Source of the DNA: Limnobacter humi
Lineage (GTDB): Bacteria; Pseudomonadota; Gammaproteobacteria; Burkholderiales; Burkholderiaceae_B
Assembly: GCF_024518835.1 (NCBI RefSeq)
Contig: NZ_JANIGO010000001.1
Span: 1 to 64,000, forward strand
Reading direction: 5' to 3'
Length of the DNA stretch: 64,000 nucleotides
This document shows, piece after piece, positions 1-64,000 of this stretch; the first letter of the stretch is position 1; every line of letters starts with the position of its first letter. The notes below the pieces were generated by a model, which saw only the letters and a program-made list of their open reading frames with translations, did no database searches and had not been told where the DNA came from. The translations under genes were made by a program, and so were the position numbers.

Positions 1-5
1 CACGC

Positions 6-11
6 TACAAT
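6..11 (+). promoter_or_regulatory. Probable -10 box upstream of the pseudouridine synthase gene
   Basis: TACAAT is a near-consensus sigma-70 -10 element. Its -35 partner would lie outside the window. Transcription starting about 7 nt downstream would favour a translation start at or after base 84 over the TTG at 39. Confidence 0.4.
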
Positions 12-83
12 CTTCAAATCGCTTCGAAAACCGCTTGCTTGCTTCGTTTCGCGCTGCGTGTCGTGCAGCAGAGAAACGAGATT

Positions 84-851
84 ATGCACACCTCTTTCTC
101 ACCTGTCAAACACTTTTCGGAAAAAAAGTATCAAAAGCCCTTCATGAAAGTCCACCCAAACGTAAAAATTCTTCAGTCTCAAGGACTTGGAAATCGAAAA
201 TTTTGTGAAAAAATTTTGTGGTCTTCCGAGATTTTTCTGAATACCAAAACCTTCCACCCCGATGAGGACCGGATTCAATGGGGTGACGAGCTCACCATCG
301 ACGGCCATTCCTATCAAATCAGCCAATTTAAATACCTGCTGATGAACAAACCCGCCGGGTATGAGACCTCGCACAAGCCGTCACGACACAAATCCGTATT
401 TGAATTGCTGCCAGCGCATTACATCAACCGGGGAGTGCAGGCAGCCGGCCGCCTCGATGTTGACACCACGGGGCTGCTGCTGTTCTCGGACGACGGCCAA
501 TTCATCCACAAAGTCATCAGTGGCAAACAAGGGATCAAGAAGGAGGTGGAGAAGATTTATGTCATGACGCTGGACATGCCCATCCAAGATGAACAAATTG
601 ACCGCCTGCTGGCTGGCGTTGAACTGCAGGAGGAGTTCGACACAGAGTGGGTCAGTGCCAGCAAGGCTGAGCGTCTGGCAGATGGCCGATTGCGCATGGG
701 CATCACCACAGGCAAGTACCACCAGGTAAAACGGATGCTGGCCGCCGTGGGTAATCACGTGACCGGTTTGCACCGGGAAAGCGTGGGGCCATATCAATTA
801 CCGGCGGACCTGGCACCTGGCGAATGGATTGAATTTGAGCCGAACGCCTGA
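84..851 (+). CDS. RsuA/RluB/E/F-family pseudouridine synthase
   Basis: The enzyme isomerises a uridine in rRNA to pseudouridine; by family resemblance the most likely target is 16S U516 (RsuA type), but this cannot be fixed from sequence alone. With the ATG at 84 the protein is about 255 aa. An S4 RNA-binding domain covers roughly residues 26-75 (VKILQSQGLGNRKFCEKIL), and the catalytic domain carries GRLDVDTTGLLLFSDDG with the catalytic Asp near residue 125. The KYHQVKRM motif follows near the C-terminus. The frame is open to the window edge; a TTG at 39 and an ATG at 144 are other possible starts. It ends 81 bp before efp on the same strand. Confidence 0.85.
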   Translation: MHTSFSPVKHFSEKKYQKPFMKVHPNVKILQSQGLGNRKFCEKILWSSEIFLNTKTFHPDEDRIQWGDELTIDGHSYQISQFKYLLMNKPAGYETSHKPSRHKSVFELLPAHYINRGVQAAGRLDVDTTGLLLFSDDGQFIHKVISGKQGIKKEVEKIYVMTLDMPIQDEQIDRLLAGVELQEEFDTEWVSASKAERLADGRLRMGITTGKYHQVKRMLAAVGNHVTGLHRESVGPYQLPADLAPGEWIEFEPNA

Positions 852-870
852 TTTGATTGGAAAAAGTGGG

Positions 871-898
871 TTGTGTCGCCAAACACTTCGAGTACAAT
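871..898 (+). promoter_or_regulatory. Probable efp promoter
   Basis: TTGTGT at 871-876 and TACAAT at 893-898 are separated by 16 bp, a good sigma-70 arrangement about 35 bp upstream of the efp ATG. Confidence 0.55.
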
Positions 899-932
899 AC
901 GTGGCTTCCAATTTACCCAAGACTCGGTTCCC

Positions 933-1493
933 ATGAAAATCGCTCAAGAAATTCGCACTGGCAACGTGGTGATGGTCGGCAAAGACCCCATGGTTGTATT
1001 GAAGACTGAATACAACAAGTCTGGCCGCAACGCCGCAGTGGTCAAGATGAAAATGAAAAACCTGTTGACCGGCGCTGGCATGGAAAACGTGGTGAAAGCC
1101 GACGAAAAGTTTGAGCTGCTGGTTCTGGATCGCAAAGAAGTGACCTACTCTTATTTTGCGGATCCCATGTATGTATTCATGGACGGTGATTACAACCAGT
1201 ATGAAGTGGAAGCCGAAAACCTTGGCGACGCACTGAACTACATTGAAGACGGGATGCCTTGCGAAGTGGTGTTTTATGACGGCAAAGCCCTGTCCGTTGA
1301 ATTGCCCACCAGCCTGATTCGAGAAGTGGAGTACACGGAGCCTGCCGTTCGTGGCGACACCTCTGGCAAAATCATGAAAGCGGCTCGTATCAAACCAACT
1401 GGCTACGAAATTCAAGTGCCGGCTTTTGTTGAAATTGGTGACAAGATTGAAATCGATACCCGCACCAATGAATACCGTAACCGGGTTAAGTAA
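933..1493 (+). CDS. efp: Translation elongation factor P
   Basis: EF-P binds ribosomes stalled on polyproline stretches and helps form the peptide bond. The 186-aa protein starts [15 protein letters not shown] and has the usual length and three-barrel layout. The tip of the first domain reads [10 protein letters not shown], placing Arg at position 32. Lys at this position would indicate EpmA-type lysylation; Arg32 indicates the EarP pathway, in which the arginine is rhamnosylated. The gene for EarP follows directly. The ATG at 933 is preferred over an upstream in-frame TTG at 873 because that TTG lies within the predicted promoter. A terminator follows the stop codon. Confidence 0.97.
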
Positions 1494-1514
1494 ATAGATT
1501 CAGAACGCGGATGG

Positions 1515-1539
1515 AAAGGGCCCCGAGTGGGCCCTTTTT
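1515..1539 (+). terminator. Rho-independent terminator after efp
   Basis: AAAGGGCCC, a 5-nt loop, then GGGCCCTTT running into five T residues. It sits just after the efp stop and argues against in-frame earP starts at 1511-1541. Confidence 0.8.
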
Positions 1540-1564
1540 CATGATTCCACCAACAGGCCCCACC

Positions 1565-2620
1565 ATGCGCCACCTGACGATTGTTGTTGTGTGCAAAGTC
1601 ATCGACAACTTGGGCGATGCCGGTTTTTGCCTGCGTCTGTCCCGGCGGCTTGCCACGCTGGGACACTCCGTGGTGATGCTGCACGACGCACCAGCGACCC
1701 TCGCGTTGTTGTACCCAACAGCAGAGTGCTCATCGTTGTTGTTGATTGATGCTCGGTCCTCTTGGCAATGGCCGACAAACGGGGCCGAGTCAAACAGTGA
1801 ACCGGATTTGATTTTGGAACCGTTCGGGACATCCAGTCATCAGACTCAGACTCGTTTTGATAACACCTTAAAAACAAGATTTCCCAAAACACCCTGGCTG
1901 TTGATTGATTACCTGTCCGCAGAGTCGTGGATAGAGGATTTTCACCTACGGTCCTCCGTTGAACCTAGCACGGGTCACCGCAGCACTTATTTTTACCCAG
2001 GCTTCACAGCACAAACCGGTGGCATCGTTCATGGCGACTTTGCACAGTCACTCTGGAGCCCCCCAGCAGTCCGCTGTCATCGCATCTTTGTATTCGCTTA
2101 CCCTCATGCCCCCCTGGACCGTTTGATTAATCACGCCACGCAAGAACAAGCGATTGTGGTGTCTGGTCGAGCCCCTCAAGATCCAGCGCTGAGGACTCGG
2201 GTTCAGATGCAAGAATTTGTTCCGCAATCGGCGTTTGATGCACTGTTATTGAAGCATGATTTGCTATTCGTTCGCGGTGAAGACAGCTTTGTGCGGGCGC
2301 AACTGGCCGGGCGCCCGATGATTTGGCAGATTTACCCGACCGATGATCAGGTACACCTTGAAAAATTGGCTGAATTTTTCAACCTCTACGCCAAAGGCTT
2401 GCCACAGACGACCCGTGATTGGTGGTGGCAACTGTGGCGATGCTGGAATGGCGCAGAACCGGTCGACATTTGGCCCTTGCTGTGGTCACACATGGAAGAA
2501 CATTGGCCTGTATTGTGCACGCATTCTCAACACTGGCAACAACACCTGCTGAATGGACCAGAGCTTGTAAAGGAAGTTCTGACATGGGTGGAATCCCAAG
2601 CCCCTACAAACCAACAATAG
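1565..2620 (+). CDS. earP: EF-P arginine rhamnosyltransferase EarP
   Basis: EarP transfers rhamnose from dTDP-rhamnose to Arg32 of EF-P. The 351-aa protein begins MRHLTIVVVCKVIDNLGDAG, the N-terminal motif of the family with its essential aspartates. The C-terminal half carries LLFVRGEDSFVRAQLAGRP followed by WQIYPTDDQ, the nucleotide-sugar binding signature. The neighbouring efp encodes the matching Arg32 substrate, which supports the call. The ATG at 1565 is chosen because the upstream in-frame starts lie in or beside the efp terminator. The stop is 65 bp before the next gene. Confidence 0.93.
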   Translation: MRHLTIVVVCKVIDNLGDAGFCLRLSRRLATLGHSVVMLHDAPATLALLYPTAECSSLLLIDARSSWQWPTNGAESNSEPDLILEPFGTSSHQTQTRFDNTLKTRFPKTPWLLIDYLSAESWIEDFHLRSSVEPSTGHRSTYFYPGFTAQTGGIVHGDFAQSLWSPPAVRCHRIFVFAYPHAPLDRLINHATQEQAIVVSGRAPQDPALRTRVQMQEFVPQSAFDALLLKHDLLFVRGEDSFVRAQLAGRPMIWQIYPTDDQVHLEKLAEFFNLYAKGLPQTTRDWWWQLWRCWNGAEPVDIWPLLWSHMEEHWPVLCTHSQHWQQHLLNGPELVKEVLTWVESQAPTNQQ

Positions 2621-2685
2621 CCAATTAATCAGTAACTTATTCCACCCACTGATTAACCCCCAGACCGCTGACACTGAACACCAAG

Positions 2686-3381
2686 ATGATCACTTGGATG
2701 TTCACCATGCTGTCTTTTCTACTATCGCTGGGACTTGGATTTGGCGCCATCGACTTGGACGAACTCCCGATGACTCAGGTGCAGTCCATCGTGAATGAGG
2801 TGGTGCAACAACTCGACTCAAGCCTGTCGGTCAAACCGAGTGTGGTCGTCAGTAACCGAAAGGATCCTACCCCGCTGGGCGCCATCTCCTACACCAGCGG
2901 CCGATGTGTCATCGTCATCAACCCCAATCCAGATGCATGGGCGCAATGGGGACGCTTTCTGAATGCGGACAACAAACCAAATTGGCAAGAGATCATTGCC
3001 GCTTCAGCAGCGCATGAGGTGGGCCATTGCATGCGGGAAAGCCGTCAGTTTGTGACGCAATTCACCGTACAGGACCCTCAGCATCAAGCCTTGTCTGGCT
3101 CCGCTCAACTTTCTGGTTCCCACGAATCAGTATTCAAACAAGAGCTATTCGCCGACGCGGTGGCGCTGATTTATGCGCGGGAATTTGCTGGCCCCAACGC
3201 TGAGCCTGTGGTGGAGGCCATGATCAACAGCCGAGAGAGATTTGCTGACAATGACCCCACTCACAGCACCGGGGCTTACCTCAAGGCATTGAAAAGCATG
3301 GATGTAACACGCCACGCTGCTGAATCCATGGGGCAAGCGGCCAGCAGGTTGCTCAATGATGTCAGCATCGCCGCCCTGTAA
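2686..3381 (+). CDS. Putative exported zinc metallopeptidase (HExxH)
   Basis: Function is not known. The 231-aa product has a hydrophobic N-terminus (about residues 1-21) that looks like a signal peptide or anchor. It has HEVGH at residues 110-114 and ELFADAVAL from residue 153, where the Glu could be the third zinc ligand. HExxH followed by ExxAD is the gluzincin pattern (M48-like and related families), so a periplasmic or secreted peptidase is plausible. No known domain order beyond this was recognised. It lies after earP on the same strand and faces xerC convergently, ending 28 bp from the xerC stop. Confidence 0.7.
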   Translation: MITWMFTMLSFLLSLGLGFGAIDLDELPMTQVQSIVNEVVQQLDSSLSVKPSVVVSNRKDPTPLGAISYTSGRCVIVINPNPDAWAQWGRFLNADNKPNWQEIIAASAAHEVGHCMRESRQFVTQFTVQDPQHQALSGSAQLSGSHESVFKQELFADAVALIYAREFAGPNAEPVVEAMINSRERFADNDPTHSTGAYLKALKSMDVTRHAAESMGQAASRLLNDVSIAAL

Positions 3382-3409
3382 ACGGCGGCCAATTCGACAC
3401 CCGCAAACC

Positions 3410-4333
3410 TTACTTCGCCCGGGGAAACGCCTTGTCGTAAACCGCGGAGAGGTGGGCAAAATCAAGCGCTGTGTAAACCTGGGTCGAGGCAATGGATGCA
3501 TGGCCCAGCAATTCCTGGACCCCGCGAAGGTTCTGTGAACCTTGCAGGACATGACTTCCGAAGGAATGGCGAAGCATGTGCGGATGCAGGTGTTGGCTCA
3601 ATCCTTTCTGCCGCGCGTATTTGGATATGGCGTGCTGCGCCATTCGGACGGTCAACGGTTGGCCTTTGGATGACAAAAAAAGTGCAGCCGAATCTGGCAT
3701 GTTCAATTCGGTTAAATGGCGCTGCCGACACTCAAGGAATTGAAGCAGTGTGTTCCGAAGACTCTCGATCAGCGGAACAACGCGAGTTTTTGAACCCTTG
3801 CCCAACACACGCAACTGGGCCGCATTCAAATCCAAGCTGGACATGGCGGATACATGGGCACCCGGCGTTTGCAATGAGAGGGCTTCGCTAATGCGCAGCC
3901 CGGTGCCGTACAGCAACTCAATCAAAACACGGGACTGGCAAGCCTGAAAATCAGTGGCCCCCCCCCCCTCCAACAAGGCCATGACCTGATCAACAGACAG
4001 CGCTTTGGGCAACGCTTTGCCAGACCTGGGCGTTTTTAAAGTTTCGGCGGGGCTATTCTGCAAATGCCCTTCGCGAACCAGAAAACCATAAAACCCGCGC
4101 CAGCTACTGGCCATCCTGGCCAACGACCGGGGCGAAAGGCCATCGGCATGTCGCCGCGCGAGCAGGCTCTTCAAGCCAGGCTCATTGAGAGCCGCTGGGT
4201 TTTCACCCAGCAAGCCCAGGTCTCGCGCCACCGCAGCACAGGTGTTGGCGCTGTATCTGCGCTCGAAGGCCAAATAATTCAGGTAAGCCTGAACTAGTGG
4301 CTGGGGGCTTGCAGGCGACTGAGGGCTGCGCAT
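3410..4333 (-). CDS. xerC: Site-specific tyrosine recombinase XerC
   Basis: XerC acts with XerD at dif to resolve chromosome dimers. The 307-aa protein has an N-terminal SAM-like DNA-binding domain (about 10-95) and a complete catalytic set: Arg147 in GTGLRISEA, Lys179 in LGKGSKTR, His252 and Arg255 in HPHMLRHSF, His278 in ELLGHASI and Tyr287 in STQVYTAL. Its start overlaps the DUF484 gene by 40 bp, so the two are translationally close, as in the conserved dapF-DUF484-xerC order. A run of eleven G residues in the coding strand (3958-3968) encodes Gly123-125 and is unusual. A housekeeping XerC is favoured over a mobile-element integrase because of this context. Confidence 0.93.
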   Translation of the reverse strand: MRSPQSPASPQPLVQAYLNYLAFERRYSANTCAAVARDLGLLGENPAALNEPGLKSLLARRHADGLSPRSLARMASSWRGFYGFLVREGHLQNSPAETLKTPRSGKALPKALSVDQVMALLEGGGATDFQACQSRVLIELLYGTGLRISEALSLQTPGAHVSAMSSLDLNAAQLRVLGKGSKTRVVPLIESLRNTLLQFLECRQRHLTELNMPDSAALFLSSKGQPLTVRMAQHAISKYARQKGLSQHLHPHMLRHSFGSHVLQGSQNLRGVQELLGHASIASTQVYTALDFAHLSAVYDKAFPRAK

Positions 4334-4941
4334 GCGATTTCAGCCAAGGTATTGAGAAAATCGGTTTCAAGAGTGGGCGCAAATCGATCTTTGTCTGGGG
4401 AGCCCAAACCAAGCACTCCAAAAGCATCCGGGCTGGCACCGACGCGGATGGGCATGAGCACCACGGAACGGGGGTGAATTTCCTCGCCTTCGAAGACTGC
4501 TAAGGACGGGGCATGGTCGGCAAAGCCGCAATACAGACCCTTCATTTGGCTAAAGAGATTCCGATCGGTCGATTGGGCATCCGCGGAGTCCAACCACAGG
4601 GACAGTCGAACCATGGGAACCTGAAACTGCTGTTTGATTTGCTCGGTGAGAACCAGGGGTAAAGTCGCAACATCCTTGATGGTCAGCAGCGTTCGCGATA
4701 CCGCCTGCAACTTGTTGATGATGGCCTGGTTTTCGACAGCCGCATTGCTCATGTCGGCGATGCGGTGCTCAAGGGCCTTGACCTTTTCGCGCATGGTTTG
4801 CAATTGCCGATCCTGCAGCGAAGCAACATTGCCCGAGGTTTGCTCTGGCAAACGCACAAAGGCCAACACACCTGGGTTACGGATGAGGAACTCTGGATTT
4901 GCTTTGAGAAAATCCACAACTTTTTGAGCTTCTTCGCTCAT
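4294..4941 (-). CDS. DUF484 family protein
   Basis: The molecular role of the family is not established. The 215-aa protein has the typical N-terminus (MSEEAQKVVDFLKANPEFLI), a short predicted coiled coil around residues 40-60, and a C-terminal GAF-like region (about 75-210). The gene sits between dapF and xerC as in many proteobacteria; its ATG overlaps the dapF stop by 4 bp (ATGA), indicating coupled translation. Confidence 0.9.
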   Translation of the reverse strand: MSEEAQKVVDFLKANPEFLIRNPGVLAFVRLPEQTSGNVASLQDRQLQTMREKVKALEHRIADMSNAAVENQAIINKLQAVSRTLLTIKDVATLPLVLTEQIKQQFQVPMVRLSLWLDSADAQSTDRNLFSQMKGLYCGFADHAPSLAVFEGEEIHPRSVVLMPIRVGASPDAFGVLGLGSPDKDRFAPTLETDFLNTLAEIACAALSRLQAPSH

Positions 4942-5819
4942 AGATAAAACTCTCCTTCGAAAACGGTTTGTGCGGGGCCCGTCATGAGTACATCACTGTC
5001 TGGATTTCCCGACCATTGAATGGTCAGCGTACCACCGGCTTTGACGATGTCGACCTGATCGGACAGGAGTCCCATTTTCATGCCGGCCACTGCGGCAGCG
5101 CACGCGCCAGTGCCACAAGCCAGCGTCTCGCCGACGCCGCGCTCATACACCCGGAGGTGCGCCCGGCTTCGATCCACCACACAGAGGAATCCGACGTTGA
5201 CCCGCTCAGGAAACCGAGGATGGCTCTCCAGCGTGCTCCCCAGAGATTGCACCAGGTCATCGGATGCTGGCTGATCCAGCAAAATAACCACATGGGGATT
5301 GCCCATGGACACCACAGAAACCCAGAGGTCTTGCTCAACAAGCCCAGCATCCACGGGTAATTTGTATTGCACTAGCCCGCCGAACTTCCGCATGGACAAA
5401 CCATCGGCAACAAACGGCAAAGCGGCAGGCTCGAAGCTGGCTGGCCCCATGTTGACCTTCACCCAATTGTGTCGAATGATTTGAGGCTCGATCACGCCAG
5501 GTATGGTTTCAACCCGAATGCTGTTTTTGTCAGTCAGGCCTTTGTCCGTCACGTACTGGGCGAAACAGCGAGCGCCATTGCCACATTGCTGAACCTCATG
5601 GCCATCGGCGTTAAAGATACGGTATCGAAAGTCGTTGCCAGCGGACTGGGCCGTTTCAACGACCAAGACCTGATCAGCGCCAACGCCAAAGTGGCGATCC
5701 GACAATCGCTTGATCAACTCCGGCTGAAGGTTCAACGATCCGTCCCGGTTGTCCAGCACGACAAAGTCGTTGCCAGCGCCATGCATTTTTGTGAATCGCA
5801 GTATGGTCCGAGAGGGCAT
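4938..5819 (-). CDS. dapF: Diaminopimelate epimerase
   Basis: DapF converts LL-diaminopimelate to the meso form for lysine and peptidoglycan synthesis. The 293-aa protein contains both catalytic cysteines: Cys79 in QQCGNGARC and Cys235 in ETLACGTGACAA. The start MPSRTILRFTKMHGAGNDF matches the family N-terminus. In-frame sequence continues upstream to 5945 but overlaps the acyltransferase gene and is not part of a normal DapF. It is probably in an operon with the upstream acyltransferases and the downstream DUF484 and xerC genes. Confidence 0.96.
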   Translation of the reverse strand: MPSRTILRFTKMHGAGNDFVVLDNRDGSLNLQPELIKRLSDRHFGVGADQVLVVETAQSAGNDFRYRIFNADGHEVQQCGNGARCFAQYVTDKGLTDKNSIRVETIPGVIEPQIIRHNWVKVNMGPASFEPAALPFVADGLSMRKFGGLVQYKLPVDAGLVEQDLWVSVVSMGNPHVVILLDQPASDDLVQSLGSTLESHPRFPERVNVGFLCVVDRSRAHLRVYERGVGETLACGTGACAAAVAGMKMGLLSDQVDIVKAGGTLTIQWSGNPDSDVLMTGPAQTVFEGEFYL

Positions 5820-5853
5820 TTGCAAAATTCCGAGGGAACGAAGGTGTAAGCAC

Positions 5854-6729
5854 TCAGTATATTCTGGACTCACCGGGGGGGCGGGTCTTGAAGCGCTTAT
5901 GAAGCCAAAGGTATTGCGTGATGTTGTCGCGAACCCACCGTTCAATGTGGTGATTCATGGCCTGCGTGGATGCAGTCTCATCGTCAAGTGGAAAATTGGC
6001 CAAGGGTTCGCCAATCGTCACCTCATAACGCCCCTGCCTGTAACGGGTCAACACGGGTATAACCTGGGCTTTCATCATTTTGGCCAAGCGGGCGACCGCC
6101 GTCACAGTGGCGGCTTTGTTGCCGAAAAAATCGACGAATACGGAGTCGCGCTCACCAAAATCCATGTCTGGGAGGTAATACAGCGGCCTTCCCTGCTTCA
6201 TCGCGGCAATCAAGGGGCGAATGCCTTGCTGACGGGACAACAGGAGCGGTTGGCCCAGTTGGGAACGCCCTTTGAGAATGAGGTCGTTCAAGACTGGGTT
6301 TTTCTGGTTGGAATACATGGTGACCATGTCAACTTCCAGACAGAGCCGACTCCAGGCAGCGTCCAGTCCCAAAAAATGGGGTGCAAGGAAAATGGTATTT
6401 TGCCCACCGGCCAACACCCGTAGTGCTTCGGGATTGACCAAGCGAACACGGCGACGCACCGTGTTGGCATTGCCTTGCCACAACCACCCGCGGTCCAAAA
6501 ACGTACGGAGATAAAAATACATGTGGGCAGCGCACCAACCCCAGCGCTGAAATGGTCCCGCTTCGGGGAAACAGAGGCGCAGATTGGTCAAAGTGACTTG
6601 ACGCCTTTCACGGGCAACAGCCATCAACAACAGTGTCAACACTATGGCAATTGTGCTGGAGAGCATTCGATAGAACAGGTAAGGCAAGTTGGCCAAACCA
6701 AACCAACACTTGATGAGCAATGACGTCAC
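5854..6729 (-). CDS. LpxL/HtrB-family acyltransferase (second copy)
   Basis: The protein is probably a late acyltransferase that adds a secondary acyl chain to lipid A at the inner membrane. The 291-aa sequence has an N-terminal membrane segment (about 20-40) and the catalytic H(x)4D motif APHFLGLD at His118-Asp123. It starts with GTG, preceded by GAGG 8 nt upstream. It follows the related acyltransferase gene by 15 bp, so the pair probably provides two steps. Which one is LpxL-like and which LpxM-like cannot be told from sequence alone. Confidence 0.88.
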   Translation of the reverse strand: MTSLLIKCWFGLANLPYLFYRMLSSTIAIVLTLLLMAVARERRQVTLTNLRLCFPEAGPFQRWGWCAAHMYFYLRTFLDRGWLWQGNANTVRRRVRLVNPEALRVLAGGQNTIFLAPHFLGLDAAWSRLCLEVDMVTMYSNQKNPVLNDLILKGRSQLGQPLLLSRQQGIRPLIAAMKQGRPLYYLPDMDFGERDSVFVDFFGNKAATVTAVARLAKMMKAQVIPVLTRYRQGRYEVTIGEPLANFPLDDETASTQAMNHHIERWVRDNITQYLWLHKRFKTRPPGESRIY

Positions 6730-6744
6730 GATGCGACCCTCAAT

Positions 6745-7590
6745 TCAGGTATTTTTGGGTGCTTTGTAACGCTCATAGCCCCAATAGTATTGTTCGGGAT
6801 GCTTGAGGATAAGCGCTTCCATGGCTTGATTGACCTGGGTTGCTGCCTCAACAGGGTCCTCGCTCAATTGAACGGGACCTGGATACAAGTCAAGCCGAAA
6901 GCCCTGTCCAAAAGGCTTGCGATAACCGATTGCCAAAATGACGCTGGCGCCTGTTGTATTCACCAAACGACCTGGCAAAGTCATGGTGTATGCGGGCTGC
7001 CCAAACATGGGAGCCCACACACCCTCGCCATTGGAGGGCACTTGATCGGGCAAGAGACCGACGGCCTCACCGCGCCGCAGGGCCTTCAGAAGAATTTTGA
7101 CACCCGACAAATTGGTGGGTGCAATACCCACACCATCCCGCGCTCGGCTGGTTTCAATGATTTGCTGCAGTTCTGGCTTGCGATTGGGGCGATACAGCAC
7201 CGTGATGGCTTGCCGTGTTGAAAAAATTTGGGCGGCCGATTCGAAGCTTCCCATGTGGGGCGTGAGAAACAGCATGCCTCGCCCCTTTTCCCGAGCGCTA
7301 TCCACAACATCCCAACCGGTGATTTCGGCGCAAGCCGCCACGCCTTGATCGGTTTTCCGTCCCCACAAAAACGGCAACTCAAGCAGGGCCATGCCAGCCT
7401 GGGCAACGGATCCCCGCACCGCTTTCCATTTCAACGACCCATGGCTTCCAAAAGCGATAGCGGCATGTTGGTGGATTTTTCGCCGATAAGACGCCGACAG
7501 GCCGTACACCGCCCAGCCCAACACAGCACCAATGGCATGCAACAGGGGCAAGGGAAAACGGGCCAGCAGATTGAACAGAGGTTTGATCAT
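6745..7590 (-). CDS. LpxL/HtrB-family lysophospholipid/lipid A acyltransferase
   Basis: This 281-aa protein has an N-terminal hydrophobic anchor (about 5-32) and the H(x)4E catalytic motif TPHMGSFE (His112-Glu117), typical of secondary lipid A acyltransferases. LLPDQVPSNGEG further downstream is a second family signature. It is the first gene of a minus-strand series with a second acyltransferase, dapF, DUF484 and xerC, and diverges from metK. The promoter must lie in the 190 bp shared with metK. Confidence 0.88.
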   Translation of the reverse strand: MIKPLFNLLARFPLPLLHAIGAVLGWAVYGLSASYRRKIHQHAAIAFGSHGSLKWKAVRGSVAQAGMALLELPFLWGRKTDQGVAACAEITGWDVVDSAREKGRGMLFLTPHMGSFESAAQIFSTRQAITVLYRPNRKPELQQIIETSRARDGVGIAPTNLSGVKILLKALRRGEAVGLLPDQVPSNGEGVWAPMFGQPAYTMTLPGRLVNTTGASVILAIGYRKPFGQGFRLDLYPGPVQLSEDPVEAATQVNQAMEALILKHPEQYYWGYERYKAPKNT

Positions 7591-7625
7591 GAACGGATTG
7601 TACCCAGAGCTGATGAACCATTTTT

Positions 7626-7654
7626 TTGCCCAATACTCTATTTTGTTGTATATT
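7626..7654 (+). promoter_or_regulatory. Probable metK promoter
   Basis: TTGCCC (7626-7631) and TATATT (7649-7654) lie exactly 17 bp apart. Predicted transcription begins near 7661, within a tandem 9-bp repeat (TTCGCTGAG twice), leaving a leader of about 120 nt before the metK ATG. Confidence 0.6.
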
Positions 7655-7781
7655 CGCTGAGTTCGCTGAGTTAAATGACAACTTGCGGGGCGAACTAAAA
7701 CAACACTGCTAAAGCGTCGCCGGGCTTCAAATCAACAGGGGTCGGCTTCGCCGAGTCACCCGTTCATTTGGAGCTTTTTTT

Positions 7782-8948
7782 ATGTCTAACGAGTTTTATT
7801 TCACATCCGAGTCCGTATCCGAAGGTCACCCCGATAAAGTGGCGGACCAAATTTCGGATGCTGTTCTGGATGCCATTCTGGCCCAGGACCCCCGTGCACG
7901 CGTTGCTGCCGAGACCCTAACCAACACCGGCTTGGTGGTCATGGCGGGTGAAATCACCACCCATGCACAAGTCAATTACATTGACGTAGCCCGCGAAACC
8001 CTTAAGAAAATTGGTTACGACAACGGCGACTTTGGCATTGATTACAAAAGTTGCGCAGTCATGGTTTGCTATGATCGCCAAAGCCCAGACATCGCTCAGG
8101 GCGTAGACAAAGCGCATGATGACAACCTGGACCAAGGTGCCGGCGACCAAGGCCTGATGTTCGGTTATGCGGTGAATGAAACCCGCGAATTGATGCCACT
8201 GGCCATCAGCCTGTCTCACCAACTGGTTCATCGCCAGAGCCTGCTGCGCAAAGATGGCCGCTTGCCCTGGTTGCGTCCAGATGCAAAATCTCAGGTCACT
8301 ATCAAATATGTGGACGGAAAACCCTACGCGATTGACACCGTGGTGTTGTCCACCCAGCATTCGCCCGACATTTCCTTGAGTTCATTGCGGGAGGCCGTCA
8401 TTGAGGATGTGATCAAACCTGTTCTACCCAAAGAACTGATCAAGGGCGACATCAAGTATTTGGTGAACCCCACGGGCCGATTCGTGATTGGTGGTCCGCA
8501 GGGCGATTGCGGTCTGACTGGTCGAAAAATCATTGTGGACACCTATGGTGGTGCTGCGCCACACGGTGGCGGTGCTTTCTCTGGCAAAGACCCGTCCAAG
8601 GTCGATCGCTCAGCCGCCTATGCCGGCCGTTATGTGGCCAAAAACGTGGTTGCAGCCGGCCTGGCCGAGAAATGTCTGGTGCAGGTAAGCTACGCCATTG
8701 GCGTGGCCAAACCAACATCGGTGATGGTGAATACCTTCGGCACTGGCAAAATTTCGGATGAGAAGATCACAGCGTTAATTGGGGAACATTTCGATCTGCG
8801 CCCCAAGGGTATTGTTCAAATGCTGGACTTGCTTCGTCCAATTTATGCCAAGACGGCAGCATATGGTCACTTTGGCCGTGAAGAGCCCGAGTTCAGCTGG
8901 GAGCGAACCGACAAGGCAGAGGCACTTCGCGCCGCGGCGGGAATCTGA
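7782..8948 (+). CDS. metK: S-adenosylmethionine synthetase
   Basis: MetK makes S-adenosylmethionine from methionine and ATP. The 388-aa protein has the expected length and motifs: [11 protein letters not shown] near residue 15 (catalytic His), [12 protein letters not shown] in the middle, and [16 protein letters not shown]. It starts at ATG 7782. It lies directly upstream of the SAH riboswitch and ahcY, so consumption and recycling of the methyl donor are encoded side by side. Confidence 0.98.
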
Positions 8949-8965
8949 TAAACTGCAAAGCTATT

Positions 8966-9036
8966 GTTCGAGGAGCGTTGCGACACCCGTTTTTTCGGGT
9001 GCTAGGCTCGAACTGAAAATAAACAACGGCGCTCAC
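8966..9036 (+). promoter_or_regulatory. S-adenosylhomocysteine (SAH) riboswitch
   Basis: The sequence has the conserved SAH aptamer elements. P1 is TTCGAG (8967-8972) with CTCGAA (9007-9012). The adjacent core reads GAGGAGCGTTGC. P2 is CACCCG (8984-8989), a T-rich loop and CGGGTG (8996-9001). The pseudoknot pairs GAGCG (8973-8977) with CGCTC (9030-9034). It is followed by a T-rich stretch and the AGGAGG of ahcY. Known members bind SAH and raise expression of ahcY when SAH accumulates. Confidence 0.93.
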
Positions 9037-9071
9037 GCTTCTTTCTTTTTGTTTTTTTAAAGGAGGGCGTG

Positions 9072-10499
9072 ATGAACGCCATTGCAAAACCACTCACCGC
9101 CTCAGGCGAAAACGACTTTTTCGTTGCAGATCTGGGCCAAGCCGACTTCGGCCGCAAAGAAATCGCGATTGCCGAAACCGAAATGCCCGGCCTGATGGCC
9201 ATTCGCCAGGAATACGCGGCCAGCCAGCCCTTGAAAGGGGCTCGAATCACCGGTTCGCTTCACATGACCATTCAGACGGCCGTGTTGATTGAAACGCTGG
9301 CTGCCTTGGGTGCCGACATCCGCTGGGCGTCTTGCAACATCTACTCAACCCAGGACCACGCCGCTGCCGCGATTGCTGCTGCAGGCATTCCCGTGTTTGC
9401 CTACAAAGGGGAGTCGCTGGCTGATTACTGGAAATTCACCCACCAGATTTTTGAATGGTCCGATGGCGGCTATTCCAACATGATTCTGGATGACGGCGGC
9501 GACGCAACATTGTTGTTGCACCTGGGTGTAAAAGCTGAAAAAGATCTTAGCGTGTTGAACAACCCCGGCAGTGAAGAAGAAGTCTGCTTGTTCAACAGCA
9601 TCAAGGAAACCCTGAAAAAAGACCCTCAGTGGTATTCCAAGCGCATTGTTCACATCAAAGGCGTCACTGAAGAGACCACCACGGGTGTAAAGCGCCTGTA
9701 CGACATGGCCAAAAAAGGCGAATTGGCCTTCCCCGCCATCAACGTGAATGATTCGGTGACCAAATCCAAGTTTGACAACCTGTACGGTTGCCGCGAATCG
9801 CTGGTGGATGGCATCAAACGGGCCACCGACGTCATGATTGCCGGCAAAGTGGCTGTGGTGGCAGGCTATGGCGACGTGGGTAAAGGCTCCGCACAAGCCC
9901 TGCGTGCGTTGTCAGCGCAAGTATGGGTTACCGAAGTGGACCCCATCTGTGCCTTGCAAGCGGCCATGGAAGGCTACCGTGTCGTGACCATGGACTACGC
10001 CTGCGACAAAGCCGATATTTTTGTGACCGCAACCGGGAACAAAGACATCATTACTCATGACCACATGGTGAAAATGAAGGACCAGGCGATCGTCTGCAAC
10101 ATTGGTCACTTCGACAATGAAATCGACATCGCGAGCGTGAAGCAGTACACCTGGGAAAACATCAAACCACAGGTAGACCACATCATTTTCCCTGATGGCA
10201 AGCGCATTATCATGCTGGCCGAAGGTCGTTTGGTGAATTTGGGTTGCGGTACCGGTCACCCTTCATTTGTGATGTCATCCAGCTTTGCGAACCAAACCAT
10301 CGCCCAGATTGAGCTGTTTACGCAGACCGACAAGTACCCGGTTGGCGTGTATGTACTGCCCAAGCACCTGGACGAAAAAGTGGCCCGCTTGCACCTGAAG
10401 AAAATTGGTGCACAGCTGACAGAACTGTCACAAGACCAGGCTGCCTACATCGGCGTCAAGCAAACAGGCCCTTACAAGCCTGACCACTACCGCTACTAA
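9072..10499 (+). CDS. ahcY: S-adenosylhomocysteine hydrolase
   Basis: AhcY splits S-adenosylhomocysteine to adenosine and homocysteine using bound NAD. The 475-aa protein contains [10 protein letters not shown], with the substrate-binding Lys and Asp, and the NAD-binding [15 protein letters not shown]. The C-terminus KPDHYRY is the family ending. AGGAGG at 9061-9066 places the start at ATG 9072, although GTG at 9069 is in frame. Expression is expected to be governed by the SAH riboswitch immediately upstream. tlyA and metF follow, probably in one transcript. Confidence 0.98.
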
Positions 10500-10507
10500 G
10501 AAATCCG

Positions 10508-11290
10508 TTGCGAGCTGATCTCGCTTTGGTGAAACAGGGCCTGTGCACATCCCGTGCGCAGGCCCAGTCGTTCATAGAACAAGGTTTGGTCCAAGTTCAA
10601 CGGGGGATGGCTTTGCCCCACCCAGTCCGGAAAGCATCTCAGACCATTGAGGCAACCGACACACTGGTGGTGGCTGAATCGGATTGTCGGCTGTATGTGT
10701 CTCGCGGTGGCTTGAAGTTGCAAGGTGCGCTAGCGCACTTGCAGATGCGAATTGACGGAGCGCGCTGTATGGACTTCGGTCAATCAACGGGTGGATTTAC
10801 AGATTGCTTGTTGCAACACGGTGCTCATTCGGTGATCGGCTTGGATGTTGGACATGGGCAATTGCACGAGCGCTTGAGAAATGACCCGCGGGTGTTGGCC
10901 GTCGAAGGGGTGAACCTGAAAACAGTGGATGTTGTACCGCTGTTGGCCCAATGGCAACGAAGTCATGCGGATTTTCTTCCGATCGATGTGTCGGTGGCGG
11001 ACGTGTCTTTTATATCGCTGGTGAAGATCATGCCGACCCTTGCACAATTTTTACCACCGGGTAGCCAGAACATCTGGTTGGTTAAACCCCAATTTGAATT
11101 GGGCCCCGATCACATTGGAAAACAGGGCCTGGTGAAGTGGAAAGACGGACTACTGACCGAGCTAGAGCAAGCCATACGACAAGCCTGCCACTGCCATGGC
11201 TTTGAAACAAAAGAATTTTTCCCCTGCCCCTTGAAAGGTGGGGATGGAAATCAGGAATACATCGTTCGGGCGCTAAAAACGGCCCATTAA
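10508..11290 (+). CDS. tlyA: TlyA-family rRNA 2'-O-methyltransferase
   Basis: This 260-aa protein has an N-terminal S4 RNA-binding domain (about 1-60, RADLALVKQGLCTSRAQAQ) and a C-terminal FtsJ-like SAM-binding domain (CMDFGQSTGGFTDCLL near residue 80). By family it methylates rRNA; the exact site is not predictable. The first codon is TTG, because every later Met would remove the S4 domain, and no clear Shine-Dalgarno sequence is seen. It begins 8 nt after the ahcY stop, so it is probably cotranscribed with ahcY and metF and may be translated by coupling. Confidence 0.87.
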   Translation: MRADLALVKQGLCTSRAQAQSFIEQGLVQVQRGMALPHPVRKASQTIEATDTLVVAESDCRLYVSRGGLKLQGALAHLQMRIDGARCMDFGQSTGGFTDCLLQHGAHSVIGLDVGHGQLHERLRNDPRVLAVEGVNLKTVDVVPLLAQWQRSHADFLPIDVSVADVSFISLVKIMPTLAQFLPPGSQNIWLVKPQFELGPDHIGKQGLVKWKDGLLTELEQAIRQACHCHGFETKEFFPCPLKGGDGNQEYIVRALKTAH

Positions 11291-11317
11291 ACCTGTGACT
11301 GCGACGTGACGAATCAT

Positions 11318-12136
11318 ATGAACATCAGCTTCGAATTTTTTCCAGCCAAAACAGACGAAGGCACAGAAAAACTCAAACAAACCCGCGCACAACTCGCCGA
11401 GCGAAACCCCGAGTTTTTTTCGGTCACTTTTGGTGCAGGCGGAACCACACAGGACGGCACCCTGTCGACTGTGTTGGATATACAAACTGCCGGCAATGAG
11501 GCGGCGCCACACCTGTCTTGCATTGGCTCATCCAAAGACAAAGTGCGCGATCTCTTGAACACCTACAAAGGCCACGGCATTCGCCGGATTGTTGCTTTGC
11601 GAGGAGATTTGCCGTCCGGAATGCTCGAAACAGGTTCCTTCCGTTACGCCAGTGAATTGGTGGAATTCATTCGGGCAGAAACAGGCAATCATTTCTTCAT
11701 CGAGGTGGCCGCTTACCCGGAAACACATCCGCAAGCCCGAAGTGCCATGGCCGATGTAGATGCGTTTGTACACAAGGTGAAATGCGGGGCCAACTCAGCC
11801 ATTACCCAATATTTTTTTAATGCGGATGCATTTTTGTATTTCAGAGACCAGGTCCAGACCCGGGTTGATATTCCCTTGGTACCAGGCATTATGCCCATCA
11901 CCAACTTCAGTCAGCTGGCACGTTTTTCCGATGCTTGCGGCGCTGAATTGCCACGCTGGGTGCGCAACCGCCTTCAGCAGTTTGGGGATGACCGTGACGC
12001 CATCCGGTCGTTTGGCCTGGACGTGGTCACCGGCCTGTGTGAGCGACTGATTCGAGAAGGCGTACCCGGCCTGCATTTTTACACCATGAACAACGCACAA
12101 CCCACCTTGTCCATTCTGGATCGATTGGGCCTGTAA
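11318..12136 (+). CDS. metF: Methylenetetrahydrofolate reductase
   Basis: MetF reduces 5,10-methylene-THF to 5-methyl-THF, the methyl donor for remaking methionine from homocysteine. The 272-aa protein opens with NISFEFFPAKTDEG, the family's N-terminal signature with the catalytic Glu, and contains FSVTFGAGGTTQDG. ATG 11318 is preferred; an in-frame GTG at 11306 adds four residues. It ends the ahcY-tlyA-metF series and faces ygfA convergently with a 16-bp gap. Confidence 0.95.
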   Translation: MNISFEFFPAKTDEGTEKLKQTRAQLAERNPEFFSVTFGAGGTTQDGTLSTVLDIQTAGNEAAPHLSCIGSSKDKVRDLLNTYKGHGIRRIVALRGDLPSGMLETGSFRYASELVEFIRAETGNHFFIEVAAYPETHPQARSAMADVDAFVHKVKCGANSAITQYFFNADAFLYFRDQVQTRVDIPLVPGIMPITNFSQLARFSDACGAELPRWVRNRLQQFGDDRDAIRSFGLDVVTGLCERLIREGVPGLHFYTMNNAQPTLSILDRLGL

Positions 12137-12152
12137 GGCCTCTGGCGGGGTA

Positions 12153-12716
12153 TCAACCGATGCGAGTTCCTTGCTCCGTCACGACTGCATCCAACAGTCT
12201 GTCGTGGGGTTCGCGGAAATCATCGGCGACTTCCGAAGCGCTGTAAGCGATGCCGATGCAAAATGGCAAATGGCCATGTGCTTCATACGTTTGCAGGGTT
12301 TTGTCGTACCATCCAGCGCCGTAGCCCAACCGGGCGCCGGACCGATGAAACGCCAGACAAGGAATGATCAACACTGCGGGCTTCACCCAGTGTTTGTGAA
12401 CTGGAACTGGAATACCGTATTCACCGACCTCCAGTGGATCATCAGCATGCCATTGTGCAAACTGCAGTTTGGCCTCCACGGGTGATCGAATACACACCGG
12501 CAAGGCCCATGAATACGCTTCCAAAGCCTTGGATTGCACAATTGGCAACACATCGGGTTCGCCCTTGAACGGATGGTACAAACCGACTGTGCAGGGCCCG
12601 AGGGATTGGAGTACAGTTAACAGAGAGGCCCGTATTTGTTGGCCAAGCGCTAGCACCGCGGCGGCATCTCGGTTGGCACGTTGGGCCAAGGCCCACTGCC
12701 GCAGATTTTTTTTCAT
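12153..12716 (-). CDS. ygfA: 5-formyltetrahydrofolate cyclo-ligase
   Basis: The enzyme converts 5-formyl-THF to 5,10-methenyl-THF using ATP. The 187-aa protein has the C-terminal signature GYGAGWYDKTL, the N-terminal KKNLRQWALAQR and an ending rich in the usual family residues (EPHDRLLDAVVTEQG). The ATG at 12716 is chosen; longer in-frame sequence to 12824 overlaps slt. It is next to metF, so two one-carbon folate enzymes are adjacent. The start lies only 10 bp from the divergent slt start. Confidence 0.9.
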   Translation of the reverse strand: MKKNLRQWALAQRANRDAAAVLALGQQIRASLLTVLQSLGPCTVGLYHPFKGEPDVLPIVQSKALEAYSWALPVCIRSPVEAKLQFAQWHADDPLEVGEYGIPVPVHKHWVKPAVLIIPCLAFHRSGARLGYGAGWYDKTLQTYEAHGHLPFCIGIAYSASEVADDFREPHDRLLDAVVTEQGTRIG

Positions 12717-12726
12717 GACAGATTGA

Positions 12727-14730
12727 ATGATGAAACGATTCTTACAACGACACTTTATCGCAAGCTGTCTCGTCATGCTGACCAGCCTGATCGGCTGGCC
12801 AACGGAAACTCGTGCACAAGCCACCGCCCTGAACGATCAAACGGACCAGGGCGAGTTGATGCGTCAAATCAAAAGTGCCTACGCAGATGGACGGTATGCC
12901 GATTTTTCACGCCTGGCAGCCAAATTGCCCGCCAATCACATCTTCAGACCCTACATCGACATCTGGCAGTTTCGCTTTTTTCAAAAAGGTCAGGAAAAAG
13001 CCAATCCGGATGAACAATTGATCTGGAAAACGGACGATGTACTGCCCCTACTGAACCGTTACCCAAGCAGCTGGCCAGCGGAGCAACTCCGCCGTGAATG
13101 GCTGCAACAGTTGGCCCGAGGCGGACAATGGGCATTGTTTGCCGAGCAGCGGCCACAACTGAAATACCGGGCCGACCAAGGCGTTGAATGCGCTGACATG
13201 CTGTATGCCAGTACGCAAGGGCAACTGGTTCAATCAAAACTGAACACCGTGCTGAGCAGTGACAAGAAACTGCCACGGACTTGCCGCATGCTGCTGCGCA
13301 ATTTATACGACCGCGGAGCCATCAATGGCAGTGATCTGGACAAGCATATTCTGCACTTGGCCGAGGGGAAGCAACCTGGTGCGGCCCAGCAGTTTGTGGA
13401 TGAAATGGCCGATACAGCCTGGGGTAGAAACCTCGACGGTAAATTGTTGATCCAGGCTTTTGACAGCCCGGACAAAATGCTCAAGAACCTGACCGGACGT
13501 GGCACGGATCTGTACATCGGGGTTGCGCTCACCCGGAAAGCGGTTGAGGACTACGATGCCGCGGCCCGACTACTGGACACGGACCTCAAAGGAAAACTGT
13601 CGGACAGAACAGAGCGCTGGTTGTGGGGGCACATCGGTTATCGGGCAGGCCTGGTCTGGAACCCCATGTCTGAAAACTACTTCAAACGAAGCAGCGCGGA
13701 TGTGTTGGGCCCCGAGCAACAGGAGTGGAAGGTACGCTCTGCACTGCTCCAAGAGGACTGGCCAACCGTGTTGGCCTTCATCAATGAGATGAGCCCAGAC
13801 CTGCAGGACAACCGCACATGGCAATATTGGAAAGGCCGGGCACTGGCCGCCAACGGAAAAGTGGTTGAAGCGCGGCAGGAATGGATACGCGCGGCCAACA
13901 CATTCTCGTTTTACGGCAAGCTGGCCAATGAGGAATTGGGGGCAACAGTGTCTGCGCCCAACAAGCCCGCAGCGTTGACAGCAGCAGAACTGGACAAAGC
14001 GAAAAAAAATCCAGGGCTGATGCGTGCTTTGGCCCTCTACGATGCCGGCTTGCGAACAGAAGGTTTCTGGGAATTCAATTTACAGATTGCGCAGATGAAT
14101 GACCGTGAACTGTTGGCAGCGGCCACTTGGGCCGAAAAAAATCAGCTGTATGACCGGGCCATTGCCGCTGCAGACAAAACCGAAATGGAACACGACGTTT
14201 CGTTGCGGTACCTCACTCCGTTTCGGGATCGCATGACGGCCAAAACACAGGAAGTCGGAATTGATGAATCCTGGGTTTACGGACTGATTCGACAGGAATC
14301 ACGCTTTGTGACCATTGCCAGATCTGGCGTTGGGGCCAGCGGGTTGATGCAGGTTATGCCAGCCACGGCTCAATATGTGGCCAAGAAAATCGGTTTAAGT
14401 GACTTCAAAAAGTCGGATATTTCCGACATCGACACCAACCTAACATTGGGGACCAACTACCTGAAAATGGTGTTTGATCAACATGGACAATCCCCGGTCC
14501 TGGCCTCGGCTGGATACAACGCAGGGCCATCCCGGCCTTCGTTATGGAAACGTCGACTCGGAGAAAACCGTGTGATCGAAGGTGCCATATTCACCGAGCT
14601 GATTCCGTTTGACGAGACCCGGGACTATGTCAAGAACGTAATGTCCAACACAGTGGCCTATGCATGGGTTCTGAACAATTCCTCGACATCCCTGAAACAA
14701 AGACTGGGTATCATTCGAGGAAGTAACTGA
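12727..14730 (+). CDS. slt: Soluble lytic murein transglycosylase
   Basis: Slt cleaves peptidoglycan glycan strands in the periplasm with formation of anhydro-muramic ends. The 667-aa protein has a signal peptide (about 1-32, ending TRAQA), a long alpha-helical superhelical region, and a C-terminal catalytic domain. The catalytic Glu524 lies in LIRQESRF, followed by GASGLMQVMPATAQY and AGYNAGPSRPSLW. ATG occurs twice in tandem (12727 and 12730). No Shine-Dalgarno sequence is obvious, and the divergent ygfA starts 10 bp away. Confidence 0.95.
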   Translation: MMKRFLQRHFIASCLVMLTSLIGWPTETRAQATALNDQTDQGELMRQIKSAYADGRYADFSRLAAKLPANHIFRPYIDIWQFRFFQKGQEKANPDEQLIWKTDDVLPLLNRYPSSWPAEQLRREWLQQLARGGQWALFAEQRPQLKYRADQGVECADMLYASTQGQLVQSKLNTVLSSDKKLPRTCRMLLRNLYDRGAINGSDLDKHILHLAEGKQPGAAQQFVDEMADTAWGRNLDGKLLIQAFDSPDKMLKNLTGRGTDLYIGVALTRKAVEDYDAAARLLDTDLKGKLSDRTERWLWGHIGYRAGLVWNPMSENYFKRSSADVLGPEQQEWKVRSALLQEDWPTVLAFINEMSPDLQDNRTWQYWKGRALAANGKVVEARQEWIRAANTFSFYGKLANEELGATVSAPNKPAALTAAELDKAKKNPGLMRALALYDAGLRTEGFWEFNLQIAQMNDRELLAAATWAEKNQLYDRAIAAADKTEMEHDVSLRYLTPFRDRMTAKTQEVGIDESWVYGLIRQESRFVTIARSGVGASGLMQVMPATAQYVAKKIGLSDFKKSDISDIDTNLTLGTNYLKMVFDQHGQSPVLASAGYNAGPSRPSLWKRRLGENRVIEGAIFTELIPFDETRDYVKNVMSNTVAYAWVLNNSSTSLKQRLGIIRGSN

Positions 14731-14779
14731 TATTGGTTGCAACCCGTCATCTCAACAACGCATTCTATTCTCGTACACC

Positions 14780-15754
14780 ATGTCGACAACAAAAAACGTG
14801 CTGGTTATCGGCGGCTCAGGTTTTATTGGCCAGGCTGTTTGCAATGAGCTAACCAAAGCCGGACATCGCATCACGGTGCCTACCCGTCGCCATGACAACG
14901 CCAAGCACCTGCTGACCTTGCCCACCTGTCGGGTCATCACAGCCAACATTCACGATCGGGCTGCCTTGGGTCGACTGATGGTCGGTCAAGATGTGGTGGT
15001 CAATTTACTGGGTGTTTTGCACAGCAAACCCGGCAAACCCTATGGTCAGAATTTTCGGGTGAATCATGTTGAGTTTCCCAAAGCGCTGACGGCCTCCATG
15101 AATCAGCACAAGGTAAAGCGGCTGATTCACATCAGTGCACTGGGCGTGGGGGTACAAAACCCGGCACCGTCCATGTACTTGCGCTCCAAAACCGACGGTG
15201 AGGCTGCAGTCAAGGACAGCGGCCTGGCGTGGACCATTTTGCGTCCTTCCGTGGTCTTCGGCCGGGGGGATCGCTTCCTGAATACATTCGCAAGTTTGAG
15301 TCTGCTGGCACCGTTCATTCCGCTAGCGGGTGCAACGGCCCGCTTCCAACCCGTTTCCGTTGGTGATGTGGCCCAGGCTGTGATGGTCTGTATAAACGAC
15401 GACGACAAATCCACCGTGCACAATACCTTTGATTTGGTGGGCCCCGAAATATTCACGTTGAAAGCATTGGTGCAGCTGTCTGCGAAGGCCGTGGGGCGCC
15501 AGCCTTGGATTGTAGGCATTCCAAACATTCTGGCCAAAGCGCAAGCCCGTATGATGGAATTGGCCCCTGGCGAACCGCTGATGAGTCGGGACAATGTGGA
15601 CTCCATGAAAATCGACAATGTACGAACCTCTGGCAGGGTATTTCCGCTGCCTCGCTACGAGACCTTGTCGGTGATTGCGCCCGATTATTTGCGTGCCCGA
15701 CATTTGCCCACTGAGTTGGATCAGTTTCGGGCGCATGCGCACCGCGAGGAGTGA
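14780..15754 (+). CDS. Complex I NDUFA9-like NAD(P)-binding protein
   Basis: This 324-aa protein is an atypical short-chain dehydrogenase/epimerase-like protein related to NDUFA9. It has the Rossmann motif VIGGSGFIGQAV near residue 10 and the core region HISALGVG...SKTDGE; a classical YxxxK is not clearly conserved (MYLRSKTDGE is the equivalent stretch). Its physiological substrate is unknown. It follows slt on the same strand by 49 bp. Confidence 0.85.
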   Translation: MSTTKNVLVIGGSGFIGQAVCNELTKAGHRITVPTRRHDNAKHLLTLPTCRVITANIHDRAALGRLMVGQDVVVNLLGVLHSKPGKPYGQNFRVNHVEFPKALTASMNQHKVKRLIHISALGVGVQNPAPSMYLRSKTDGEAAVKDSGLAWTILRPSVVFGRGDRFLNTFASLSLLAPFIPLAGATARFQPVSVGDVAQAVMVCINDDDKSTVHNTFDLVGPEIFTLKALVQLSAKAVGRQPWIVGIPNILAKAQARMMELAPGEPLMSRDNVDSMKIDNVRTSGRVFPLPRYETLSVIAPDYLRARHLPTELDQFRAHAHREE

Positions 15755-15900
15755 GGCTGAAGAATAAGGCCACGTAGGGCTTGCTCCTTTCCCTTAAGCC
15801 TTGATTTATCGTACAATTCTGCTTTACACCACGCAGCCAAAACACAAGGACCGGCTGCGTTTGTTTTTCTGGCCTTGCGAATTTGATTGAGAGTATTGCC

Positions 15901-17082
15901 GTGACCGATCACTTGATGAAAACCTATGCCCGTCAACCCATTGCCTTCACGCATGGAGAAGGTGCATGGCTGTGGTCCACGGATGGTCGAAAATACCTGG
16001 ATGGTCTTGCTGGAATTGCAGTCAACGGGCTTGGGCACAACCACCCCAAGCTGGTCAAAGCGATTGCAGACCAAGCTGCCAAGCTGATCCACACCTCCAA
16101 CCTGTACCGAGTAGTTGAGCAAGAACTGTTGGCCACCCGGTTGTGTGAACTGTCCGGCATGCAGGAAGCGTTTTTTTGTAATTCAGGTGCCGAGGCCAAT
16201 GAAGCAGCCATCAAGCTGGCCCGCCACTACGGATACAAAAAAGGCATCGAAAATGCAAAGGTTATTGTGATGGAGCGTGCTTGGCACGGGCGCACGCTGG
16301 CCACACTGGCCGCTACCGACAGCCCCAAGGCCAAGGTTGGATTTGGCGAATTGCCAGGTGGATTCGTGCGAGTGCCTTACAGAGATTTCGCAGCCATTGA
16401 ACAGGCCAGTGCAGACAACCCCGACATCCAAGCTGTTTTGTTGGAAGTGCTGCAAGGTGAAGGCGGTATCAACGTGGCGGACACGGAGTACCTGCAGGAA
16501 CTTCGCAAGCTATGCACAGCCAAGGGCTGGCTATTGATGATTGACGAAGTGCAGAGCGGTATTGGCCGAACCGGAAAATGGTTTGGTTACCAACATGCGG
16601 GCATTGAACCCGACGTGATTACCCTGGCGAAAGGTTTGGGATCCGGCGTCCCCATCGGAGCATGCCTGGCAGCCGGTGCGGCAGCCGGTGTTTTTACGCC
16701 TGGCACCCACGGCACCACATTCGGTGGCGGCCCGCTGGTTTCTGCTGCTGCGTTGGCCACACTCAACATCATGGCTGAAGAAGGGTTGCTGGAACATGCC
16801 GAGCAGATGGGTGCGCTGATTCGTGCAGTACTGACCCGAGAACTGGCAGGCGTGGCAGGCGTGAAGGAAATCCGCGGACGAGGCTTGATGATTGGCGTGG
16901 AGCTGTGGAAACCTTGCGCTGAACTGGTTGCCATCGCCCGTGACAAAGGATTGATCATCAACGTCACTCGCGACAATGTGGTTCGATTGCTGCCACCACT
17001 GGTGATCAAACAGGAAGAAGCCAACATGCTGGCAATGGACTTGGCGCCGTTGATCAAAGCATTTTTGAATGGAGCGGCTTGA
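15901..17082 (+). CDS. argD: Acetylornithine aminotransferase
   Basis: ArgD is a PLP-dependent class III aminotransferase of arginine synthesis, exchanging amino groups between N-acetylornithine and 2-oxoglutarate. With the GTG start at 15901 the protein is about 393 aa. The PLP lysine is Lys244 in LAKGLGSGVPIGA, and MIDEVQSGIGRTGKWF carries the PLP-binding Asp. A TTG at 15883 and an ATG at 15916 are other starts. A TACAAT at 15812-15817 may be the -10 box. argF and argG follow, giving a partial arginine cluster. Confidence 0.92.
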   Translation: MTDHLMKTYARQPIAFTHGEGAWLWSTDGRKYLDGLAGIAVNGLGHNHPKLVKAIADQAAKLIHTSNLYRVVEQELLATRLCELSGMQEAFFCNSGAEANEAAIKLARHYGYKKGIENAKVIVMERAWHGRTLATLAATDSPKAKVGFGELPGGFVRVPYRDFAAIEQASADNPDIQAVLLEVLQGEGGINVADTEYLQELRKLCTAKGWLLMIDEVQSGIGRTGKWFGYQHAGIEPDVITLAKGLGSGVPIGACLAAGAAAGVFTPGTHGTTFGGGPLVSAAALATLNIMAEEGLLEHAEQMGALIRAVLTRELAGVAGVKEIRGRGLMIGVELWKPCAELVAIARDKGLIINVTRDNVVRLLPPLVIKQEEANMLAMDLAPLIKAFLNGAA

Positions 17083-17103
17083 GGCAACCGCCTCACCTGA
17101 GAC

Positions 17104-17120
17104 GGCACCCCGAGGGTGCC
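17104..17120 (+). other. Intergenic hairpin between argD and argF
   Basis: GGCACCC, CGA loop, GGGTGCC forms a perfect 7-bp stem 22 bp after the argD stop. There is no T-tract, so it is more likely an mRNA-processing or attenuation structure than a simple terminator. Confidence 0.4.
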
Positions 17121-17154
17121 CTCCCAGGGCACACAGCCGGGAGATGATAACAAC

Positions 17155-18063
17155 ATGCCGATCAAACATTTTTTGCAGTTCAGTGACCTGAGTCGAAGCG
17201 ATTTCGAGTATCTGATTGAACGCACACGGGACATCAAAGCCCGGTTCAAACGCTACGAGCCCTACTACCCGCTGCAAGATCGTACTTTGGTCATGATTTT
17301 CGAGAAGGCCTCTACCCGAACACGTTTGAGCTTCGAAGCTGGAATGCATCAGCTTGGCGGGTCGGCCATATATCTGAACACCAAAGACAGCCAGCTGGGC
17401 CGAGGTGAACCCGTTGAAGACGCCGCGCAAGTGATTTCTCGCATGTGCGACATCGTCATGATTCGCACCTACGAGCAGGAAATCGTGGAGCGGTTCGCCA
17501 CCAATAGCCGGGTGCCCGTGATCAATGGTTTGACCAATGAATATCACCCCTGCCAAATCCTTGCCGATATTTACACGTTCATCGAACACCGCGGCAGCAT
17601 TCAAGGCAAGACCGTGGCATGGGTGGGTGACGGAAACAATGTGTGCGCCACCTGGCTACAAGCGGCGGAAATGCTGGACTTTCAGGTGAATGTATCGACA
17701 CCTGCCGGTTACGAGGTAGACCCTAAACTGAATATCAAAGGAACTCACCATGCCTATTTTGCAGACCCCATGGAGGCCTGTAAAAATGCGGATATTGTGA
17801 CCACGGATGTCTGGACGAGCATGGGCTTTGAAATGGAAAACAGTGAACGCATGAAAGCGTTTGCAGATTTTCAGGTGGACACCGACATGATGAATGTCGC
17901 CAACAAAGAAGCCGTGTTCATGCACTGCCTGCCAGCCCACCGGGGAGAGGAAGTGGCCGCTGAAGTAATCGATGGCCCACAGAGTGTGGTGTGGGATGAA
18001 GCTGAAAACCGCTTGCACACCCAAAAAGCCCTGATGGAATTTTTGTTGCTGGGTCGCAAATGA
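17155..18063 (+). CDS. argF: Ornithine carbamoyltransferase
   Basis: ArgF makes citrulline from ornithine and carbamoyl phosphate. The 302-aa protein has the carbamoyl-phosphate motif STRTR at residues 53-57, the NEYHPCQ motif, and the ornithine-binding MHCLPAHRGEE near the C-terminus. The ATG at 17155 gives the standard length. It lies 72 bp after argD and 52 bp before argG; carAB, which supplies carbamoyl phosphate, is elsewhere in this window. Confidence 0.97.
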   Translation: MPIKHFLQFSDLSRSDFEYLIERTRDIKARFKRYEPYYPLQDRTLVMIFEKASTRTRLSFEAGMHQLGGSAIYLNTKDSQLGRGEPVEDAAQVISRMCDIVMIRTYEQEIVERFATNSRVPVINGLTNEYHPCQILADIYTFIEHRGSIQGKTVAWVGDGNNVCATWLQAAEMLDFQVNVSTPAGYEVDPKLNIKGTHHAYFADPMEACKNADIVTTDVWTSMGFEMENSERMKAFADFQVDTDMMNVANKEAVFMHCLPAHRGEEVAAEVIDGPQSVVWDEAENRLHTQKALMEFLLLGRK

Positions 18064-18115
18064 GCGACCATCAGCGTATTGAACAACCTGATTTCAATTT
18101 TGACTGTGAACGACC

Positions 18116-19348
18116 ATGAGTGACGTGAAGAAAGTGGTGCTGGCCTACTCCGGCGGACTGGACACCTCGGTGATTTTGAAGTGGCTGCAAGACAATTACC
18201 AATGCGAAGTAGTGACCTTTACAGCCGACCTCGGCCAGGGAGAAGAACTTGAACCCGCGCGCCAGAAGGCGCTGAAATTCGGCATCAAACCCGAGAACAT
18301 CTACATTGATGACGTTCGAGAAGAGTTCGTTCGCGACTTCGTGTTTCCGATGTTCCGGGCCAATACTGTGTATGAAGGTGAATATCTGCTGGGTACCTCG
18401 ATTGCACGCCCACTGATTGCCAAGCGATTGATTGAAATCGCCCGCGAAACCGGCGCTGACGCCATTTCCCATGGTGCAACCGGCAAGGGCAATGACCAAG
18501 TGCGCTTCGAACTGGGTGCTTATGCCCTCATGCCTGGGGTGAAGATCATTGCCCCGTGGCGTGAATGGGATCTGTTGTCCCGGGAGAAACTGCTGAAATA
18601 CGCGGAAGATGCCGGTATCGATATCGACATGAAACACCGCAACGGTGGTGCGCCCTATTCCATGGACGCCAACCTGCTGCACATCAGTTTTGAAGGCCGG
18701 CACCTGGAGAACCCCAGCGCCGAGGCCGAAGAAAGCATGTGGCGCTGGACGGTCAGCCCTGAGGCGGCCCCGGACCAGGCCGAGTATCTGGATGTTGAAT
18801 TTGAACAGGGCGATATTGTTGCCCTGAATGGCAAACGCCTAAGCGCAGCCGAAGTCCTGACCGAGCTGAACCGCCTGGGCGGCAAGCATGGCATCGGTCG
18901 CCTGGACCTGGTGGAAAACCGCTACGTCGGCATGAAGAGCCGCGGCTGTTATGAAACCCCCGGCGGAACGATCATTCTGAAGGCACACCGCGCCATCGAA
19001 TCCATCACGCTGGACCGTGAAGTGGCCCACCTCAAAGACGACCTGATGCCCCGCTACGCAAGCCTGATTTACAACGGTTACTGGTGGAGCCCGGAACGTG
19101 TCGCCCTGCAGACCTTGATCGACCACACGCAGCAGTGCGTGAACGGCTGGGTGCGCCTGAAGCTGTACAAGGGTAATGTGATTGTGGTGGCCCGCGACTC
19201 CAAGACCGATTCGTTGTTTGACCAAACCATTGCGACGTTTGACGAAGATGGCGGCGCGTACAACCAAGCCGATGCTGGTGGGTTTATCAAACTGAATGCC
19301 TTGCGGATGCGGATTGCTGCCAATGCACGCAACAAACGCGGGCAGTAA
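18116..19348 (+). CDS. argG: Argininosuccinate synthase
   Basis: ArgG joins citrulline and aspartate with ATP hydrolysis to AMP. The 410-aa protein starts [19 protein letters not shown], with the N-type ATP pyrophosphatase loop SGGLDTS, and also has [13 protein letters not shown]. It completes the argD-argF-argG series and ends in front of a strong terminator shared with the convergent murB. Confidence 0.98.
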
Positions 19349-19376
19349 CGCCAACACCGAAACTGCTGCACAACGC

Positions 19377-19407
19377 AAAAAACCGGCCCTAGCGGCCGGT
19401 TTTTTTA
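19377..19407. terminator. Bidirectional terminator between argG and murB
   Basis: CCGGCC, a 5-nt loop and GGCCGG are flanked by A residues on the left and T residues on the right, so it can terminate both convergent transcripts. Confidence 0.85.
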
Positions 19408-19413
19408 TTCAAA

Positions 19414-20439
19414 TCAGTCAGCGATCAGATTGGGTTCGGCATCCAGATGAACACCAAAGCGGGCTTGAACTGCTTGCTGGATGCGCTCAATCAAGCTTAG
19501 CAAATGGGCGCCCTGCCCTGCCCCATGATTCACCAGAATCAGCGCCTGCCGCTCATAGACCCCCACCGATTGCTCAATGGCCCCCTTCAAACCACACTGC
19601 TCAATCAACCAGCCAGCCGCCAACTTAACCAAACCACCTTCAGCCGGAAAATGAACCAGTTGGGGATGCGCCAGCTTGAGTGACTCAAACTGCTCAACAG
19701 CCACCAGAGGATTTTTGAAAAAACTCCCGCTATTGCCGAGGACGACCGGGTCTGGCAATTTTTCAGTCCGAATGTCACTCACGGCTTTGAGGACATTCAA
19801 GGGGCTGACCACGCCCAGATCAGCCACACGGCGGGATAGGTCGCCATAGTGAAGTATCGGCACCCATTGAACAGGCAATGCAAAATCCACCGCCGTAATC
19901 ACCCAGCGCCCTTTGCCCGATTGCTTGAACACACTTTCCCGATAGGCAAATTCACAGGCTGTCAGATCCAGGGTTTGAAAGGTTCGCGTCTGCAGTTCAT
20001 ACACCTGAACAGTCCGAACGCGGTCTTTGAGTTCAACACCATAGGCACCAATGTTTTGAACAGGACCAGCGCCCACCGAGCCCGGAATCAAGGCCAGGTT
20101 TTCCAGCCCACCCCAACCCTGCTGTATGGTCCACTCCACCAGGTTGTGCCAGTTTTCCCCAGCCATGACCCGAAGATGATGATGGACACCGTCGCAACCC
20201 AGGTATTGCTTGCCGGTCAGCGCCATTTTCCAGACGGTGAGATCATTGACCTCGCGAACAAACACGGTGTTGCTGCCCTCACCCAGCAACAGCGCAGCCC
20301 GCCCCTGCTGAAGACTGTCGGCATACCGGACCAAATCGGATGTCGTTGAAATGGTGTGAAGCGCCTTTGCCCAGGCCTGCAGACCAAAGGTGTGCAGGGG
20401 CTTCAAATCCACTGGATAGGCGTCGCCGTGTGCTGACAT
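19414..20439 (-). CDS. murB: UDP-N-acetylenolpyruvoylglucosamine reductase
   Basis: MurB reduces UDP-GlcNAc-enolpyruvate to UDP-MurNAc with NADPH and FAD. With ATG 20439 the 341-aa protein has the length of the E. coli type I enzyme. Signatures include LLGEGSNTVF (FAD binding), IPGSVGAGPVQNIGAYG and NSGSFFKNP with the catalytic Ser. An ATG at 20472 would add 11 residues but lies in the yajQ promoter area. Confidence 0.95.
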   Translation of the reverse strand: MSAHGDAYPVDLKPLHTFGLQAWAKALHTISTTSDLVRYADSLQQGRAALLLGEGSNTVFVREVNDLTVWKMALTGKQYLGCDGVHHHLRVMAGENWHNLVEWTIQQGWGGLENLALIPGSVGAGPVQNIGAYGVELKDRVRTVQVYELQTRTFQTLDLTACEFAYRESVFKQSGKGRWVITAVDFALPVQWVPILHYGDLSRRVADLGVVSPLNVLKAVSDIRTEKLPDPVVLGNSGSFFKNPLVAVEQFESLKLAHPQLVHFPAEGGLVKLAAGWLIEQCGLKGAIEQSVGVYERQALILVNHGAGQGAHLLSLIERIQQAVQARFGVHLDAEPNLIAD

Positions 20440-20492
20440 GGTGGGTGTTCTAGGGATTACAATTGAATCCATTGTGCTTGAAGGAATGAACT

Positions 20493-20978
20493 ATGCCGTC
20501 TTTTGATGTGGTCTGCAAACCAGACTTGATTGAACTGCGAAATGCCGTTGACCAGGTGAACAAAGAAATCACGAATCGCTTTGACTTCAAGGGATCCGAT
20601 TCCCGGGTTGAGCTGAACGATGACACGCTGTACGTGTACGCGGACGATGACTTTAAATTGGAACAAGTGTCCGAGGTGATTCGAAACAAATTCGCAAAAC
20701 GAAATGTGGATGTGCGGTTTTTGACGTTTGACAAAAAGGAAAAAATTTCCGGCGACAAACTCAAACAAACCGTGTTGGTTAAAAACGGCCTTGACAAAGA
20801 CCTCGCCAAGCAAGTGGTCAAGGAAATCAAGGACAGCAAAATGAAAGTACAGGCCAGCATTCAGGGCGACACCGTGCGCGTGACTGGCGCAAAACGCGAT
20901 GATCTCCAGGCTGCAATTGCCTTGCTCAAAAAACAAGTCACCGACACGCCGTTGGGCTTTGAAAACTTCAGGGATTAA
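20493..20978 (+). CDS. yajQ: YajQ-family nucleotide-binding protein
   Basis: The 161-aa protein matches the YajQ family over its whole length ([19 protein letters not shown] at the start, [11 protein letters not shown] in the middle). Some members bind cyclic di-GMP and act as transcription co-regulators, while others are linked to phage or RNA interactions; which applies here is unknown. A TACAAT at 20458-20463 is a likely -10 box. It lies 7 bp before the UreE-like gene. Confidence 0.93.
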
Positions 20979-20985
20979 ACTCACC

Positions 20986-21579
20986 ATGAGCCATTCACAC
21001 GATCACGATCACGATCACAGCCACTGCAACCACGACCATTCGGTGGTGTACAACAAGGTGGTCAAAGCCAGCCACAAGGTGGCTGCCGTATTGCTGCGCA
21101 ACGCCAAAACCCTCGCCTTGACCTTTGATCAACGACAGGAATTGCCGCACGATTGCCCCACCACCGATGGCGGCAGTATCGTTTGTCACATTGATGAACC
21201 GGTCGAACCCGGGGACAGACTGGTGTCGAACACCAATGAGTGGGCGGTGGTGCAGGCTGCACCCGAAGCCTTGTTTGAGGTGGCACGCGGACAAAACGGT
21301 TACGAGGCTTTTATCCACATTGCAGGCCTTGAAATGTGGCCTTTGCAATTGACCGAGCTTGGCGCGCGCGTCGTGGCCAGCCATGAATGCATGCACATGC
21401 TGGAACACTTCGGTCTGCAATTCCAACAGATTGAAGCCCCCATGCTGGAATTGAGCGTGCCTGAGATTAAACACCACGATTGCTGCGACCACGACCATGG
21501 CCATGAACACGGCCATGAGCATGCGCACGACGGGCACGACCACAGCCATTGTGGCCATGACCACAAACACGACCACTGA
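20986..21579 (+). CDS. His-rich UreE-like metal-binding protein
   Basis: The 197-aa protein has a His/Asp-rich N-terminus (MSHSHDHDHDHSHCNHDH), a central region of about 120 residues resembling UreE, and a C-terminal tail with repeated His, Asp and Gly plus two adjacent Cys. UreE-like features are LTFDQRQELP, EPGDRLV, VVQAAPEALFEV and ASHECMHMLEHFGL; the SHECM His aligns with the conserved metal-binding His of UreE. UreE delivers nickel to urease, but no urease gene is present in the window. It lies 38 bp before pepN, a zinc enzyme. A nickel or zinc store or chaperone role is inference. Confidence 0.75.
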   Translation: MSHSHDHDHDHSHCNHDHSVVYNKVVKASHKVAAVLLRNAKTLALTFDQRQELPHDCPTTDGGSIVCHIDEPVEPGDRLVSNTNEWAVVQAAPEALFEVARGQNGYEAFIHIAGLEMWPLQLTELGARVVASHECMHMLEHFGLQFQQIEAPMLELSVPEIKHHDCCDHDHGHEHGHEHAHDGHDHSHCGHDHKHDH

Positions 21580-21617
21580 CATCCAGCCATTGTCATCACC
21601 CAGCAGGACCCCACGCC

Positions 21618-24335
21618 ATGAAAGACGCGCCAGCGACCGTGACCTTTTACCGCAAGGATTACAAAACACCCAATCACCGGATTGTAAAAACAGATCTGGT
21701 GTTTGAGCTGAACCCATCGCGAACCAAGGTCAAAAGCCGCTTGCAGTTTGAAGCGTGGGATGCGCAAGTCAACGACCTCGCCGCACTGGAACTCGATGGC
21801 GAAGCACTCGAACTGGAGTCCGTGACTCTGAATGGTCGCCAGCTGTCGAATACGGAGTACCTGCAAACCGATACCAGCTTGACCATTCCCCATGCAGGAC
21901 GACACGGTGTGCTGGAATTGACGGTGTACAACCAACCCGACCAAAACACCCGTCTGGAAGGGCTGTATGTATCCAACGGCAATTTTTTTACTCAATGTGA
22001 GGCGCAGGGGTTTCGCCGCATCACCTATTTCCCGGATCGACCCGATGTACTGAGCAAATTCACCGTCACGCTAATCGCCAACAAAGCCTCCCACCCGGTG
22101 ACACTGAGCAACGGTAACCTGCTGGAAGCCCGTGACCTGGACGATGGATTGCACCTGAGCCGTTGGGAAGACCCCTTCCCAAAACCCGCTTACCTCTTCG
22201 CGCTGGTGGGTGGTAATTTTGTCTGTCAGGAAGAAACGATCACCAAGGGCAATGGTCAAACAGCCCTTCTGCAGGTGTGGGTGGAACCCGGTAACCTGGA
22301 CAAAACAGACTTTGCCATGCAAAGCCTGAAACGCTCCATCGAGTGGGACCGTCAACGCTTTGGCCTGGACCTGGACCTGGACCGCTTCATGATTGTGGCC
22401 ACAGCTGACTTCAACATGGGGGCCATGGAAAACAAAGGCTTGAACATTTTCAACACCAAGTTTGTGTTCGCCAACCCGCAGTTGGCCACCGATGTGGATT
22501 TTGAGAATGTGGAAAGTGTGGTGGGGCATGAATACTTTCACAACTGGACCGGCAACCGCGTGACCTGCCAGGATTGGTTCCAGCTTTCCCTGAAGGAAGG
22601 GCTGACGGTATTTCGGGATCAAGAATTTTCAGCCGACATGCTGGCCCACGGTTTGAGCCCGGAACAAGCTGCATCCGCACGGGCTGTAAAACGCATTGAT
22701 GATGTGAAGGTTTTGCGTGCGGCACAATTTCCGGAAGATGCTGGCCCCATGGCCCACCCTATCCGCCCCGACAGCTATCAGGAAATCAACAATTTCTACA
22801 CGGTGACTGTGTATGAAAAAGGCGCAGAGGTCATTCGCATGCAGCACACGCTGCTGGGCGAGGCCTTGTTTCAACGCGGCATGCAAATTTATTTTGAGCG
22901 CCATGACGGCCAAGCCGCCACCTGCGAGCAATTTGTGTCAGCCATGGAAACCGCCTTGCAGGAAAGCAATCCTGGTTTGAACTTGCAACAGTTTCGGCAC
23001 TGGTATTCGCAGGCGGGTACACCCGAGGTTCATGCGAGCTGGGCTCACGATGTGAGCCTGGGTGAGTTGACTCTGATATTGAAACAGCGGTGTGCGCCTA
23101 CACCGGGACAAGCCAGCAAACCCGCGTTTCATATTCCAATCCGGCTGGGTTTTGTCGATCAGCAAGGCTGCGACCAGGCATTGTTGCTCAAAGGTGATGC
23201 CACCGCACTGCGGGGTGATGTTCTCAACCTCACGCAGACTGAGCAGCGCTTTGTCTTTACAGGCCTGAGAACCCCCGTGGTTCCGTCCTTGCTACGTGGG
23301 TTTTCTGCACCAGTGAATTTGCGCACCAGCCACAGCTCAGCAGACCTCATCTTTCTTGCGGCGCATGACAATGACCCGTTCAACCGCTGGGACGCAGGTC
23401 AGCAGGTGTATGCCAAAGCAGTTCAAGAAGTGCTGAAGCGTCAAGGCGATACCCACGGCGAAGCGGTTCAGGCTGCACTCGAGGTATTTGGCAACCTGCT
23501 CAACGACCATCGCCTATCGGATGGCTATTTGGCCATTGCCTTGCAGCTGCCGGGTGAAGGAGCCTTGTTTGAACAGCAGGAAGGCTTGGTGGACCCGGTC
23601 GCCTTGCACATGGCCCGCTGTGCCCTTCGCGATCGCATAAGTGCCCAGTTCCAGGGCGAATTGATGGCGCTTTACAAAGCACGGTACAAACCTGGTGAGG
23701 CCTATGCCTACACCACGGTGGCCGCTGGCGAACGCGCACTGAAAAATCTGTGCTTGAGCTATCTCGTGGCGGGTGCTGAACCTGAAGACCTTGCATTGGC
23801 CCAACAACAATATGCCGAATGCAACAACATGACGGACCGCGTAGCGGCCCTCAGTGCCCTGGTGTACAACGGCCCCGCCAACACCCCGGAATTGGCGCAC
23901 TACTATCAATTGTTTGGGCACGAAGCCCTGGCCATCGACAAATGGTTCATGCTGCAGGCCACAGTGCCTGCCAGCAACACGGACGTGGATACCTTGGCAC
24001 AAGTCAAAACCCTGTTGAAACACCCGGCGTTTACCTTGAAGAACCCCAACCGGGCGCGCTCACTGTTGGGGGCATTTGCCATGCAAAATCCCAGCGTGTT
24101 TCACCAGCACAGTGGTCAAGGTTATGCGTTGTGGGCCGATCTGGTCATTGAACTCAATGGCATCAACCCCCAGGTCGCAGCCAGAATGGCCCGCGCGCTG
24201 GACCGCTGGACCAAACTGGTCACGCCCTTGCAGGTCCATGCTCGCCAGGCACTGGAACGTATTCATGGCACCAGCCAGTTGTCGCCCGATGTGCGGGAAG
24301 TCATCGGCAAAGCCCTGGCAGCGGCACCGCACTGA
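21618..24335 (+). CDS. pepN: Aminopeptidase N (M1 family)
   Basis: PepN removes N-terminal amino acids from peptides in the cytoplasm. The 905-aa protein is of normal length. Exopeptidase motif GAMENKG lies near residue 267. The zinc site is HEYFH at 304-308 with the third ligand Glu327 in LSLKEGLTVF. The C-terminal part is the usual helical domain. The start is ATG 21618. Confidence 0.97.
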   Translation: MKDAPATVTFYRKDYKTPNHRIVKTDLVFELNPSRTKVKSRLQFEAWDAQVNDLAALELDGEALELESVTLNGRQLSNTEYLQTDTSLTIPHAGRHGVLELTVYNQPDQNTRLEGLYVSNGNFFTQCEAQGFRRITYFPDRPDVLSKFTVTLIANKASHPVTLSNGNLLEARDLDDGLHLSRWEDPFPKPAYLFALVGGNFVCQEETITKGNGQTALLQVWVEPGNLDKTDFAMQSLKRSIEWDRQRFGLDLDLDRFMIVATADFNMGAMENKGLNIFNTKFVFANPQLATDVDFENVESVVGHEYFHNWTGNRVTCQDWFQLSLKEGLTVFRDQEFSADMLAHGLSPEQAASARAVKRIDDVKVLRAAQFPEDAGPMAHPIRPDSYQEINNFYTVTVYEKGAEVIRMQHTLLGEALFQRGMQIYFERHDGQAATCEQFVSAMETALQESNPGLNLQQFRHWYSQAGTPEVHASWAHDVSLGELTLILKQRCAPTPGQASKPAFHIPIRLGFVDQQGCDQALLLKGDATALRGDVLNLTQTEQRFVFTGLRTPVVPSLLRGFSAPVNLRTSHSSADLIFLAAHDNDPFNRWDAGQQVYAKAVQEVLKRQGDTHGEAVQAALEVFGNLLNDHRLSDGYLAIALQLPGEGALFEQQEGLVDPVALHMARCALRDRISAQFQGELMALYKARYKPGEAYAYTTVAAGERALKNLCLSYLVAGAEPEDLALAQQQYAECNNMTDRVAALSALVYNGPANTPELAHYYQLFGHEALAIDKWFMLQATVPASNTDVDTLAQVKTLLKHPAFTLKNPNRARSLLGAFAMQNPSVFHQHSGQGYALWADLVIELNGINPQVAARMARALDRWTKLVTPLQVHARQALERIHGTSQLSPDVREVIGKALAAAPH

Positions 24336-24380
24336 GCGGCCCTTCGGTACAATATTTGCAAATTTTCAATCAGGACAACC

Positions 24381-25379
24381 ATGAGCATGATCACTTTAAG
24401 CCAGTACCTGAAAGCCGCGGAAGGCGCTGCGGGGCACGGCCGAATTACGCCAGAATTGAGCACCCTGATTCATGCGCTATCAGGTGTTTCGCAACATATC
24501 TCGGCGGCGGTCCACAAAGGTGCATTGAGTGGTGTGCTGGGCACAGCCGGGACCGAAAACGTGCAGGGCGAAACCCAGAAAAACCTCGACATCATCGCCA
24601 ACGACATGATTTTGGTGGCCTTGGCGGCCAGTGGGGTGGTGGCTGGTATGGCCTCTGAGGAACTGGACGATTGCTCACCCGTCCCTGGTCATGCGGACAA
24701 ACCGTATTTGGTGCTGTTTGACCCGCTGGATGGGTCCAGCAACATCGACGTGAATGTGTCCATTGGGACCATTTTCTCGGTGCTGCCCAACCCACGCACT
24801 GGTGACATCAACAACCACAGCTTTCTGCAACCCGGCACCGCACAAGTGGCGGCCGGTTACGTGGTGTATGGACCCCAAACGTCGTTGGTGTTGACCTTCG
24901 GCAACGGTGTGGCCGCATTTACGTTGGATCGCGAGGCCGGTGAATATGTGCTGACCACCCCAGCGATGGACATTCCCGCAGACACCAAAGAATTTGCCAT
25001 CAACATGTCCAACCAGCGCCACTGGTACCCACCAGTGCAGAAATACATCGCGGAACTGCTGGCAGGAAAAACCGGCGAACGCGGTAAGGATTTCAACATG
25101 CGCTGGATCGCGTCCATGGTGGCCGATGTCCATCGCGTGTTGACTCGTGGCGGAATTTTCATGTACCCCAAAGATTTGCGCGACCCCAATAAGCCCGGCA
25201 AACTGCGATTGATGTACGAAGCCAATCCCATGAGTTTCCTGGTTGAACAGGCTGGCGGAAAATCATTTGATGCCGCCCAGCGCATACTGGACATTCAACC
25301 CACAGAACTGCACCAGCGTTGCGCGGTGATGCTGGGCTCAGCCCATGAAGTACAACGGGTGGCCGATTACCACCTGTAA
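24381..25379 (+). CDS. fbp: Fructose-1,6-bisphosphatase, class I
   Basis: Fbp dephosphorylates fructose 1,6-bisphosphate in gluconeogenesis. The 332-aa protein contains the metal-binding [10 protein letters not shown] from residue 114 and [20 protein letters not shown] near the C-terminus. A TACAAT at 24348-24353 may be its own -10 box. It lies 45 bp after pepN and meets the BepA-like gene convergently. Confidence 0.97.
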
Positions 25380-25387
25380 ATGAACAC

Positions 25388-26983
25388 TCAAGGCCCGTTT
25401 CCGCTGGCCTTGAGGTACTCACGCTCCTCATCGGCCTTGCGCTTGTATTCCCGTTGTTTGGCGTCTATTTCAGCCAGCAGGTAGTAGTTGTCCTGCGCAT
25501 ACTGCTTAGCAATTTGCGTTTGCTCAATGGCGGGCAAATAGGCGCCTCTCAAGCTGTAGGATTGTGCCAAATATAGGTGATGGTCCGCCCGTTTGCCCAA
25601 AGCCAGCGCACTTTGGGACAGCAACTCGAACAGTTGTGGATTGGACCGGTAAATTTGGGTCAAATCACGCAGGTAGGTGTCTGACTGCTGGAACAGACCC
25701 AGGCGCTGCAGGCCATCGGCATACAACACCTTGGCAGACAGTTCATTTCGATAATCATTTTTAAGGCGTTCAAGCAAAGCCAGCACAACCTTTCCATCGT
25801 TATTCAGGTCCGCCACTAACTTTGGAGAACCCACATTCAACGCTTGTTGCGACGATGGGTAAGCAGCATCCAGACGGGTTTCAATCACCTGGCTTTGCAA
25901 CATCAGCGGCGCGATGACCGGTTTGCCCGCCATTGACTGGCGAAACAATTCCAGCGAACGATCTGCAGCCTCCTGGGCCTCCCTCTTTTTCAGTAAATTG
26001 GCATACACCAGCGATTTGCCGTACTCCAAAGCAATCGGGTTGGTGAATCCATCCTGCTCGTTTGGCGAACTCAGGGCCTTCAGTCGATCGCTCCATTGCT
26101 GGTTGCTTTTGTCACCATATACCAACGCCTTCATTCGCAACAACTCGAAATCCAGCGGCGCCGGCGGCCTGACGCCTTTGCCAGCATCAATACCCACCCG
26201 GTTCCGGATATCGGCAATTCGCTCAGTGGTCAGCGGGTGGGTGCGAAGGTAGGCGGGCGCATTGTTCTCGTACAGCCGCGAGGCTGTTTGAAGGCGGCCA
26301 AAAAAATCAACCATTCCTTGCGTGTTGAAACCAGCGGACTGCAATGTCTGAAAACCAACCCGATCCGCCTCACGTTCAGCATCGCGCGAAAAGGCCAGCT
26401 GCTGATCAATTCCGTACCCAGCACCAGCGGCCATAATGCCGGTGGCCGCTTGTGGATTGCTGGATGCCACCAGGATGGCGGCAATCATCGCAGCAGCCGA
26501 CACCATGGTTGTCTGTTTTTGCTGACCAAAACGGCGTGCAATGTGGCGTTGCGTGACGTGCCCTACTTCGTGTGCCAACACCGAGGCCAATTCTGACTCG
26601 TTGCGCGCGGCTGCAATCAACCCGGTGTGCACACCGATGTAGCCGCCTGGCATGGCAAAAGCGTTGATGGCTTTGTCCGTCACCAGGAAAAATTCAAAAT
26701 TCGCGGGTGATTCACCGGCTGCTTGCGCAATTTTTGCACCCAGTTTGGTGAGGTACCCCGTGATTTCCGGATCAGAATTGACAGCGCCGTAGGCCTTGTA
26801 GTCCCGCATGATAAGCGCCCCCAAGCGACGCTCGTCCTGCACGGACAACTCTGCACCACCTGCATCGCCCAGGCTGGGCAAATTGCTCAACGCATCCGCA
26901 TGTGCGGCTGGCCCAGGCCAGGCGGACAGTGCGCCAGCCAAGCACAACAGACTGATCAGAGATTTGCAGATACGAATGGCCAT
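25388..26983 (-). CDS. bepA: BepA-like M48 metalloprotease with C-terminal repeats
   Basis: This is probably a periplasmic protease and chaperone for outer-membrane assembly. The 531-aa protein has a signal peptide (about 1-29, ending AAHA), the zinc motif HEVGH at 138-142 and the third ligand Glu203 in DAEREADR. The C-terminal half (about 300-500) is helical and looks like TPR repeats, as in BepA/YfgC. ATG 26983 is preferred over TTG 26992. Assignment as BepA rather than a related M48 protein such as LoiP is likely because of the C-terminal repeats. Confidence 0.88.
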   Translation of the reverse strand: MAIRICKSLISLLCLAGALSAWPGPAAHADALSNLPSLGDAGGAELSVQDERRLGALIMRDYKAYGAVNSDPEITGYLTKLGAKIAQAAGESPANFEFFLVTDKAINAFAMPGGYIGVHTGLIAAARNESELASVLAHEVGHVTQRHIARRFGQQKQTTMVSAAAMIAAILVASSNPQAATGIMAAGAGYGIDQQLAFSRDAEREADRVGFQTLQSAGFNTQGMVDFFGRLQTASRLYENNAPAYLRTHPLTTERIADIRNRVGIDAGKGVRPPAPLDFELLRMKALVYGDKSNQQWSDRLKALSSPNEQDGFTNPIALEYGKSLVYANLLKKREAQEAADRSLELFRQSMAGKPVIAPLMLQSQVIETRLDAAYPSSQQALNVGSPKLVADLNNDGKVVLALLERLKNDYRNELSAKVLYADGLQRLGLFQQSDTYLRDLTQIYRSNPQLFELLSQSALALGKRADHHLYLAQSYSLRGAYLPAIEQTQIAKQYAQDNYYLLAEIDAKQREYKRKADEEREYLKASGNGP

Positions 26984-27110
26984 TGGCAACAATCAGGGGA
27001 TGAACCTCTGGGTATGATAGCGCGATGCCCTGCAAGTTCAACGCACGTTGTCAAGGGGGGCGCTAAAATTGCGGTAAAGATCTGTAAACAGTCATCTCGG
27101 GAAGCAACAC

Positions 27111-27584
27111 ATGAACGGCCTTACACACTTTGACCAGCACGGCAACGCACACATGGTGGACGTCGGTGCAAAAACGGACACCGAACGCAAAGCGGTGGCC
27201 ACTGGCCGAATTCGACTGGGTGCCGAGGCCTACGCTGCGCTGAAAGCGGGAACCAGTAAAAAGGGCGATGTTCTGGGCGTGGCAAGAATTGCGGCCATTC
27301 AGGGCGCAAAACGCACATCGGATTTAATCCCGTTGTGCCATCCACTACCTCTGACTCGTCTGGCGGTTGAATTTGAACTGGATGACACCCAGTGCGAGGT
27401 TACCTGCTACTGCACAGCCCAAACCGTGGGCAAAACCGGTGTGGAGATGGAAGCCTTGACCGGTGTACAAGTCGGGTTGCTGACCATTTACGACATGCTG
27501 AAAGCAATTGACAAAGGCATGGTGATGGTTGAAACCCGCCTCGTTGAAAAGCGAGGCGGGAAAAGTGATTTCACGTCAGTCTAA
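27111..27584 (+). CDS. moaC: Cyclic pyranopterin monophosphate synthase accessory protein MoaC
   Basis: MoaC acts after MoaA to make cyclic pyranopterin monophosphate, the first intermediate of molybdenum cofactor. The 157-aa protein has [16 protein letters not shown], the catalytic-region [11 protein letters not shown] and [20 protein letters not shown]. It is isolated from other moa genes here and ends 18 bp from the convergent pilin gene. Confidence 0.96.
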
Positions 27585-27602
27585 ACGACGGATCCGACAA
27601 CA

Positions 27603-28130
27603 CTACTTAGGTTGATTTCGGCAAATGGCCGGAACAAAATCCAGGGCCTGAGCGGTAGCGGCCGCGTTGCCAGTACCGCTGGCTCCTAACGAACATGCCC
27701 ATGACACAATTGTTTGACCGTTGGAGGCAAGGGCTGGTGGGTTGGCGTTGTTCAATGGTTGAATATAAATGTATTGGCCACGAACTGCTGCCGGAATGGT
27801 ATTGCCCGTCGACAGTTGAACAACAATGCCGCGGTTGCCGACCGTTACACCCTGAACGTTTGGCGTGGTAATGGACGGACAGTTGGCTTGACTATTGGTT
27901 GTCGGAAAGGCGCCGTTGGTGGCGTAATATTCCAGAAAACCCGTTTTACAACCCTGGGCATAGTTGATCGCTTCAGAAATTCGACCGCGGGCTAGGTAGT
28001 TGGCAAAAGCGGGCACAGCAATGGCCGCCAGCACACCCACAATGGCGATGGCAATCATCAATTCAATCAACGTGAAACCGCCAGACCGTTTATTCAGGCC
28101 ACGACGGGAAAATTTTCGGATAGCGCTCAT
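27603..28130 (-). CDS. pilA: Type IV pilin-like protein
   Basis: The 175-aa prepilin has an 18-residue leader ending GG before [19 protein letters not shown], with the conserved Glu5 of the mature protein and a long hydrophobic helix. Two Cys near the C-terminus (SWACSLG and PAICRNQ) could form the usual D-region disulfide. The leader is longer than the 6-7 residues typical of type IVa pilins. No assembly or glycosylation gene lies next to it. It starts at ATG 28130 behind TGAGGA. It is transcribed separately from sucCD, which ends in a strong terminator upstream. Confidence 0.88.
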
Positions 28131-28212
28131 GTTGTCCTCAGGGGGAGTGGTCAATGAGCGTTCATTGTTGGCCAGGGGGGCCGGTGGTTATTACCCCCAT
28201 TTGCGTGAAAAA

Positions 28213-28248
28213 CAAAACCCCACCTGTTGGGATTAACAGGTGGGGTTT
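28213..28248 (-). terminator. Terminator of the sucCD operon
   Basis: A perfect 14-bp inverted repeat (28215-28228 and 28235-28248) around a 6-nt loop. On the minus strand the stem ends in TTTTGTTTTT. It separates sucD from the pilin gene. Confidence 0.85.
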
Positions 28249-28301
28249 GACAAGGCGATATATAACTCTCTGGAGTACTGTAACCGCAGCTTGGACTTAC
28301 A

Positions 28302-29189
28302 TCACAAGCCGATTGCTTTTTTCAGCAAACGACCCATTTCAGACGGGTCTTTGGTCACGGTAATACCACAGGACTCCATCACAGCCAGTTTTTCCTGCGC
28401 GGTGCCTTTACCGCCGGAAATGATGGCACCGGCATGGCCCATGCGCTTCCCGGGAGGAGCTGTTACACCCGCGATAAAGCCGACCACAGGCTTTGTCATG
28501 TGGTCTTTCACCCAAAGTGCGGCCTCTTCTTCGTCGCTGCCACCGATTTCGCCAATCATTACCACAGCGTCGGTGTCGGGGTCATCATTGAACATCTTCA
28601 TGACTTCGATGTGCTTCAAGCCGTTGACGGGGTCTCCACCAATACCCACAGCGCTGGACTGACCAAGACCCAGCTCAGACAATTGACCCACCGCTTCGTA
28701 CGTCAGCGTGCCGGAGCGGGATACAACGCCAATCCGACCCTTCTTGTGAATATGACCGGGCATGATCCCAATTTTGATTTCATCGGGGGTGATGACGCCA
28801 GGGCAGTTTGGACCAACCAGAATGGTCTTGCGACCCTCTTTACGCATGCGTTCACGCACTTCCATCATGTCGCGGACAGGAATGCCTTCGGTAATGCAAA
28901 TCACCAAATCCAAATCGGCCTCGACCGCTTCCCAAATGGCTGCTGCGGCAAAGGGAGGTGGAACATAAATCACCGATGCATTGGCGCCAGTCTGTTTTTT
29001 GGCATCAGCCACAGTGCCGAAAATCGGCACGCCTTCAAAGTCTTCACCCGCTTTTTTCGGGTTCACACCGGCCACAAAGCAATTTTTGCCGTTGGCATAT
29101 TCGCGACACATGCGGGTGTGAAACTGCCCGGTTTTTCCAGTAATACCCTGAGTGACGACCTTGGTATCTTTGTTGATCAAAATAGACAT
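28302..29189 (-). CDS. sucD: Succinate-CoA ligase, alpha subunit
   Basis: SucD forms the CoA-binding half of succinyl-CoA synthetase of the TCA cycle. The 295-aa protein has the CoA-binding [15 protein letters not shown] near the start and the phosphohistidine motif [14 protein letters not shown]. It follows sucC by 92 bp on the same strand. Confidence 0.98.
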
Positions 29190-29281
29190 TGTCTGAATCC
29201 TTTACAGTGGCCCGGCCCGTTATGGTTTACCGAGCATCAAATCATGCAGTTCGGTTGATTCAACCGACTTAATCCCGAAAC

Positions 29282-30448
29282 TCAAGCAGCCTTGGTCGCA
29301 GCCACCACTTTCTGGGCTGCCTCGCCCATGGTGTTGGCCGAAATAATCGGCAGACCAGATTCGGCAAGAATCTTTTTGCCCAAATCCTCGTTGGTCCCTT
29401 TCATGCGAACCACCAGCGGCACCTTCAGGCCCACCGCCTTGGAGGCTGCCACCACACCATCGGCAATCACGTCGCAGCGCATAATACCGCCGAAAATATT
29501 GACCAAAATCGCCTTGAGATTCGGATTTTTCAACATGATCTTGAACGCTTCAGTGACTTTCTCAGTGGTTGCGCCACCGCCCACGTCCAGGAAGTTGGCA
29601 GGCTCGCCACCGAAGAGCTTGATCGTGTCCATGGTGGCCATCGCCAGGCCTGCTCCATTGACCAAGCAACCGATATTCCCATCCAGAGAGATGTAGGACA
29701 GATCAAACTTGCTGGCCTCGATCTCGGCCGGGTCTTCTTCGGCCAAATCGCGCATGGCCACAATGTCCGGGTGGCGGAACAAGGCGTTGGAATCAAAATT
29801 CATTTTGGCGTCCAACGCAATGATGTCGCCGCTGCCGGTCAGAATCAACGGGTTGATCTCTGCCAAACTGGCATCGGTGTCCCAAAATGCCTTGTACAAA
29901 CCCTGGAAGGCCACGCGCGCTTTGGCGACGGAACCTGCAGGAATGCCAATTTTGGTGGCCAGGCTGTCAGCCTCCGCATCGGTCAAACCCGCCACTGGGT
30001 CTACAAACACCTTGTGAATCAATTCGGGCGTGTGCTCTGCCACCTCTTCAATTTCCATGCCGCCCTCGCTGGAGGCCATCACACACACCCGCTGGGTTAC
30101 ACGATCAACCACCATGCCCACGTAGTATTCTTTCTTGATGTCTGCGCCCTCTTCCACCAACAGTCGGCTAACCTTTTGGCCTTCCGGACTGGTTTGGTGG
30201 GTAATCAGTTGCATGCCCAGGATCTGGCTGGCGAAGGTTTTCACATCGGCCATGCTCTTGGCCACTTTTACACCGCCGCCCTTGCCACGACCACCGGCGT
30301 GAATTTGTGCTTTCACCACCCATACCGGGCCACCCAGCTTTTCGGCCGCACTCACCGCCTCGTCCACAGAAAAGCATGGGTAACCGGTAGGCACCGCAAC
30401 ACCATATTTCTTCAGAATTTCCTTGCCTTGATACTCGTGAATTTTCAT
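29282..30448 (-). CDS. sucC: Succinate-CoA ligase, beta subunit
   Basis: SucC carries the nucleotide- and succinate-binding part of succinyl-CoA synthetase. The 388-aa protein starts [17 protein letters not shown] and has the ATP-grasp features [16 protein letters not shown] and [13 protein letters not shown]-like [12 protein letters not shown]. An AAGGA lies 6 nt before the ATG. The 266 bp between recX and sucC hold no recognised gene. Confidence 0.98.
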
Positions 30449-30714
30449 GTGGATTCCTTGCTGGAAAGTTAACGCGCCTCAGCCGGGATGCACAACGCAA
30501 CCTGACGGAGCAATTTCAAACCATGGAGAGTGTTTTGATCGCGTGACAGCGCAAGCGAAGACCCCAAAAAACCGCAGGGGCAAGGATGCTGCACGGCAGG
30601 CGTGCGTGGAGATTGATTTCCCATCATTCTTTGCTTCTTGTGTCGTCGAATAACGCTTCGTTAGACAACTAGACTATCACTTCTATTGAAACACATAAGC
30701 CAGCCAAGACTATA
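30449..30714. other. Intergenic region between recX and sucC
   Basis: No convincing gene or terminator was found in these 266 bp. It contains a small AACG-CTT-CGTT hairpin and two similar sequences near the recX end (GACTATCAC and GACTATATCAC). It should contain the sucCD promoter, which could not be placed. Confidence 0.3.
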
Positions 30715-31323
30715 TCACGCATCGGCTTGAATCTCTGAGAGCAGTCTTTTCCAAGCTTTGTGAATGTTGCCAAATTCAAACCCGCGTGTTCCCAAACCGC
30801 GCAGGGCTTTGGCCTTCAGCCTCATGAGGTTTTCCCGTAGTTCGGGGGAATCGGGCGTAGACAGGACACTGAGCAAGTCAGCGGAATAACGCTTTCGCAG
30901 CCATTCCAGTGCCCTGCTGTCTTCCGCCTCCAGTGGCTCTGGGTCAAGCCCAGGTGTATTCTGCGATTCATTCTCTGCTGCTGTGCAGGTGGTGACCTGA
31001 AAGGAAAGACCATGCTGGGCCAGTTCAGCCTCAATGGCTCTGTTACCCAAACTGGATGCACGCCGGCGAATGAGTGACTGTCCAAACCGCTGATCAGACT
31101 GAAACTGCCGGGCGGCTGCCCATTCTATGGCGTCATCCACCTCTTCGATGGAATATCCACGCCGAAGAAGCTTGTCTCGCAATTCTTTGCGGGAATGTTC
31201 GCGGCGGGACAGGAATGCCACCGCTTTGGATTTGGCCGATGGCAAGGGTCGTGATGGCGGTTTGATCTGCTCAAAACCGCCATCGGCCAACTCCGGCGCT
31301 GATTCAGTCTTCCGTGACTTCAT
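30715..31323 (-). CDS. recX: Regulatory protein RecX
   Basis: RecX binds RecA filaments and modulates their activity. The 202-aa protein has the RecX core ([21 protein letters not shown] near residue 36, [19 protein letters not shown], then the basic C-terminal repeats). It starts at ATG 31323, overlapping the recA stop by 20 bp, so it is translated from the same SOS-induced mRNA. Confidence 0.92.
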
Positions 31324-32371
31324 TGCCTGCGGTCTTCAGGTCTGTGGCCCCCATGGCTCGCACACCCAATTTTTCGCGGATTTTATTCTCAATTTCCATC
31401 GCCATGGCTGGATTGGCTTTCAGGAATTCCCGGGCATTGTCTTTGCCCTGGCCAATTTTTTCACCGTTGTAGGCATACCAGGCACCCGATTTGTCGACAA
31501 ACCCATGCAATACACCCAAATCGACGATTTCACCTTCACGAGAGGTTCCCTGACCGTACAAAATGTCGAATTCGGCCTCGCGGAATGGCGGACTAACCTT
31601 GTTTTTGACGACTTTGACGCGTGTTTCATTGCCAATGACCTCATCGGCTTTCTTGATGGAGCCAGTGCGACGAATATCCAAGCGGACAGATGCATAAAAT
31701 TTCAGCGCATTGCCGCCGGTGGTGGTTTCAGGACTACCAAACATGACGCCAATTTTCATGCGGATCTGGTTAATGAAAATCACCAGACAATTGGTTCGCT
31801 TGATGTTGGCTGTCAGTTTACGCAACGCCTGGCTCATCAAACGGGCCTGCAATCCTGGCAGTGAATCGCCCATGTCGCCCTCGATTTCCGCCTTGGGGGT
31901 CAGTGCAGCCACCGAGTCAATGATCACCAGGTCCACCGAACCAGAACGGACCAGTGCATCCACAATTTCAAGGGCTTGCTCACCAGTATCGGGTTGGGAA
32001 ATCAGAAGATCCGCCAAATTCACGCCCAATTTTTGGGCGTATTGCACATCCAGGGCGTGTTCGGCGTCAATAAATGCACAGGTGCCGCCCAGTTTTTGCA
32101 TCTCTGCAATCACTTGCAGTGTCAGGGTGGTTTTTCCAGAGGATTCCGGACCATAAATTTCAACCACACGGCCACGCGGCAAACCGCCAATGCCCAAGGC
32201 AATATCCAAACCCAGAGAACCTGTGGAAACCGACTGAATGTCGTGTTCAACCTCGTTTTCACCAAAGCGCATAATGCTGCCTTTGCCAAACTGTTTCTCA
32301 ATTTGGCTCAGCGCAGCGGCCAGTGCTTTCACTTTGTCTGCTGATTGGTTCTTGGTCCGCAAGTCTTCCAT
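31304..32371 (-). CDS. recA: Recombinase RecA
   Basis: RecA forms filaments on single-stranded DNA, promotes strand exchange, and triggers LexA self-cleavage. The 355-aa protein has the Walker A motif GPESSGKT at 74-81, [20 protein letters not shown], and the L2 region [20 protein letters not shown]. The C-terminus is acidic (GNEVTED). A LexA box lies 52-70 bp upstream, overlapping the end of pncC. Confidence 0.99.
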
Positions 32372-32414
32372 GGTTTGCCTTCAACGAATCGGTTGTTAAT
32401 GCGTGAATTATTGC

Positions 32415-32441
32415 ACAGTATTTACTGTTTATCTATACAGT
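32415..32441 (-). promoter_or_regulatory. LexA (SOS) box upstream of recA
   Basis: TACTGTTTATCTATACAGT at 32423-32441 fits the CTGT-N8-ACAG LexA consensus. A second palindrome, ACAGTATTTACTGT (32415-32428), shares its TACTGT half-site, giving three alternating half-sites. The site overlaps the pncC stop codon. Confidence 0.85.
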
Positions 32442-32918
32442 CTTTTTGAGTGATACCTTGGCGAGAATTTCTAACCCGGTTTGTACCGCCTGAGCCCGCA
32501 CAGCAGCGCGATCTCCTTCGAACACCCGGTGAAAGGCTTCAATGGATTTGTGACGCACAGCCAGCCCGAACCAAACGGTGCCCACTGGTTTTTCGGGCGA
32601 GGCTCCACCAGGTCCGGCAATTCCGGAAATCGACAAACAGCAATCCACGCCGAGTGCGACCAAGCCGCCATTGGCCATTTCTTTGACGCACTCCTCACTC
32701 ACGGCACCATGGGCTTCCAGCGTCGACTCCCGGACATACACCGATTTCATTTTGACCGTATTGGAGTAGGTGATGAGACCGCCTTCAAAAAAATCACTGG
32801 ATCCGGCGAGGCTGGTGATGGCATGGCCCAAACCACCGCCAGTGCAAGATTCCACCACCCCCAGTTTGGCGCGAGCCTCTCGAAAACGCTGGGCAATCGC
32901 TTCAAGTTCAGTATTCAT
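32433..32918 (-). CDS. pncC: Nicotinamide-nucleotide amidohydrolase (CinA C-terminal type)
   Basis: PncC deamidates nicotinamide mononucleotide to nicotinate mononucleotide in NAD salvage. The 161-aa protein is the stand-alone C-terminal CinA domain, with VVESCTGGGLG near the start, ITYSNTVK and GIAGPGGASPEKPVGTVWF. ATG 32918 is preferred over an upstream TTG at 32927. It lies between pgpA and recA; the SOS box overlaps its 3' end. Confidence 0.93.
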   Translation of the reverse strand: MNTELEAIAQRFREARAKLGVVESCTGGGLGHAITSLAGSSDFFEGGLITYSNTVKMKSVYVRESTLEAHGAVSEECVKEMANGGLVALGVDCCLSISGIAGPGGASPEKPVGTVWFGLAVRHKSIEAFHRVFEGDRAAVRAQAVQTGLEILAKVSLKKTV

Positions 32919-32948
32919 GGCATACAAACCAGTGAAGTGCCTTCAAAT

Positions 32949-33467
32949 TCATCGAAACATCCAGCGTGCAACCAGCGATAAAAAAAACAGACTGATCAGC
33001 GCCGCAACGATATCGTCCCACATCACACCGAAGCCGTTTTTCCACCGTTGATCAAACCACCGGATGGGTTGAGGTTTGACCATGTCGAAAAACCGAAAAA
33101 CCACCACGCAGCCTAGTTGCTGCAGGGGTGTTGAGTACACTGGGGCGGCAACCCACAACACGAGCCAAATCGCCACCACCTCATCCCACACAATACTGCC
33201 ATGATCAGCCACCCCGAGTGCACGGCCCGTGAGGTGACAGCACACACATCCCACAGCAAAAGCCAGCGCCAACACGACCAGCCAATGTGAGGCACTGGGC
33301 AGATGCGGTGCCATCCATACATAGGTCAACCACCCAAACAGCGTTCCAAACGTGCCCGGGACGACCCAGGCCAGCCCACTACCAAAACCCAGCGCCAACA
33401 GGTGTGCTGGGTTGGACAGAGCAAATTTCCAGTCAGGCCGGACTATTCCGCGGGGTTTGGCGCTCAT
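32949..33467 (-). CDS. pgpA: Phosphatidylglycerophosphatase A
   Basis: PgpA dephosphorylates phosphatidylglycerophosphate to phosphatidylglycerol in the inner membrane. The 172-aa protein has several membrane segments and the motifs GFGSGLAWVVPGTFGTL, DHGSIVWDEVVAIW and RFFDMVKPQPIRWFD with acidic active-site residues. It follows thiL by 40 bp, the conserved nusB-thiL-pgpA order. Confidence 0.95.
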   Translation of the reverse strand: MSAKPRGIVRPDWKFALSNPAHLLALGFGSGLAWVVPGTFGTLFGWLTYVWMAPHLPSASHWLVVLALAFAVGCVCCHLTGRALGVADHGSIVWDEVVAIWLVLWVAAPVYSTPLQQLGCVVVFRFFDMVKPQPIRWFDQRWKNGFGVMWDDIVAALISLFFLSLVARWMFR

Positions 33468-33507
33468 CGAAGGTGTGTGTATGCCGTGTTGCGGGCGTAA
33501 ATGACCA

Positions 33508-34599
33508 TCAAAAATGGGTGTATGACCGTTTGACCAATGGTACAGGATTCAATGACGCATCTCCTTGAGACTGCAACCAAACCCCCTGCCCCGCCGTGAC
33601 CATACCCAATTCAAACAGGGCATGTGGACCCGACAATTGCCGTAACGCCACGTCAGCCGTCGGGGCGGCTGTGAAACACAAACCATAGTCGTCACCGCCC
33701 GTCAACGCACAGTCCAGCAGCCATTGCCGTTCGTTCAGATTCAATTGACCGATCCATTCGGGAAATGCACGGTGCCAGGCATCCAGCAAGGCAGACTCCT
33801 TGATGAGTACTGCCACCTGGCTGGCCTGTGCGATGTGTGCCACATCGCCGCTCAATCCATCCGATGTATCCAGGCATGCAGCAGCCAGGTTACGCAATTG
33901 GAGTCCCAATTGGATCTGGGGTTGCGGGCAATTCAGTTGCTGGCAGGCACGCAGCCTGACCGCTTGCGGCATGCCCGCCTTCAAAGCCGTCCACACGGCC
34001 GAATCCGGCTGCATCGCGACCGTGTCGTATAAACCGCGTTGGTCCGCCTCCAACAACAAACCAATGCGGGCCAACCCTGGCAGCCCCTGCGCCCATAAAC
34101 GGTGACCTTCAACCGCCGACGACCGGGGAAACCCACTGTGAAGAGCCGGTGCTTGCCCAAACACAGTGACCGTGATGCTCAAGCCACCAGGTAGGTTGGT
34201 TTTGGTGGTGTCACCGCCCACCAGGGGGCAGCGGTGAGTTTGCGCAATCCGCAACAAACCATCAGAAAAATGGTGTAGCCAGGCCGGATCCAGCGCTGGC
34301 AAACTCAAGGCCAATGTAAAACCCAACGGCTCTGCACCACTGGCGGCCAAATCAGATAAATTGACAGCCAAAGCCTTCCAGCCCAGGTCCTGCGGTGCAA
34401 CGTCGGGATAGAAATGCACTCCAGACACCAGGGTGTCCGTTGAAACAAACAGCGTGTGCCCTGGGTCTGGATTTAGCATGGCGCAATCGTCACCAATGCC
34501 GAGGGGGACCCGGGTCGCGTGAGACGCCAACAAGGGCCCGAACGGTTCCTTGAAATACCGGTCAATCAGGTCGAATTCCAGACTGGCCAAGCAACGCAC
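33508..34599 (-). CDS. thiL: Thiamine-monophosphate kinase
   Basis: ThiL phosphorylates thiamine monophosphate to the diphosphate cofactor. The 363-aa protein has EFDLIDRYF, the Mg/ATP-binding GIGDDCAML, VSTDTLVSGVHFY and GGDTTKTNLPG. It is longer than the E. coli enzyme (325 aa), mostly through looser C-terminal sequence. The first codon is GTG at 34599; a TTG at 34590 is also possible. It lies 8 bp after nusB. Confidence 0.94.
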   Translation of the reverse strand: MRCLASLEFDLIDRYFKEPFGPLLASHATRVPLGIGDDCAMLNPDPGHTLFVSTDTLVSGVHFYPDVAPQDLGWKALAVNLSDLAASGAEPLGFTLALSLPALDPAWLHHFSDGLLRIAQTHRCPLVGGDTTKTNLPGGLSITVTVFGQAPALHSGFPRSSAVEGHRLWAQGLPGLARIGLLLEADQRGLYDTVAMQPDSAVWTALKAGMPQAVRLRACQQLNCPQPQIQLGLQLRNLAAACLDTSDGLSGDVAHIAQASQVAVLIKESALLDAWHRAFPEWIGQLNLNERQWLLDCALTGGDDYGLCFTAAPTADVALRQLSGPHALFELGMVTAGQGVWLQSQGDASLNPVPLVKRSYTHF

Positions 34600-34607
34600 T
34601 CCAGCGG

Positions 34608-35066
34608 TTATTGTGCGCGAATTTCAGCCTGGCGCGCCTGCCCGGCAACTTTGTCTAACACACCGTTGATGAATTTGAATGCGTCGGTGCCACCAAAGGT
34701 TTTGGTCAACTCCACCGCTTCATTAATCACCACCCGATAAGGAATATCCAGGTGGGTATTCATTTCATGAGTGCCCAACACAAGCACAGCCTTCTCTACA
34801 GGACTGAGTTCGGCCCATGGTCGATCCACAAAGGGCTGGATTTGCGCTATGAGATCCTCTAAATTGCGGACGGATCCATGCAACAGGGATTGATAGTGAG
34901 CCCGGTCTGCTTTGTCGAATCCTGGTGCATCCTGAATATGCGCGTCAATTTCACCCACATCGCTGGGATTCAGAAACCACTGATACAAACCTTGCAGAGC
35001 CAATTCGCGGGAGCGTCGGCGCGCATTCCGGGTATGGCCGCGCCGCTTTTGATCATCATCACTCAT
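34608..35066 (-). CDS. nusB: Transcription antitermination factor NusB
   Basis: NusB binds boxA RNA with NusE (S10) in rRNA antitermination complexes. The 152-aa protein begins [20 protein letters not shown] and shows the family pattern [11 protein letters not shown] and [20 protein letters not shown]-like core with GVLDKVA near the end. ATG 35066 overlaps the ribH end by 8 bp, which supports coupled translation. Confidence 0.95.
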
Positions 35067-35562
35067 CCGCTTCTTCTCCACTGAGACCCGGCAAATTGTC
35101 ATCCAGCGTCATCATGAGATTGCCCATTTCAACCGCGCAACGAGCGGCATCGAGCCCCTTGTCCTCAATTCGTTCGATGGCCTGGTCTTCGGTGTAGGTG
35201 GTGAGCACCATGTTTACGATGGGCACATCATTGTCCATGGCCACAGTTGAAATACCCCGCGCACTTTCACCGCAGACAATCTCAAAGTGATAGGTGTCGC
35301 CTTTGATCACACAGCCCAAGGCAACCAGCACATCAAATTCACCAGACTGCGCCAGACGTTGCAACGTGATGGGCAGTTCCATGGCGCCCGGTACGGTCAC
35401 GTGAAGGATGTCCTCATTGAGCACACCGAGTCGAAGCAGCTCGCTGCAACAGGCGCGCCACAAGCCATCGGTGATTTCCTGATTAAAACGAGCCTGAACA
35501 ACGCCCACGCGGATGCCGTCGCCATTCAGATTCGCGGGCACACTTCCCGGGTTGTTGCTCAT
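35059..35562 (-). CDS. ribH: 6,7-dimethyl-8-ribityllumazine synthase
   Basis: RibH condenses the pyrimidine intermediate with dihydroxybutanone phosphate to lumazine. The 167-aa protein has [30 protein letters not shown] and [15 protein letters not shown] with the catalytic His. Its ATG overlaps the ribBA stop by 4 bp. Confidence 0.97.
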
Positions 35563-36683
35563 TTGCTTTCTCCATGGATATACCCAGACACTTCCAGATC
35601 AAAGCCGGTCATGCTGGGCATTTTGCGGGGACGCGACAGAAGTTTCATCTTGTTAACGCCCAGGTCTTTCAAAATTTGCGCGCCCACGCCATAGGTGCGC
35701 AGGTCTGGGCTGGATCCAGCCCCCTTGCGGCTTGTCGCACCCCGATGCTCAATGTCGTCCAACGACGCAAACTGACCGAGCAAACGGTCGGAGGACACAT
35801 TGCAATTCAACAGCACAATCACGCCTGCGCCTTCTTCTACCACCCGCTTCATGGCAGCTGGAATGGAGAAGGAATGCTCGGAATAGCGCGCCTCCAGAAA
35901 ATCAATCATGGAGGTTGGCTCATGCACGCGAACCAGCAATTCACGGTTTGGATCGACGCTTCCGTACACGAGTGCAAAGTGGGCGCTGCCGGTGGGCTTG
36001 TCACGATAAGACACACAGCGAAATTCGCCCTCCACCGTGTTGAGTGTGCGCTCGTGCAGGCGCTCAATCAATGACTCATTCGCACTGCGGTACTGAATCA
36101 AGTCCGCAATGGTCCCAATTTTCAAGCCATGCTCTTTGGCAAACTCAATCAGGTCGGGCAACCGGGCCATGGTCCCGTCGTCTTTCATGATTTCGCAAAT
36201 AACCGATGCAGGTGTTAGGCCTGCCATGGCAGCCAGGTCGCAACCGGCCTCTGTGTGCCCAGCACGCATCAACACGCCACCATTGACCGCTGACAACGGG
36301 AATATATGGCCCGGCTGGACCAGCTCCTCCGGCTTTGCATTCCGGTTCACCGCCACACGAATGGTGTGTGCTCGGTCCGCTGCAGAAATACCCGTAGACA
36401 CCCCTTCAGCCGCCTCAATCGACACGGTGAAGTTGGTCCCGTGCGACGACCCGTTGGACTGCACCATGGGTCGAAGGCCCAGTTGGCGACACTTGTCCTC
36501 TGTCAATGTGAGGCAAATCAGTCCACGACCAAACTTGGCCATGAAATTAATCGCCTCAGGTGTCACGAAGTCTGCGGCCAGAACCAGGTCACCTTCGTTT
36601 TCACGGTCTTCCTCATCAACGAGGATCACCATGCGGCCATTGCGCATTTCTTCAACAATCTCGCGTACTGGACTAATCGACAT
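35559..36683 (-). CDS. ribBA: DHBP synthase RibB fused to a degenerate GTP cyclohydrolase II domain
   Basis: The N-terminal half (about 1-205) is a complete 3,4-dihydroxy-2-butanone 4-phosphate synthase, with DEEDRENEGDLVLAA and RAGHTEAGCDLAAMAGL. The C-terminal half (about 210-374) has the GTP cyclohydrolase II fold region but lacks the Cys zinc ligands of the SLRCDCG motif, and the usual QEGRGIGL is replaced by NVSSDRLLGQF. Only RibB activity is therefore expected, and a separate RibA would be required elsewhere. It lies 12 bp after lnt and overlaps ribH. Confidence 0.92.
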   Translation of the reverse strand: MSISPVREIVEEMRNGRMVILVDEEDRENEGDLVLAADFVTPEAINFMAKFGRGLICLTLTEDKCRQLGLRPMVQSNGSSHGTNFTVSIEAAEGVSTGISAADRAHTIRVAVNRNAKPEELVQPGHIFPLSAVNGGVLMRAGHTEAGCDLAAMAGLTPASVICEIMKDDGTMARLPDLIEFAKEHGLKIGTIADLIQYRSANESLIERLHERTLNTVEGEFRCVSYRDKPTGSAHFALVYGSVDPNRELLVRVHEPTSMIDFLEARYSEHSFSIPAAMKRVVEEGAGVIVLLNCNVSSDRLLGQFASLDDIEHRGATSRKGAGSSPDLRTYGVGAQILKDLGVNKMKLLSRPRKMPSMTGFDLEVSGYIHGESK

Positions 36684-36695
36684 GGCAAGACACTT

Positions 36696-38261
36696 TCAAA
36701 TTGGAATTCCGCTATTGTAAGCCTTGGAACGCCGGTCTCGAAGCACCATCAGTGCAAGCACTGCGCCCCATATGCCAAACCAGAGGAAAGCCCCTAGACG
36801 GGAAAACAAGGTTTTACCCGTGCGCCCCTGCAATTCTCCATCCCACACCATGGCCTGGCCGGGAGCCACTTTCAAAACCCAACGGCCATGGTCATCCACA
36901 ATACCGGACAGGCCCGTGTTGGTGACCCGCAAGCCAGGCTTGCGATGCTCTGCTGAACGCGTCCGACCCATTTGGGCGTGCTGATCCAACGCCCAAGACT
37001 GTCCGAACCAGGCCAAATTGCTCAAATTCAGCAGCACCGTTGGTTCGCGATTGGCATCGCGCAAAAGGCTGGCAAACTCGCCGCTGAAAATATCTTCATA
37101 ACACACAGTGCCTGCGACAGATTGACCCGCAATGGTCAATGGCTCTAGCGCACCGCGTCCACGACTGAACTCGCCCATGGGCATGTTGAGCATGGCAACA
37201 AACCAACCAAATCCGGTGGGTATGAACTCTCCAAATGGAACCAAATGGCGTTTGTCATGCCGCCGCTGAGGAATGATTAAATCCCGGTCGCGCTCTGCAC
37301 CGTTGAAAACCACAATCGAGTTGTAATAATCCCGGCCTTCTTGGATGGCAGAGCCCATCACCACATCAATTTTTCCTGGAACGCCAAAATCTCTGAATCG
37401 CTGCTGCCAAACATCAGGCGTATCCGTCCATACCAAGGGATTGACGGTTTCCGGAAACAGTAGCGCGCCTCCGTTCGTCAACTTCTCACGCGCCACATCC
37501 CCCAACTTGAAAGCCTGCTGCATGTTGCCGATGATTCGGTCTGGATCGAACTTGATGCTTTGATCCACATTGGTTTGAACACCGGCTACCTTCAACACAC
37601 CGGCAGACTCGACCGGCACAGCCACAGTCAGGCCTGCTATCAGCAAACTACAGATACCCAAGACCTGCAGTGCGGGTTTGTACGCGAAGGGCTGACCCGA
37701 GAACCAACTGCGAACGGTGTTGAATCCTGCAAGCACCAGCCACAACACCAAAAATAAGCTGCCGTAGTTGCCCAGCCAAGGCAACAGATTCGCAACCGGA
37801 GAATCCACCAACGCGTCACCCAGGTTCAGCCACGCAAAGCCGGTGAACAATGTTCCCCGGAGCCATTCGAAGAACGTCCACGCGGCTGACCACGCTGCTG
37901 CCGACAAAACCGGGGAGGGCCTCAAGCCGATCACTCTCCGATGCCACCACTGGAACACCCCGCAGGCCATGGCCGGAAACAATGCCAAATAAGCCGCAAA
38001 GAATACAACGGCTAAGACGGCAAGCCAGTTGGGCAAACCGCCGTAGTGATGCAAGCTGGTGTACAGCCAGTGAACGCCCACGGAAAAGGCTGCCCAACCA
38101 AAGCCAAAACCAGCCCCTGCGGCCTGGCGAGCATTGCGCGCTTGCAGTGCCAGCTCCTGAAGGGCCACCAGCAGTAAAATGCCAAGCCACCAGACTTCAA
38201 ATGGTGCAAATGACAATGCCCAGGGGGCACCCAGCGCCAAGCCGGTCAAGAGATAAAACAT
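36696..38261 (-). CDS. lnt: Apolipoprotein N-acyltransferase
   Basis: Lnt adds the third acyl chain to lipoproteins in the inner membrane. The 521-aa protein has about six N-terminal membrane helices followed by a carbon-nitrogen hydrolase domain. The catalytic triad motifs are visible: Glu in LLFPETVNP, Lys in DKRHLVPFGEFIP and Cys in TVCYEDIFSGEF. A last membrane segment lies near the C-terminus. Its ATG overlaps the corC stop by one base (TAATG). Confidence 0.96.
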   Translation of the reverse strand: MFYLLTGLALGAPWALSFAPFEVWWLGILLLVALQELALQARNARQAAGAGFGFGWAAFSVGVHWLYTSLHHYGGLPNWLAVLAVVFFAAYLALFPAMACGVFQWWHRRVIGLRPSPVLSAAAWSAAWTFFEWLRGTLFTGFAWLNLGDALVDSPVANLLPWLGNYGSLFLVLWLVLAGFNTVRSWFSGQPFAYKPALQVLGICSLLIAGLTVAVPVESAGVLKVAGVQTNVDQSIKFDPDRIIGNMQQAFKLGDVAREKLTNGGALLFPETVNPLVWTDTPDVWQQRFRDFGVPGKIDVVMGSAIQEGRDYYNSIVVFNGAERDRDLIIPQRRHDKRHLVPFGEFIPTGFGWFVAMLNMPMGEFSRGRGALEPLTIAGQSVAGTVCYEDIFSGEFASLLRDANREPTVLLNLSNLAWFGQSWALDQHAQMGRTRSAEHRKPGLRVTNTGLSGIVDDHGRWVLKVAPGQAMVWDGELQGRTGKTLFSRLGAFLWFGIWGAVLALMVLRDRRSKAYNSGIPI

Positions 38262-39193
38262 TATGAGTTGGCAGCGTTGGGCGACATGGACTCACGATTC
38301 GGACTGCCCGAGATTGAGGATGCGTCGAGTGATGCACAGACTTGAACCTTGAGCAATTGGACTTGCCGGGCATCGGCTCGCAACACCTCGAACCGGACGT
38401 TGTTCATCACCACCACCTCGCCTTTGCGAGGCACTCGGGCCAAATGACTGGATAACAACCCGCCCACTGTGTCGGCTTGGTCGGTCTCAAATTGGGTACC
38501 GAATGCCGCATTGAATTGCTCGATTTCGGTCACGGCCTTAACGCGATAAACACCCGTATCGGCGCCTTCCAGGCTAACGATATTGTCGGCCTCTTCATCG
38601 AAGTCATATTCGTCTTCGATATCACCGACAATCTGTTCCAAAACATCCTCGATGGTTACCAGGCCGGCCACGCCGCCAAACTCATCCACCACCAGCGCAA
38701 TGTGGTTGCGGTTTTGACGAAAATCACGCAATAACACATTCAAACGCTTGCTTTCGGGGATAAACACGGCAGGTCTTAACATGTCCCGAAGATCGACACC
38801 CGCTTGCAACTGACACTGCAGCAGGTCCTTGGCCAACAGCACACCAATGACATTGTCACGCTGGCCCTCGTAGACCGGAAAACGGGAATGGGACTTGTCC
38901 ACCGCAAAGCTCAGGATGTCTTCGAGAGAATCCTCAATGTTGATGAGGTCCATTTGAGCGCGGGGAATCATGATGTCGCGGGCGGCCAACTCACCGACCT
39001 GCATGACACCTTCAATCATGGACAGCGCATCAGCATCCAGCAGGTTTCGCTCGTGTGCCTGTTGGAGCACCTCGAGCAATTGCTCTCGGTCTTCCGGCTC
39101 GCGCAACAGCAGCCAAGACAAACGCTCTAGCAGCCCCCGCTCACGCCGGTTAAAACCAGGCAGCTGGGGCTGCGACGGACTGGGGTCGGACAT
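38261..39193 (-). CDS. corC: CorC/HlyC-family protein with CBS domains
   Basis: CorC-type proteins are linked to magnesium and cobalt efflux. The 310-aa protein has two CBS domains (about 70-195; MIPRAQMDLINIEDSLEDI and VIPESKRLNVLLRDFR) and a C-terminal CorC_HlyC domain (about 210-290, DTVGGLLSSHLARVPRKGE). It lacks the N-terminal membrane part of larger CNNM-like members. It lies immediately before lnt, as in most proteobacteria, but the usual ybeZ and ybeY genes are missing between miaB and corC. Confidence 0.92.
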   Translation of the reverse strand: MSDPSPSQPQLPGFNRRERGLLERLSWLLLREPEDREQLLEVLQQAHERNLLDADALSMIEGVMQVGELAARDIMIPRAQMDLINIEDSLEDILSFAVDKSHSRFPVYEGQRDNVIGVLLAKDLLQCQLQAGVDLRDMLRPAVFIPESKRLNVLLRDFRQNRNHIALVVDEFGGVAGLVTIEDVLEQIVGDIEDEYDFDEEADNIVSLEGADTGVYRVKAVTEIEQFNAAFGTQFETDQADTVGGLLSSHLARVPRKGEVVVMNNVRFEVLRADARQVQLLKVQVCASLDASSISGSPNRESMSPNAANS

Positions 39194-39280
39194 ACGGGCG
39201 AGTTACCCTTTACACAATGCGAGGCCTCAAGGATACCGCAAAAAAGTTGACGGTGTTTTGACAGAACCTCCGGGGAAGCG

Positions 39281-40618
39281 CTACACCACCCCGGTCAATT
39301 CGCCACGGAGAGAGTGCGGAAAGGCCTCCACAATACGCACCTGGACCATTTGCCCTACCAGCCTTGGATGGGCCGCAAAATTGACCACCCGATTGCATTC
39401 AGTTCGCCCAGACAGTTCCGCTGGATTTTTCTTGGACGGCCCCTCCACCAAAATGGTTTGCACGGAGCCCAACATGGTTTGACTGATGTGCGCTGCATGC
39501 GCTTCGATGTGTTTCTGCAGTCGGGATAATCGCGCCAATTTGGCGGCTTGATCAACCTCATCCACCAAATCGGCCGCTGGTGTACCAGGCCGAGGACTAT
39601 AAACAAAGGAAAAGGATGTGTCGAAGCCAACAGCCTGGATCAAATCCATGGTTTTTTCGAAATCAGCGTCAGTTTCGCCAGGAAAACCCACGATAAAGTC
39701 AGATGACATCGACAAATTGGGGCGAATTTCTCTCAATTTGCGAATGATGGATTTGTATTCCAGCGCGGTGTAACCCCGCTTCATGGCCGCCAAAATCCGA
39801 TCAGAACCGGCTTGAACCGGCAAATGCAGATGACTGACCAGCTTGGGAAGACGCGCATAACAGTCAATCAGGCGCTGGGTAAACTCTTTGGGGTGCGAGG
39901 TGGTGAAGCGAATGCGCTCGACACCTGGAACCTCATGGACATACTCCAGCAATAAGGCGAAGTCAGCAATTTCACCATCCGCCATTGCGCCCCGGTATGC
40001 ATTGACATTTTGGCCCAGCAGATTGATTTCCTTCACGCCTTGGTCGGCCAGGTCGGCCACTTCAGTGAGCACATCATTGAATGGGCGAGAAATTTCCTCA
40101 CCACGGGTGTAAGGCACCACGCAGAAACTGCAGTACTTGCTGCACCCTTCCATGATGGACACAAACGCGGTCGCGCCGGTGTTTTTCGCCATGGGCAGGC
40201 TATCGAACTTTTCGATTTCAGGAAAAGAGATGTCCACCTGGGGGCGCTGGGTGATGCGCTTTTTCTCGATCAGTTGTGGCAAGCGGTGCAAGGTTTGTGG
40301 GCCAAACACCACATCCACATAGGGGGCACGCTTCACAATGGCTTCACCTTCCTGGCTGGCCACACAGCCTCCAACCCCGATGATCAAGTCTGGATTGGAC
40401 TTTTTCAGGTGTTTGACCCGCCCCAGGTCACTGAACACCTTTTCTTGCGCCTTCTCACGAACCGAACAGGTGTTGAAGAGAATCACATCGGCTTCTTCGG
40501 GGTTGTCGGTGCGGTCCAGACCATCGGAGTGGCCAAGCAGGTCTGCCATTTTGTCCGAGTCGTACTCGTTCATTTGGCAGCCAAAAGTTTTGATGAACAG
40601 TTTCTTTCGAGAGGTCAT
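39281..40618 (-). CDS. miaB: tRNA-2-methylthio-N6-dimethylallyladenosine synthase
   Basis: MiaB is a radical-SAM enzyme that methylthiolates i6A37 of tRNAs. The 445-aa protein has the N-terminal cluster domain ([15 protein letters not shown] with Cys14), the radical-SAM CxxxCxxC in [15 protein letters not shown], and a C-terminal TRAM domain. ATG 40618 is used; the in-frame TTG at 40639 is less likely. Its substrate is made by MiaA, whose gene is also in this window. Confidence 0.97.
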
Positions 40619-40780
40619 GGTGTGCCTGCAAATGCCCACCGTGCCCGACGAACACTGCTTGGCAGCAAGGGCGGAAACACGGGGACGTTGTAAATCGTTG
40701 CGCGTTGGGAGCGGATTCTACCCGTACTCTTTGGTAAAATGAAGACACACCCGAAAAATCAAGGGATTAGAAGCAGCGCC

Positions 40781-41431
40781 ATGGCCCTACCGTTTACCCT
40801 ACCATCCCTGGACGCGCTGTTGGCTGAAGCCGACAAAGCGCTGAAAACCCTAACAGCCACTCCGATTGCACAACGCCGCAACCCGGCCAAAAATATGCAC
40901 GGCAACTCGGACACCTTAAACGACCAGGAAAAATCCAAAGTGATTGGTTTGATGCGGGTGAACCACGTGGGGGAAGTGTGCGCACAGGCACTGTATCAAG
41001 CCCAGGCATTGTGCAGCCAAGACCCGGCCAAAAAGGCACTCTTTGTGGAGGCCGCCCGGGAAGAAGCGGACCACTTGGCTTGGACACAGGAGCGGCTAAA
41101 CGAACTTGGTGGTCGCCCCAGCCTGCTTAACCCACTGTGGTACGGCGGCGCCTTTGCATTGGGCCTGGTGGCCGGTCAATTGGGTGACAAGGTTAGCCTT
41201 GGGTTCATGGCCGAAACAGAAAGGCAGGTGGAAAAACACCTGAACAACCACCTTCAGCGACTACCGGCAGCCGATGTGGCCTCACGGGCCATTCTGGAGC
41301 AAATGAAACAGGATGAAATTGATCATGGACAGACGGCCTTGGCCCATGGCGGTGAACATTTACCCCTGCCGGTCAAAATGGCCATGACCGCCATGTCGAA
41401 GGTCATGACCACGCTGGCACAGAAAATTTAG
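40781..41431 (+). CDS. coq7: Demethoxyubiquinone hydroxylase Coq7
   Basis: Coq7 is a di-iron monooxygenase that hydroxylates the C6 position in ubiquinone synthesis. The 216-aa protein has the iron ligands in [22 protein letters not shown], and [11 protein letters not shown]-like [16 protein letters not shown] 40781 is preferred; an ATG at 40739 would add 14 residues. Its stop codon overlaps that of the convergent OsmC-like gene. Confidence 0.95.
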
Positions 41432-41850
41432 TCTTCCACGATGTCGTGGGTAAACACCAGCTCCGCAGTTTTGCCCAACATGGCGGAGGCTGAACAATAC
41501 TTCTCGTGGGACAGCTTGATGGCCCTGTCCACCAAATTGGGTTTCAAGCCTCGACCCGTGACCGTGAAGTGAAAGTTGATTTTGGTGAATACCTTGGGCT
41601 CCTTGTCCGCCCGCTCAGCCGTCAGCTTGACGTGGCAGTTGCGCACATCTTGCCCACTTTTGCGCAAAATCAGCACCACATCGTAGGCCGTACAAGCGCC
41701 GGTGCCCGACAAAACCACTTCCATGGGACGCGGTGCGAGGTTGTTGCCGCCGCCATCGACCGCACCATCCATGCAAAACATGTGGCCACTCCCTGTGGTG
41801 GCCACGAAACTCATGCCCGGCAAACCAGACCAACTCACTTCTGCTTCCAT
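41428..41850 (-). CDS. OsmC-family protein
   Basis: The 140-aa protein belongs to the OsmC/Ohr superfamily of peroxide-handling proteins. Candidate redox cysteines lie in [11 protein letters not shown] and [11 protein letters not shown]. Whether it reduces organic peroxides is not shown by the sequence. ATG 41850 is chosen over upstream in-frame codons to 41895. A perfect palindrome (41883-41897) lies 33 bp upstream. It converges on coq7 with a 4-bp overlap of the ends. Confidence 0.88.
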
Positions 41851-41882
41851 CAAATCACCCTGTAAAAACAGACAAACTTCAA

Positions 41883-41897
41883 TTGTGCTATGCACAA
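41883..41897 (-). promoter_or_regulatory. Palindromic operator-like site upstream of the OsmC-like gene
   Basis: TTGTGCTATGCACAA is a perfect 6+3+6 palindrome 33 bp before the OsmC-like start codon. It does not match the OhrR operators known to the author. Confidence 0.4.
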
Positions 41898-41907
41898 CAA
41901 AGAACCA

Positions 41908-42017
41908 AACAAAACTTGAAATCTCACTCTATTTGAGTAAAGTTTTGTTAAAAATAACCTTCTGGTCATTAAAAATTAATTTAAATACATGATTTTAATC
42001 AGTAATTTTAAATGACC
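41908..42017. repeat. Two AT-rich inverted repeats
   Basis: The first pairs AACAAAACTT (41908-41917) with AAGTTTTGTT (41940-41949). The second pairs 41964-41978 with 42003-42017 over 15 bp with one mismatch. The region is far more AT-rich than its surroundings and lies 50-160 bp upstream of the small-RNA promoter. Confidence 0.6.
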
Positions 42018-42065
42018 TAAAAACCAACAATTTAGTTGCTTTTATCGGCCACCGCACCAAATCTC

Positions 42066-42094
42066 TTGCACCGCAACAGAATTATGCCTACAAT
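42066..42094 (+). promoter_or_regulatory. Strong sigma-70 promoter for the predicted small RNA
   Basis: TTGCAC (42066-42071) and TACAAT (42089-42094) are spaced exactly 17 bp apart, predicting a transcript starting near 42101. Confidence 0.75.
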
Positions 42095-42100
42095 TCAATC

Positions 42101-42221
42101 ATCGACGTTGAAGATGTGACGAAGTTGATCCGATCCTCGTCACCCGACGCAAGATTGTCTCCTCCACCCTCCTCCTTTGGTGGATTTAAACCCAAGCACT
42201 CCGGTGCTTGGGTTTTTTTTT
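42101..42221 (+). ncRNA. Predicted small RNA with anti-Shine-Dalgarno loop
   Basis: A free-standing unit of about 120 nt runs from a near-consensus promoter to a terminator, with no credible reading frame. Hairpin 1 pairs GTGACGA (42116-42122) with TCGTCAC (42137-42143). Hairpin 2 pairs TCCACC (42163-42168) with GGTGGA (42179-42184) and exposes the loop CTCCTCCTTT, which resembles the 3' end of 16S rRNA (ACCTCCTTT) and could pair with strong Shine-Dalgarno sequences. The terminator forms hairpin 3. It lies just upstream of the separate rplM-rpsI promoter. Confidence 0.7.
42188..42221 (+). terminator. Terminator of the predicted small RNA
   Basis: CCCAAGCAC, TCCG loop, GTGCTTGGG, flanked by AAA on the left and nine T residues on the right. 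Confidence 0.9.
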
Positions 42222-42282
42222 CGTCTGAACACCCGAAAACCTCAAAAACACAAAAATTTTAACCGAATAATCAAAAGTTTGC

Positions 42283-42392
42283 TAAAATCGCGGGTTACCT
42301 GTTGGGAGAGCCTTTCGACCGGTCTTGGTTTCAAGGTCACAACAAGAGAGGCAACAGGTAAAGCGAGTACATTCAACCCTTAAGGAACAACC
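42283..42392 (+). promoter_or_regulatory. rplM-rpsI promoter and structured leader
   Basis: A TAAAAT -10 box (42283-42288) predicts transcription from about 42294. The leader begins with TTACCTGTTG (42295-42304), which pairs perfectly with CAACAGGTAA (42352-42361). Inside, CCTTTC (42311-42316) pairs with GAGAGG (42346-42351), and GGTCTTG (42321-42327) with CAAGGTC (42332-42338). The whole makes one rod with a six-base GGAGAG bulge. Ribosomal-protein leaders of this shape often mediate autoregulation; that role here is inference. Confidence 0.6.
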
Positions 42393-42821
42393 ATGAAAAC
42401 CTACTCAGCCAAACCCGGTGAGGTTAAACAAGAGTGGTTTGTGATTGACGGCACCGACAAGGTGCTGGGCCGCGTAGCCAGTGAAGTTGCGCGTCGCCTG
42501 CGTGGCAAACACAAACCTGAATTCACACCCCACATCGACACCGGTGACTTCATTATTGTGGTCAATGCCGGAAAACTGCGTGTGACAGGCACCAAAGGCC
42601 TGAACAAGAAGTACTTCCGCCACTCCGGTTTCCCCGGCGGCATCTACGAAACAAACTTCGACAAGATGCAGGAACGTTTTCCCGGCCGTGCGCTGGAAAA
42701 AGCCGTGAAGGGCATGCTGCCCAAGGGTCCGCTTGGCTACGCAATGATCAAGAAACTCAAGATCTACGCTGAAGCCGAGCATCCGCACTCTGCCCAACAA
42801 CCCAAGCCGCTTGAAATCTGA
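42393..42821 (+). CDS. rplM: 50S ribosomal protein L13
   Basis: The 142-aa protein matches L13 throughout ([17 protein letters not shown] near the start, PRGPLGY-type [15 protein letters not shown] near the end). AAGGA precedes the ATG by 8 nt. It is the first gene of the rplM-rpsI operon and follows a folded leader. Confidence 0.99.
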
Positions 42822-42829
42822 GGTGAAGC

Positions 42830-43222
42830 ATGATTGGTGAATACAATTACGGTACCGGTCGCCGCAAAAGCTCGGTTGCACGCGTTTTTATCAAGAAGGG
42901 CACCGGCCAGTTCGTTGTGAATGGCAAACCCCTGACTGAATACTTCGCCCGCGAAACAGGCCAGATGGTTGCACGTCAACCCTTGGTACTGACTGCCAAT
43001 GAAGAAAACTTCGACATCATGGTCAACGTTCGCGGTGGCGGCGAAACAGGTCAGGCAGGTGCTGTGCGCCACGGCCTGACACGCGCCCTGATCGACTATG
43101 ACGCAGAGTTGAAGCCAACACTGTCCAAGGCCGGTTTGGTCACACGGGATGCGCGTGAAGTTGAACGTAAGAAAGTCGGTTTGCGTGGCGCCCGCCGTCG
43201 CAAACAGTTCTCCAAGCGTTAA
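42830..43222 (+). CDS. rpsI: 30S ribosomal protein S9
   Basis: The 130-aa protein matches S9 ([14 protein letters not shown] at the start, [16 protein letters not shown] in the middle) and ends in the typical basic tail RRRKQFSKR, which reaches tRNA in the ribosomal P site. It follows rplM by 8 bp. Confidence 0.99.
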
Positions 43223-43291
43223 TACTGCCGGTATTACGCCTACCGAGAATTCAGACTCTCATCCAGCCACCCTCCCAGCTGGAGTACAATC

Positions 43292-43320
43292 AAAAGCCGC
43301 ACATTTGTGCGGCTTTTTTT
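43292..43320 (+). terminator. Terminator after rpsI
   Basis: AAAAGCCGCACA, TT, TGTGCGGCTTTT followed by more T residues, about 70 bp after the rpsI stop. Confidence 0.85.
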
Positions 43321-43353
43321 CTGTCGATACTTTTTGGCAATCAAGGGCATGAA

Positions 43354-44397
43354 ATGATCAAAGTGGGCATTGTGGGTGGAACTGGCTACACCGGTTCCGA
43401 GTTGCTGCGTATCCTGGCACTGCACCCCCAGGTTGAACTCAAAGCCATCACATCACGCGGCGAGGTGGGTCAAGCCGTGGCAGACATGTTTCCAGCCCTT
43501 CGCAAACGGGTAAATATTGCGTTCTCCGAGCCCACGTTTGAATCCCTGAAAAATTGCGACCTGGTGTTTTTTGCCACCCCACACGGGGTTTGTATGGCAC
43601 AAGCGGCCGAATTGGTGAATGCCGGTATTCGGGTGGTGGACTTGGGGGCCGACTTCCGTCTGAAAAATACGGCTGAATTTGAGCACTGGTACGGCATGCC
43701 CCATTCAGAACCCGCCCTCCTGGAAGAAGCGGTGTATGGCCTGATTGAGGCCCATCGGAATGCCGTCCGCACCGCCCGCTTGGTCGGCCTGGCGGGTTGC
43801 TACCCAACCTCTGTCCAATTGGCCTTAAAGCCTTTGCTGACCGCCGGCGCACCCCTGATTGACGAGACCACGATCATTGCCGACTGCAAGTCTGGTGTGT
43901 CGGGTGCTGGCCGAAAGGCCACCGTGGGAAGCCTGTTCTCAGAGGCCAGCGAAAACTTCAAAGCCTACAGCGTGAGCGGACACCGTCACTTGCCGGAAAT
44001 TGAACAAGGGCTGGAAATGATTTCGGGTCGCAAAACCCATGTCACTTTCACACCGCACTTGGTGCCCATGGTGCGCGGAATTCTTGCCACTGTGTACGTG
44101 AAACTGAACGATGCCGGTCAGGCGACCGACCTGCAGGCCCTGTACGAAGGGCATTACCGGGATGAATATTTCGTTGATGTCATGCCCAAGGGCTCCCTGC
44201 CCGAAACGAAGCATGTTCGGGGCTCCAATTTCGTCCGTCTGGCGATCCACCGTCCCCAAGGGCGGGATACGGCGGTCATCCTGGCCACCATCGACAATCT
44301 GGTCAAAGGTGCGGCAGGTCAGGCGGTTCAGGCCATGAACGCCATGTTTGGTCTGCCCGAACACCTTGGTCTTGAACAACTTCCGCTGGCACCGTGA
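43354..44397 (+). CDS. argC: N-acetyl-gamma-glutamyl-phosphate reductase
   Basis: ArgC makes N-acetylglutamate semialdehyde with NADPH in arginine synthesis. The 347-aa protein has the nucleotide-binding [15 protein letters not shown], the catalytic Cys149 in [11 protein letters not shown] and the His-containing [12 protein letters not shown]. It is separate from the argD-argF-argG group of this window. Its stop overlaps the GTG of the next gene by 4 bp. Confidence 0.97.
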
Positions 44398-45125
44398 ACA
44401 CCCTGACCAACAATTTGAAGCGGCGCCGCCACCAGCTCAAGACGCTGCTGCCCGGGGTTCAACGATCGTCTCGAATTGCATTTTCGATTGGGTTGAGCAT
44501 CGGCTTGCTGGTGAGCATCATCATCGCCTTGTATGCAAGCCTGGGACCGCAGAACAACCCCATGCAGCGCTTGTTTTCCACCACGGAAGTCAGCGACTTG
44601 AATGCCCAGCTCAGCACCCTTCAGCGGGATAATCAAGAGTTAAAAGAGGCGACAGCCCGTTCTGTGGAACTTCAAAAACTGGACGAAGAAGAGCGGGAAA
44701 AGCTCAACTTGTTGATTACCAACTTGGAAAGCGAAAATGCCCGTTTGAAAGAAGACTTGGCGTTCTTCGAGGGCTTTATCCCCGGTAGTCTGGAAGGAAC
44801 CATCTCCCTCAAACGCTTGCAGGTCACACGCGATACCGTACCCAATCAGTATCGATACAGAGCCCTGTTGATCCAGGGCAACGACAGCCCTCCTGTCAAT
44901 CTCAAGGTTCAACTACTGATCAAGACCTTGAACAAAGACAAACCGGCTGTCATAGTGTTACCAGCAACACCCAATGCCAAAGACCCCCAATTTGAAATAC
45001 GGTTGACCCGTTTTTCACGGGTGGCCGGCACTTTTTCCTTGCCGGACGGTGCAAAACTTCAAAGTGTCGAGCTCCGAATTCTGGAGGGTGGCACCATCCG
45101 GGCCCAGTCCAACACGAAACTCTAA
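44394..45125 (+). CDS. DUF6776-like inner-membrane protein with coiled coil
   Basis: The function is unknown. The 243-aa product has a basic N-terminus, one membrane helix (about 27-48, [19 protein letters not shown]), a coiled coil (about 64-122, Leu/Glu/Lys rich) and a beta-rich C-terminal domain. It starts at GTG 44394, overlapping the argC stop, and is followed 13 bp later by a bactofilin gene. The pairing suggests a link to the cell envelope or cytoskeleton, which is inference. Confidence 0.82.
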
Positions 45126-45138
45126 AGGCGAACACACC

Positions 45139-45561
45139 ATGTTTTCGAAGAAATCCAAGCGCATGTTGCCCATTCAAAGCCTGGTCGGCGCCGGCATGCA
45201 CATCAAGGGTGACATGAAGTTCAAAGGCGGACTACGCATCGACGGTGAGGTGGATGGCAATGTCGTGGCCGAAGAGGGGGAAAAGTCCCTGTTGGTCATC
45301 TCGGAAACCGGACGGGTGCGCGGCAGCGTTCAAGTGGGGCATGTGGTGGTCAGTGGTCACATTGTTGGCCCGATTGAGGCCAAGGAACTTCTGGAGCTCC
45401 ACCCTTCCGCAAATGTCTCCGGTGACGTAAGATATAAGGCATTGGAAATGCATCCCGGCGCGGTCGTGGATGGCACTTTGCAACACGAGCAAGATGATTC
45501 GGCGCCCGCAAAGCTGGCATTGGCCAGCAGCAAAGCCGGATCTGGCAGTAAACAGGCTTAA
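45139..45561 (+). CDS. Bactofilin (polymer-forming cytoskeletal protein)
   Basis: Bactofilins form filaments at the membrane that place cell-wall enzymes and other proteins. The 140-aa protein has the short basic N-terminus MFSKKSKRMLP, then a right-handed beta-helix core of DUF583 type (about 20-115) with repeated Gly-Val and hydrophobic turns (LRIDGEVDGNVV, GRVRGSVQVGHVVVSG), and a disordered Ala/Ser-rich tail. ATG 45139 gives this standard form. Confidence 0.93.
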   Translation: MFSKKSKRMLPIQSLVGAGMHIKGDMKFKGGLRIDGEVDGNVVAEEGEKSLLVISETGRVRGSVQVGHVVVSGHIVGPIEAKELLELHPSANVSGDVRYKALEMHPGAVVDGTLQHEQDDSAPAKLALASSKAGSGSKQA

Positions 45562-45576
45562 ACAAGGCAGGACACC

Positions 45577-45927
45577 ATGGAAGCAACCACAGAACAACCC
45601 AGCGTATTGGTTTTCACTGATGCGGCCGCCGCCAAAGTGCGGGATTTGATCAACGAGGAAGGCAACCCTAACCTGAAGCTGCGTGTATTCGTGCAAGGTG
45701 GTGGTTGCTCTGGTTTCCAATACGGGTTCACCTTTGATGAAGACGTGAACGAGGACGACACCACGCTGGACAAAGGCGGAGTGACCCTGTTGATCGATTC
45801 AATGAGCTTTCAATACCTGACCGGTGCAGAAATCGACTACAAAGAGGACCTGAACGGTGCTCAGTTCGTGATCAAGAACCCGAATGCCACCACCACCTGT
45901 GGTTGCGGTTCGTCCTTCTCGGTCTAA
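45577..45927 (+). CDS. erpA: Iron-sulfur cluster insertion protein ErpA
   Basis: ErpA is an A-type carrier that delivers Fe-S clusters to target proteins. The 116-aa protein has the three conserved cysteines in [11 protein letters not shown] and [11 protein letters not shown]. It follows the bactofilin gene by 15 bp and ends before a terminator. Confidence 0.95.
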
Positions 45928-45972
45928 AGAACACACGCAATACTGGTGTTAACCGGTATTGCTGGAGACAGC

Positions 45973-45998
45973 AAAGCCCACCACACTGGTGGGCTTTT
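45973..45998 (+). terminator. Terminator after erpA
   Basis: AAAGCCCACCA, CAC, TGGTGGGCTTTT. It makes earlier in-frame starts of the downstream permease (45959) unlikely. Confidence 0.75.
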
Positions 45999-46042
45999 CC
46001 ATGGATGGGTGTCCGGCTTGGCAAACCCGGCCCAAATACACC

Positions 46043-46942
46043 GTGAACCCACTGCTGCTTTTTCCTGATTTCTCACTGATTGCGCTAGGCTACCTGCTCA
46101 AGCGCTTCTGGATGCCGCCCCAAGCCTGGGTCACCATCGAAAAGCTGGTGTATTTCGTTCTGTTTCCATGCCTGCTGTTTCATTCCGTGGCAATGAGTCC
46201 CGTCAATTTAAATACGGTGGGTGCATTTGCCTTGGGTGGCCCCCTGGTCATCACCGTCAGTTTCATCGCTGGCTGGGCTGGCCGATGGATTAGTCCCATG
46301 GGCCGGATTGATTTCGCCTCAGGCCTACAAACAGCCTACCGTTTCAATTCATACATCGGCCTTGCACTGGCCAGCCGCCTTGGTGGTCCTGAAGGAGTGG
46401 CCAACCTGGCAATTTTATTAGCGCTGGGTGTACCACTGTGTAACATGCTGGCCGTGGGCTCCATGAGCCGGGGGAATATTTGGGGTGTTCTGGGCGACAT
46501 TGTCCGAAACCCGCTGATTATTGGCACCCTGCTGGGCCTGTTCGCAAAGCTGCTGCAAATTGATATTCCTCACCCTGTGCAGCTAACGCTGGAACGCCTT
46601 GCGCAAGCCGCTGTGGCCTTGGGTCTCCTTGCGGTGGGGGCGGGCCTTGTGTTTTCGGGCATTCGTGGTCATTGGTCTGTCTCCATCTGGTGGCTGGGTC
46701 TGAAATTGATTGCCTCACCAGCCCTGGCCCTGGCCTATGCGCATTGGGTACAACTGCCCGTTGAACAAACCCGTGTTTTGCTGGTGTTTTCAGCCCTGCC
46801 CAGTGCGTCGAGCGCCTACATATTGGCCGCGCGTATGGGTGGGAACGCACCCTTGGTCGCCTGCCTGATTTCGCTGTCCACCGTTGGTGCAGCCTTCACC
46901 TTGCCCTTGGTGTTCACACTGGCCCAACCTCATTTGAATTGA
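46043..46942 (+). CDS. AEC-family permease
   Basis: The product is an auxin efflux carrier-type membrane protein, a family that moves organic acids, amino acids or other metabolites. With GTG 46043 it has 299 aa and about ten hydrophobic helices arranged as two five-helix repeats (LIALGYLLKRF, and FSALPSASSAYILAARMGG in the last part). The substrate cannot be predicted. It overlaps miaA convergently by 13 bp. Confidence 0.88.
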   Translation: MNPLLLFPDFSLIALGYLLKRFWMPPQAWVTIEKLVYFVLFPCLLFHSVAMSPVNLNTVGAFALGGPLVITVSFIAGWAGRWISPMGRIDFASGLQTAYRFNSYIGLALASRLGGPEGVANLAILLALGVPLCNMLAVGSMSRGNIWGVLGDIVRNPLIIGTLLGLFAKLLQIDIPHPVQLTLERLAQAAVALGLLAVGAGLVFSGIRGHWSVSIWWLGLKLIASPALALAYAHWVQLPVEQTRVLLVFSALPSASSAYILAARMGGNAPLVACLISLSTVGAAFTLPLVFTLAQPHLN

Positions 46943-47886
46943 AGCAAGGCGTCCACCGTGTTGCTCAACCAGGGTTTGGCAAGTTCCAACCAATTGGCCT
47001 GAAGCGGATCCACGGTGTGTTTACCAGGCATCGAACGCAACCAGGTGATTTGCCGTTTGGCCAGCTGTCGGGTTGCTGCCACCCCTTTCTCGATCATCTC
47101 GGCACGGTTTAATTCGCCATCCAGATACGCCCACACCTGCCGATAACCCACGCACCGCATGGATGGCATGGCCGTATCCAGCACATAACGCTGGCGCAGC
47201 GACACCACCTCATCAATCAAACCAGACTCCAGCATGTGCACAAAACGTTCTGCGATACGGGCGTGCAACACAGACCGATCACCCGGCTCAAGCGCCAGTG
47301 TGGGCAGGCTCAAACGTTGAGCCTGATCCCGTTTGTGAAATGTGGACAGCGGCTGCCCGGTGAGCAGGTATACCTCCATGGCACGTTGCAGACGTTGCGA
47401 ATCATTGGGCTTAAGCCGCGCAGCGGTGACTGGGTCTACCTTGGACAGTTCAGCATGCACATGGGGCCAGCCCAGCTGATTCGCATCAGCCTCAATTCTT
47501 GCGCGGATGATGGCGTCGGCCTTGGGCAAATCATCCAGCCCCGCCACCATCGCGTTGTAGTACATCAGGGTTCCGCCAAGAATGACAGGCACCCGCCCAC
47601 GCTGCCGGATGTCGGCGATCAGACCATGACACGCGGTGAGAAAATCGGCTGCACTGAACGTTTCTTCTGGAGAGATGATGTCAATTAAATGGTGTGGAAC
47701 CGATGCCAGCTCCTGAGGACTGGGCTTGGCAGTTCCGATGTCCATGTCGCGAAACACCAGCGCCGAATCCAGACTGATGATTTCAATGGGTAAGCCCTGC
47801 TGTGCCAACCACACGCCCAAGGCAGATTTTCCGCTGGCAGTAGGCCCGACGATGGCCAAAGCAGGAATGTCAAAGGGTATGCCCAT
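46930..47886 (-). CDS. miaA: tRNA dimethylallyltransferase
   Basis: MiaA adds a dimethylallyl group to A37 of tRNAs, preparing the substrate of MiaB. The 318-aa protein has the P-loop VGPTASGKSALG near residue 14, SLDSALVFRDMDIGTAKP and LLTGQPLSTF. ATG 47886 is preferred over GTG 47892. It is the last gene of tsaE-amiC-mutL-miaA. Confidence 0.96.
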   Translation of the reverse strand: MGIPFDIPALAIVGPTASGKSALGVWLAQQGLPIEIISLDSALVFRDMDIGTAKPSPQELASVPHHLIDIISPEETFSAADFLTACHGLIADIRQRGRVPVILGGTLMYYNAMVAGLDDLPKADAIIRARIEADANQLGWPHVHAELSKVDPVTAARLKPNDSQRLQRAMEVYLLTGQPLSTFHKRDQAQRLSLPTLALEPGDRSVLHARIAERFVHMLESGLIDEVVSLRQRYVLDTAMPSMRCVGYRQVWAYLDGELNRAEMIEKGVAATRQLAKRQITWLRSMPGKHTVDPLQANWLELAKPWLSNTVDALLQFK

Positions 47887-47898
47887 GTGCACAGCCCC

Positions 47899-49797
47899 CT
47901 ATTGCCCGCGCAAAAACCATTTGTCCATGTCGCCTAGCGTAAATAAACGCCAGGTGGGTCTGCCATGGTTGCACTGGTCTGAACGCTCGGTACGCTCCAT
48001 GGCACGCAAAAGGGCATTCATTTCAGGAATACTCAGCTTGCGGTTGGCCCGTACCGCTGTATGGCAGGCCAGGCCCGCCAGCCATGCATTGCGCTGCCGC
48101 TCCAACACATGGGCCACGCCATACTGGTGCAAATCTTCCAGCCATTGTTGAATGAGTGCGGATACATCTTGACCCGCCAGCATGGTGGGCATGGCCCGCA
48201 CAGCCACTTCTTGGGCCGACAGCAAACTGAGCCGGAAGCCCATCTGATCCCACAGCGACTGGCCCTGTTCCACTTCGCTGGCCAGCCGTGGATCAATTTG
48301 CACCAACAGCGGCACCAACAACTCTTGGGATGAAATGGATAGACGCTGATCCAAGGCCTGCTTGAATTGCTCGTACAACACGCGCTCATGCGCCGCATGC
48401 ATGTCCACCACCACCATGCCATCCGGTCGAAGCGCCAGTACATACACTCCGTGCACTTGGGCGATGGCTTGTCCCAAATACTCTTCAGGCTCATTGCGTG
48501 AGCCCGAATCTGACCCAATCGATCCAGCAGGTCTGACCTCGGGACGCGCGGGCACCTGAAGGGGCGTGTCCAGGGGGCGGTGGGCGGCCAGATAATCGGC
48601 CAAGGCCTCTTGCGCCATACCCGGGTTGGCTGGCCCTTCCCGATTAAACGGCAATACCCCAGACTTGGGCTGAACCCGTAGGGTTGGCTGGCTATTGGTG
48701 TTTGGGCTCGAACGCCAAGCCACAGTGGCAGCGACCGATTGAGAGGGTTCCGACTGTGTTTCGTGGACCGCATCGGCAATTCGTTCGCTCAGCGGAACAG
48801 TTGCCCTGGACGGTGCCAACACCGATTCAATGGCCTGCCTTACCCATTGGTGCACTGCGCGAGCATTGCGAAAGCGCACCTCGGTTTTGGCAGGATGCAC
48901 ATTCACATCCACTTCCGATGCAGGCAGGCTTAGAAACAGAACGAAAGCGGGGTATTTATCGCCATGCAATACATCTTCATAAGCGGAGCGCACGGCATGG
49001 TTAATGAGCTTGTCGCGCACAAATCGGCCGTTCACATAAAAGAACTGCATGTCGCCCTTGCCCCGGGCCGAGTCGGGCAGGCCCACTGCACCATGCAGGC
49101 GCATATCACCAGCTTGCACATCAATCGGTTTTGACTGGCCATCGGCCAATGCATCCAGAATACTGAACACACGGGTGCTCCAAGGCATGGCCTGGTGGCG
49201 GCTGTGCAACTTGCCGTCCCGATACACCAACCAGCTCACCGCTGGATTGGCCAAGGCCATGCGCTTAACCACATCCAGACAATTGAAAAATTCAGTTTGT
49301 TCGGTTTTTAAAAACTTCCGGCGGGCTGGTGTGCTGAAGTACAGCGACTGGACATCCACCGTGGTACCCGGCGAATTCGCCGACGGCTCAATATGCCACC
49401 CACCTGACAGATTGTGAATGCTGTAAGCGCAGCCTTGCCCGTCTGGAAAACTGGTCAGGGTGAATTGGCTGACCGAGGCGATAGAGGCCAATGCCTCGCC
49501 ACGAAAACCCAAGCTCATGACCTGTTCAAGCTCGTCGAGCGACTGAATTTTGGACGTGGCGTGACGGGTGACTGCCAGCGTCAACTCATCGCGCGGAATA
49601 CCCCGGCCATTGTCTTGAATGCAGATGCGTTGAATGCCCCCGCCATCGATTCGAATGGTGATCTCAGTGGCACCGGCATCCAGCGCGTTCTCGAGCAATT
49701 CTTTCACCACCGAGGCGGGACGGTCCACCACCTCGCCGGCGGCGATTTGGCTGATCAAGACATCGGGCAGGAGGGCAATGGGGCGTGCAGAAGTCAT
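47899..49797 (-). CDS. mutL: DNA mismatch repair protein MutL
   Basis: MutL links MutS mismatch recognition to strand incision. The 632-aa protein has an N-terminal GHKL ATPase (LLENALDAGATEI, DNGRGIPRDEL, GFRGEALASI) and a C-terminal dimerisation domain (about 440-632; GQAIAQVHGVYVLAL, DMHAAHERVLYEQ). No endonuclease DQHA(x)2E(x)4E motif is evident: the corresponding DMHAAHERVLYE differs at the Gln. It lies 12 bp before miaA and 17 bp after amiC. Confidence 0.96.
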   Translation of the reverse strand: MTSARPIALLPDVLISQIAAGEVVDRPASVVKELLENALDAGATEITIRIDGGGIQRICIQDNGRGIPRDELTLAVTRHATSKIQSLDELEQVMSLGFRGEALASIASVSQFTLTSFPDGQGCAYSIHNLSGGWHIEPSANSPGTTVDVQSLYFSTPARRKFLKTEQTEFFNCLDVVKRMALANPAVSWLVYRDGKLHSRHQAMPWSTRVFSILDALADGQSKPIDVQAGDMRLHGAVGLPDSARGKGDMQFFYVNGRFVRDKLINHAVRSAYEDVLHGDKYPAFVLFLSLPASEVDVNVHPAKTEVRFRNARAVHQWVRQAIESVLAPSRATVPLSERIADAVHETQSEPSQSVAATVAWRSSPNTNSQPTLRVQPKSGVLPFNREGPANPGMAQEALADYLAAHRPLDTPLQVPARPEVRPAGSIGSDSGSRNEPEEYLGQAIAQVHGVYVLALRPDGMVVVDMHAAHERVLYEQFKQALDQRLSISSQELLVPLLVQIDPRLASEVEQGQSLWDQMGFRLSLLSAQEVAVRAMPTMLAGQDVSALIQQWLEDLHQYGVAHVLERQRNAWLAGLACHTAVRANRKLSIPEMNALLRAMERTERSDQCNHGRPTWRLFTLGDMDKWFLRGQ

Positions 49798-49814
49798 ACC
49801 CCATTATAGGATAC

Positions 49815-51197
49815 TCAGGTGAGGCGACGAGCCACCGGGGGGTTCTTGGCGAAGTACTGGGCAATACCTGCTGCAATCGCTTGAGCAATCTTTTTCTGGT
49901 GATCCGGGTCATTCAGTTTCTTTTCTTCTTCCGGATTACTGATGAAAGCGGTTTCAACCAGGATGGACGGAATGTCCGGTGCTTTCAACACTGCAAAACC
50001 AGCCTGCTCCACTTCGGCCTTGTGAAGCCGGTGAATTTTCCCGATTTTGCCCAACACTGCACTGGCCAGCTTGATGCTGTCGTTGATTTGCGCGGTGGTG
50101 GACAAATCGAGCAACACTTTGGCCAACTGATTGTCGGCCCCTTTGATGTTCACGCCGCCAATGAGATCAGACGAATTTTCCTTGTTGGCCAGCCATTTCG
50201 CTGCGGTACTGGACGCTCCACGCTCCGATAAAACGAACACGGATGATCCGCTGGCTGTGGGCTTGACAAAGGCATCCGCATGGATGGACACAAACAGATC
50301 AGCATTGACACTGCGGGCCTTCTGGACCCGTGTGCCCAGGGGTACAAAAAAGTCGCCGTTGCGGGTCAACATGGCGCGCATGCCAGGCATGCCGTCGATT
50401 TCTTCTTTCAACAACTTGCCAATGGACAGCACCACATGCTTTTCATATGACCCGGAATTACCCACGGCGCCCGGGTCTTCACCACCGTGCCCTGGGTCAA
50501 TGGCCACGGTGATCACACGTTTGACCTCGAGCCCTTTGGCAGGCTTTTCAATGTGTTTATCAGCGGATTTGTCGGCCAGCTTCTCTGGCGTTTTTTCAGG
50601 TGTTTTGTCGACCGGTTTGTCGGCTACAGCGGGTGTCTTGGCAACTTTGCCGCTGCCCTGCCCTTCTGCCATGCGAATGGCACGGGCAATTTCATCCTCT
50701 TTGGTGGAAGGCTCGACTGTTGCGGACTCTTCGGGCTTGTTGACCAAGGCCATCAATGGGTCAGCGGGTTTTTGAGGGTAAAAATCCACCACAAACCGGT
50801 TTTGGTAGGTGGCCACCGGGTCGATATTGAATATTTCTGGCCGAACGGGCGCCTTTAGATCGAACACAATCCGCACGGTGTTGGCATCAAATTGCCCAAC
50901 GCGGATTTGCTGCACATAAGGGTCATCGGCTTTCAGTCGGGAGGTCAGCTCCTTGAGCGTTTTGTCCAGTCGCATGTCCAGAATATCCACCACCATGCGG
51001 TGGGGATTGTCGACCAGAAAGAATTTGTATTTGAGCGGGCCTTCATGTTCGAGCGTCACGCGAGTGTAGTCGTCAGCCGGCCACAGGCGAACATCCACAA
51101 AACGCACCTGTCCAACGGCCCAGGCGTCTGTGGGCAGCAATTTCAGCAGGAATCCGGCTGTGGCCGTTTTCAGCAAATCTCGGCGTGTAATGCTCAT
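49815..51197 (-). CDS. amiC: N-acetylmuramoyl-L-alanine amidase (AmiC type)
   Basis: The enzyme cuts peptide stems from peptidoglycan during daughter-cell separation. The 460-aa protein has a Tat-type signal (ITRRDLLKTATAGF), an AMIN domain (about 30-130) for septal localisation, a Lys/Asp/Pro-rich linker (about 170-220) and a C-terminal Amidase_3 domain with VAIDPGHGGEDPGA, SIHADAF and ILVETAFISNPEEE. It sits in the conserved tsaE-amiC-mutL-miaA order. Confidence 0.95.
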   Translation of the reverse strand: MSITRRDLLKTATAGFLLKLLPTDAWAVGQVRFVDVRLWPADDYTRVTLEHEGPLKYKFFLVDNPHRMVVDILDMRLDKTLKELTSRLKADDPYVQQIRVGQFDANTVRIVFDLKAPVRPEIFNIDPVATYQNRFVVDFYPQKPADPLMALVNKPEESATVEPSTKEDEIARAIRMAEGQGSGKVAKTPAVADKPVDKTPEKTPEKLADKSADKHIEKPAKGLEVKRVITVAIDPGHGGEDPGAVGNSGSYEKHVVLSIGKLLKEEIDGMPGMRAMLTRNGDFFVPLGTRVQKARSVNADLFVSIHADAFVKPTASGSSVFVLSERGASSTAAKWLANKENSSDLIGGVNIKGADNQLAKVLLDLSTTAQINDSIKLASAVLGKIGKIHRLHKAEVEQAGFAVLKAPDIPSILVETAFISNPEEEKKLNDPDHQKKIAQAIAAGIAQYFAKNPPVARRLT

Positions 51198-51211
51198 GTG
51201 TTACCCAGTGT

Positions 51212-51730
51212 TCAGATCAAATGGTCCAACACCTGTTTTCCCCGTTCGGTGTGTGCAGTCACGGTCATGATTCGTACGGTGGTCGGTTCATCGGGCGAAG
51301 CCGGAAAACCATCAGCCGGCGTGGGTGCTGGTCCTGTCATCGATCCATAAGCCAGTTCAAAAGCCAAGTCTGCCAACGGCAACAACCCAGCTGCTTTTTC
51401 AGGCCATTCAACCAGGCAAACCGCCTGTTCGTCGAAATAGTCTCGAAATCCTGATTCTACCCATTCATTCTGATCGAAGAAGCGATAAAAATCAAAATGA
51501 TACACAGAGTAATTCGAGAGATTGTAAGGTTCTACCAACGCATAGCTGGGACTTTTGATGGGCCCGGTGACACCCAAGGCCCGAAGATAAGCCCTCACCA
51601 ACGCGGATTTGCCAGCGCCCAAGGGGCCGCTCAGGGTGATGCACAACGGCGCGCAGGCGTGCTGCGCGAGCTTTTCGCCTACACTACGGGTTGCAGCCTC
51701 ATTGGGGCATTCAATGCGTATGGTTTTCAT
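51212..51730 (-). CDS. tsaE: tRNA threonylcarbamoyladenosine ATPase TsaE
   Basis: TsaE is the ATPase of the t6A37 tRNA-modification machinery. The 172-aa protein has the Walker A motif GPLGAGKSAL, SPSYALVEPY and VYHFDFYRF, and LVEWPEKAAG. A C-terminal Pro/Thr-rich insertion (about 130-150) is less conserved. It begins 2 bp from the divergent queG start. Confidence 0.93.
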   Translation of the reverse strand: MKTIRIECPNEAATRSVGEKLAQHACAPLCITLSGPLGAGKSALVRAYLRALGVTGPIKSPSYALVEPYNLSNYSVYHFDFYRFFDQNEWVESGFRDYFDEQAVCLVEWPEKAAGLLPLADLAFELAYGSMTGPAPTPADGFPASPDEPTTVRIMTVTAHTERGKQVLDHLI

Positions 51731-51732
51731 GC

Positions 51733-52812
51733 ATGTCTGATCTGGAACAACAACACTGGGCCCTGATTCAAGCGGCAGCGCAGCGTCAGGGCTTCACAGC
51801 ACTGGGGGTGAGCGATACCCATCTGCAGGCCTGCGAACCACACCTGACCGCCTGGTTAAACAACGGCATGCACGGTGAAATGGCGTACATGGCTCGCCAT
51901 GGCACTGCGCGCTTGAACCCGAACCTGCTACTTGAAGGGACGATCCGCATCGTATCACTCCGCATTCCCTACGTGCCTGAAAATACGTTGTCAGCAAGCG
52001 ACGAAACAGCGTTCACCGACCAAACCCTGCAAGCTGTTCACGATCCGAACCACCCTTACATCAGTTTGTACGCCCGGGGCCGAGACTACCACAAGGTGAT
52101 TCGCAAAGCCCTTCAGCGGCTCATGACCGATGTTCATGCCCAGGTGGGCCATTTGGGCTACCGCGTTGCGGTGGACAGCGCCCCCACCCCGGAAGTGGAA
52201 ATTGCCCGGAAAGCGGGACTGGGTTGGCGCGGCAAACACACCTTGCTCATCAATCCAAAAGAAGGGTCACTGTTCTTTCTGGGCGAAATATTTACCAACC
52301 TGCCTTTGCCGTTGACGGGTGAATATACAGAAGACCACTGCGGCACCTGCACGCGGTGCATGACCGCCTGTCCCACACAGGCCATCGTGGCACCCTATTC
52401 CGTGGACGCGCGGCGCTGCATTTCTTACCTCACCATTGAGCATGACAGCGCCATTCCAGTTGAACTGCGCCCCGCCATGGGCACCCGAATTTACGGCTGT
52501 GACGATTGCCAACTGGTGTGCCCCTGGAACAAGTTTTCAAAGCCAGCCGTGTTTGCCGATTTTGAGGCGCGTTCGGCATTGGTCAATCCAGGTTGGGCAG
52601 ACTTGATGGGGTGGACAGAACAAGAATTTCTTCAACACACCGAGGGTACCGCAATACGGCGAATTGGCTATCGCCGTTTTCGACGCAACCTCGCTGTGGC
52701 GGCAGGCAATGCCAAGGGTGTGGCCGACATACCTGAATTGCTGAGGCATATGCGGGAAGGAGCGGATGACTTCCTCAAAGAGCATATTGATTGGGCGCTG
52801 GCCCAGCATTGA
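51733..52812 (+). CDS. queG: Epoxyqueuosine reductase QueG
   Basis: QueG reduces epoxyqueuosine to queuosine in the tRNA wobble base, using cobalamin and two [4Fe-4S] clusters. The 359-aa protein has the cluster motifs CGTCTRCMTACPTQA and CDDCQLVCPWNKF, plus GWRGKHTLLINP and GEIFTNLPL. ATG 51733 is used. The C-terminal HEAT-like tail found in some members is short here. It starts 2 bp from the divergent tsaE. Confidence 0.95.
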   Translation: MSDLEQQHWALIQAAAQRQGFTALGVSDTHLQACEPHLTAWLNNGMHGEMAYMARHGTARLNPNLLLEGTIRIVSLRIPYVPENTLSASDETAFTDQTLQAVHDPNHPYISLYARGRDYHKVIRKALQRLMTDVHAQVGHLGYRVAVDSAPTPEVEIARKAGLGWRGKHTLLINPKEGSLFFLGEIFTNLPLPLTGEYTEDHCGTCTRCMTACPTQAIVAPYSVDARRCISYLTIEHDSAIPVELRPAMGTRIYGCDDCQLVCPWNKFSKPAVFADFEARSALVNPGWADLMGWTEQEFLQHTEGTAIRRIGYRRFRRNLAVAAGNAKGVADIPELLRHMREGADDFLKEHIDWALAQH

Positions 52813-52922
52813 GCGGGACGCTATTGGATTGGCTTTGGTTTTGCAGCACCTCGGCACGCGCCTAGGCAATGGTTTTTATTGCGACAATGCGCGGGGCAAC
52901 CTTTGCCTTTCGGGGGGCGTTC

Positions 52923-52948
52923 GGCACGGGCTGCCGGTGTTGCTGGGG
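52923..52948 (+). repeat. 26-bp dispersed repeat, copy A
   Basis: The sequence begins GGCACGGGCTGCCGGTG and is identical over 26 bp to the reverse complement of 61865-61890. This copy is between queG and ftsH. Confidence 0.7.
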
Positions 52949-52994
52949 CCAATACGAACACACGATCCACCGCTACTGCAAAGGGGCAATAAAA

Positions 52995-53020
52995 AACCGG
53001 TGGGATTTCTCCTCACCGGC
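52995..53020 (-). terminator. Terminator of ftsH
   Basis: On the minus strand GCCGGTG and CACCGG flank an 11-nt loop and run into six T residues, 26 bp after the ftsH stop. Confidence 0.75.
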
Positions 53021-53045
53021 TTCCTTTCATCAGACACTCAACACA

Positions 53046-54947
53046 TCAAGCCACTGGCGCTGGCTGACTGCTCGGTGCCACCTTTTCGCCACCACCGCCA
53101 CTGCTGGGGCTTCCGCCCGTGGGTGGTGTGCTGCCGCCGCCGACTGGGGGCCGTGGATCACGGCCTTCCATGATGTCGTTGATCTGGTCGGCATCAATGG
53201 TTTCCCATTCCAGCAAGGCCTTGGCCATGGCATGGGCCTTGTCACGGTTCTGGTCCAACAAGTCCCAGGCGCGCTTGTATTGCTCGTCGATGATCTTGCG
53301 GATTTCGGCATCCACCTTTTGCATGGTCGCTTCCGACATATGCGTGGTTTTGGTCACGCTGCGGCCCAAAAACACTTCGCCTTCATTTTCCGCATACACC
53401 ATGGGGCCCAATGCTTCGGTCATGCCATAACGGGTCACCATGTCTCGCGCAATGGCCGTGGCGCGCTCAAAGTCGTTCGAAGCGCCGGTGGTCATCTGGT
53501 TCATGAAAATTTCTTCAGCAATACGGCCACCAAACAACACCGCGATGGTGGAGAGCATGCGCTCTTTGTCCATGCTGTAACGATCACCTTCGGGCAACTG
53601 CATGGTCACACCCAGGGCGCGGCCACGGGGAATGATGGTGACCTTGTGCACAGGGTCGGTTTTGGGCACCAAACGGGCCACGATGGCGTGACCCGACTCG
53701 TGGTAGGCCGTGTTGCGTCGTTCCTCTTCCGGCATCACCATGCTCTTGCGCTCGGCGCCCATGATGATTTTGTCCTTGGCTTTTTCGAAGTCTTGCATTT
53801 CGACCACACGGCCATTGCGGCGCGCAGCAAACAAGGCGGACTCGTTCACCAGGTTGGCCAGGTCAGCACCGGAGAACCCCGGTGTACCGCGGGCCAGTAC
53901 GGAGGCATCCACATCGGCGCTCATGGGAATTTTGCGCATGTGCACTTTCAAAATTTGCTCTCGACCGCGAATGTCGGGCAAGCCCACCACCACCTGGCGA
54001 TCGAAACGACCAGGGCGAAGCAAAGCTGGGTCGAGCACGTCGGGGCGGTTGGTTGCGGCGATCACAATGATGGCTTGACTGGTCTCGAAACCGTCCATTT
54101 CCACCAGCATCTGGTTCAATGTTTGCTCGCGCTCGTCATTACCGCCACCCAATCCGGCACCCCGTTGACGGCCCACGGCGTCAATTTCATCAATGAAAAT
54201 GATGCAGGGTGACTGCTTTTTGGCTTGTTCGAACATGTCGCGAACACGGGCAGCACCCACACCCACGAACATTTCAACGAAGTCGGAACCGGAAATGGCA
54301 AAGAACGGCACTTTGGCTTCGCCCGCGATGGCTTTGGCCAACAGGGTTTTACCGGTACCGGGCGAACCCACCATCAACACACCGCGGGGAATGCGTCCAC
54401 CCAGCTTCTGAAATCGTGAAGGATCTCGGAGGAATTCCACCAGTTCCTGCACGTCTTCCTTGGCTTCGTCGCAACCGGCGACGTCGGCGAATGTGACCGG
54501 ATTGGTGGCTTCATCCAGCAGTTTGGCTCGGCTTTTGCCGAAACTGAAGGCCCCGCCTTTACCACCGCCCTGCATTTGGCGCATGAAGAATACCCACACG
54601 CCGATCAGCAGCAGCATGGGGAACCAGCTGACGAACAGGCTCATGAGGAGCGAGGGCTCTTCTTCGGGCTTGGCACGAACCTGAACACCATATTTCAGCA
54701 GGTCACCCACCATCCAGATGTCGCCGGGTGAATACACCACGCGGTCCTGGTCCTCGTTGGTTCGAGCACGGACGGTACGGCCATCCACCACCACACTTTT
54801 GATTCGGCCATTTTGAGCTTCCTGCATGAACTCGGAATAGCTCATTTCGTTGGAACGCGATTGCTGCCCTTCAAACTGCTTGAACACAGTGAAGAGCACC
54901 AAGGCCACCACCAACCACACCGCTGCTTTCGAAAATGAATTGTTCAA
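53046..54947 (-). CDS. ftsH: ATP-dependent zinc metalloprotease FtsH
   Basis: FtsH degrades membrane and regulatory proteins from the inner membrane. The 633-aa protein has two membrane helices (about 8-24 and 103-122), an AAA module with Walker [10 protein letters not shown] at 194-201 and [15 protein letters not shown], and the zinc motif HESGH near residue 417. TTG 54947 is preferred to GTG 54953 because AGGAG is spaced 8 nt from it and [12 protein letters not shown] matches the family start. The C-terminus is Pro/Gly/Ser rich. rlmE lies upstream on the same strand; folP and glmM do not follow. Confidence 0.97.
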
Positions 54948-55110
54948 CGCCACTTCTCCTAGATGGTCCGCCTCGCTCCTTGGGAAGGTGGAGACGGAAT
55001 CCCCATTTTAAACCCAAGCCTTGTAAATTCGCCATCGCACTATTTGATTGCAGCGATTGACCGGCTTTATTGAAAGTTTTTATCGGGAATTGATTTACTG
55101 CAGATATTCC

Positions 55111-55743
55111 CTATTTGAGACCCTTGGCGAGCAAAAAGGTTTCCCGGGATCGATCACGGGACGCTTTGGGCTTGCGGGGTGAAACCACTTTGAAAACCTG
55201 CTTCATCTCATGGACGATCCCACTGTAGGAAGAGCCGTGAAAAATTTTCATGATCAGGGCGCCATTGGGTTTGAGGTGATTGACGGCAAAGTCGATGGCC
55301 AGTTCGCATACATGCTCAATGCGGGCCGCGTCAGCCGAGGCAACACCCGACAAATTGGGTGCCATGTCCGACACCACCAAATCCAGCTTCTCCCCATGGA
55401 GGCGTTTGTCCAATTCCAACAACACCTCATCGTCCCGAAAATCGCCTTGAATGAAATCAACTCCCGCAATCGGTTCCATGGGAAGCATGTCCAGTGCAAT
55501 AATACGACCTTGCACGACCCCGCCAGGCCCGACCATGGCCTCGCGGAGCACTTGAGACCAACTGCCGGGCGCACTACCCAAATCAACCACATTGATGCCA
55601 GGCTTGATCAAGCCCTCGGGTTCGGCGATTTCCTTGAGTTTGAAAGCCGCACGCGCACGGTAACCCGCCGCCGTGGCCATCTTGACGTAAGGGTCGTTGA
55701 TGTGGTCGTGCAACCAGTTTTTGTTGACTTTACCTTTAGCCAC
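55111..55743 (-). CDS. rlmE: 23S rRNA 2'-O-methyltransferase RlmE (RrmJ/FtsJ)
   Basis: RlmE methylates U2552 of 23S rRNA during late 50S assembly. The 210-aa protein begins [19 protein letters not shown], the family N-terminus, and has the SAM-binding [15 protein letters not shown] and [11 protein letters not shown]. The first codon is GTG at 55743, 26 bp from the divergent yhbY ATG. rlmE-ftsH is a conserved pair. Confidence 0.95.
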
Positions 55744-55769
55744 AGATTTACCTACAGAGCGAAATACAC

Positions 55770-56141
55770 ATGACGGACGCCGCAATCACACTGACACCCG
55801 CCGAAAAAAAGGCCCTCAAAGCCCAAGCCCATGGGCTTGACCCCGTGGTGATGATCGGCGACAAAGGCCTGACCACCAACGTCATCAAGGAAATCGACAT
55901 GAACCTGTCGGCCCATGCCCTGATCAAGGTGCGCGTGGCTGGAGACGACCGGGAAGCCCGGCTGGAGTATGCGCAAGCCATTTGCGCCAACACCGGCGCA
56001 GCGCTGGTTCAACACATTGGAAAGCTCTTGGTATTGTACCGCCCACTATCCGCCGAGAAACAGGCCGAGAAAGCGAAATCGGCTCCGCGAAAGCCCAAGC
56101 CTCCTCGCCTCACCAAGCGTCAGCACAACGCCAAAGATTAA
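55770..56141 (+). CDS. yhbY: YhbY/CRM-domain RNA-binding protein
   Basis: YhbY binds pre-50S particles. The 123-aa protein is a single CRM domain (about 5-95) with [20 protein letters not shown] containing the GxxG loop, followed by a basic tail ([18 protein letters not shown]). Its stop overlaps the stop of the convergent DUF4149 gene (TTAA). Confidence 0.94.
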
Positions 56142-56626
56142 GCGGTTTCAGTGTTGCCCGTGGTGGTTGCTTTCACACCATAGCGGTCAAGGCCCCACAG
56201 CAACACGGCGATCATTTTCACAGAGTACAGCACGCTGGACACCGCGTGCATGTTGCCAAAGCTGGCCTTGAGTAGGGCCAGTTCATCACCGGAGGCGTTG
56301 CCCATTGCATCCCGCATATGGGCCATGTGGGGGTGCATCCACGCCAACTCGACCACGCCAACGGCCAACACCAGCAACGCCAAGGCATTGCCTTTGAGGC
56401 CAGCAGCCACGGCGCCAGCGGTGTTGGACAGTGCCAGCAACACCAGGCTGGCCGCCACACTGAAAACACTCAGCATGTAAAACAGACGCCCGGCCACCAA
56501 GCCAGCTTCTGGCCTTGGAAGCCACTTGAACAGGCCTGGGGCCACGACAATGGCCATGAACCACAAGGCACCGAGCCAAATGGCCCAAATGGCCAGTTCT
56601 GCACTCCGAAAACCTTTCCAGCCCAT
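56138..56626 (-). CDS. DUF4149 membrane protein
   Basis: The function is unknown. The 162-aa protein has four hydrophobic segments (about 8-29, 44-66, 78-94, 130-150) and ends in a polar Thr-rich tail. The start is ATG 56626, 13 bp after greA. The same greA-DUF4149 neighbourhood occurs in related bacteria. Confidence 0.85.
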   Translation of the reverse strand: MGWKGFRSAELAIWAIWLGALWFMAIVVAPGLFKWLPRPEAGLVAGRLFYMLSVFSVAASLVLLALSNTAGAVAAGLKGNALALLVLAVGVVELAWMHPHMAHMRDAMGNASGDELALLKASFGNMHAVSSVLYSVKMIAVLLWGLDRYGVKATTTGNTETA

Positions 56627-56639
56627 GGTGTTGCTTCCT

Positions 56640-57116
56640 TTAGATGTAACGGACTTCCAGCACTTCGTATTCACGCACGCCACCCGGTGCCTGCACGGCA
56701 GCGATGTCGCCCTCGTATTTCCCAATCAATGCGCGGGCAATTGGACTCGAGATGGAAATCAGGTTGGACTTGATGTCAGCCTCATCATCACCCACGATTT
56801 GGTACTCCACCTGCGAACCAGCCTCGAGGTCCTCTAGCTTCACGGTTGCGCCAAACACCACCCGGCCCTCGGCATCCAGATTGGATGGATCGATAATTTG
56901 CGCATTGCTCAGCTTGCCTTCAATTTCCTTGATACGGCCTTCGATAAATCCCTGTTTTTCCTTGGCTGCGTCGTATTCAGCATTCTCAGACAGGTCGCCC
57001 TGTGCACGTGCCTCGGCGATGGCATTGATCACGGATGGACGTTCGATGGTTTTCAGGCGATGAAGTTCCGCTTTCAGTTTTTCAGCGCCCTTCACGGTAA
57101 TGGGTACGGTACTCAT
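56640..57116 (-). CDS. greA: Transcription elongation factor GreA
   Basis: GreA rescues backtracked RNA polymerase by stimulating transcript cleavage. The 158-aa protein has an N-terminal coiled coil (about 8-75, with [16 protein letters not shown] including the tip acidic residues) and a C-terminal FKBP-like domain (about 80-158, [14 protein letters not shown]). It lies 77 bp after carB. Confidence 0.97.
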
Positions 57117-57193
57117 GCTTTCAATTCCCAACAAATGGAAAGCCGCCTCTGACTGAAAAGCCAGGGACGGCTTGGTGTTTTAAAGACTGCAGC

Positions 57194-60100
57194 TTAGGCG
57201 GACAATTCCGCGTGCAGGCTCTGGACGCTGTAGACGTCCATTTTGTTCAAATGCTTCATGCCTTCCACTGCAGCCAAGGCACCCGCCATGGTGGTGAACA
57301 CCGTGACGCGTGAAGTCAGGGATGTGGTGCGGATGTAGCGGCTGTCATTGATGGCGCTGCGACGCTCTTCAACGGTGTTGACCACCAGTTGAACTTCGCC
57401 GTTTTTCAGCATGTCCACAATGTTCGGACGACCTTCCAGCACCTTGTTGACCACGGTGCATTCCACCCCGCCTTCACTGATGGCTGCAGCCGTACCCCGC
57501 GTGGCGATGATTTTGAAACCCAAATCAGCCAAACCTTTGGCAAGCTTCACTGCACGCTGTTTGTCTTCGTGCTTCACGCTGATGAAGGCGGTACCGCCGT
57601 CCGGTAATTTTACCGACGCAGCCAACTGGGACTTCACAAACGCCTCGCCAAAGCTGCGGCCCACACCCATCACCTCCCCGGTGGACTTCATTTCCGGCCC
57701 CAGAATGGTGTCCACGCCCGGGAATTTCACAAACGGGAACACGGCTTCCTTCACCGAAAAATATTTCGGTACCGGAATATCGCTAACCCCCTGATTGGCG
57801 AAGGTGCGGCCAGACATGCAGCGCGCGGCAATCTTGGCCAGCTGCATGCCAGTGGCTTTGGATACATAAGGAACGGTGCGGGATGCACGCGGGTTGACTT
57901 CCAGCACAAACACGCGATCGTTCTGGATGGCGAACTGCACGTTCATCAAACCCACCACATTCAACGCCTTGGCCATCAGCACAGACTGGCGCTTGAGCTC
58001 ATCCACCATGGCAGCCGACAGGCTGTACGGTGGCAAGCAGCAGGCCGAATCACCGGAGTGAACGCCCGCCTGCTCGATGTGTTCCATCACACCGCCAATC
58101 AGCACGTTTTCGCCATCGCACAGCGCGTCCACATCCACTTCGATGGCATCGTTCAGGAAACGGTCAAGCAGCACTGGGCTGTCGTTGCTCACCTTCACGG
58201 CCTCGCGCATGTAGCGCTCCAGGTCTTTCTGCTCGTGCACAATTTCCATGGCACGACCGCCCAGTACATAGCTGGGGCGCACCACCAACGGGTAACCAAT
58301 GTCTTGTGCATGGGCAATCGCCTCTGCCTCAGTGCGTGCAGTGCGGTTGGGCGGCTGCAGCAGGTTCAGCTTGGACAACAGCTTCTGGAAGCGCTCGCGG
58401 TCTTCTGCAATATCAATGCTTTCCGGACTGGTCCCAATAATGGGCACGCCGTTGGCTTCTAGCGCTTTGGCCAGCTTCAGGGGGGTTTGACCACCGTACT
58501 GCACAATCACGCCGACCGGTTTTTCCAATTGAACAATTTCCAGTACGTCTTCCAGCGTCAGCGGTTCAAAGTACAGACGGTCGGATGTATCGTAGTCGGT
58601 GGACACGGTTTCAGGGTTGCAGTTAACCATGATGGTCTCGAAACCGTCTTCACGCAAAGCCATGGCGGCATGCACACAGCAGTAGTCAAACTCAATGCCT
58701 TGACCAATGCGGTTTGGACCACCGCCCAGCACCATGATCTTTTTCTGGTTGGTTGGCTCAGCCTCGCACTCCTCTTCATAGGTGGAGTACATGTAAGCCG
58801 TGCCGGTTTTGAATTCGGCCGCGCAGGTATCCACCCGCTTGTAGACCGGGCGCACACCATGTTGATGACGCAGCTTGCGGATTTCAGCCTCAGACGTATC
58901 GAGCAAGTAGGCCAAACGACGGTCTGAGAAACCCTTGCGCTTCAAGAAGCGCAGCACGGGCTCGGTGAGGTCAGCCAGTGTTTTGGTTTCCAGTTCCAAT
59001 TCAATGTCGACGATGTCCTTGATTTGCACCAAGAACCAAGGGTCGATATGGGTCAGCGCATGCACCTGCTCCAAGGTGAAGCCTTGGGCAAATGCATCGC
59101 CCACATAGAAGATGCGTTCAGGGCCAGGCTCACCCAACTCGCGCTCAATCACTTCACGGTCGGTTGTTTTCTGGTTCAGTCCATCCACGCCGGTTTCCAA
59201 GCCACGCAACGCTTTCTGGAAACTTTCCTGGAAGGTGCGGCCCATGGCCATCACTTCACCCACCGATTTCATCTGGGTGGTGAGGCGGTTGTCGGCGGTG
59301 GGGAATTTCTCAAACGCAAAACGCGGAATTTTCGTGACCACATAGTCGATGGAAGGCTCAAACGATGCAGGGGTGAGGCCACCTGTAATATCGTTCTTGA
59401 GTTCATCCAGCGTGTAGCCCACGGACAGCTTGGCGGCCACCTTGGCAATTGGGAAACCGGTGGCCTTCGAAGCCAGTGCTGATGAACGCGACACGCGCGG
59501 ATTCATCTCGATCACGATCATCCGGCCATTGGCGGGATTGATCGAGAACTGCACGTTGGAGCCGCCGGTGTCCACACCAATCTCGCGCAAAATGGCGATC
59601 GATGCATTGCGCATGATCTGGTATTCGCGGTCAGTCAGGGTTTGAGCAGGCGCCACGGTGATGGAGTCACCGGTGTGAATACCCATCGGATCCAGGTTTT
59701 CAATGGAGCAAATGATGATGCAGTTGTCGGCGCGGTCGCGCACCACTTCCATCTCATATTCTTTCCAGCCGATCAGGCTTTCTTCAATCAGCAATTCCTT
59801 GGTGGGGGAAGCTTCCAGACCGCGCTTGCAGATGGTCTCAAACTCTTCAGCGTTATAGGCAATGCCACCACCGGTACCACCCAGTGTGAAGCTGGGGCGG
59901 ATGATCACAGGGAAACCATTGCTGCCCACTTCAGCTGCAATTTTGCGCTGAATGTCCAGCGCCTCTTCCATGGAATGGGCCACACCCGATTTGGCAGAAT
60001 CCAGGCCAATTTTCGTCATGGCGTTCTTGAATTTCAGGCGGTCTTCGGCCTTTTCAATGGCCTCTTCCTTGGCACCGATGAGCTCGACATTGTATTTGGC

Positions 60101-60424
60101 CAGCACGCCATGCTTGGCAAGATCCAATGCGCAGTTCAGAGCGGTTTGGCCGCCCATGGTGGGCAGCACAGCGTCGGGGCGCTCCTTTTCGATAATTCGC
60201 TCGACCACCTGCCAGGTGATCGGTTCGATGTACGTGACATCGGCCATTTCCGGGTCGGTCATGATGGTGGCGGGGTTGCTGTTGACCAACACTACCTTGT
60301 AACCCTCTTCGCGCAGGGCTTTGCAAGCCTGTGCGCCGGAATAGTCGAATTCACAGGCCTGGCCGATCACGATGGGGCCGGCGCCGATGATGAGGATTGT
60401 TTTTAGATCGTTACGCTTGGGCAT
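57194..60424 (-). CDS. carB: Carbamoyl-phosphate synthase, large subunit
   Basis: CarB makes carbamoyl phosphate from bicarbonate, ammonia from CarA, and two ATP, for pyrimidine and arginine synthesis. The 1076-aa protein has two ATP-grasp halves ([17 protein letters not shown] near the start and [16 protein letters not shown] around residue 570) and a C-terminal regulatory MGS-like domain (about 940-1076). It follows carA by 64 bp. Confidence 0.98.
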
Positions 60425-60488
60425 AACTCGCCTTTTGGGTCAGATATTCGATTTCAAAAAATTCATTCAACGTAAGCCACTGATTGCC

Positions 60489-61673
60489 TTACTGCTTGCA
60501 GGCCCTGATGTCCGCAATGAAGCGGTCAAACAGCTCAGCCAAGTCGTGCGGGCCAGGGCTGGCTTCCGGGTGCCCCTGAAAGCAGAATGCTGCGCGGTCT
60601 GTGCGCTCCAAACCCTGAATGGAACCATCGAACAGCGACACGTGCGTGACCCGCAAATTGGCGGGCAGTGATTCAGGATCCACCGCAAAACCATGGTTTT
60701 GGCTGGTGATGAACACACGCTTGCTAGACAGTTCCTGGACAGGATGATTGGCCCCGTGATGGCCGAACTTCATCTTCAGTGTTTTGGCGCCGCTGGCCAA
60801 GGCCATGAGCTGGTGCCCCAAACAGATGCCGAACACGGGTAGCTTGGTCTGCTCAAGCACATGTTTGATGGCAGCGATGGCGTAGTCGCAGGGCTCGGGG
60901 TCGCCAGGGCCGTTGGACAGGAACACGCCATCGGGATTAAGCGCCAGAACCTTGTCGATGGCTGTTTGGGCAGGCACCACGGTGACTCGGCAGCCGCGCT
61001 GGGCCAACATGCGCAAAATATTGCGCTTGGCACCAAAGTCGTAAGCCACCACATGGTAGGGGCGATCGCCCTGCTGGAAGTGGGGCACTTCAGCAGCTTC
61101 ACCCAGCGTCCATTCACCTTCGGTCCATTCATGGATTTCGGTGCAACTCACCACCTTGGCCAGGTCCATGCCAGCCAAACCAGGGAAACCGCGGGCCAGC
61201 TCAACCGCACGCTCGGCACTGAAGGTTTCGCCTGAACCTTCGGTCATCAAACAACCATTTTGAGCGCCCTTTTCACGCAGAATGCGGGTGAGCTTTCGGG
61301 TGTCGATGCCGGCAATACCGGGCACACCGTGCTGCTTGAGATAATCACCCAGCGGCTGGCTAGAACGGAAATTGGAGACCAGCATGGGCAGGTCTTTGAT
61401 CACCAAGCCCGACAGGCACAACTGACCAGACTCTTCATCCTGCGCGTTGGTCCCGACGTTGCCGATGTGGGGGTAAGTGAGGGTGACAATTTGGCGGCAA
61501 TAGGACGGGTCAGTGGCGATTTCCTGATAGCCGGTGAGGGATGTGTTGAACACCACTTCGCCCACTTGTGTGGTGGGGGCTCCGAAAGAAATCCCTTCGA
61601 ACACGGTGCCATCGGCGAGCGCAAGCAATGCGCGCGCTTGATCCGATCTTGCGCTTGCGGCTAATTTCGACAA
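60489..61673 (-). CDS. carA: Carbamoyl-phosphate synthase, small subunit
   Basis: CarA is the glutaminase subunit. The 394-aa protein has the catalytic Cys in [13 protein letters not shown] and the His/Glu partners in [13 protein letters not shown]. No ATG start is available upstream of the conserved [17 protein letters not shown] 61673 is chosen because GGAG lies 6 nt upstream; an in-frame TTG at 61697 has no such site. Confidence 0.96.
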
Positions 61674-61761
61674 GGGAAACTCCAATAGATGCGACAAAAC
61701 CCGGGGGGTTGATGCACCACCCGCGCAGGCCTTTGCCTAAGAATCATTCAGCTAACCGAGC

Positions 61762-61767
61762 ATTATA
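61762..61767 (-). promoter_or_regulatory. Probable carAB -10 box
   Basis: TATAAT on the minus strand, 89 bp upstream of the TTG start of carA. No good -35 partner was found, so an activator or weak -35 is possible. It implies a leader of about 80 nt. Confidence 0.45.
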
Positions 61768-61820
61768 CCGGAGTTGGGCCTTGCAGGCCAGATGAGCATG
61801 GCGGGAATGATCGAGGAAAA

Positions 61821-61840
61821 GCACCAATTCTTTGTGGTGC
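61821..61840 (-). terminator. Possible terminator-like hairpin
   Basis: GCACCA and TGGTGC flank an 8-nt loop; on the minus strand the stem is followed by TTTT. It lies between LysR and carA and could stop read-through into carAB. Confidence 0.35.
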
Positions 61841-61864
61841 CAGTAGCCCGGTTTCGCTGATTGC

Positions 61865-61890
61865 CCCCAGCAACACCGGCAGCCCGTGCC
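61865..61890 (-). repeat. 26-bp dispersed repeat, copy B
   Basis: Reverse complement of 52923-52948 over 26 bp, with a further CAAT matching after one mismatch. It is next to a CCCCCGG-CAACA-CCGGGGG hairpin (61898-61916). Confidence 0.7.
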
Positions 61891-61947
61891 TTTTAACCCC
61901 CCGGCAACACCGGGGGCTGTTCGCGCGTCGATGCGTTTTGGGCCTGT

Positions 61948-62176
61948 GCGGTCCGCCTCCCCTGCAGCGACAGTCAGGGCCATTGGCCCGAGCGTGCCAA
62001 ACAGGCGCGGTGGGCCAAGCTCAAAGAGCTGGCCCAGAGGTCGATCCTGACTCGCTGCTTGGAGGGACGACCTCAGCGGTCGTGCGGCTCAGCGAGGGAA
62101 ACACCAATGGACCGTCGCAAAGGGGTGTGACCGTGCAGGGACGTAGCAAGTATCGACCAAGGGTCGGGTTACTACG
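61948..62176. ncRNA. Candidate structured RNA between carA and the LysR gene
   Basis: No protein match was recognised. About 230 bp hold a chain of helices. A long-range helix pairs GCAGCGA and GTCAGG (61964-61978, CA bulge) with CCTGAC and TCGCTGC (62046-62058). It encloses CGTGCC/GGCGCG (61993-62009) and GGGCCA-GCTC/GAGC-TGGCCC (62012-62035). Downstream are CTCGCTG/CAGCGAG (62051-62057, 62090-62096), ACGACC/GGTCGT (62067-62083), ACACC/GGTGT (62101-62128) and a nested CGTAG/CTACG hairpin (62142-62176). Strand is uncertain; G-T pairs slightly favour plus. No promoter was seen. Confidence 0.45.
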
Positions 62177-62183
62177 CTAAGCA

Positions 62184-63140
62184 TCACAAGACCGCCGACC
62201 GCTCAACCCCAAACTCGCGCAACAACACTTTCTCCAGAAATTCCGCCACCACACGGGACTTCAACGGTACTTGCCCGGAAGGCCCCGGCGGAAAAACGAT
62301 GTAGATCGGCAATCCGCCCTGCTGTGGATCGTCACAATGCCAATCCGACAAAATTTCCACCACCGCCCCGTTGCCCACAGCCTGCCGCACCATCCATGGC
62401 GCGCTACGCCCAACCCCCAAGCCTGCAGCAATCGCGTTAACCACCATCATGGGGCTGGAGCAGGTGAGCCAGGAATTGACTTTGTGCTTTTGGCTAACGC
62501 CACCCGCTTTCGGCCAGAACTCCCACTCCTTGACATCTCCCCGTTGAGCAAAGGCGATGCATTGATGGCTGATCAAATCCTTGGGCGTTTTGGGGGCGCC
62601 ATGCTCAGCCAGATACGCGGGTGAGGCATACAGGCGGCGCCAGATGGTCGACACCCGACGCGCTCTCAGACTGGAATCAGCGAGATGACCAAATCGAAGC
62701 GCCAAATCGATGCCCTCCTCTACCATCTGGGCATTCCGGTTGGACAAATCGATTTGCAGATGGACGTCTGGATATTGGTTGTGAAACTCACCCAAGCAAT
62801 TGGCCAAAATATGTTCCCCCACAACCACCGGAACGCTCAGTCGAACCAGCCCCTTGGGCGTTCCACTTCGCAATTCCAGCAAGGCATCTCGCACGGTCTG
62901 TTGGTGTTCCAGCAATTCCCGGGCGTATCGGAGATAGGTGCTACCTGCTTCGGTGATTCGAAGATTGCGGGTGGTTCGGTTCAGCAGGCGGACCCCCAGA
63001 TGCGACTCCAGTTGGGCGATGGCCCGGCTGACACTGGAGGGGTTCTCGCCCCGCAACTTCGCCGCTGCGGCAAAACTGCCGGTGTTCATGACCTGAACAA
63101 AAGCTTCAGCGGCATGAAGTTCGTTGAAATTATTGCTCAT
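62184..63140 (-). CDS. LysR-family transcriptional regulator
   Basis: The 318-aa protein has an N-terminal winged helix-turn-helix (about 8-67, FAAAAKLRGENPSSVSRAIA and LGVRLLNRTTRNLRIT) and a substrate-binding domain (about 95-300). The ligand is unknown. It diverges from a small membrane-protein gene with 90 bp between starts, the usual arrangement for a LysR regulator and its target. Confidence 0.93.
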   Translation of the reverse strand: MSNNFNELHAAEAFVQVMNTGSFAAAAKLRGENPSSVSRAIAQLESHLGVRLLNRTTRNLRITEAGSTYLRYARELLEHQQTVRDALLELRSGTPKGLVRLSVPVVVGEHILANCLGEFHNQYPDVHLQIDLSNRNAQMVEEGIDLALRFGHLADSSLRARRVSTIWRRLYASPAYLAEHGAPKTPKDLISHQCIAFAQRGDVKEWEFWPKAGGVSQKHKVNSWLTCSSPMMVVNAIAAGLGVGRSAPWMVRQAVGNGAVVEILSDWHCDDPQQGGLPIYIVFPPGPSGQVPLKSRVVAEFLEKVLLREFGVERSAVL

Positions 63141-63230
63141 CGCGCAAGAGTCTCGTTCGAATCGGCTGGTTTATCAAATGCACTGACATTAATACCATGG
63201 CATCACACCGTCTCACAAGGAGTGTGAATC

Positions 63231-63476
63231 ATGAACGAATGGCCCGAACAATACCCCGGCCTGGACGTACCCCCCCGCCATCTGAAGCGTTGGGAAGACC
63301 ATGCCAAAACCTTGATCATCGTGTGCATTAGCCTCGGCTTTGCGGGACTGCTGCTTGGCCATGGCGACCTTGCCCACGCCAGTAACCAGACAATCGCTGG
63401 CTGGACCAGCCTACAGGGCTGGTTTACCGATGGCTGGAATGGCGCCTACGATGCCGGGGCGAGCGGCGCATTCTGA
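63231..63476 (+). CDS. Small membrane or exported protein (81 aa)
   Basis: No known family was recognised. The protein has a charged N-terminal 24 residues, one hydrophobic segment (about 28-45, LIIVCISLGFAGLLLG) and an AHA site at about 49-51 that could be a signal-peptidase cleavage point, then a Trp/Gly-rich tail (TSLQGWFTDGWNGAYD). AAGGAG lies before the ATG at a good distance. Its divergent position opposite a LysR gene suggests regulated expression. Confidence 0.65.
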   Translation: MNEWPEQYPGLDVPPRHLKRWEDHAKTLIIVCISLGFAGLLLGHGDLAHASNQTIAGWTSLQGWFTDGWNGAYDAGASGAF

Positions 63477-63577
63477 TCGCATGATCAATTGCATCGCAGG
63501 AATGATTTGTGCCAAGGGACAAGGTACAGTGGCGTCATACTGTTTGACTCCACTGGCCCATCCATCCAAGCAACGGC

Positions 63578-64000
63578 ATGATTCTTGTCCTCATCAATGG
63601 CAAAGCCAAATTTGCCAACCATTACGGTCCTGAGCGGCTCAAACAGGATGTTCAACACATTTTGGGACAACAGGGCACAGCCGCCCTGACCCAAAGCCTG
63701 GAAGAACTCGAGCAGACCTTGCAACAGCATGCCCCGGAGGGAATTTCTGCCATCGTTCCCTTTGGTGGTGACGGAACGGTGTCGGTGGCGCTGACCACCG
63801 CACTGCGAGTGTACGGCGCCGACCAATTGCCCCGGATACTGGCCATCAAGGCCGGCACCATGAATGAAATTGCCACCGAAATTGGCACCTTGAGCCGCAA
63901 CCCACTTCACGACATTGCTGCCATGGCCCGCCTCATCAAATCTGGCGAGCCGATTCCAACCACACACCGTTACCCAATGTCCATCAATGGCGAACGCCTG
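63578..64000 (+). CDS. Diacylglycerol kinase-like protein (partial)
   Basis: The reading frame is open to the window edge, so only the first 141 residues are seen. The start MILVLINGKAKF resembles the opening of the DAGK catalytic (YegS/sphingosine kinase-like) domain. The nucleotide-binding IVPFGGDGTVSVALTTAL and LAIKAGTMNEIATEIG follow. The usual GGDGTxNEV is altered to GGDGTVSVA. A stop codon upstream in the frame (63545-63547) fixes ATG 63578 as the first possible ATG start. Lipid substrate unknown. Confidence 0.8.
   Translation, partial: MILVLINGKAKFANHYGPERLKQDVQHILGQQGTAALTQSLEELEQTLQQHAPEGISAIVPFGGDGTVSVALTTALRVYGADQLPRILAIKAGTMNEIATEIGTLSRNPLHDIAAMARLIKSGEPIPTTHRYPMSINGERL

What the first reader, a model, noticed from the sequence alone, without database searches (positions are those of the whole stretch)
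42066..42221. Free-standing small RNA with a loop that mimics the 16S anti-Shine-Dalgarno sequence
A near-consensus promoter (TTGCAC-17 bp-TACAAT) is followed after about 100 nt by a strong terminator, with no credible reading frame between. One hairpin displays CTCCTCCTTT in its loop, close to the ACCTCCTTT at the 16S 3' end and complementary to strong Shine-Dalgarno sites. Small RNAs with CCUCC loops are known in alphaproteobacteria and block translation of target mRNAs. Its position next to the ribosomal-protein operon rplM-rpsI makes a role in translation control worth testing.
Basis: partly seen in the sequence, partly recalled or inferred. Interest (0 to 1): 0.75.

Follow-up and report, generated by a model that had tools for sequence, protein, structure and literature searches.

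The report
Storage-polymer-linked ribosome-site-blocking small RNA
The window holds a known kind of small RNA that covers the ribosome-binding sites of messenger RNAs, and its promoter carries a conserved match to the binding site of the protein that senses the cell's carbon-storage plastic, which suggests that filling stores tell the cell to take up less carbon.

Summary
Bases 42156-42221 match Rfam RF02278, "Betaproteobacteria toxic sRNA" (66.3 bits, cut-off 50). Published relatives are NcS27 (Burkholderia cenocepacia) and S17 (Bordetella pertussis). The window lies in or next to Limnobacter.

New here is the promoter. Its -35 box is half of a palindrome, CTCTTGCACCGCAACAG (42063-42079), matching 16 of 17 positions of the published operator of PhaR, the PHB-sensing regulator. 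Among 113 same-family genomes with the RNA, the core TGCRNYGCA lies upstream in 110 of 110 that encode PhaR and 0 of 3 that do not; those 3 have congeners with both. In 11 of 12 Limnobacter phasin loci a second such RNA starts 9-54 nt after the phasin stop codon.

Best reading: PhaR represses the RNA, PHB granules titrate PhaR away, and the RNA then blocks translation of carbon-uptake mRNAs. PhaR binding, direction and targets are inferred. My searches showed no paper linking PhaR to this RNA.

The parts
42063..42079 (+). Predicted PhaR operator CTCTTGCACCGCAACAG, overlapping the -35 box
   Evidence: 16 of 17 positions of the published R. eutropha consensus YTKNTGCRNYGCANMAR. Core TGCRNYGCA upstream of the RNA in 110 of 110 PhaR+ and 0 of 3 PhaR- family genomes. 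Not significant in the window alone: 17-mer with up to 1 mismatch 2 matches, 1.49 expected; core 6 matches, 12.2 expected.
42066..42094 (+). Promoter TTGCAC-17-TACAAT
   Evidence: Read directly. A TATAAT-like hexamer (4 to 6 of 6) at a similar spacing in the family upstream regions.
42101..42154 (+). Leader, probably removed by processing; predicted transcription start about 42101
   Evidence: Start inferred from the -10 position. Variable: 13 sequences, 65% mean column identity, 0 consensus pairs. NcS27 and S17 are reported to be processed to short forms.
42155..42221 (+). Mature double-hairpin sRNA, member of RF02278
   Evidence: 66.3 bits, cut-off 50, model 1-64 of 64 at 42156-42221; fold z = -6.47. 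The 31 nt from 42156 on are identical in 109 of the 115 copies found by a text pattern in 113 family genomes.
42155..42162 (+). Single-stranded 5' stretch UUGUCUCC (taken to correspond to S17 'Site 1')
   Evidence: Unpaired in the fold; S17 Sites 1 and 2 match target ribosome-binding sites. The correspondence is inferred from position.
42163..42184 (+). Hairpin 1 with loop CUCCUCCUUU at 42169-42178 (taken to correspond to S17 'Site 2')
   Evidence: Fold; loop string unique in the window.
42188..42221 (+). Intrinsic terminator, hairpin 2
   Evidence: 12-pair stem and T run.
40739..41431 (+). coq7, common neighbour of this RNA
   Evidence: PF03232, 2.2e-45; found in 36 of 40 one-per-genus stretches.
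41428..41895 (-). OsmC-like gene, common neighbour
   Evidence: PF02566, 1.7e-16; found in 38 of 40 stretches, in some about 5 kb away.
42393..42821 (+). rplM, downstream neighbour, not part of the unit
   Evidence: PF00572, 3.8e-43; found in 2 of 40 other-genus stretches.

Best explanation
This is the Limnobacter copy of the RF02278 (NcS27/S17-type) sRNA. It is transcribed from the promoter at 42066-42094 as a roughly 120-nt RNA and trimmed to a roughly 67-nt double hairpin. Two C-rich single-stranded stretches pair with purine-rich ribosome-binding sites, probably with Hfq, and lower translation of uptake and catabolic mRNAs. Its promoter is controlled by PhaR, the regulator that leaves DNA to sit on polyhydroxybutyrate (PHB) granules. 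Without PHB, PhaR covers the -35 box and the RNA is off; when granules form they titrate PhaR, the RNA is made and carbon intake is damped. In Limnobacter the same signal also drives phasin mRNA, whose 3' end carries a second RNA of this type. Shown here by computation: family membership, conserved mature sequence, operator match, absence of the operator where PhaR is absent, phasin-linked paralog. Published for relatives: processing, Hfq dependence (S17), repression at a ribosome-binding site (S17). Inferred: transcription in Limnobacter, PhaR binding, direction of control, targets.
For: Family; 113 of 121 family genomes over the cut-off. Operator: consensus. In some searches, 110 of 110 PhaR+ and 0 of 3 PhaR- genomes carry TGCRNYGCA about 50-260 nt upstream. 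The next best of 64 palindromes of the same form reaches 13 of 113 genomes; 50 rounds of shuffling average 3.96 genomes, maximum 9. In 109 of the 110 the core sits on a TTGC, the -35. PhaR-less genomes G057, G107, G119 lack PF07879 and PF05233; congeners G022, G084, G106, G085, G004, G046, G076, G099 have both domains and the core. In G107 and G119 a TTCTTGC -35 and a -10 17 nt further remain but the right operator half is gone; these two also lack phasin, G057 keeps one. Own genome: PhaR present. Limnobacter phasin promoters: two cores in 10 of 12 loci, one in 2. Limnobacter phaR loci: TTGCACTGCACG within 180 nt upstream of the PhaR match in 10 of 12. Phasin 3'-end RNA in 11 of 12 Limnobacter loci. 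Order level, best copies: core in 14 of 18 PhaR+ and 1 of 8 PhaR- genomes. Physiology of NcS27: up in biofilm, starvation and glucose medium; overexpression attenuates growth. The S17 authors speculate that 'there must be a repressor' of its promoter.
Against: No binding or expression data. The left half of the motif is also the -35 box, so part of its conservation needs no repressor. Only 3 PhaR-less genomes of the family keep the RNA, and G119 is 91% complete. Genomes are related, so counts are not independent. Order level is imperfect: 4 of 18 PhaR+ genomes have no core at the best copy (L240, L247, L257, L265; one of them, G244, has it at another copy), in L267 it is off the promoter, and one PhaR- genome has a core at -239. 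In G086 (PhaR+) the core lies upstream of a -35 without the palindrome. In 4 of 4 Cupriavidus genomes the rplM-side copy has no core, though another copy has it on its promoter. Many extra copies in other genera have quite different promoters. PhaR activates phaP3, so the sign is uncertain. The phasin 3' RNA was seen in 0 of 25 phasin loci of other genera (L326-L350) and, apart from a doubtful pattern match in L173, in none of 6 other loci of the order. Target evidence is weak: 24 hits against 11 control hits. S17 is reported as Bvg-linked, not PHB-linked.
Confidence: 0.72

Rival explanations
1. The RNA is an ordinary RF02278 sRNA acting at ribosome-binding sites, and the palindrome is a site for another regulator, or an extended promoter element, that merely resembles the PhaR operator.
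For: TTGC is itself the -35 box; S17 responds to the Bvg mode; several copies in Oxalobacteraceae-type genomes have quite different promoters; no binding data exist.
Against: The right half GCA, outside the -35, is present in 110 of 110 PhaR+ genomes and absent in the 3 PhaR- ones, two of which keep a -35 and -10. Similar cores sit upstream of Limnobacter phasin and phaR genes.
Confidence: 0.2
2. One reading: an sRNA whose role is control of the neighbouring ribosomal-protein operon rplM-rpsI or of translation in general.
For: It ends 171 bases before rplM, same orientation; predicted pairing with the rpsI start region is moderate, -13.6 kcal/mol, 16th of 60 window genes; the loop copies the 16S anti-Shine-Dalgarno tract (16S end recalled, not looked up).
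Against: A terminator at 42188-42221 separates them; rplM was found in only 2 of 40 other-genus stretches; rplM ranks 43rd of 60 in predicted pairing.
Confidence: 0.03
3. A toxic RNA that sequesters messages or initiating ribosomes wholesale, as the family name suggests (growth-arrest function).
For: Family named for growth inhibition in E. coli (passages); NcS27 overexpression attenuates growth.
Against: S17 overexpression did not impair exponential growth of E. coli and only modestly impaired growth on entry to stationary phase; 70 of 92 genes raised without S17 have matching sites, a defined set. Shared neighbourhood with coq7 in 36 of 40 genera is unlike a mobile toxin. No search for an antitoxin partner was made.
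Confidence: 0.05

Closest known systems
RF02278 Betaproteobacteria_toxic_sRNA; NcS27 (with ncS03, ncS05, ncS62) of Burkholderia cenocepacia
   Same: Double hairpin, CU-rich unpaired stretches, terminator, processing of a longer form. An unnamed Burkholderia-like genome has a copy between osmC and rplM.
   Different: PhaR and polyhydroxy occur 0 times in the main text of PMC5688073 and of the review PMC10987360. NcS27's own promoter was not examined by name here; the NcS27 paper itself is not held.
S17 of Bordetella pertussis (PMC11722255)
   Same: Next to coq7; 190-nt precursor cut by RNase E to 67 nt; Sites 1 and 2 conserved in Betaproteobacteria.
   Different: Longer leader; reported as Bvg-linked; its repressor is speculated on but not named in the passages I saw; PhaR, phasin and PHB terms occur 0 times. 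Its promoter was not read here.
MmgR (alpha-r8) of Sinorhizobium meliloti, repressed by AniA/PhaR
   Same: A PhaR-type repressor controls an sRNA through a dyad in its promoter, tied to PHB (passages).
   Different: A different RNA in Alphaproteobacteria; it lowers phasin production, whereas here phasin mRNA appears to be a source of such an RNA.
NmsRb/RcoF1 of Neisseria (RF02877)
   Same: Two CU-rich unpaired stretches complementary to ribosome-binding regions of metabolic genes (passage).
   Different: 30.7 bits against a cut-off of 52.

Membership tests
RF02278 Betaproteobacteria_toxic_sRNA | Covariance-model score at or above the curated cut-off | tested here: met
   66.3 bits, cut-off 50, full-length match
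RF02278 Betaproteobacteria_toxic_sRNA | Hairpin with C-rich loop, C-rich 5' end, terminator hairpin | tested here: met
RF02278 Betaproteobacteria_toxic_sRNA | Growth inhibition when overexpressed; expression as a short RNA | not testable with these tools
   Needs bench work; published for relatives only
PhaR regulon | Palindrome YTKNTGCRNYGCANMAR within 3 mismatches at the promoter | tested here: met
   1 mismatch at 42063-42079
PhaR regulon | PhaR encoded in the genome, and site absent where PhaR is absent | tested here: met
   PF07879 in G000; 110 of 110 against 0 of 3 in the family, PF05233 check; at order level 14 of 18 against 1 of 8
PhaR regulon | PhaR binds the site and changes transcription with PHB | not testable with these tools
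   Gel shift and mutant needed
RF02344 alphaproteobacterial ar14 | Curated score cut-off 58.8 | tested here: not met
   27.2 bits
RF02877 NmsRb | Curated score cut-off 52 | tested here: not met
   30.7 bits
RF02837 anti-hemB | Curated score cut-off 49.5 | tested here: not met
   29.8 bits

The most novel reading that the evidence does not exclude
A storage-sensing translation brake across Burkholderiales. The surface of the PHB granule, by sequestering PhaR, switches on anti-Shine-Dalgarno sRNAs that turn down carbon uptake and catabolism. In Limnobacter the phasin mRNA itself releases one of them from its 3' end, so making granule-coat protein also makes a translation-blocking RNA. PhaR could also be the unnamed repressor speculated on for S17.
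Probability: 0.5. Interest if true: 0.85.

Novelty: new variant of a known kind. Interest (0 to 1): 0.7.

Why it matters
The mature part of this RNA is nearly invariant across the family (109 of 115 copies identical over 31 nt), yet what switches such RNAs on is open: one group wrote that what regulates the accumulation of their sRNAs is unknown (PMC5688073, passage), another speculated that 'there must be a repressor' of S17 (PMC11722255, passage). A 2021 review states that the role of riboregulation in PHB formation of Cupriavidus necator 'remains undeciphered' (PMC8401924, passage). A conserved PhaR operator on these promoters would answer these together, tie carbon storage to translation control, and offer a handle for bioplastic producers. 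It can be tested with one gel shift and one mutant.

Tried and rejected
Control of rplM-rpsI: held unlikely on synteny (2 of 40 other-genus stretches) and on predicted pairing that does not stand out (rplM 43rd, rpsI 16th of 60 putative window genes). The strongest pairing in the window (a Mem_trans-family transporter gene at 46001, -23.7 kcal/mol) lies, by eye, on a CCACC/GGTGG repeat rather than a Shine-Dalgarno site, so this measure is crude. Alphaproteobacterial anti-SD RNA, NmsRb, anti-hemB: below cut-off. Conserved 5' hairpin: 0 consensus pairs in 13 leaders. Coding potential: nothing convincing by eye; the 32-residue peptide noted for S17 was not pursued. Target list: GGAGGAG-N2-12-ATG gave 24 hits against 11 for the reversed pattern; translations looked by eye like an acyl-CoA ligase, response regulators, a cytochrome b and others, too weak to claim targets. 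Genome-wide operator search: 20 hits at 19 places against 8 for the reversed pattern; by eye several lie inside genes, so the pattern alone does not define a regulon. My first text pattern for the RNA found nothing and was corrected.

Rows dropped or not reached: the 115-copy count holds only copies that my text pattern recognises; five weaker second copies fetched (L319-L323) did not match it, and of the two close copies each in G096 and G116 only one is counted. In one search one upstream region per genome was used for the position table. The weak second phasin hit L191 was left out of the 12 Limnobacter phasin loci. In one search most non-Limnobacter named loci showed no RNA because the pattern is strict; a model search of the genomes of 12 of the 80 named loci found matches in all 12. 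PhaR was not searched in those 12. Bordetella and B. cenocepacia promoters were not read. At order level 99 of 150 genomes have a match; for 26 genomes outside the family the best copy was read, plus stretches of six genomes, where the pattern found no copy in L428, L429, L431, L433, L434 and L435.

Full report
What is there. The promoter TTGCAC-17-TACAAT (42066-42094), the C-rich loop and the terminator exist as described. The -35 is only 3 of 6 against consensus. The whole predicted RNA folds at z = -4.06, the part 42155-42221 at z = -6.47 with the loop CUCCUCCUUU. The loop string is unique in the window.

What it is. Rfam identifies 42156-42221 as RF02278, Betaproteobacteria toxic sRNA, 66.3 bits against a cut-off of 50. 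Alphaproteobacterial ar14, NmsRb and anti-hemB fall below their cut-offs. A search with the neighbouring OsmC-like protein placed the window beside named Limnobacter genomes (best 89% identity). In the window's family as the tool defines it, 113 of 121 genomes carry a match over the cut-off. The 31 nt from 42156 on are identical in 109 of the 115 copies that a text pattern recognises in those 113 genomes; the leader varies even within Limnobacter-like genomes, with no consensus structure.

Neighbourhood. In stretches of up to 12 kb from 40 other genera of the family, coq7 was found in 36, osmC in 38 (in some about 5 kb away) and rplM in 2. The order coq7, osmC, RNA, rplM was seen in all 12 Limnobacter or Limnobacter-like named loci L092-L103. 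Pfam confirms COQ7, OsmC, L13 and S9. Bordetella S17 also lies next to coq7 (PMC11722255, passage). I therefore take the window RNA as the counterpart of S17. For NcS27 I know the flanking locus tags from a passage; which genes they are is recalled, but an unnamed Burkholderia-like genome has a copy between osmC and rplM.

What relatives do, from papers. PMC11722255 (outline with abstract, passages, sections 6 and 12): S17 is made as 190 nt from a sigma-A promoter, cut by RNase E to 67 nt, and is Hfq-dependent; 92 genes rise without it, 70 of them with matching sequences at or near their ribosome-binding sites; one target was shown directly; the authors speculate that there must be a repressor of its promoter. 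PMC5688073 (passages): NcS27 is processed, rises in biofilm, starvation and glucose medium, its overexpression slows growth, predicted targets of its group are carbon uptake and metabolism, and three of four homologues share an upstream motif shown in a supplementary figure I did not see. PMC10987360 (passages): NcS27 affects amino-acid and carbohydrate use. PMC4603805, PMC7011215 and PMC8780938 were seen as passages. Kimelman 2012 and Sass 2019 are not held.

The promoter result. Reading upstream regions side by side showed that the -35 is half of a palindrome. The R. eutropha PhaR consensus is YTKNTGCRNYGCANMAR (PMC12849132, passages); window 42063-42079 matches at 16 of 17. In the window alone this means little: 2 matches at up to one mismatch against 1.49 expected, and the core is rarer than expected (6 against 12.2). 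The comparison is what counts. The core TGCRNYGCA lies about 50-260 nt upstream of the RNA in 110 of 110 genomes with PhaR (PF07879) and in 0 of 3 without. Of 64 palindromes of the same form the next best reaches 13 of 113 genomes; shuffles average 3.96, maximum 9. In 109 of 110 the core sits on a TTGC; the exception is G086, whose core lies upstream of a -35 without palindrome. These genomes are related, so the counts are not independent. The three genomes without PhaR, however, lie in three genera (g23, g24, g5), and eight congeners carry both PhaR domains and the core. In two of the three (G107, G119) a -35 and -10 remain and only the outer half of the palindrome is gone; in G057 I recognise no such promoter. 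G107 and G119 also lack phasin, G057 has one. The 8 genomes without the RNA all lack PhaR too, but they are small (0.8-2.4 Mb) and one is 66% complete, so I give that little weight.

Beyond the family. Of 26 further genomes of the order whose best copy was read, the core is within 400 nt in 14 of 18 with PhaR (in L267 at -144, off the promoter) and 1 of 8 without (L259, at -239, no TTGC). In four Cupriavidus genomes the rplM-side copy lacks the core, but another copy in each has TTGGTGCG[TA]CGCA[AG]CAA on its promoter, a 17 of 17 match. In each of the 8 other named genomes searched at least one returned copy has the core 63-82 nt upstream. Other copies in these genomes have different promoters, so the family is not uniformly wired.

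The phasin link. In Limnobacter one weak RF02278 match lies just after the phasin gene. Of 12 Limnobacter phasin loci, 11 carry TGTCTCCTCGTTCC... plus a hairpin and terminator, starting 9-54 nt after the stop codon; L185 does not. Two of them, folded, show a hairpin after an unpaired UGUCUCC-type 5' end and a terminator. None of 25 phasin loci of other genera of the family showed it (L326-L350; pattern matches in L333-L335 are not this RNA by eye), and of 7 loci of other families only L173 gave a doubtful match. The Limnobacter phasin promoters carry two PhaR-type cores in 10 of 12 loci, before the -35 and after the -10 where I read them, as reported for R. eutropha phaP1. The gene of the own genome is phasin by Pfam, 2.6e-25. 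So the second RNA is probably cut from phasin mRNA; this is inference.

Mechanism. PhaR binds DNA without PHB and moves to granules when PHB forms (PMC12849132, passage). A site over the -35 predicts repression, relieved by granules. Higher RNA in glucose medium and under starvation fits. Precedent: S. meliloti MmgR is repressed by AniA/PhaR, through a dyad in its promoter (PMC12542648 and PMC8401924, passages). Since PhaR can activate phaP3, the sign is not certain.

Prior art. A full-text search for PhaR with small RNA, Burkholderia and phasin gave two reviews, read as passages, which show no such link. The search for ncS27 gave 31 papers, 20 listed; in four of them opened by term search PhaR, phasin and polyhydroxy occur only inside references or journal identifiers, if at all; likewise 0 in PMC10987360. 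Searches for sRNA with polyhydroxybutyrate and Cupriavidus necator (4 papers), phasin with UTR-derived sRNA (none) and a mixed search (5 papers, PhaR 0 times in each) showed no such link in their listings. PhaR/PHB terms occur 0 times in PMC11722255, PhaR and polyhydroxy 0 times in the main text of PMC5688073. Papers outside the held library and all supplements were not seen.

Noticed in passing
window 8964-9041 (+): SAH riboswitch RF01057, 66.3 bits, cut-off 37.
   Followed up: no
L002 1501-1554 (-), L003 1501-1565 (+), with counterparts among L040-L051: Two further weak RF02278-like RNAs recur in Limnobacter (TGTCTCTGTCTCCTCAAG... and TGTCTCCTCTTCTCCGCAAG...), each with its own upstream sequence and no PhaR core near the promoter.
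   Followed up: partly
G000:C12:513658-513745 (L361-L363): Cluster of PhaR-type palindromes between divergent genes, by eye one like an acyl-CoA dehydrogenase and one like a SRPBCC-type protein.
   Followed up: no
several of L408-L424 (extra copies in Oxalobacteraceae-type genomes): Several extra RF02278 copies share another upstream pattern (...AATAAAGCAGAC...TATAGT...); whether it is the motif reported for three B. cenocepacia homologues is unknown.
   Followed up: no
L090, L028 (genus g43); also G096 and G116: Two RF02278 copies within about 0.4-0.6 kb; in L090 and L028 both copies have their own PhaR-type core.
   Followed up: partly
L425-L426 (unnamed Burkholderia-like genome G244): The rplM-side copy has a one-off core (TTGCTTTGCACAAA), another copy a core with 16 of 17 operator positions on its -35.
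   Followed up: partly
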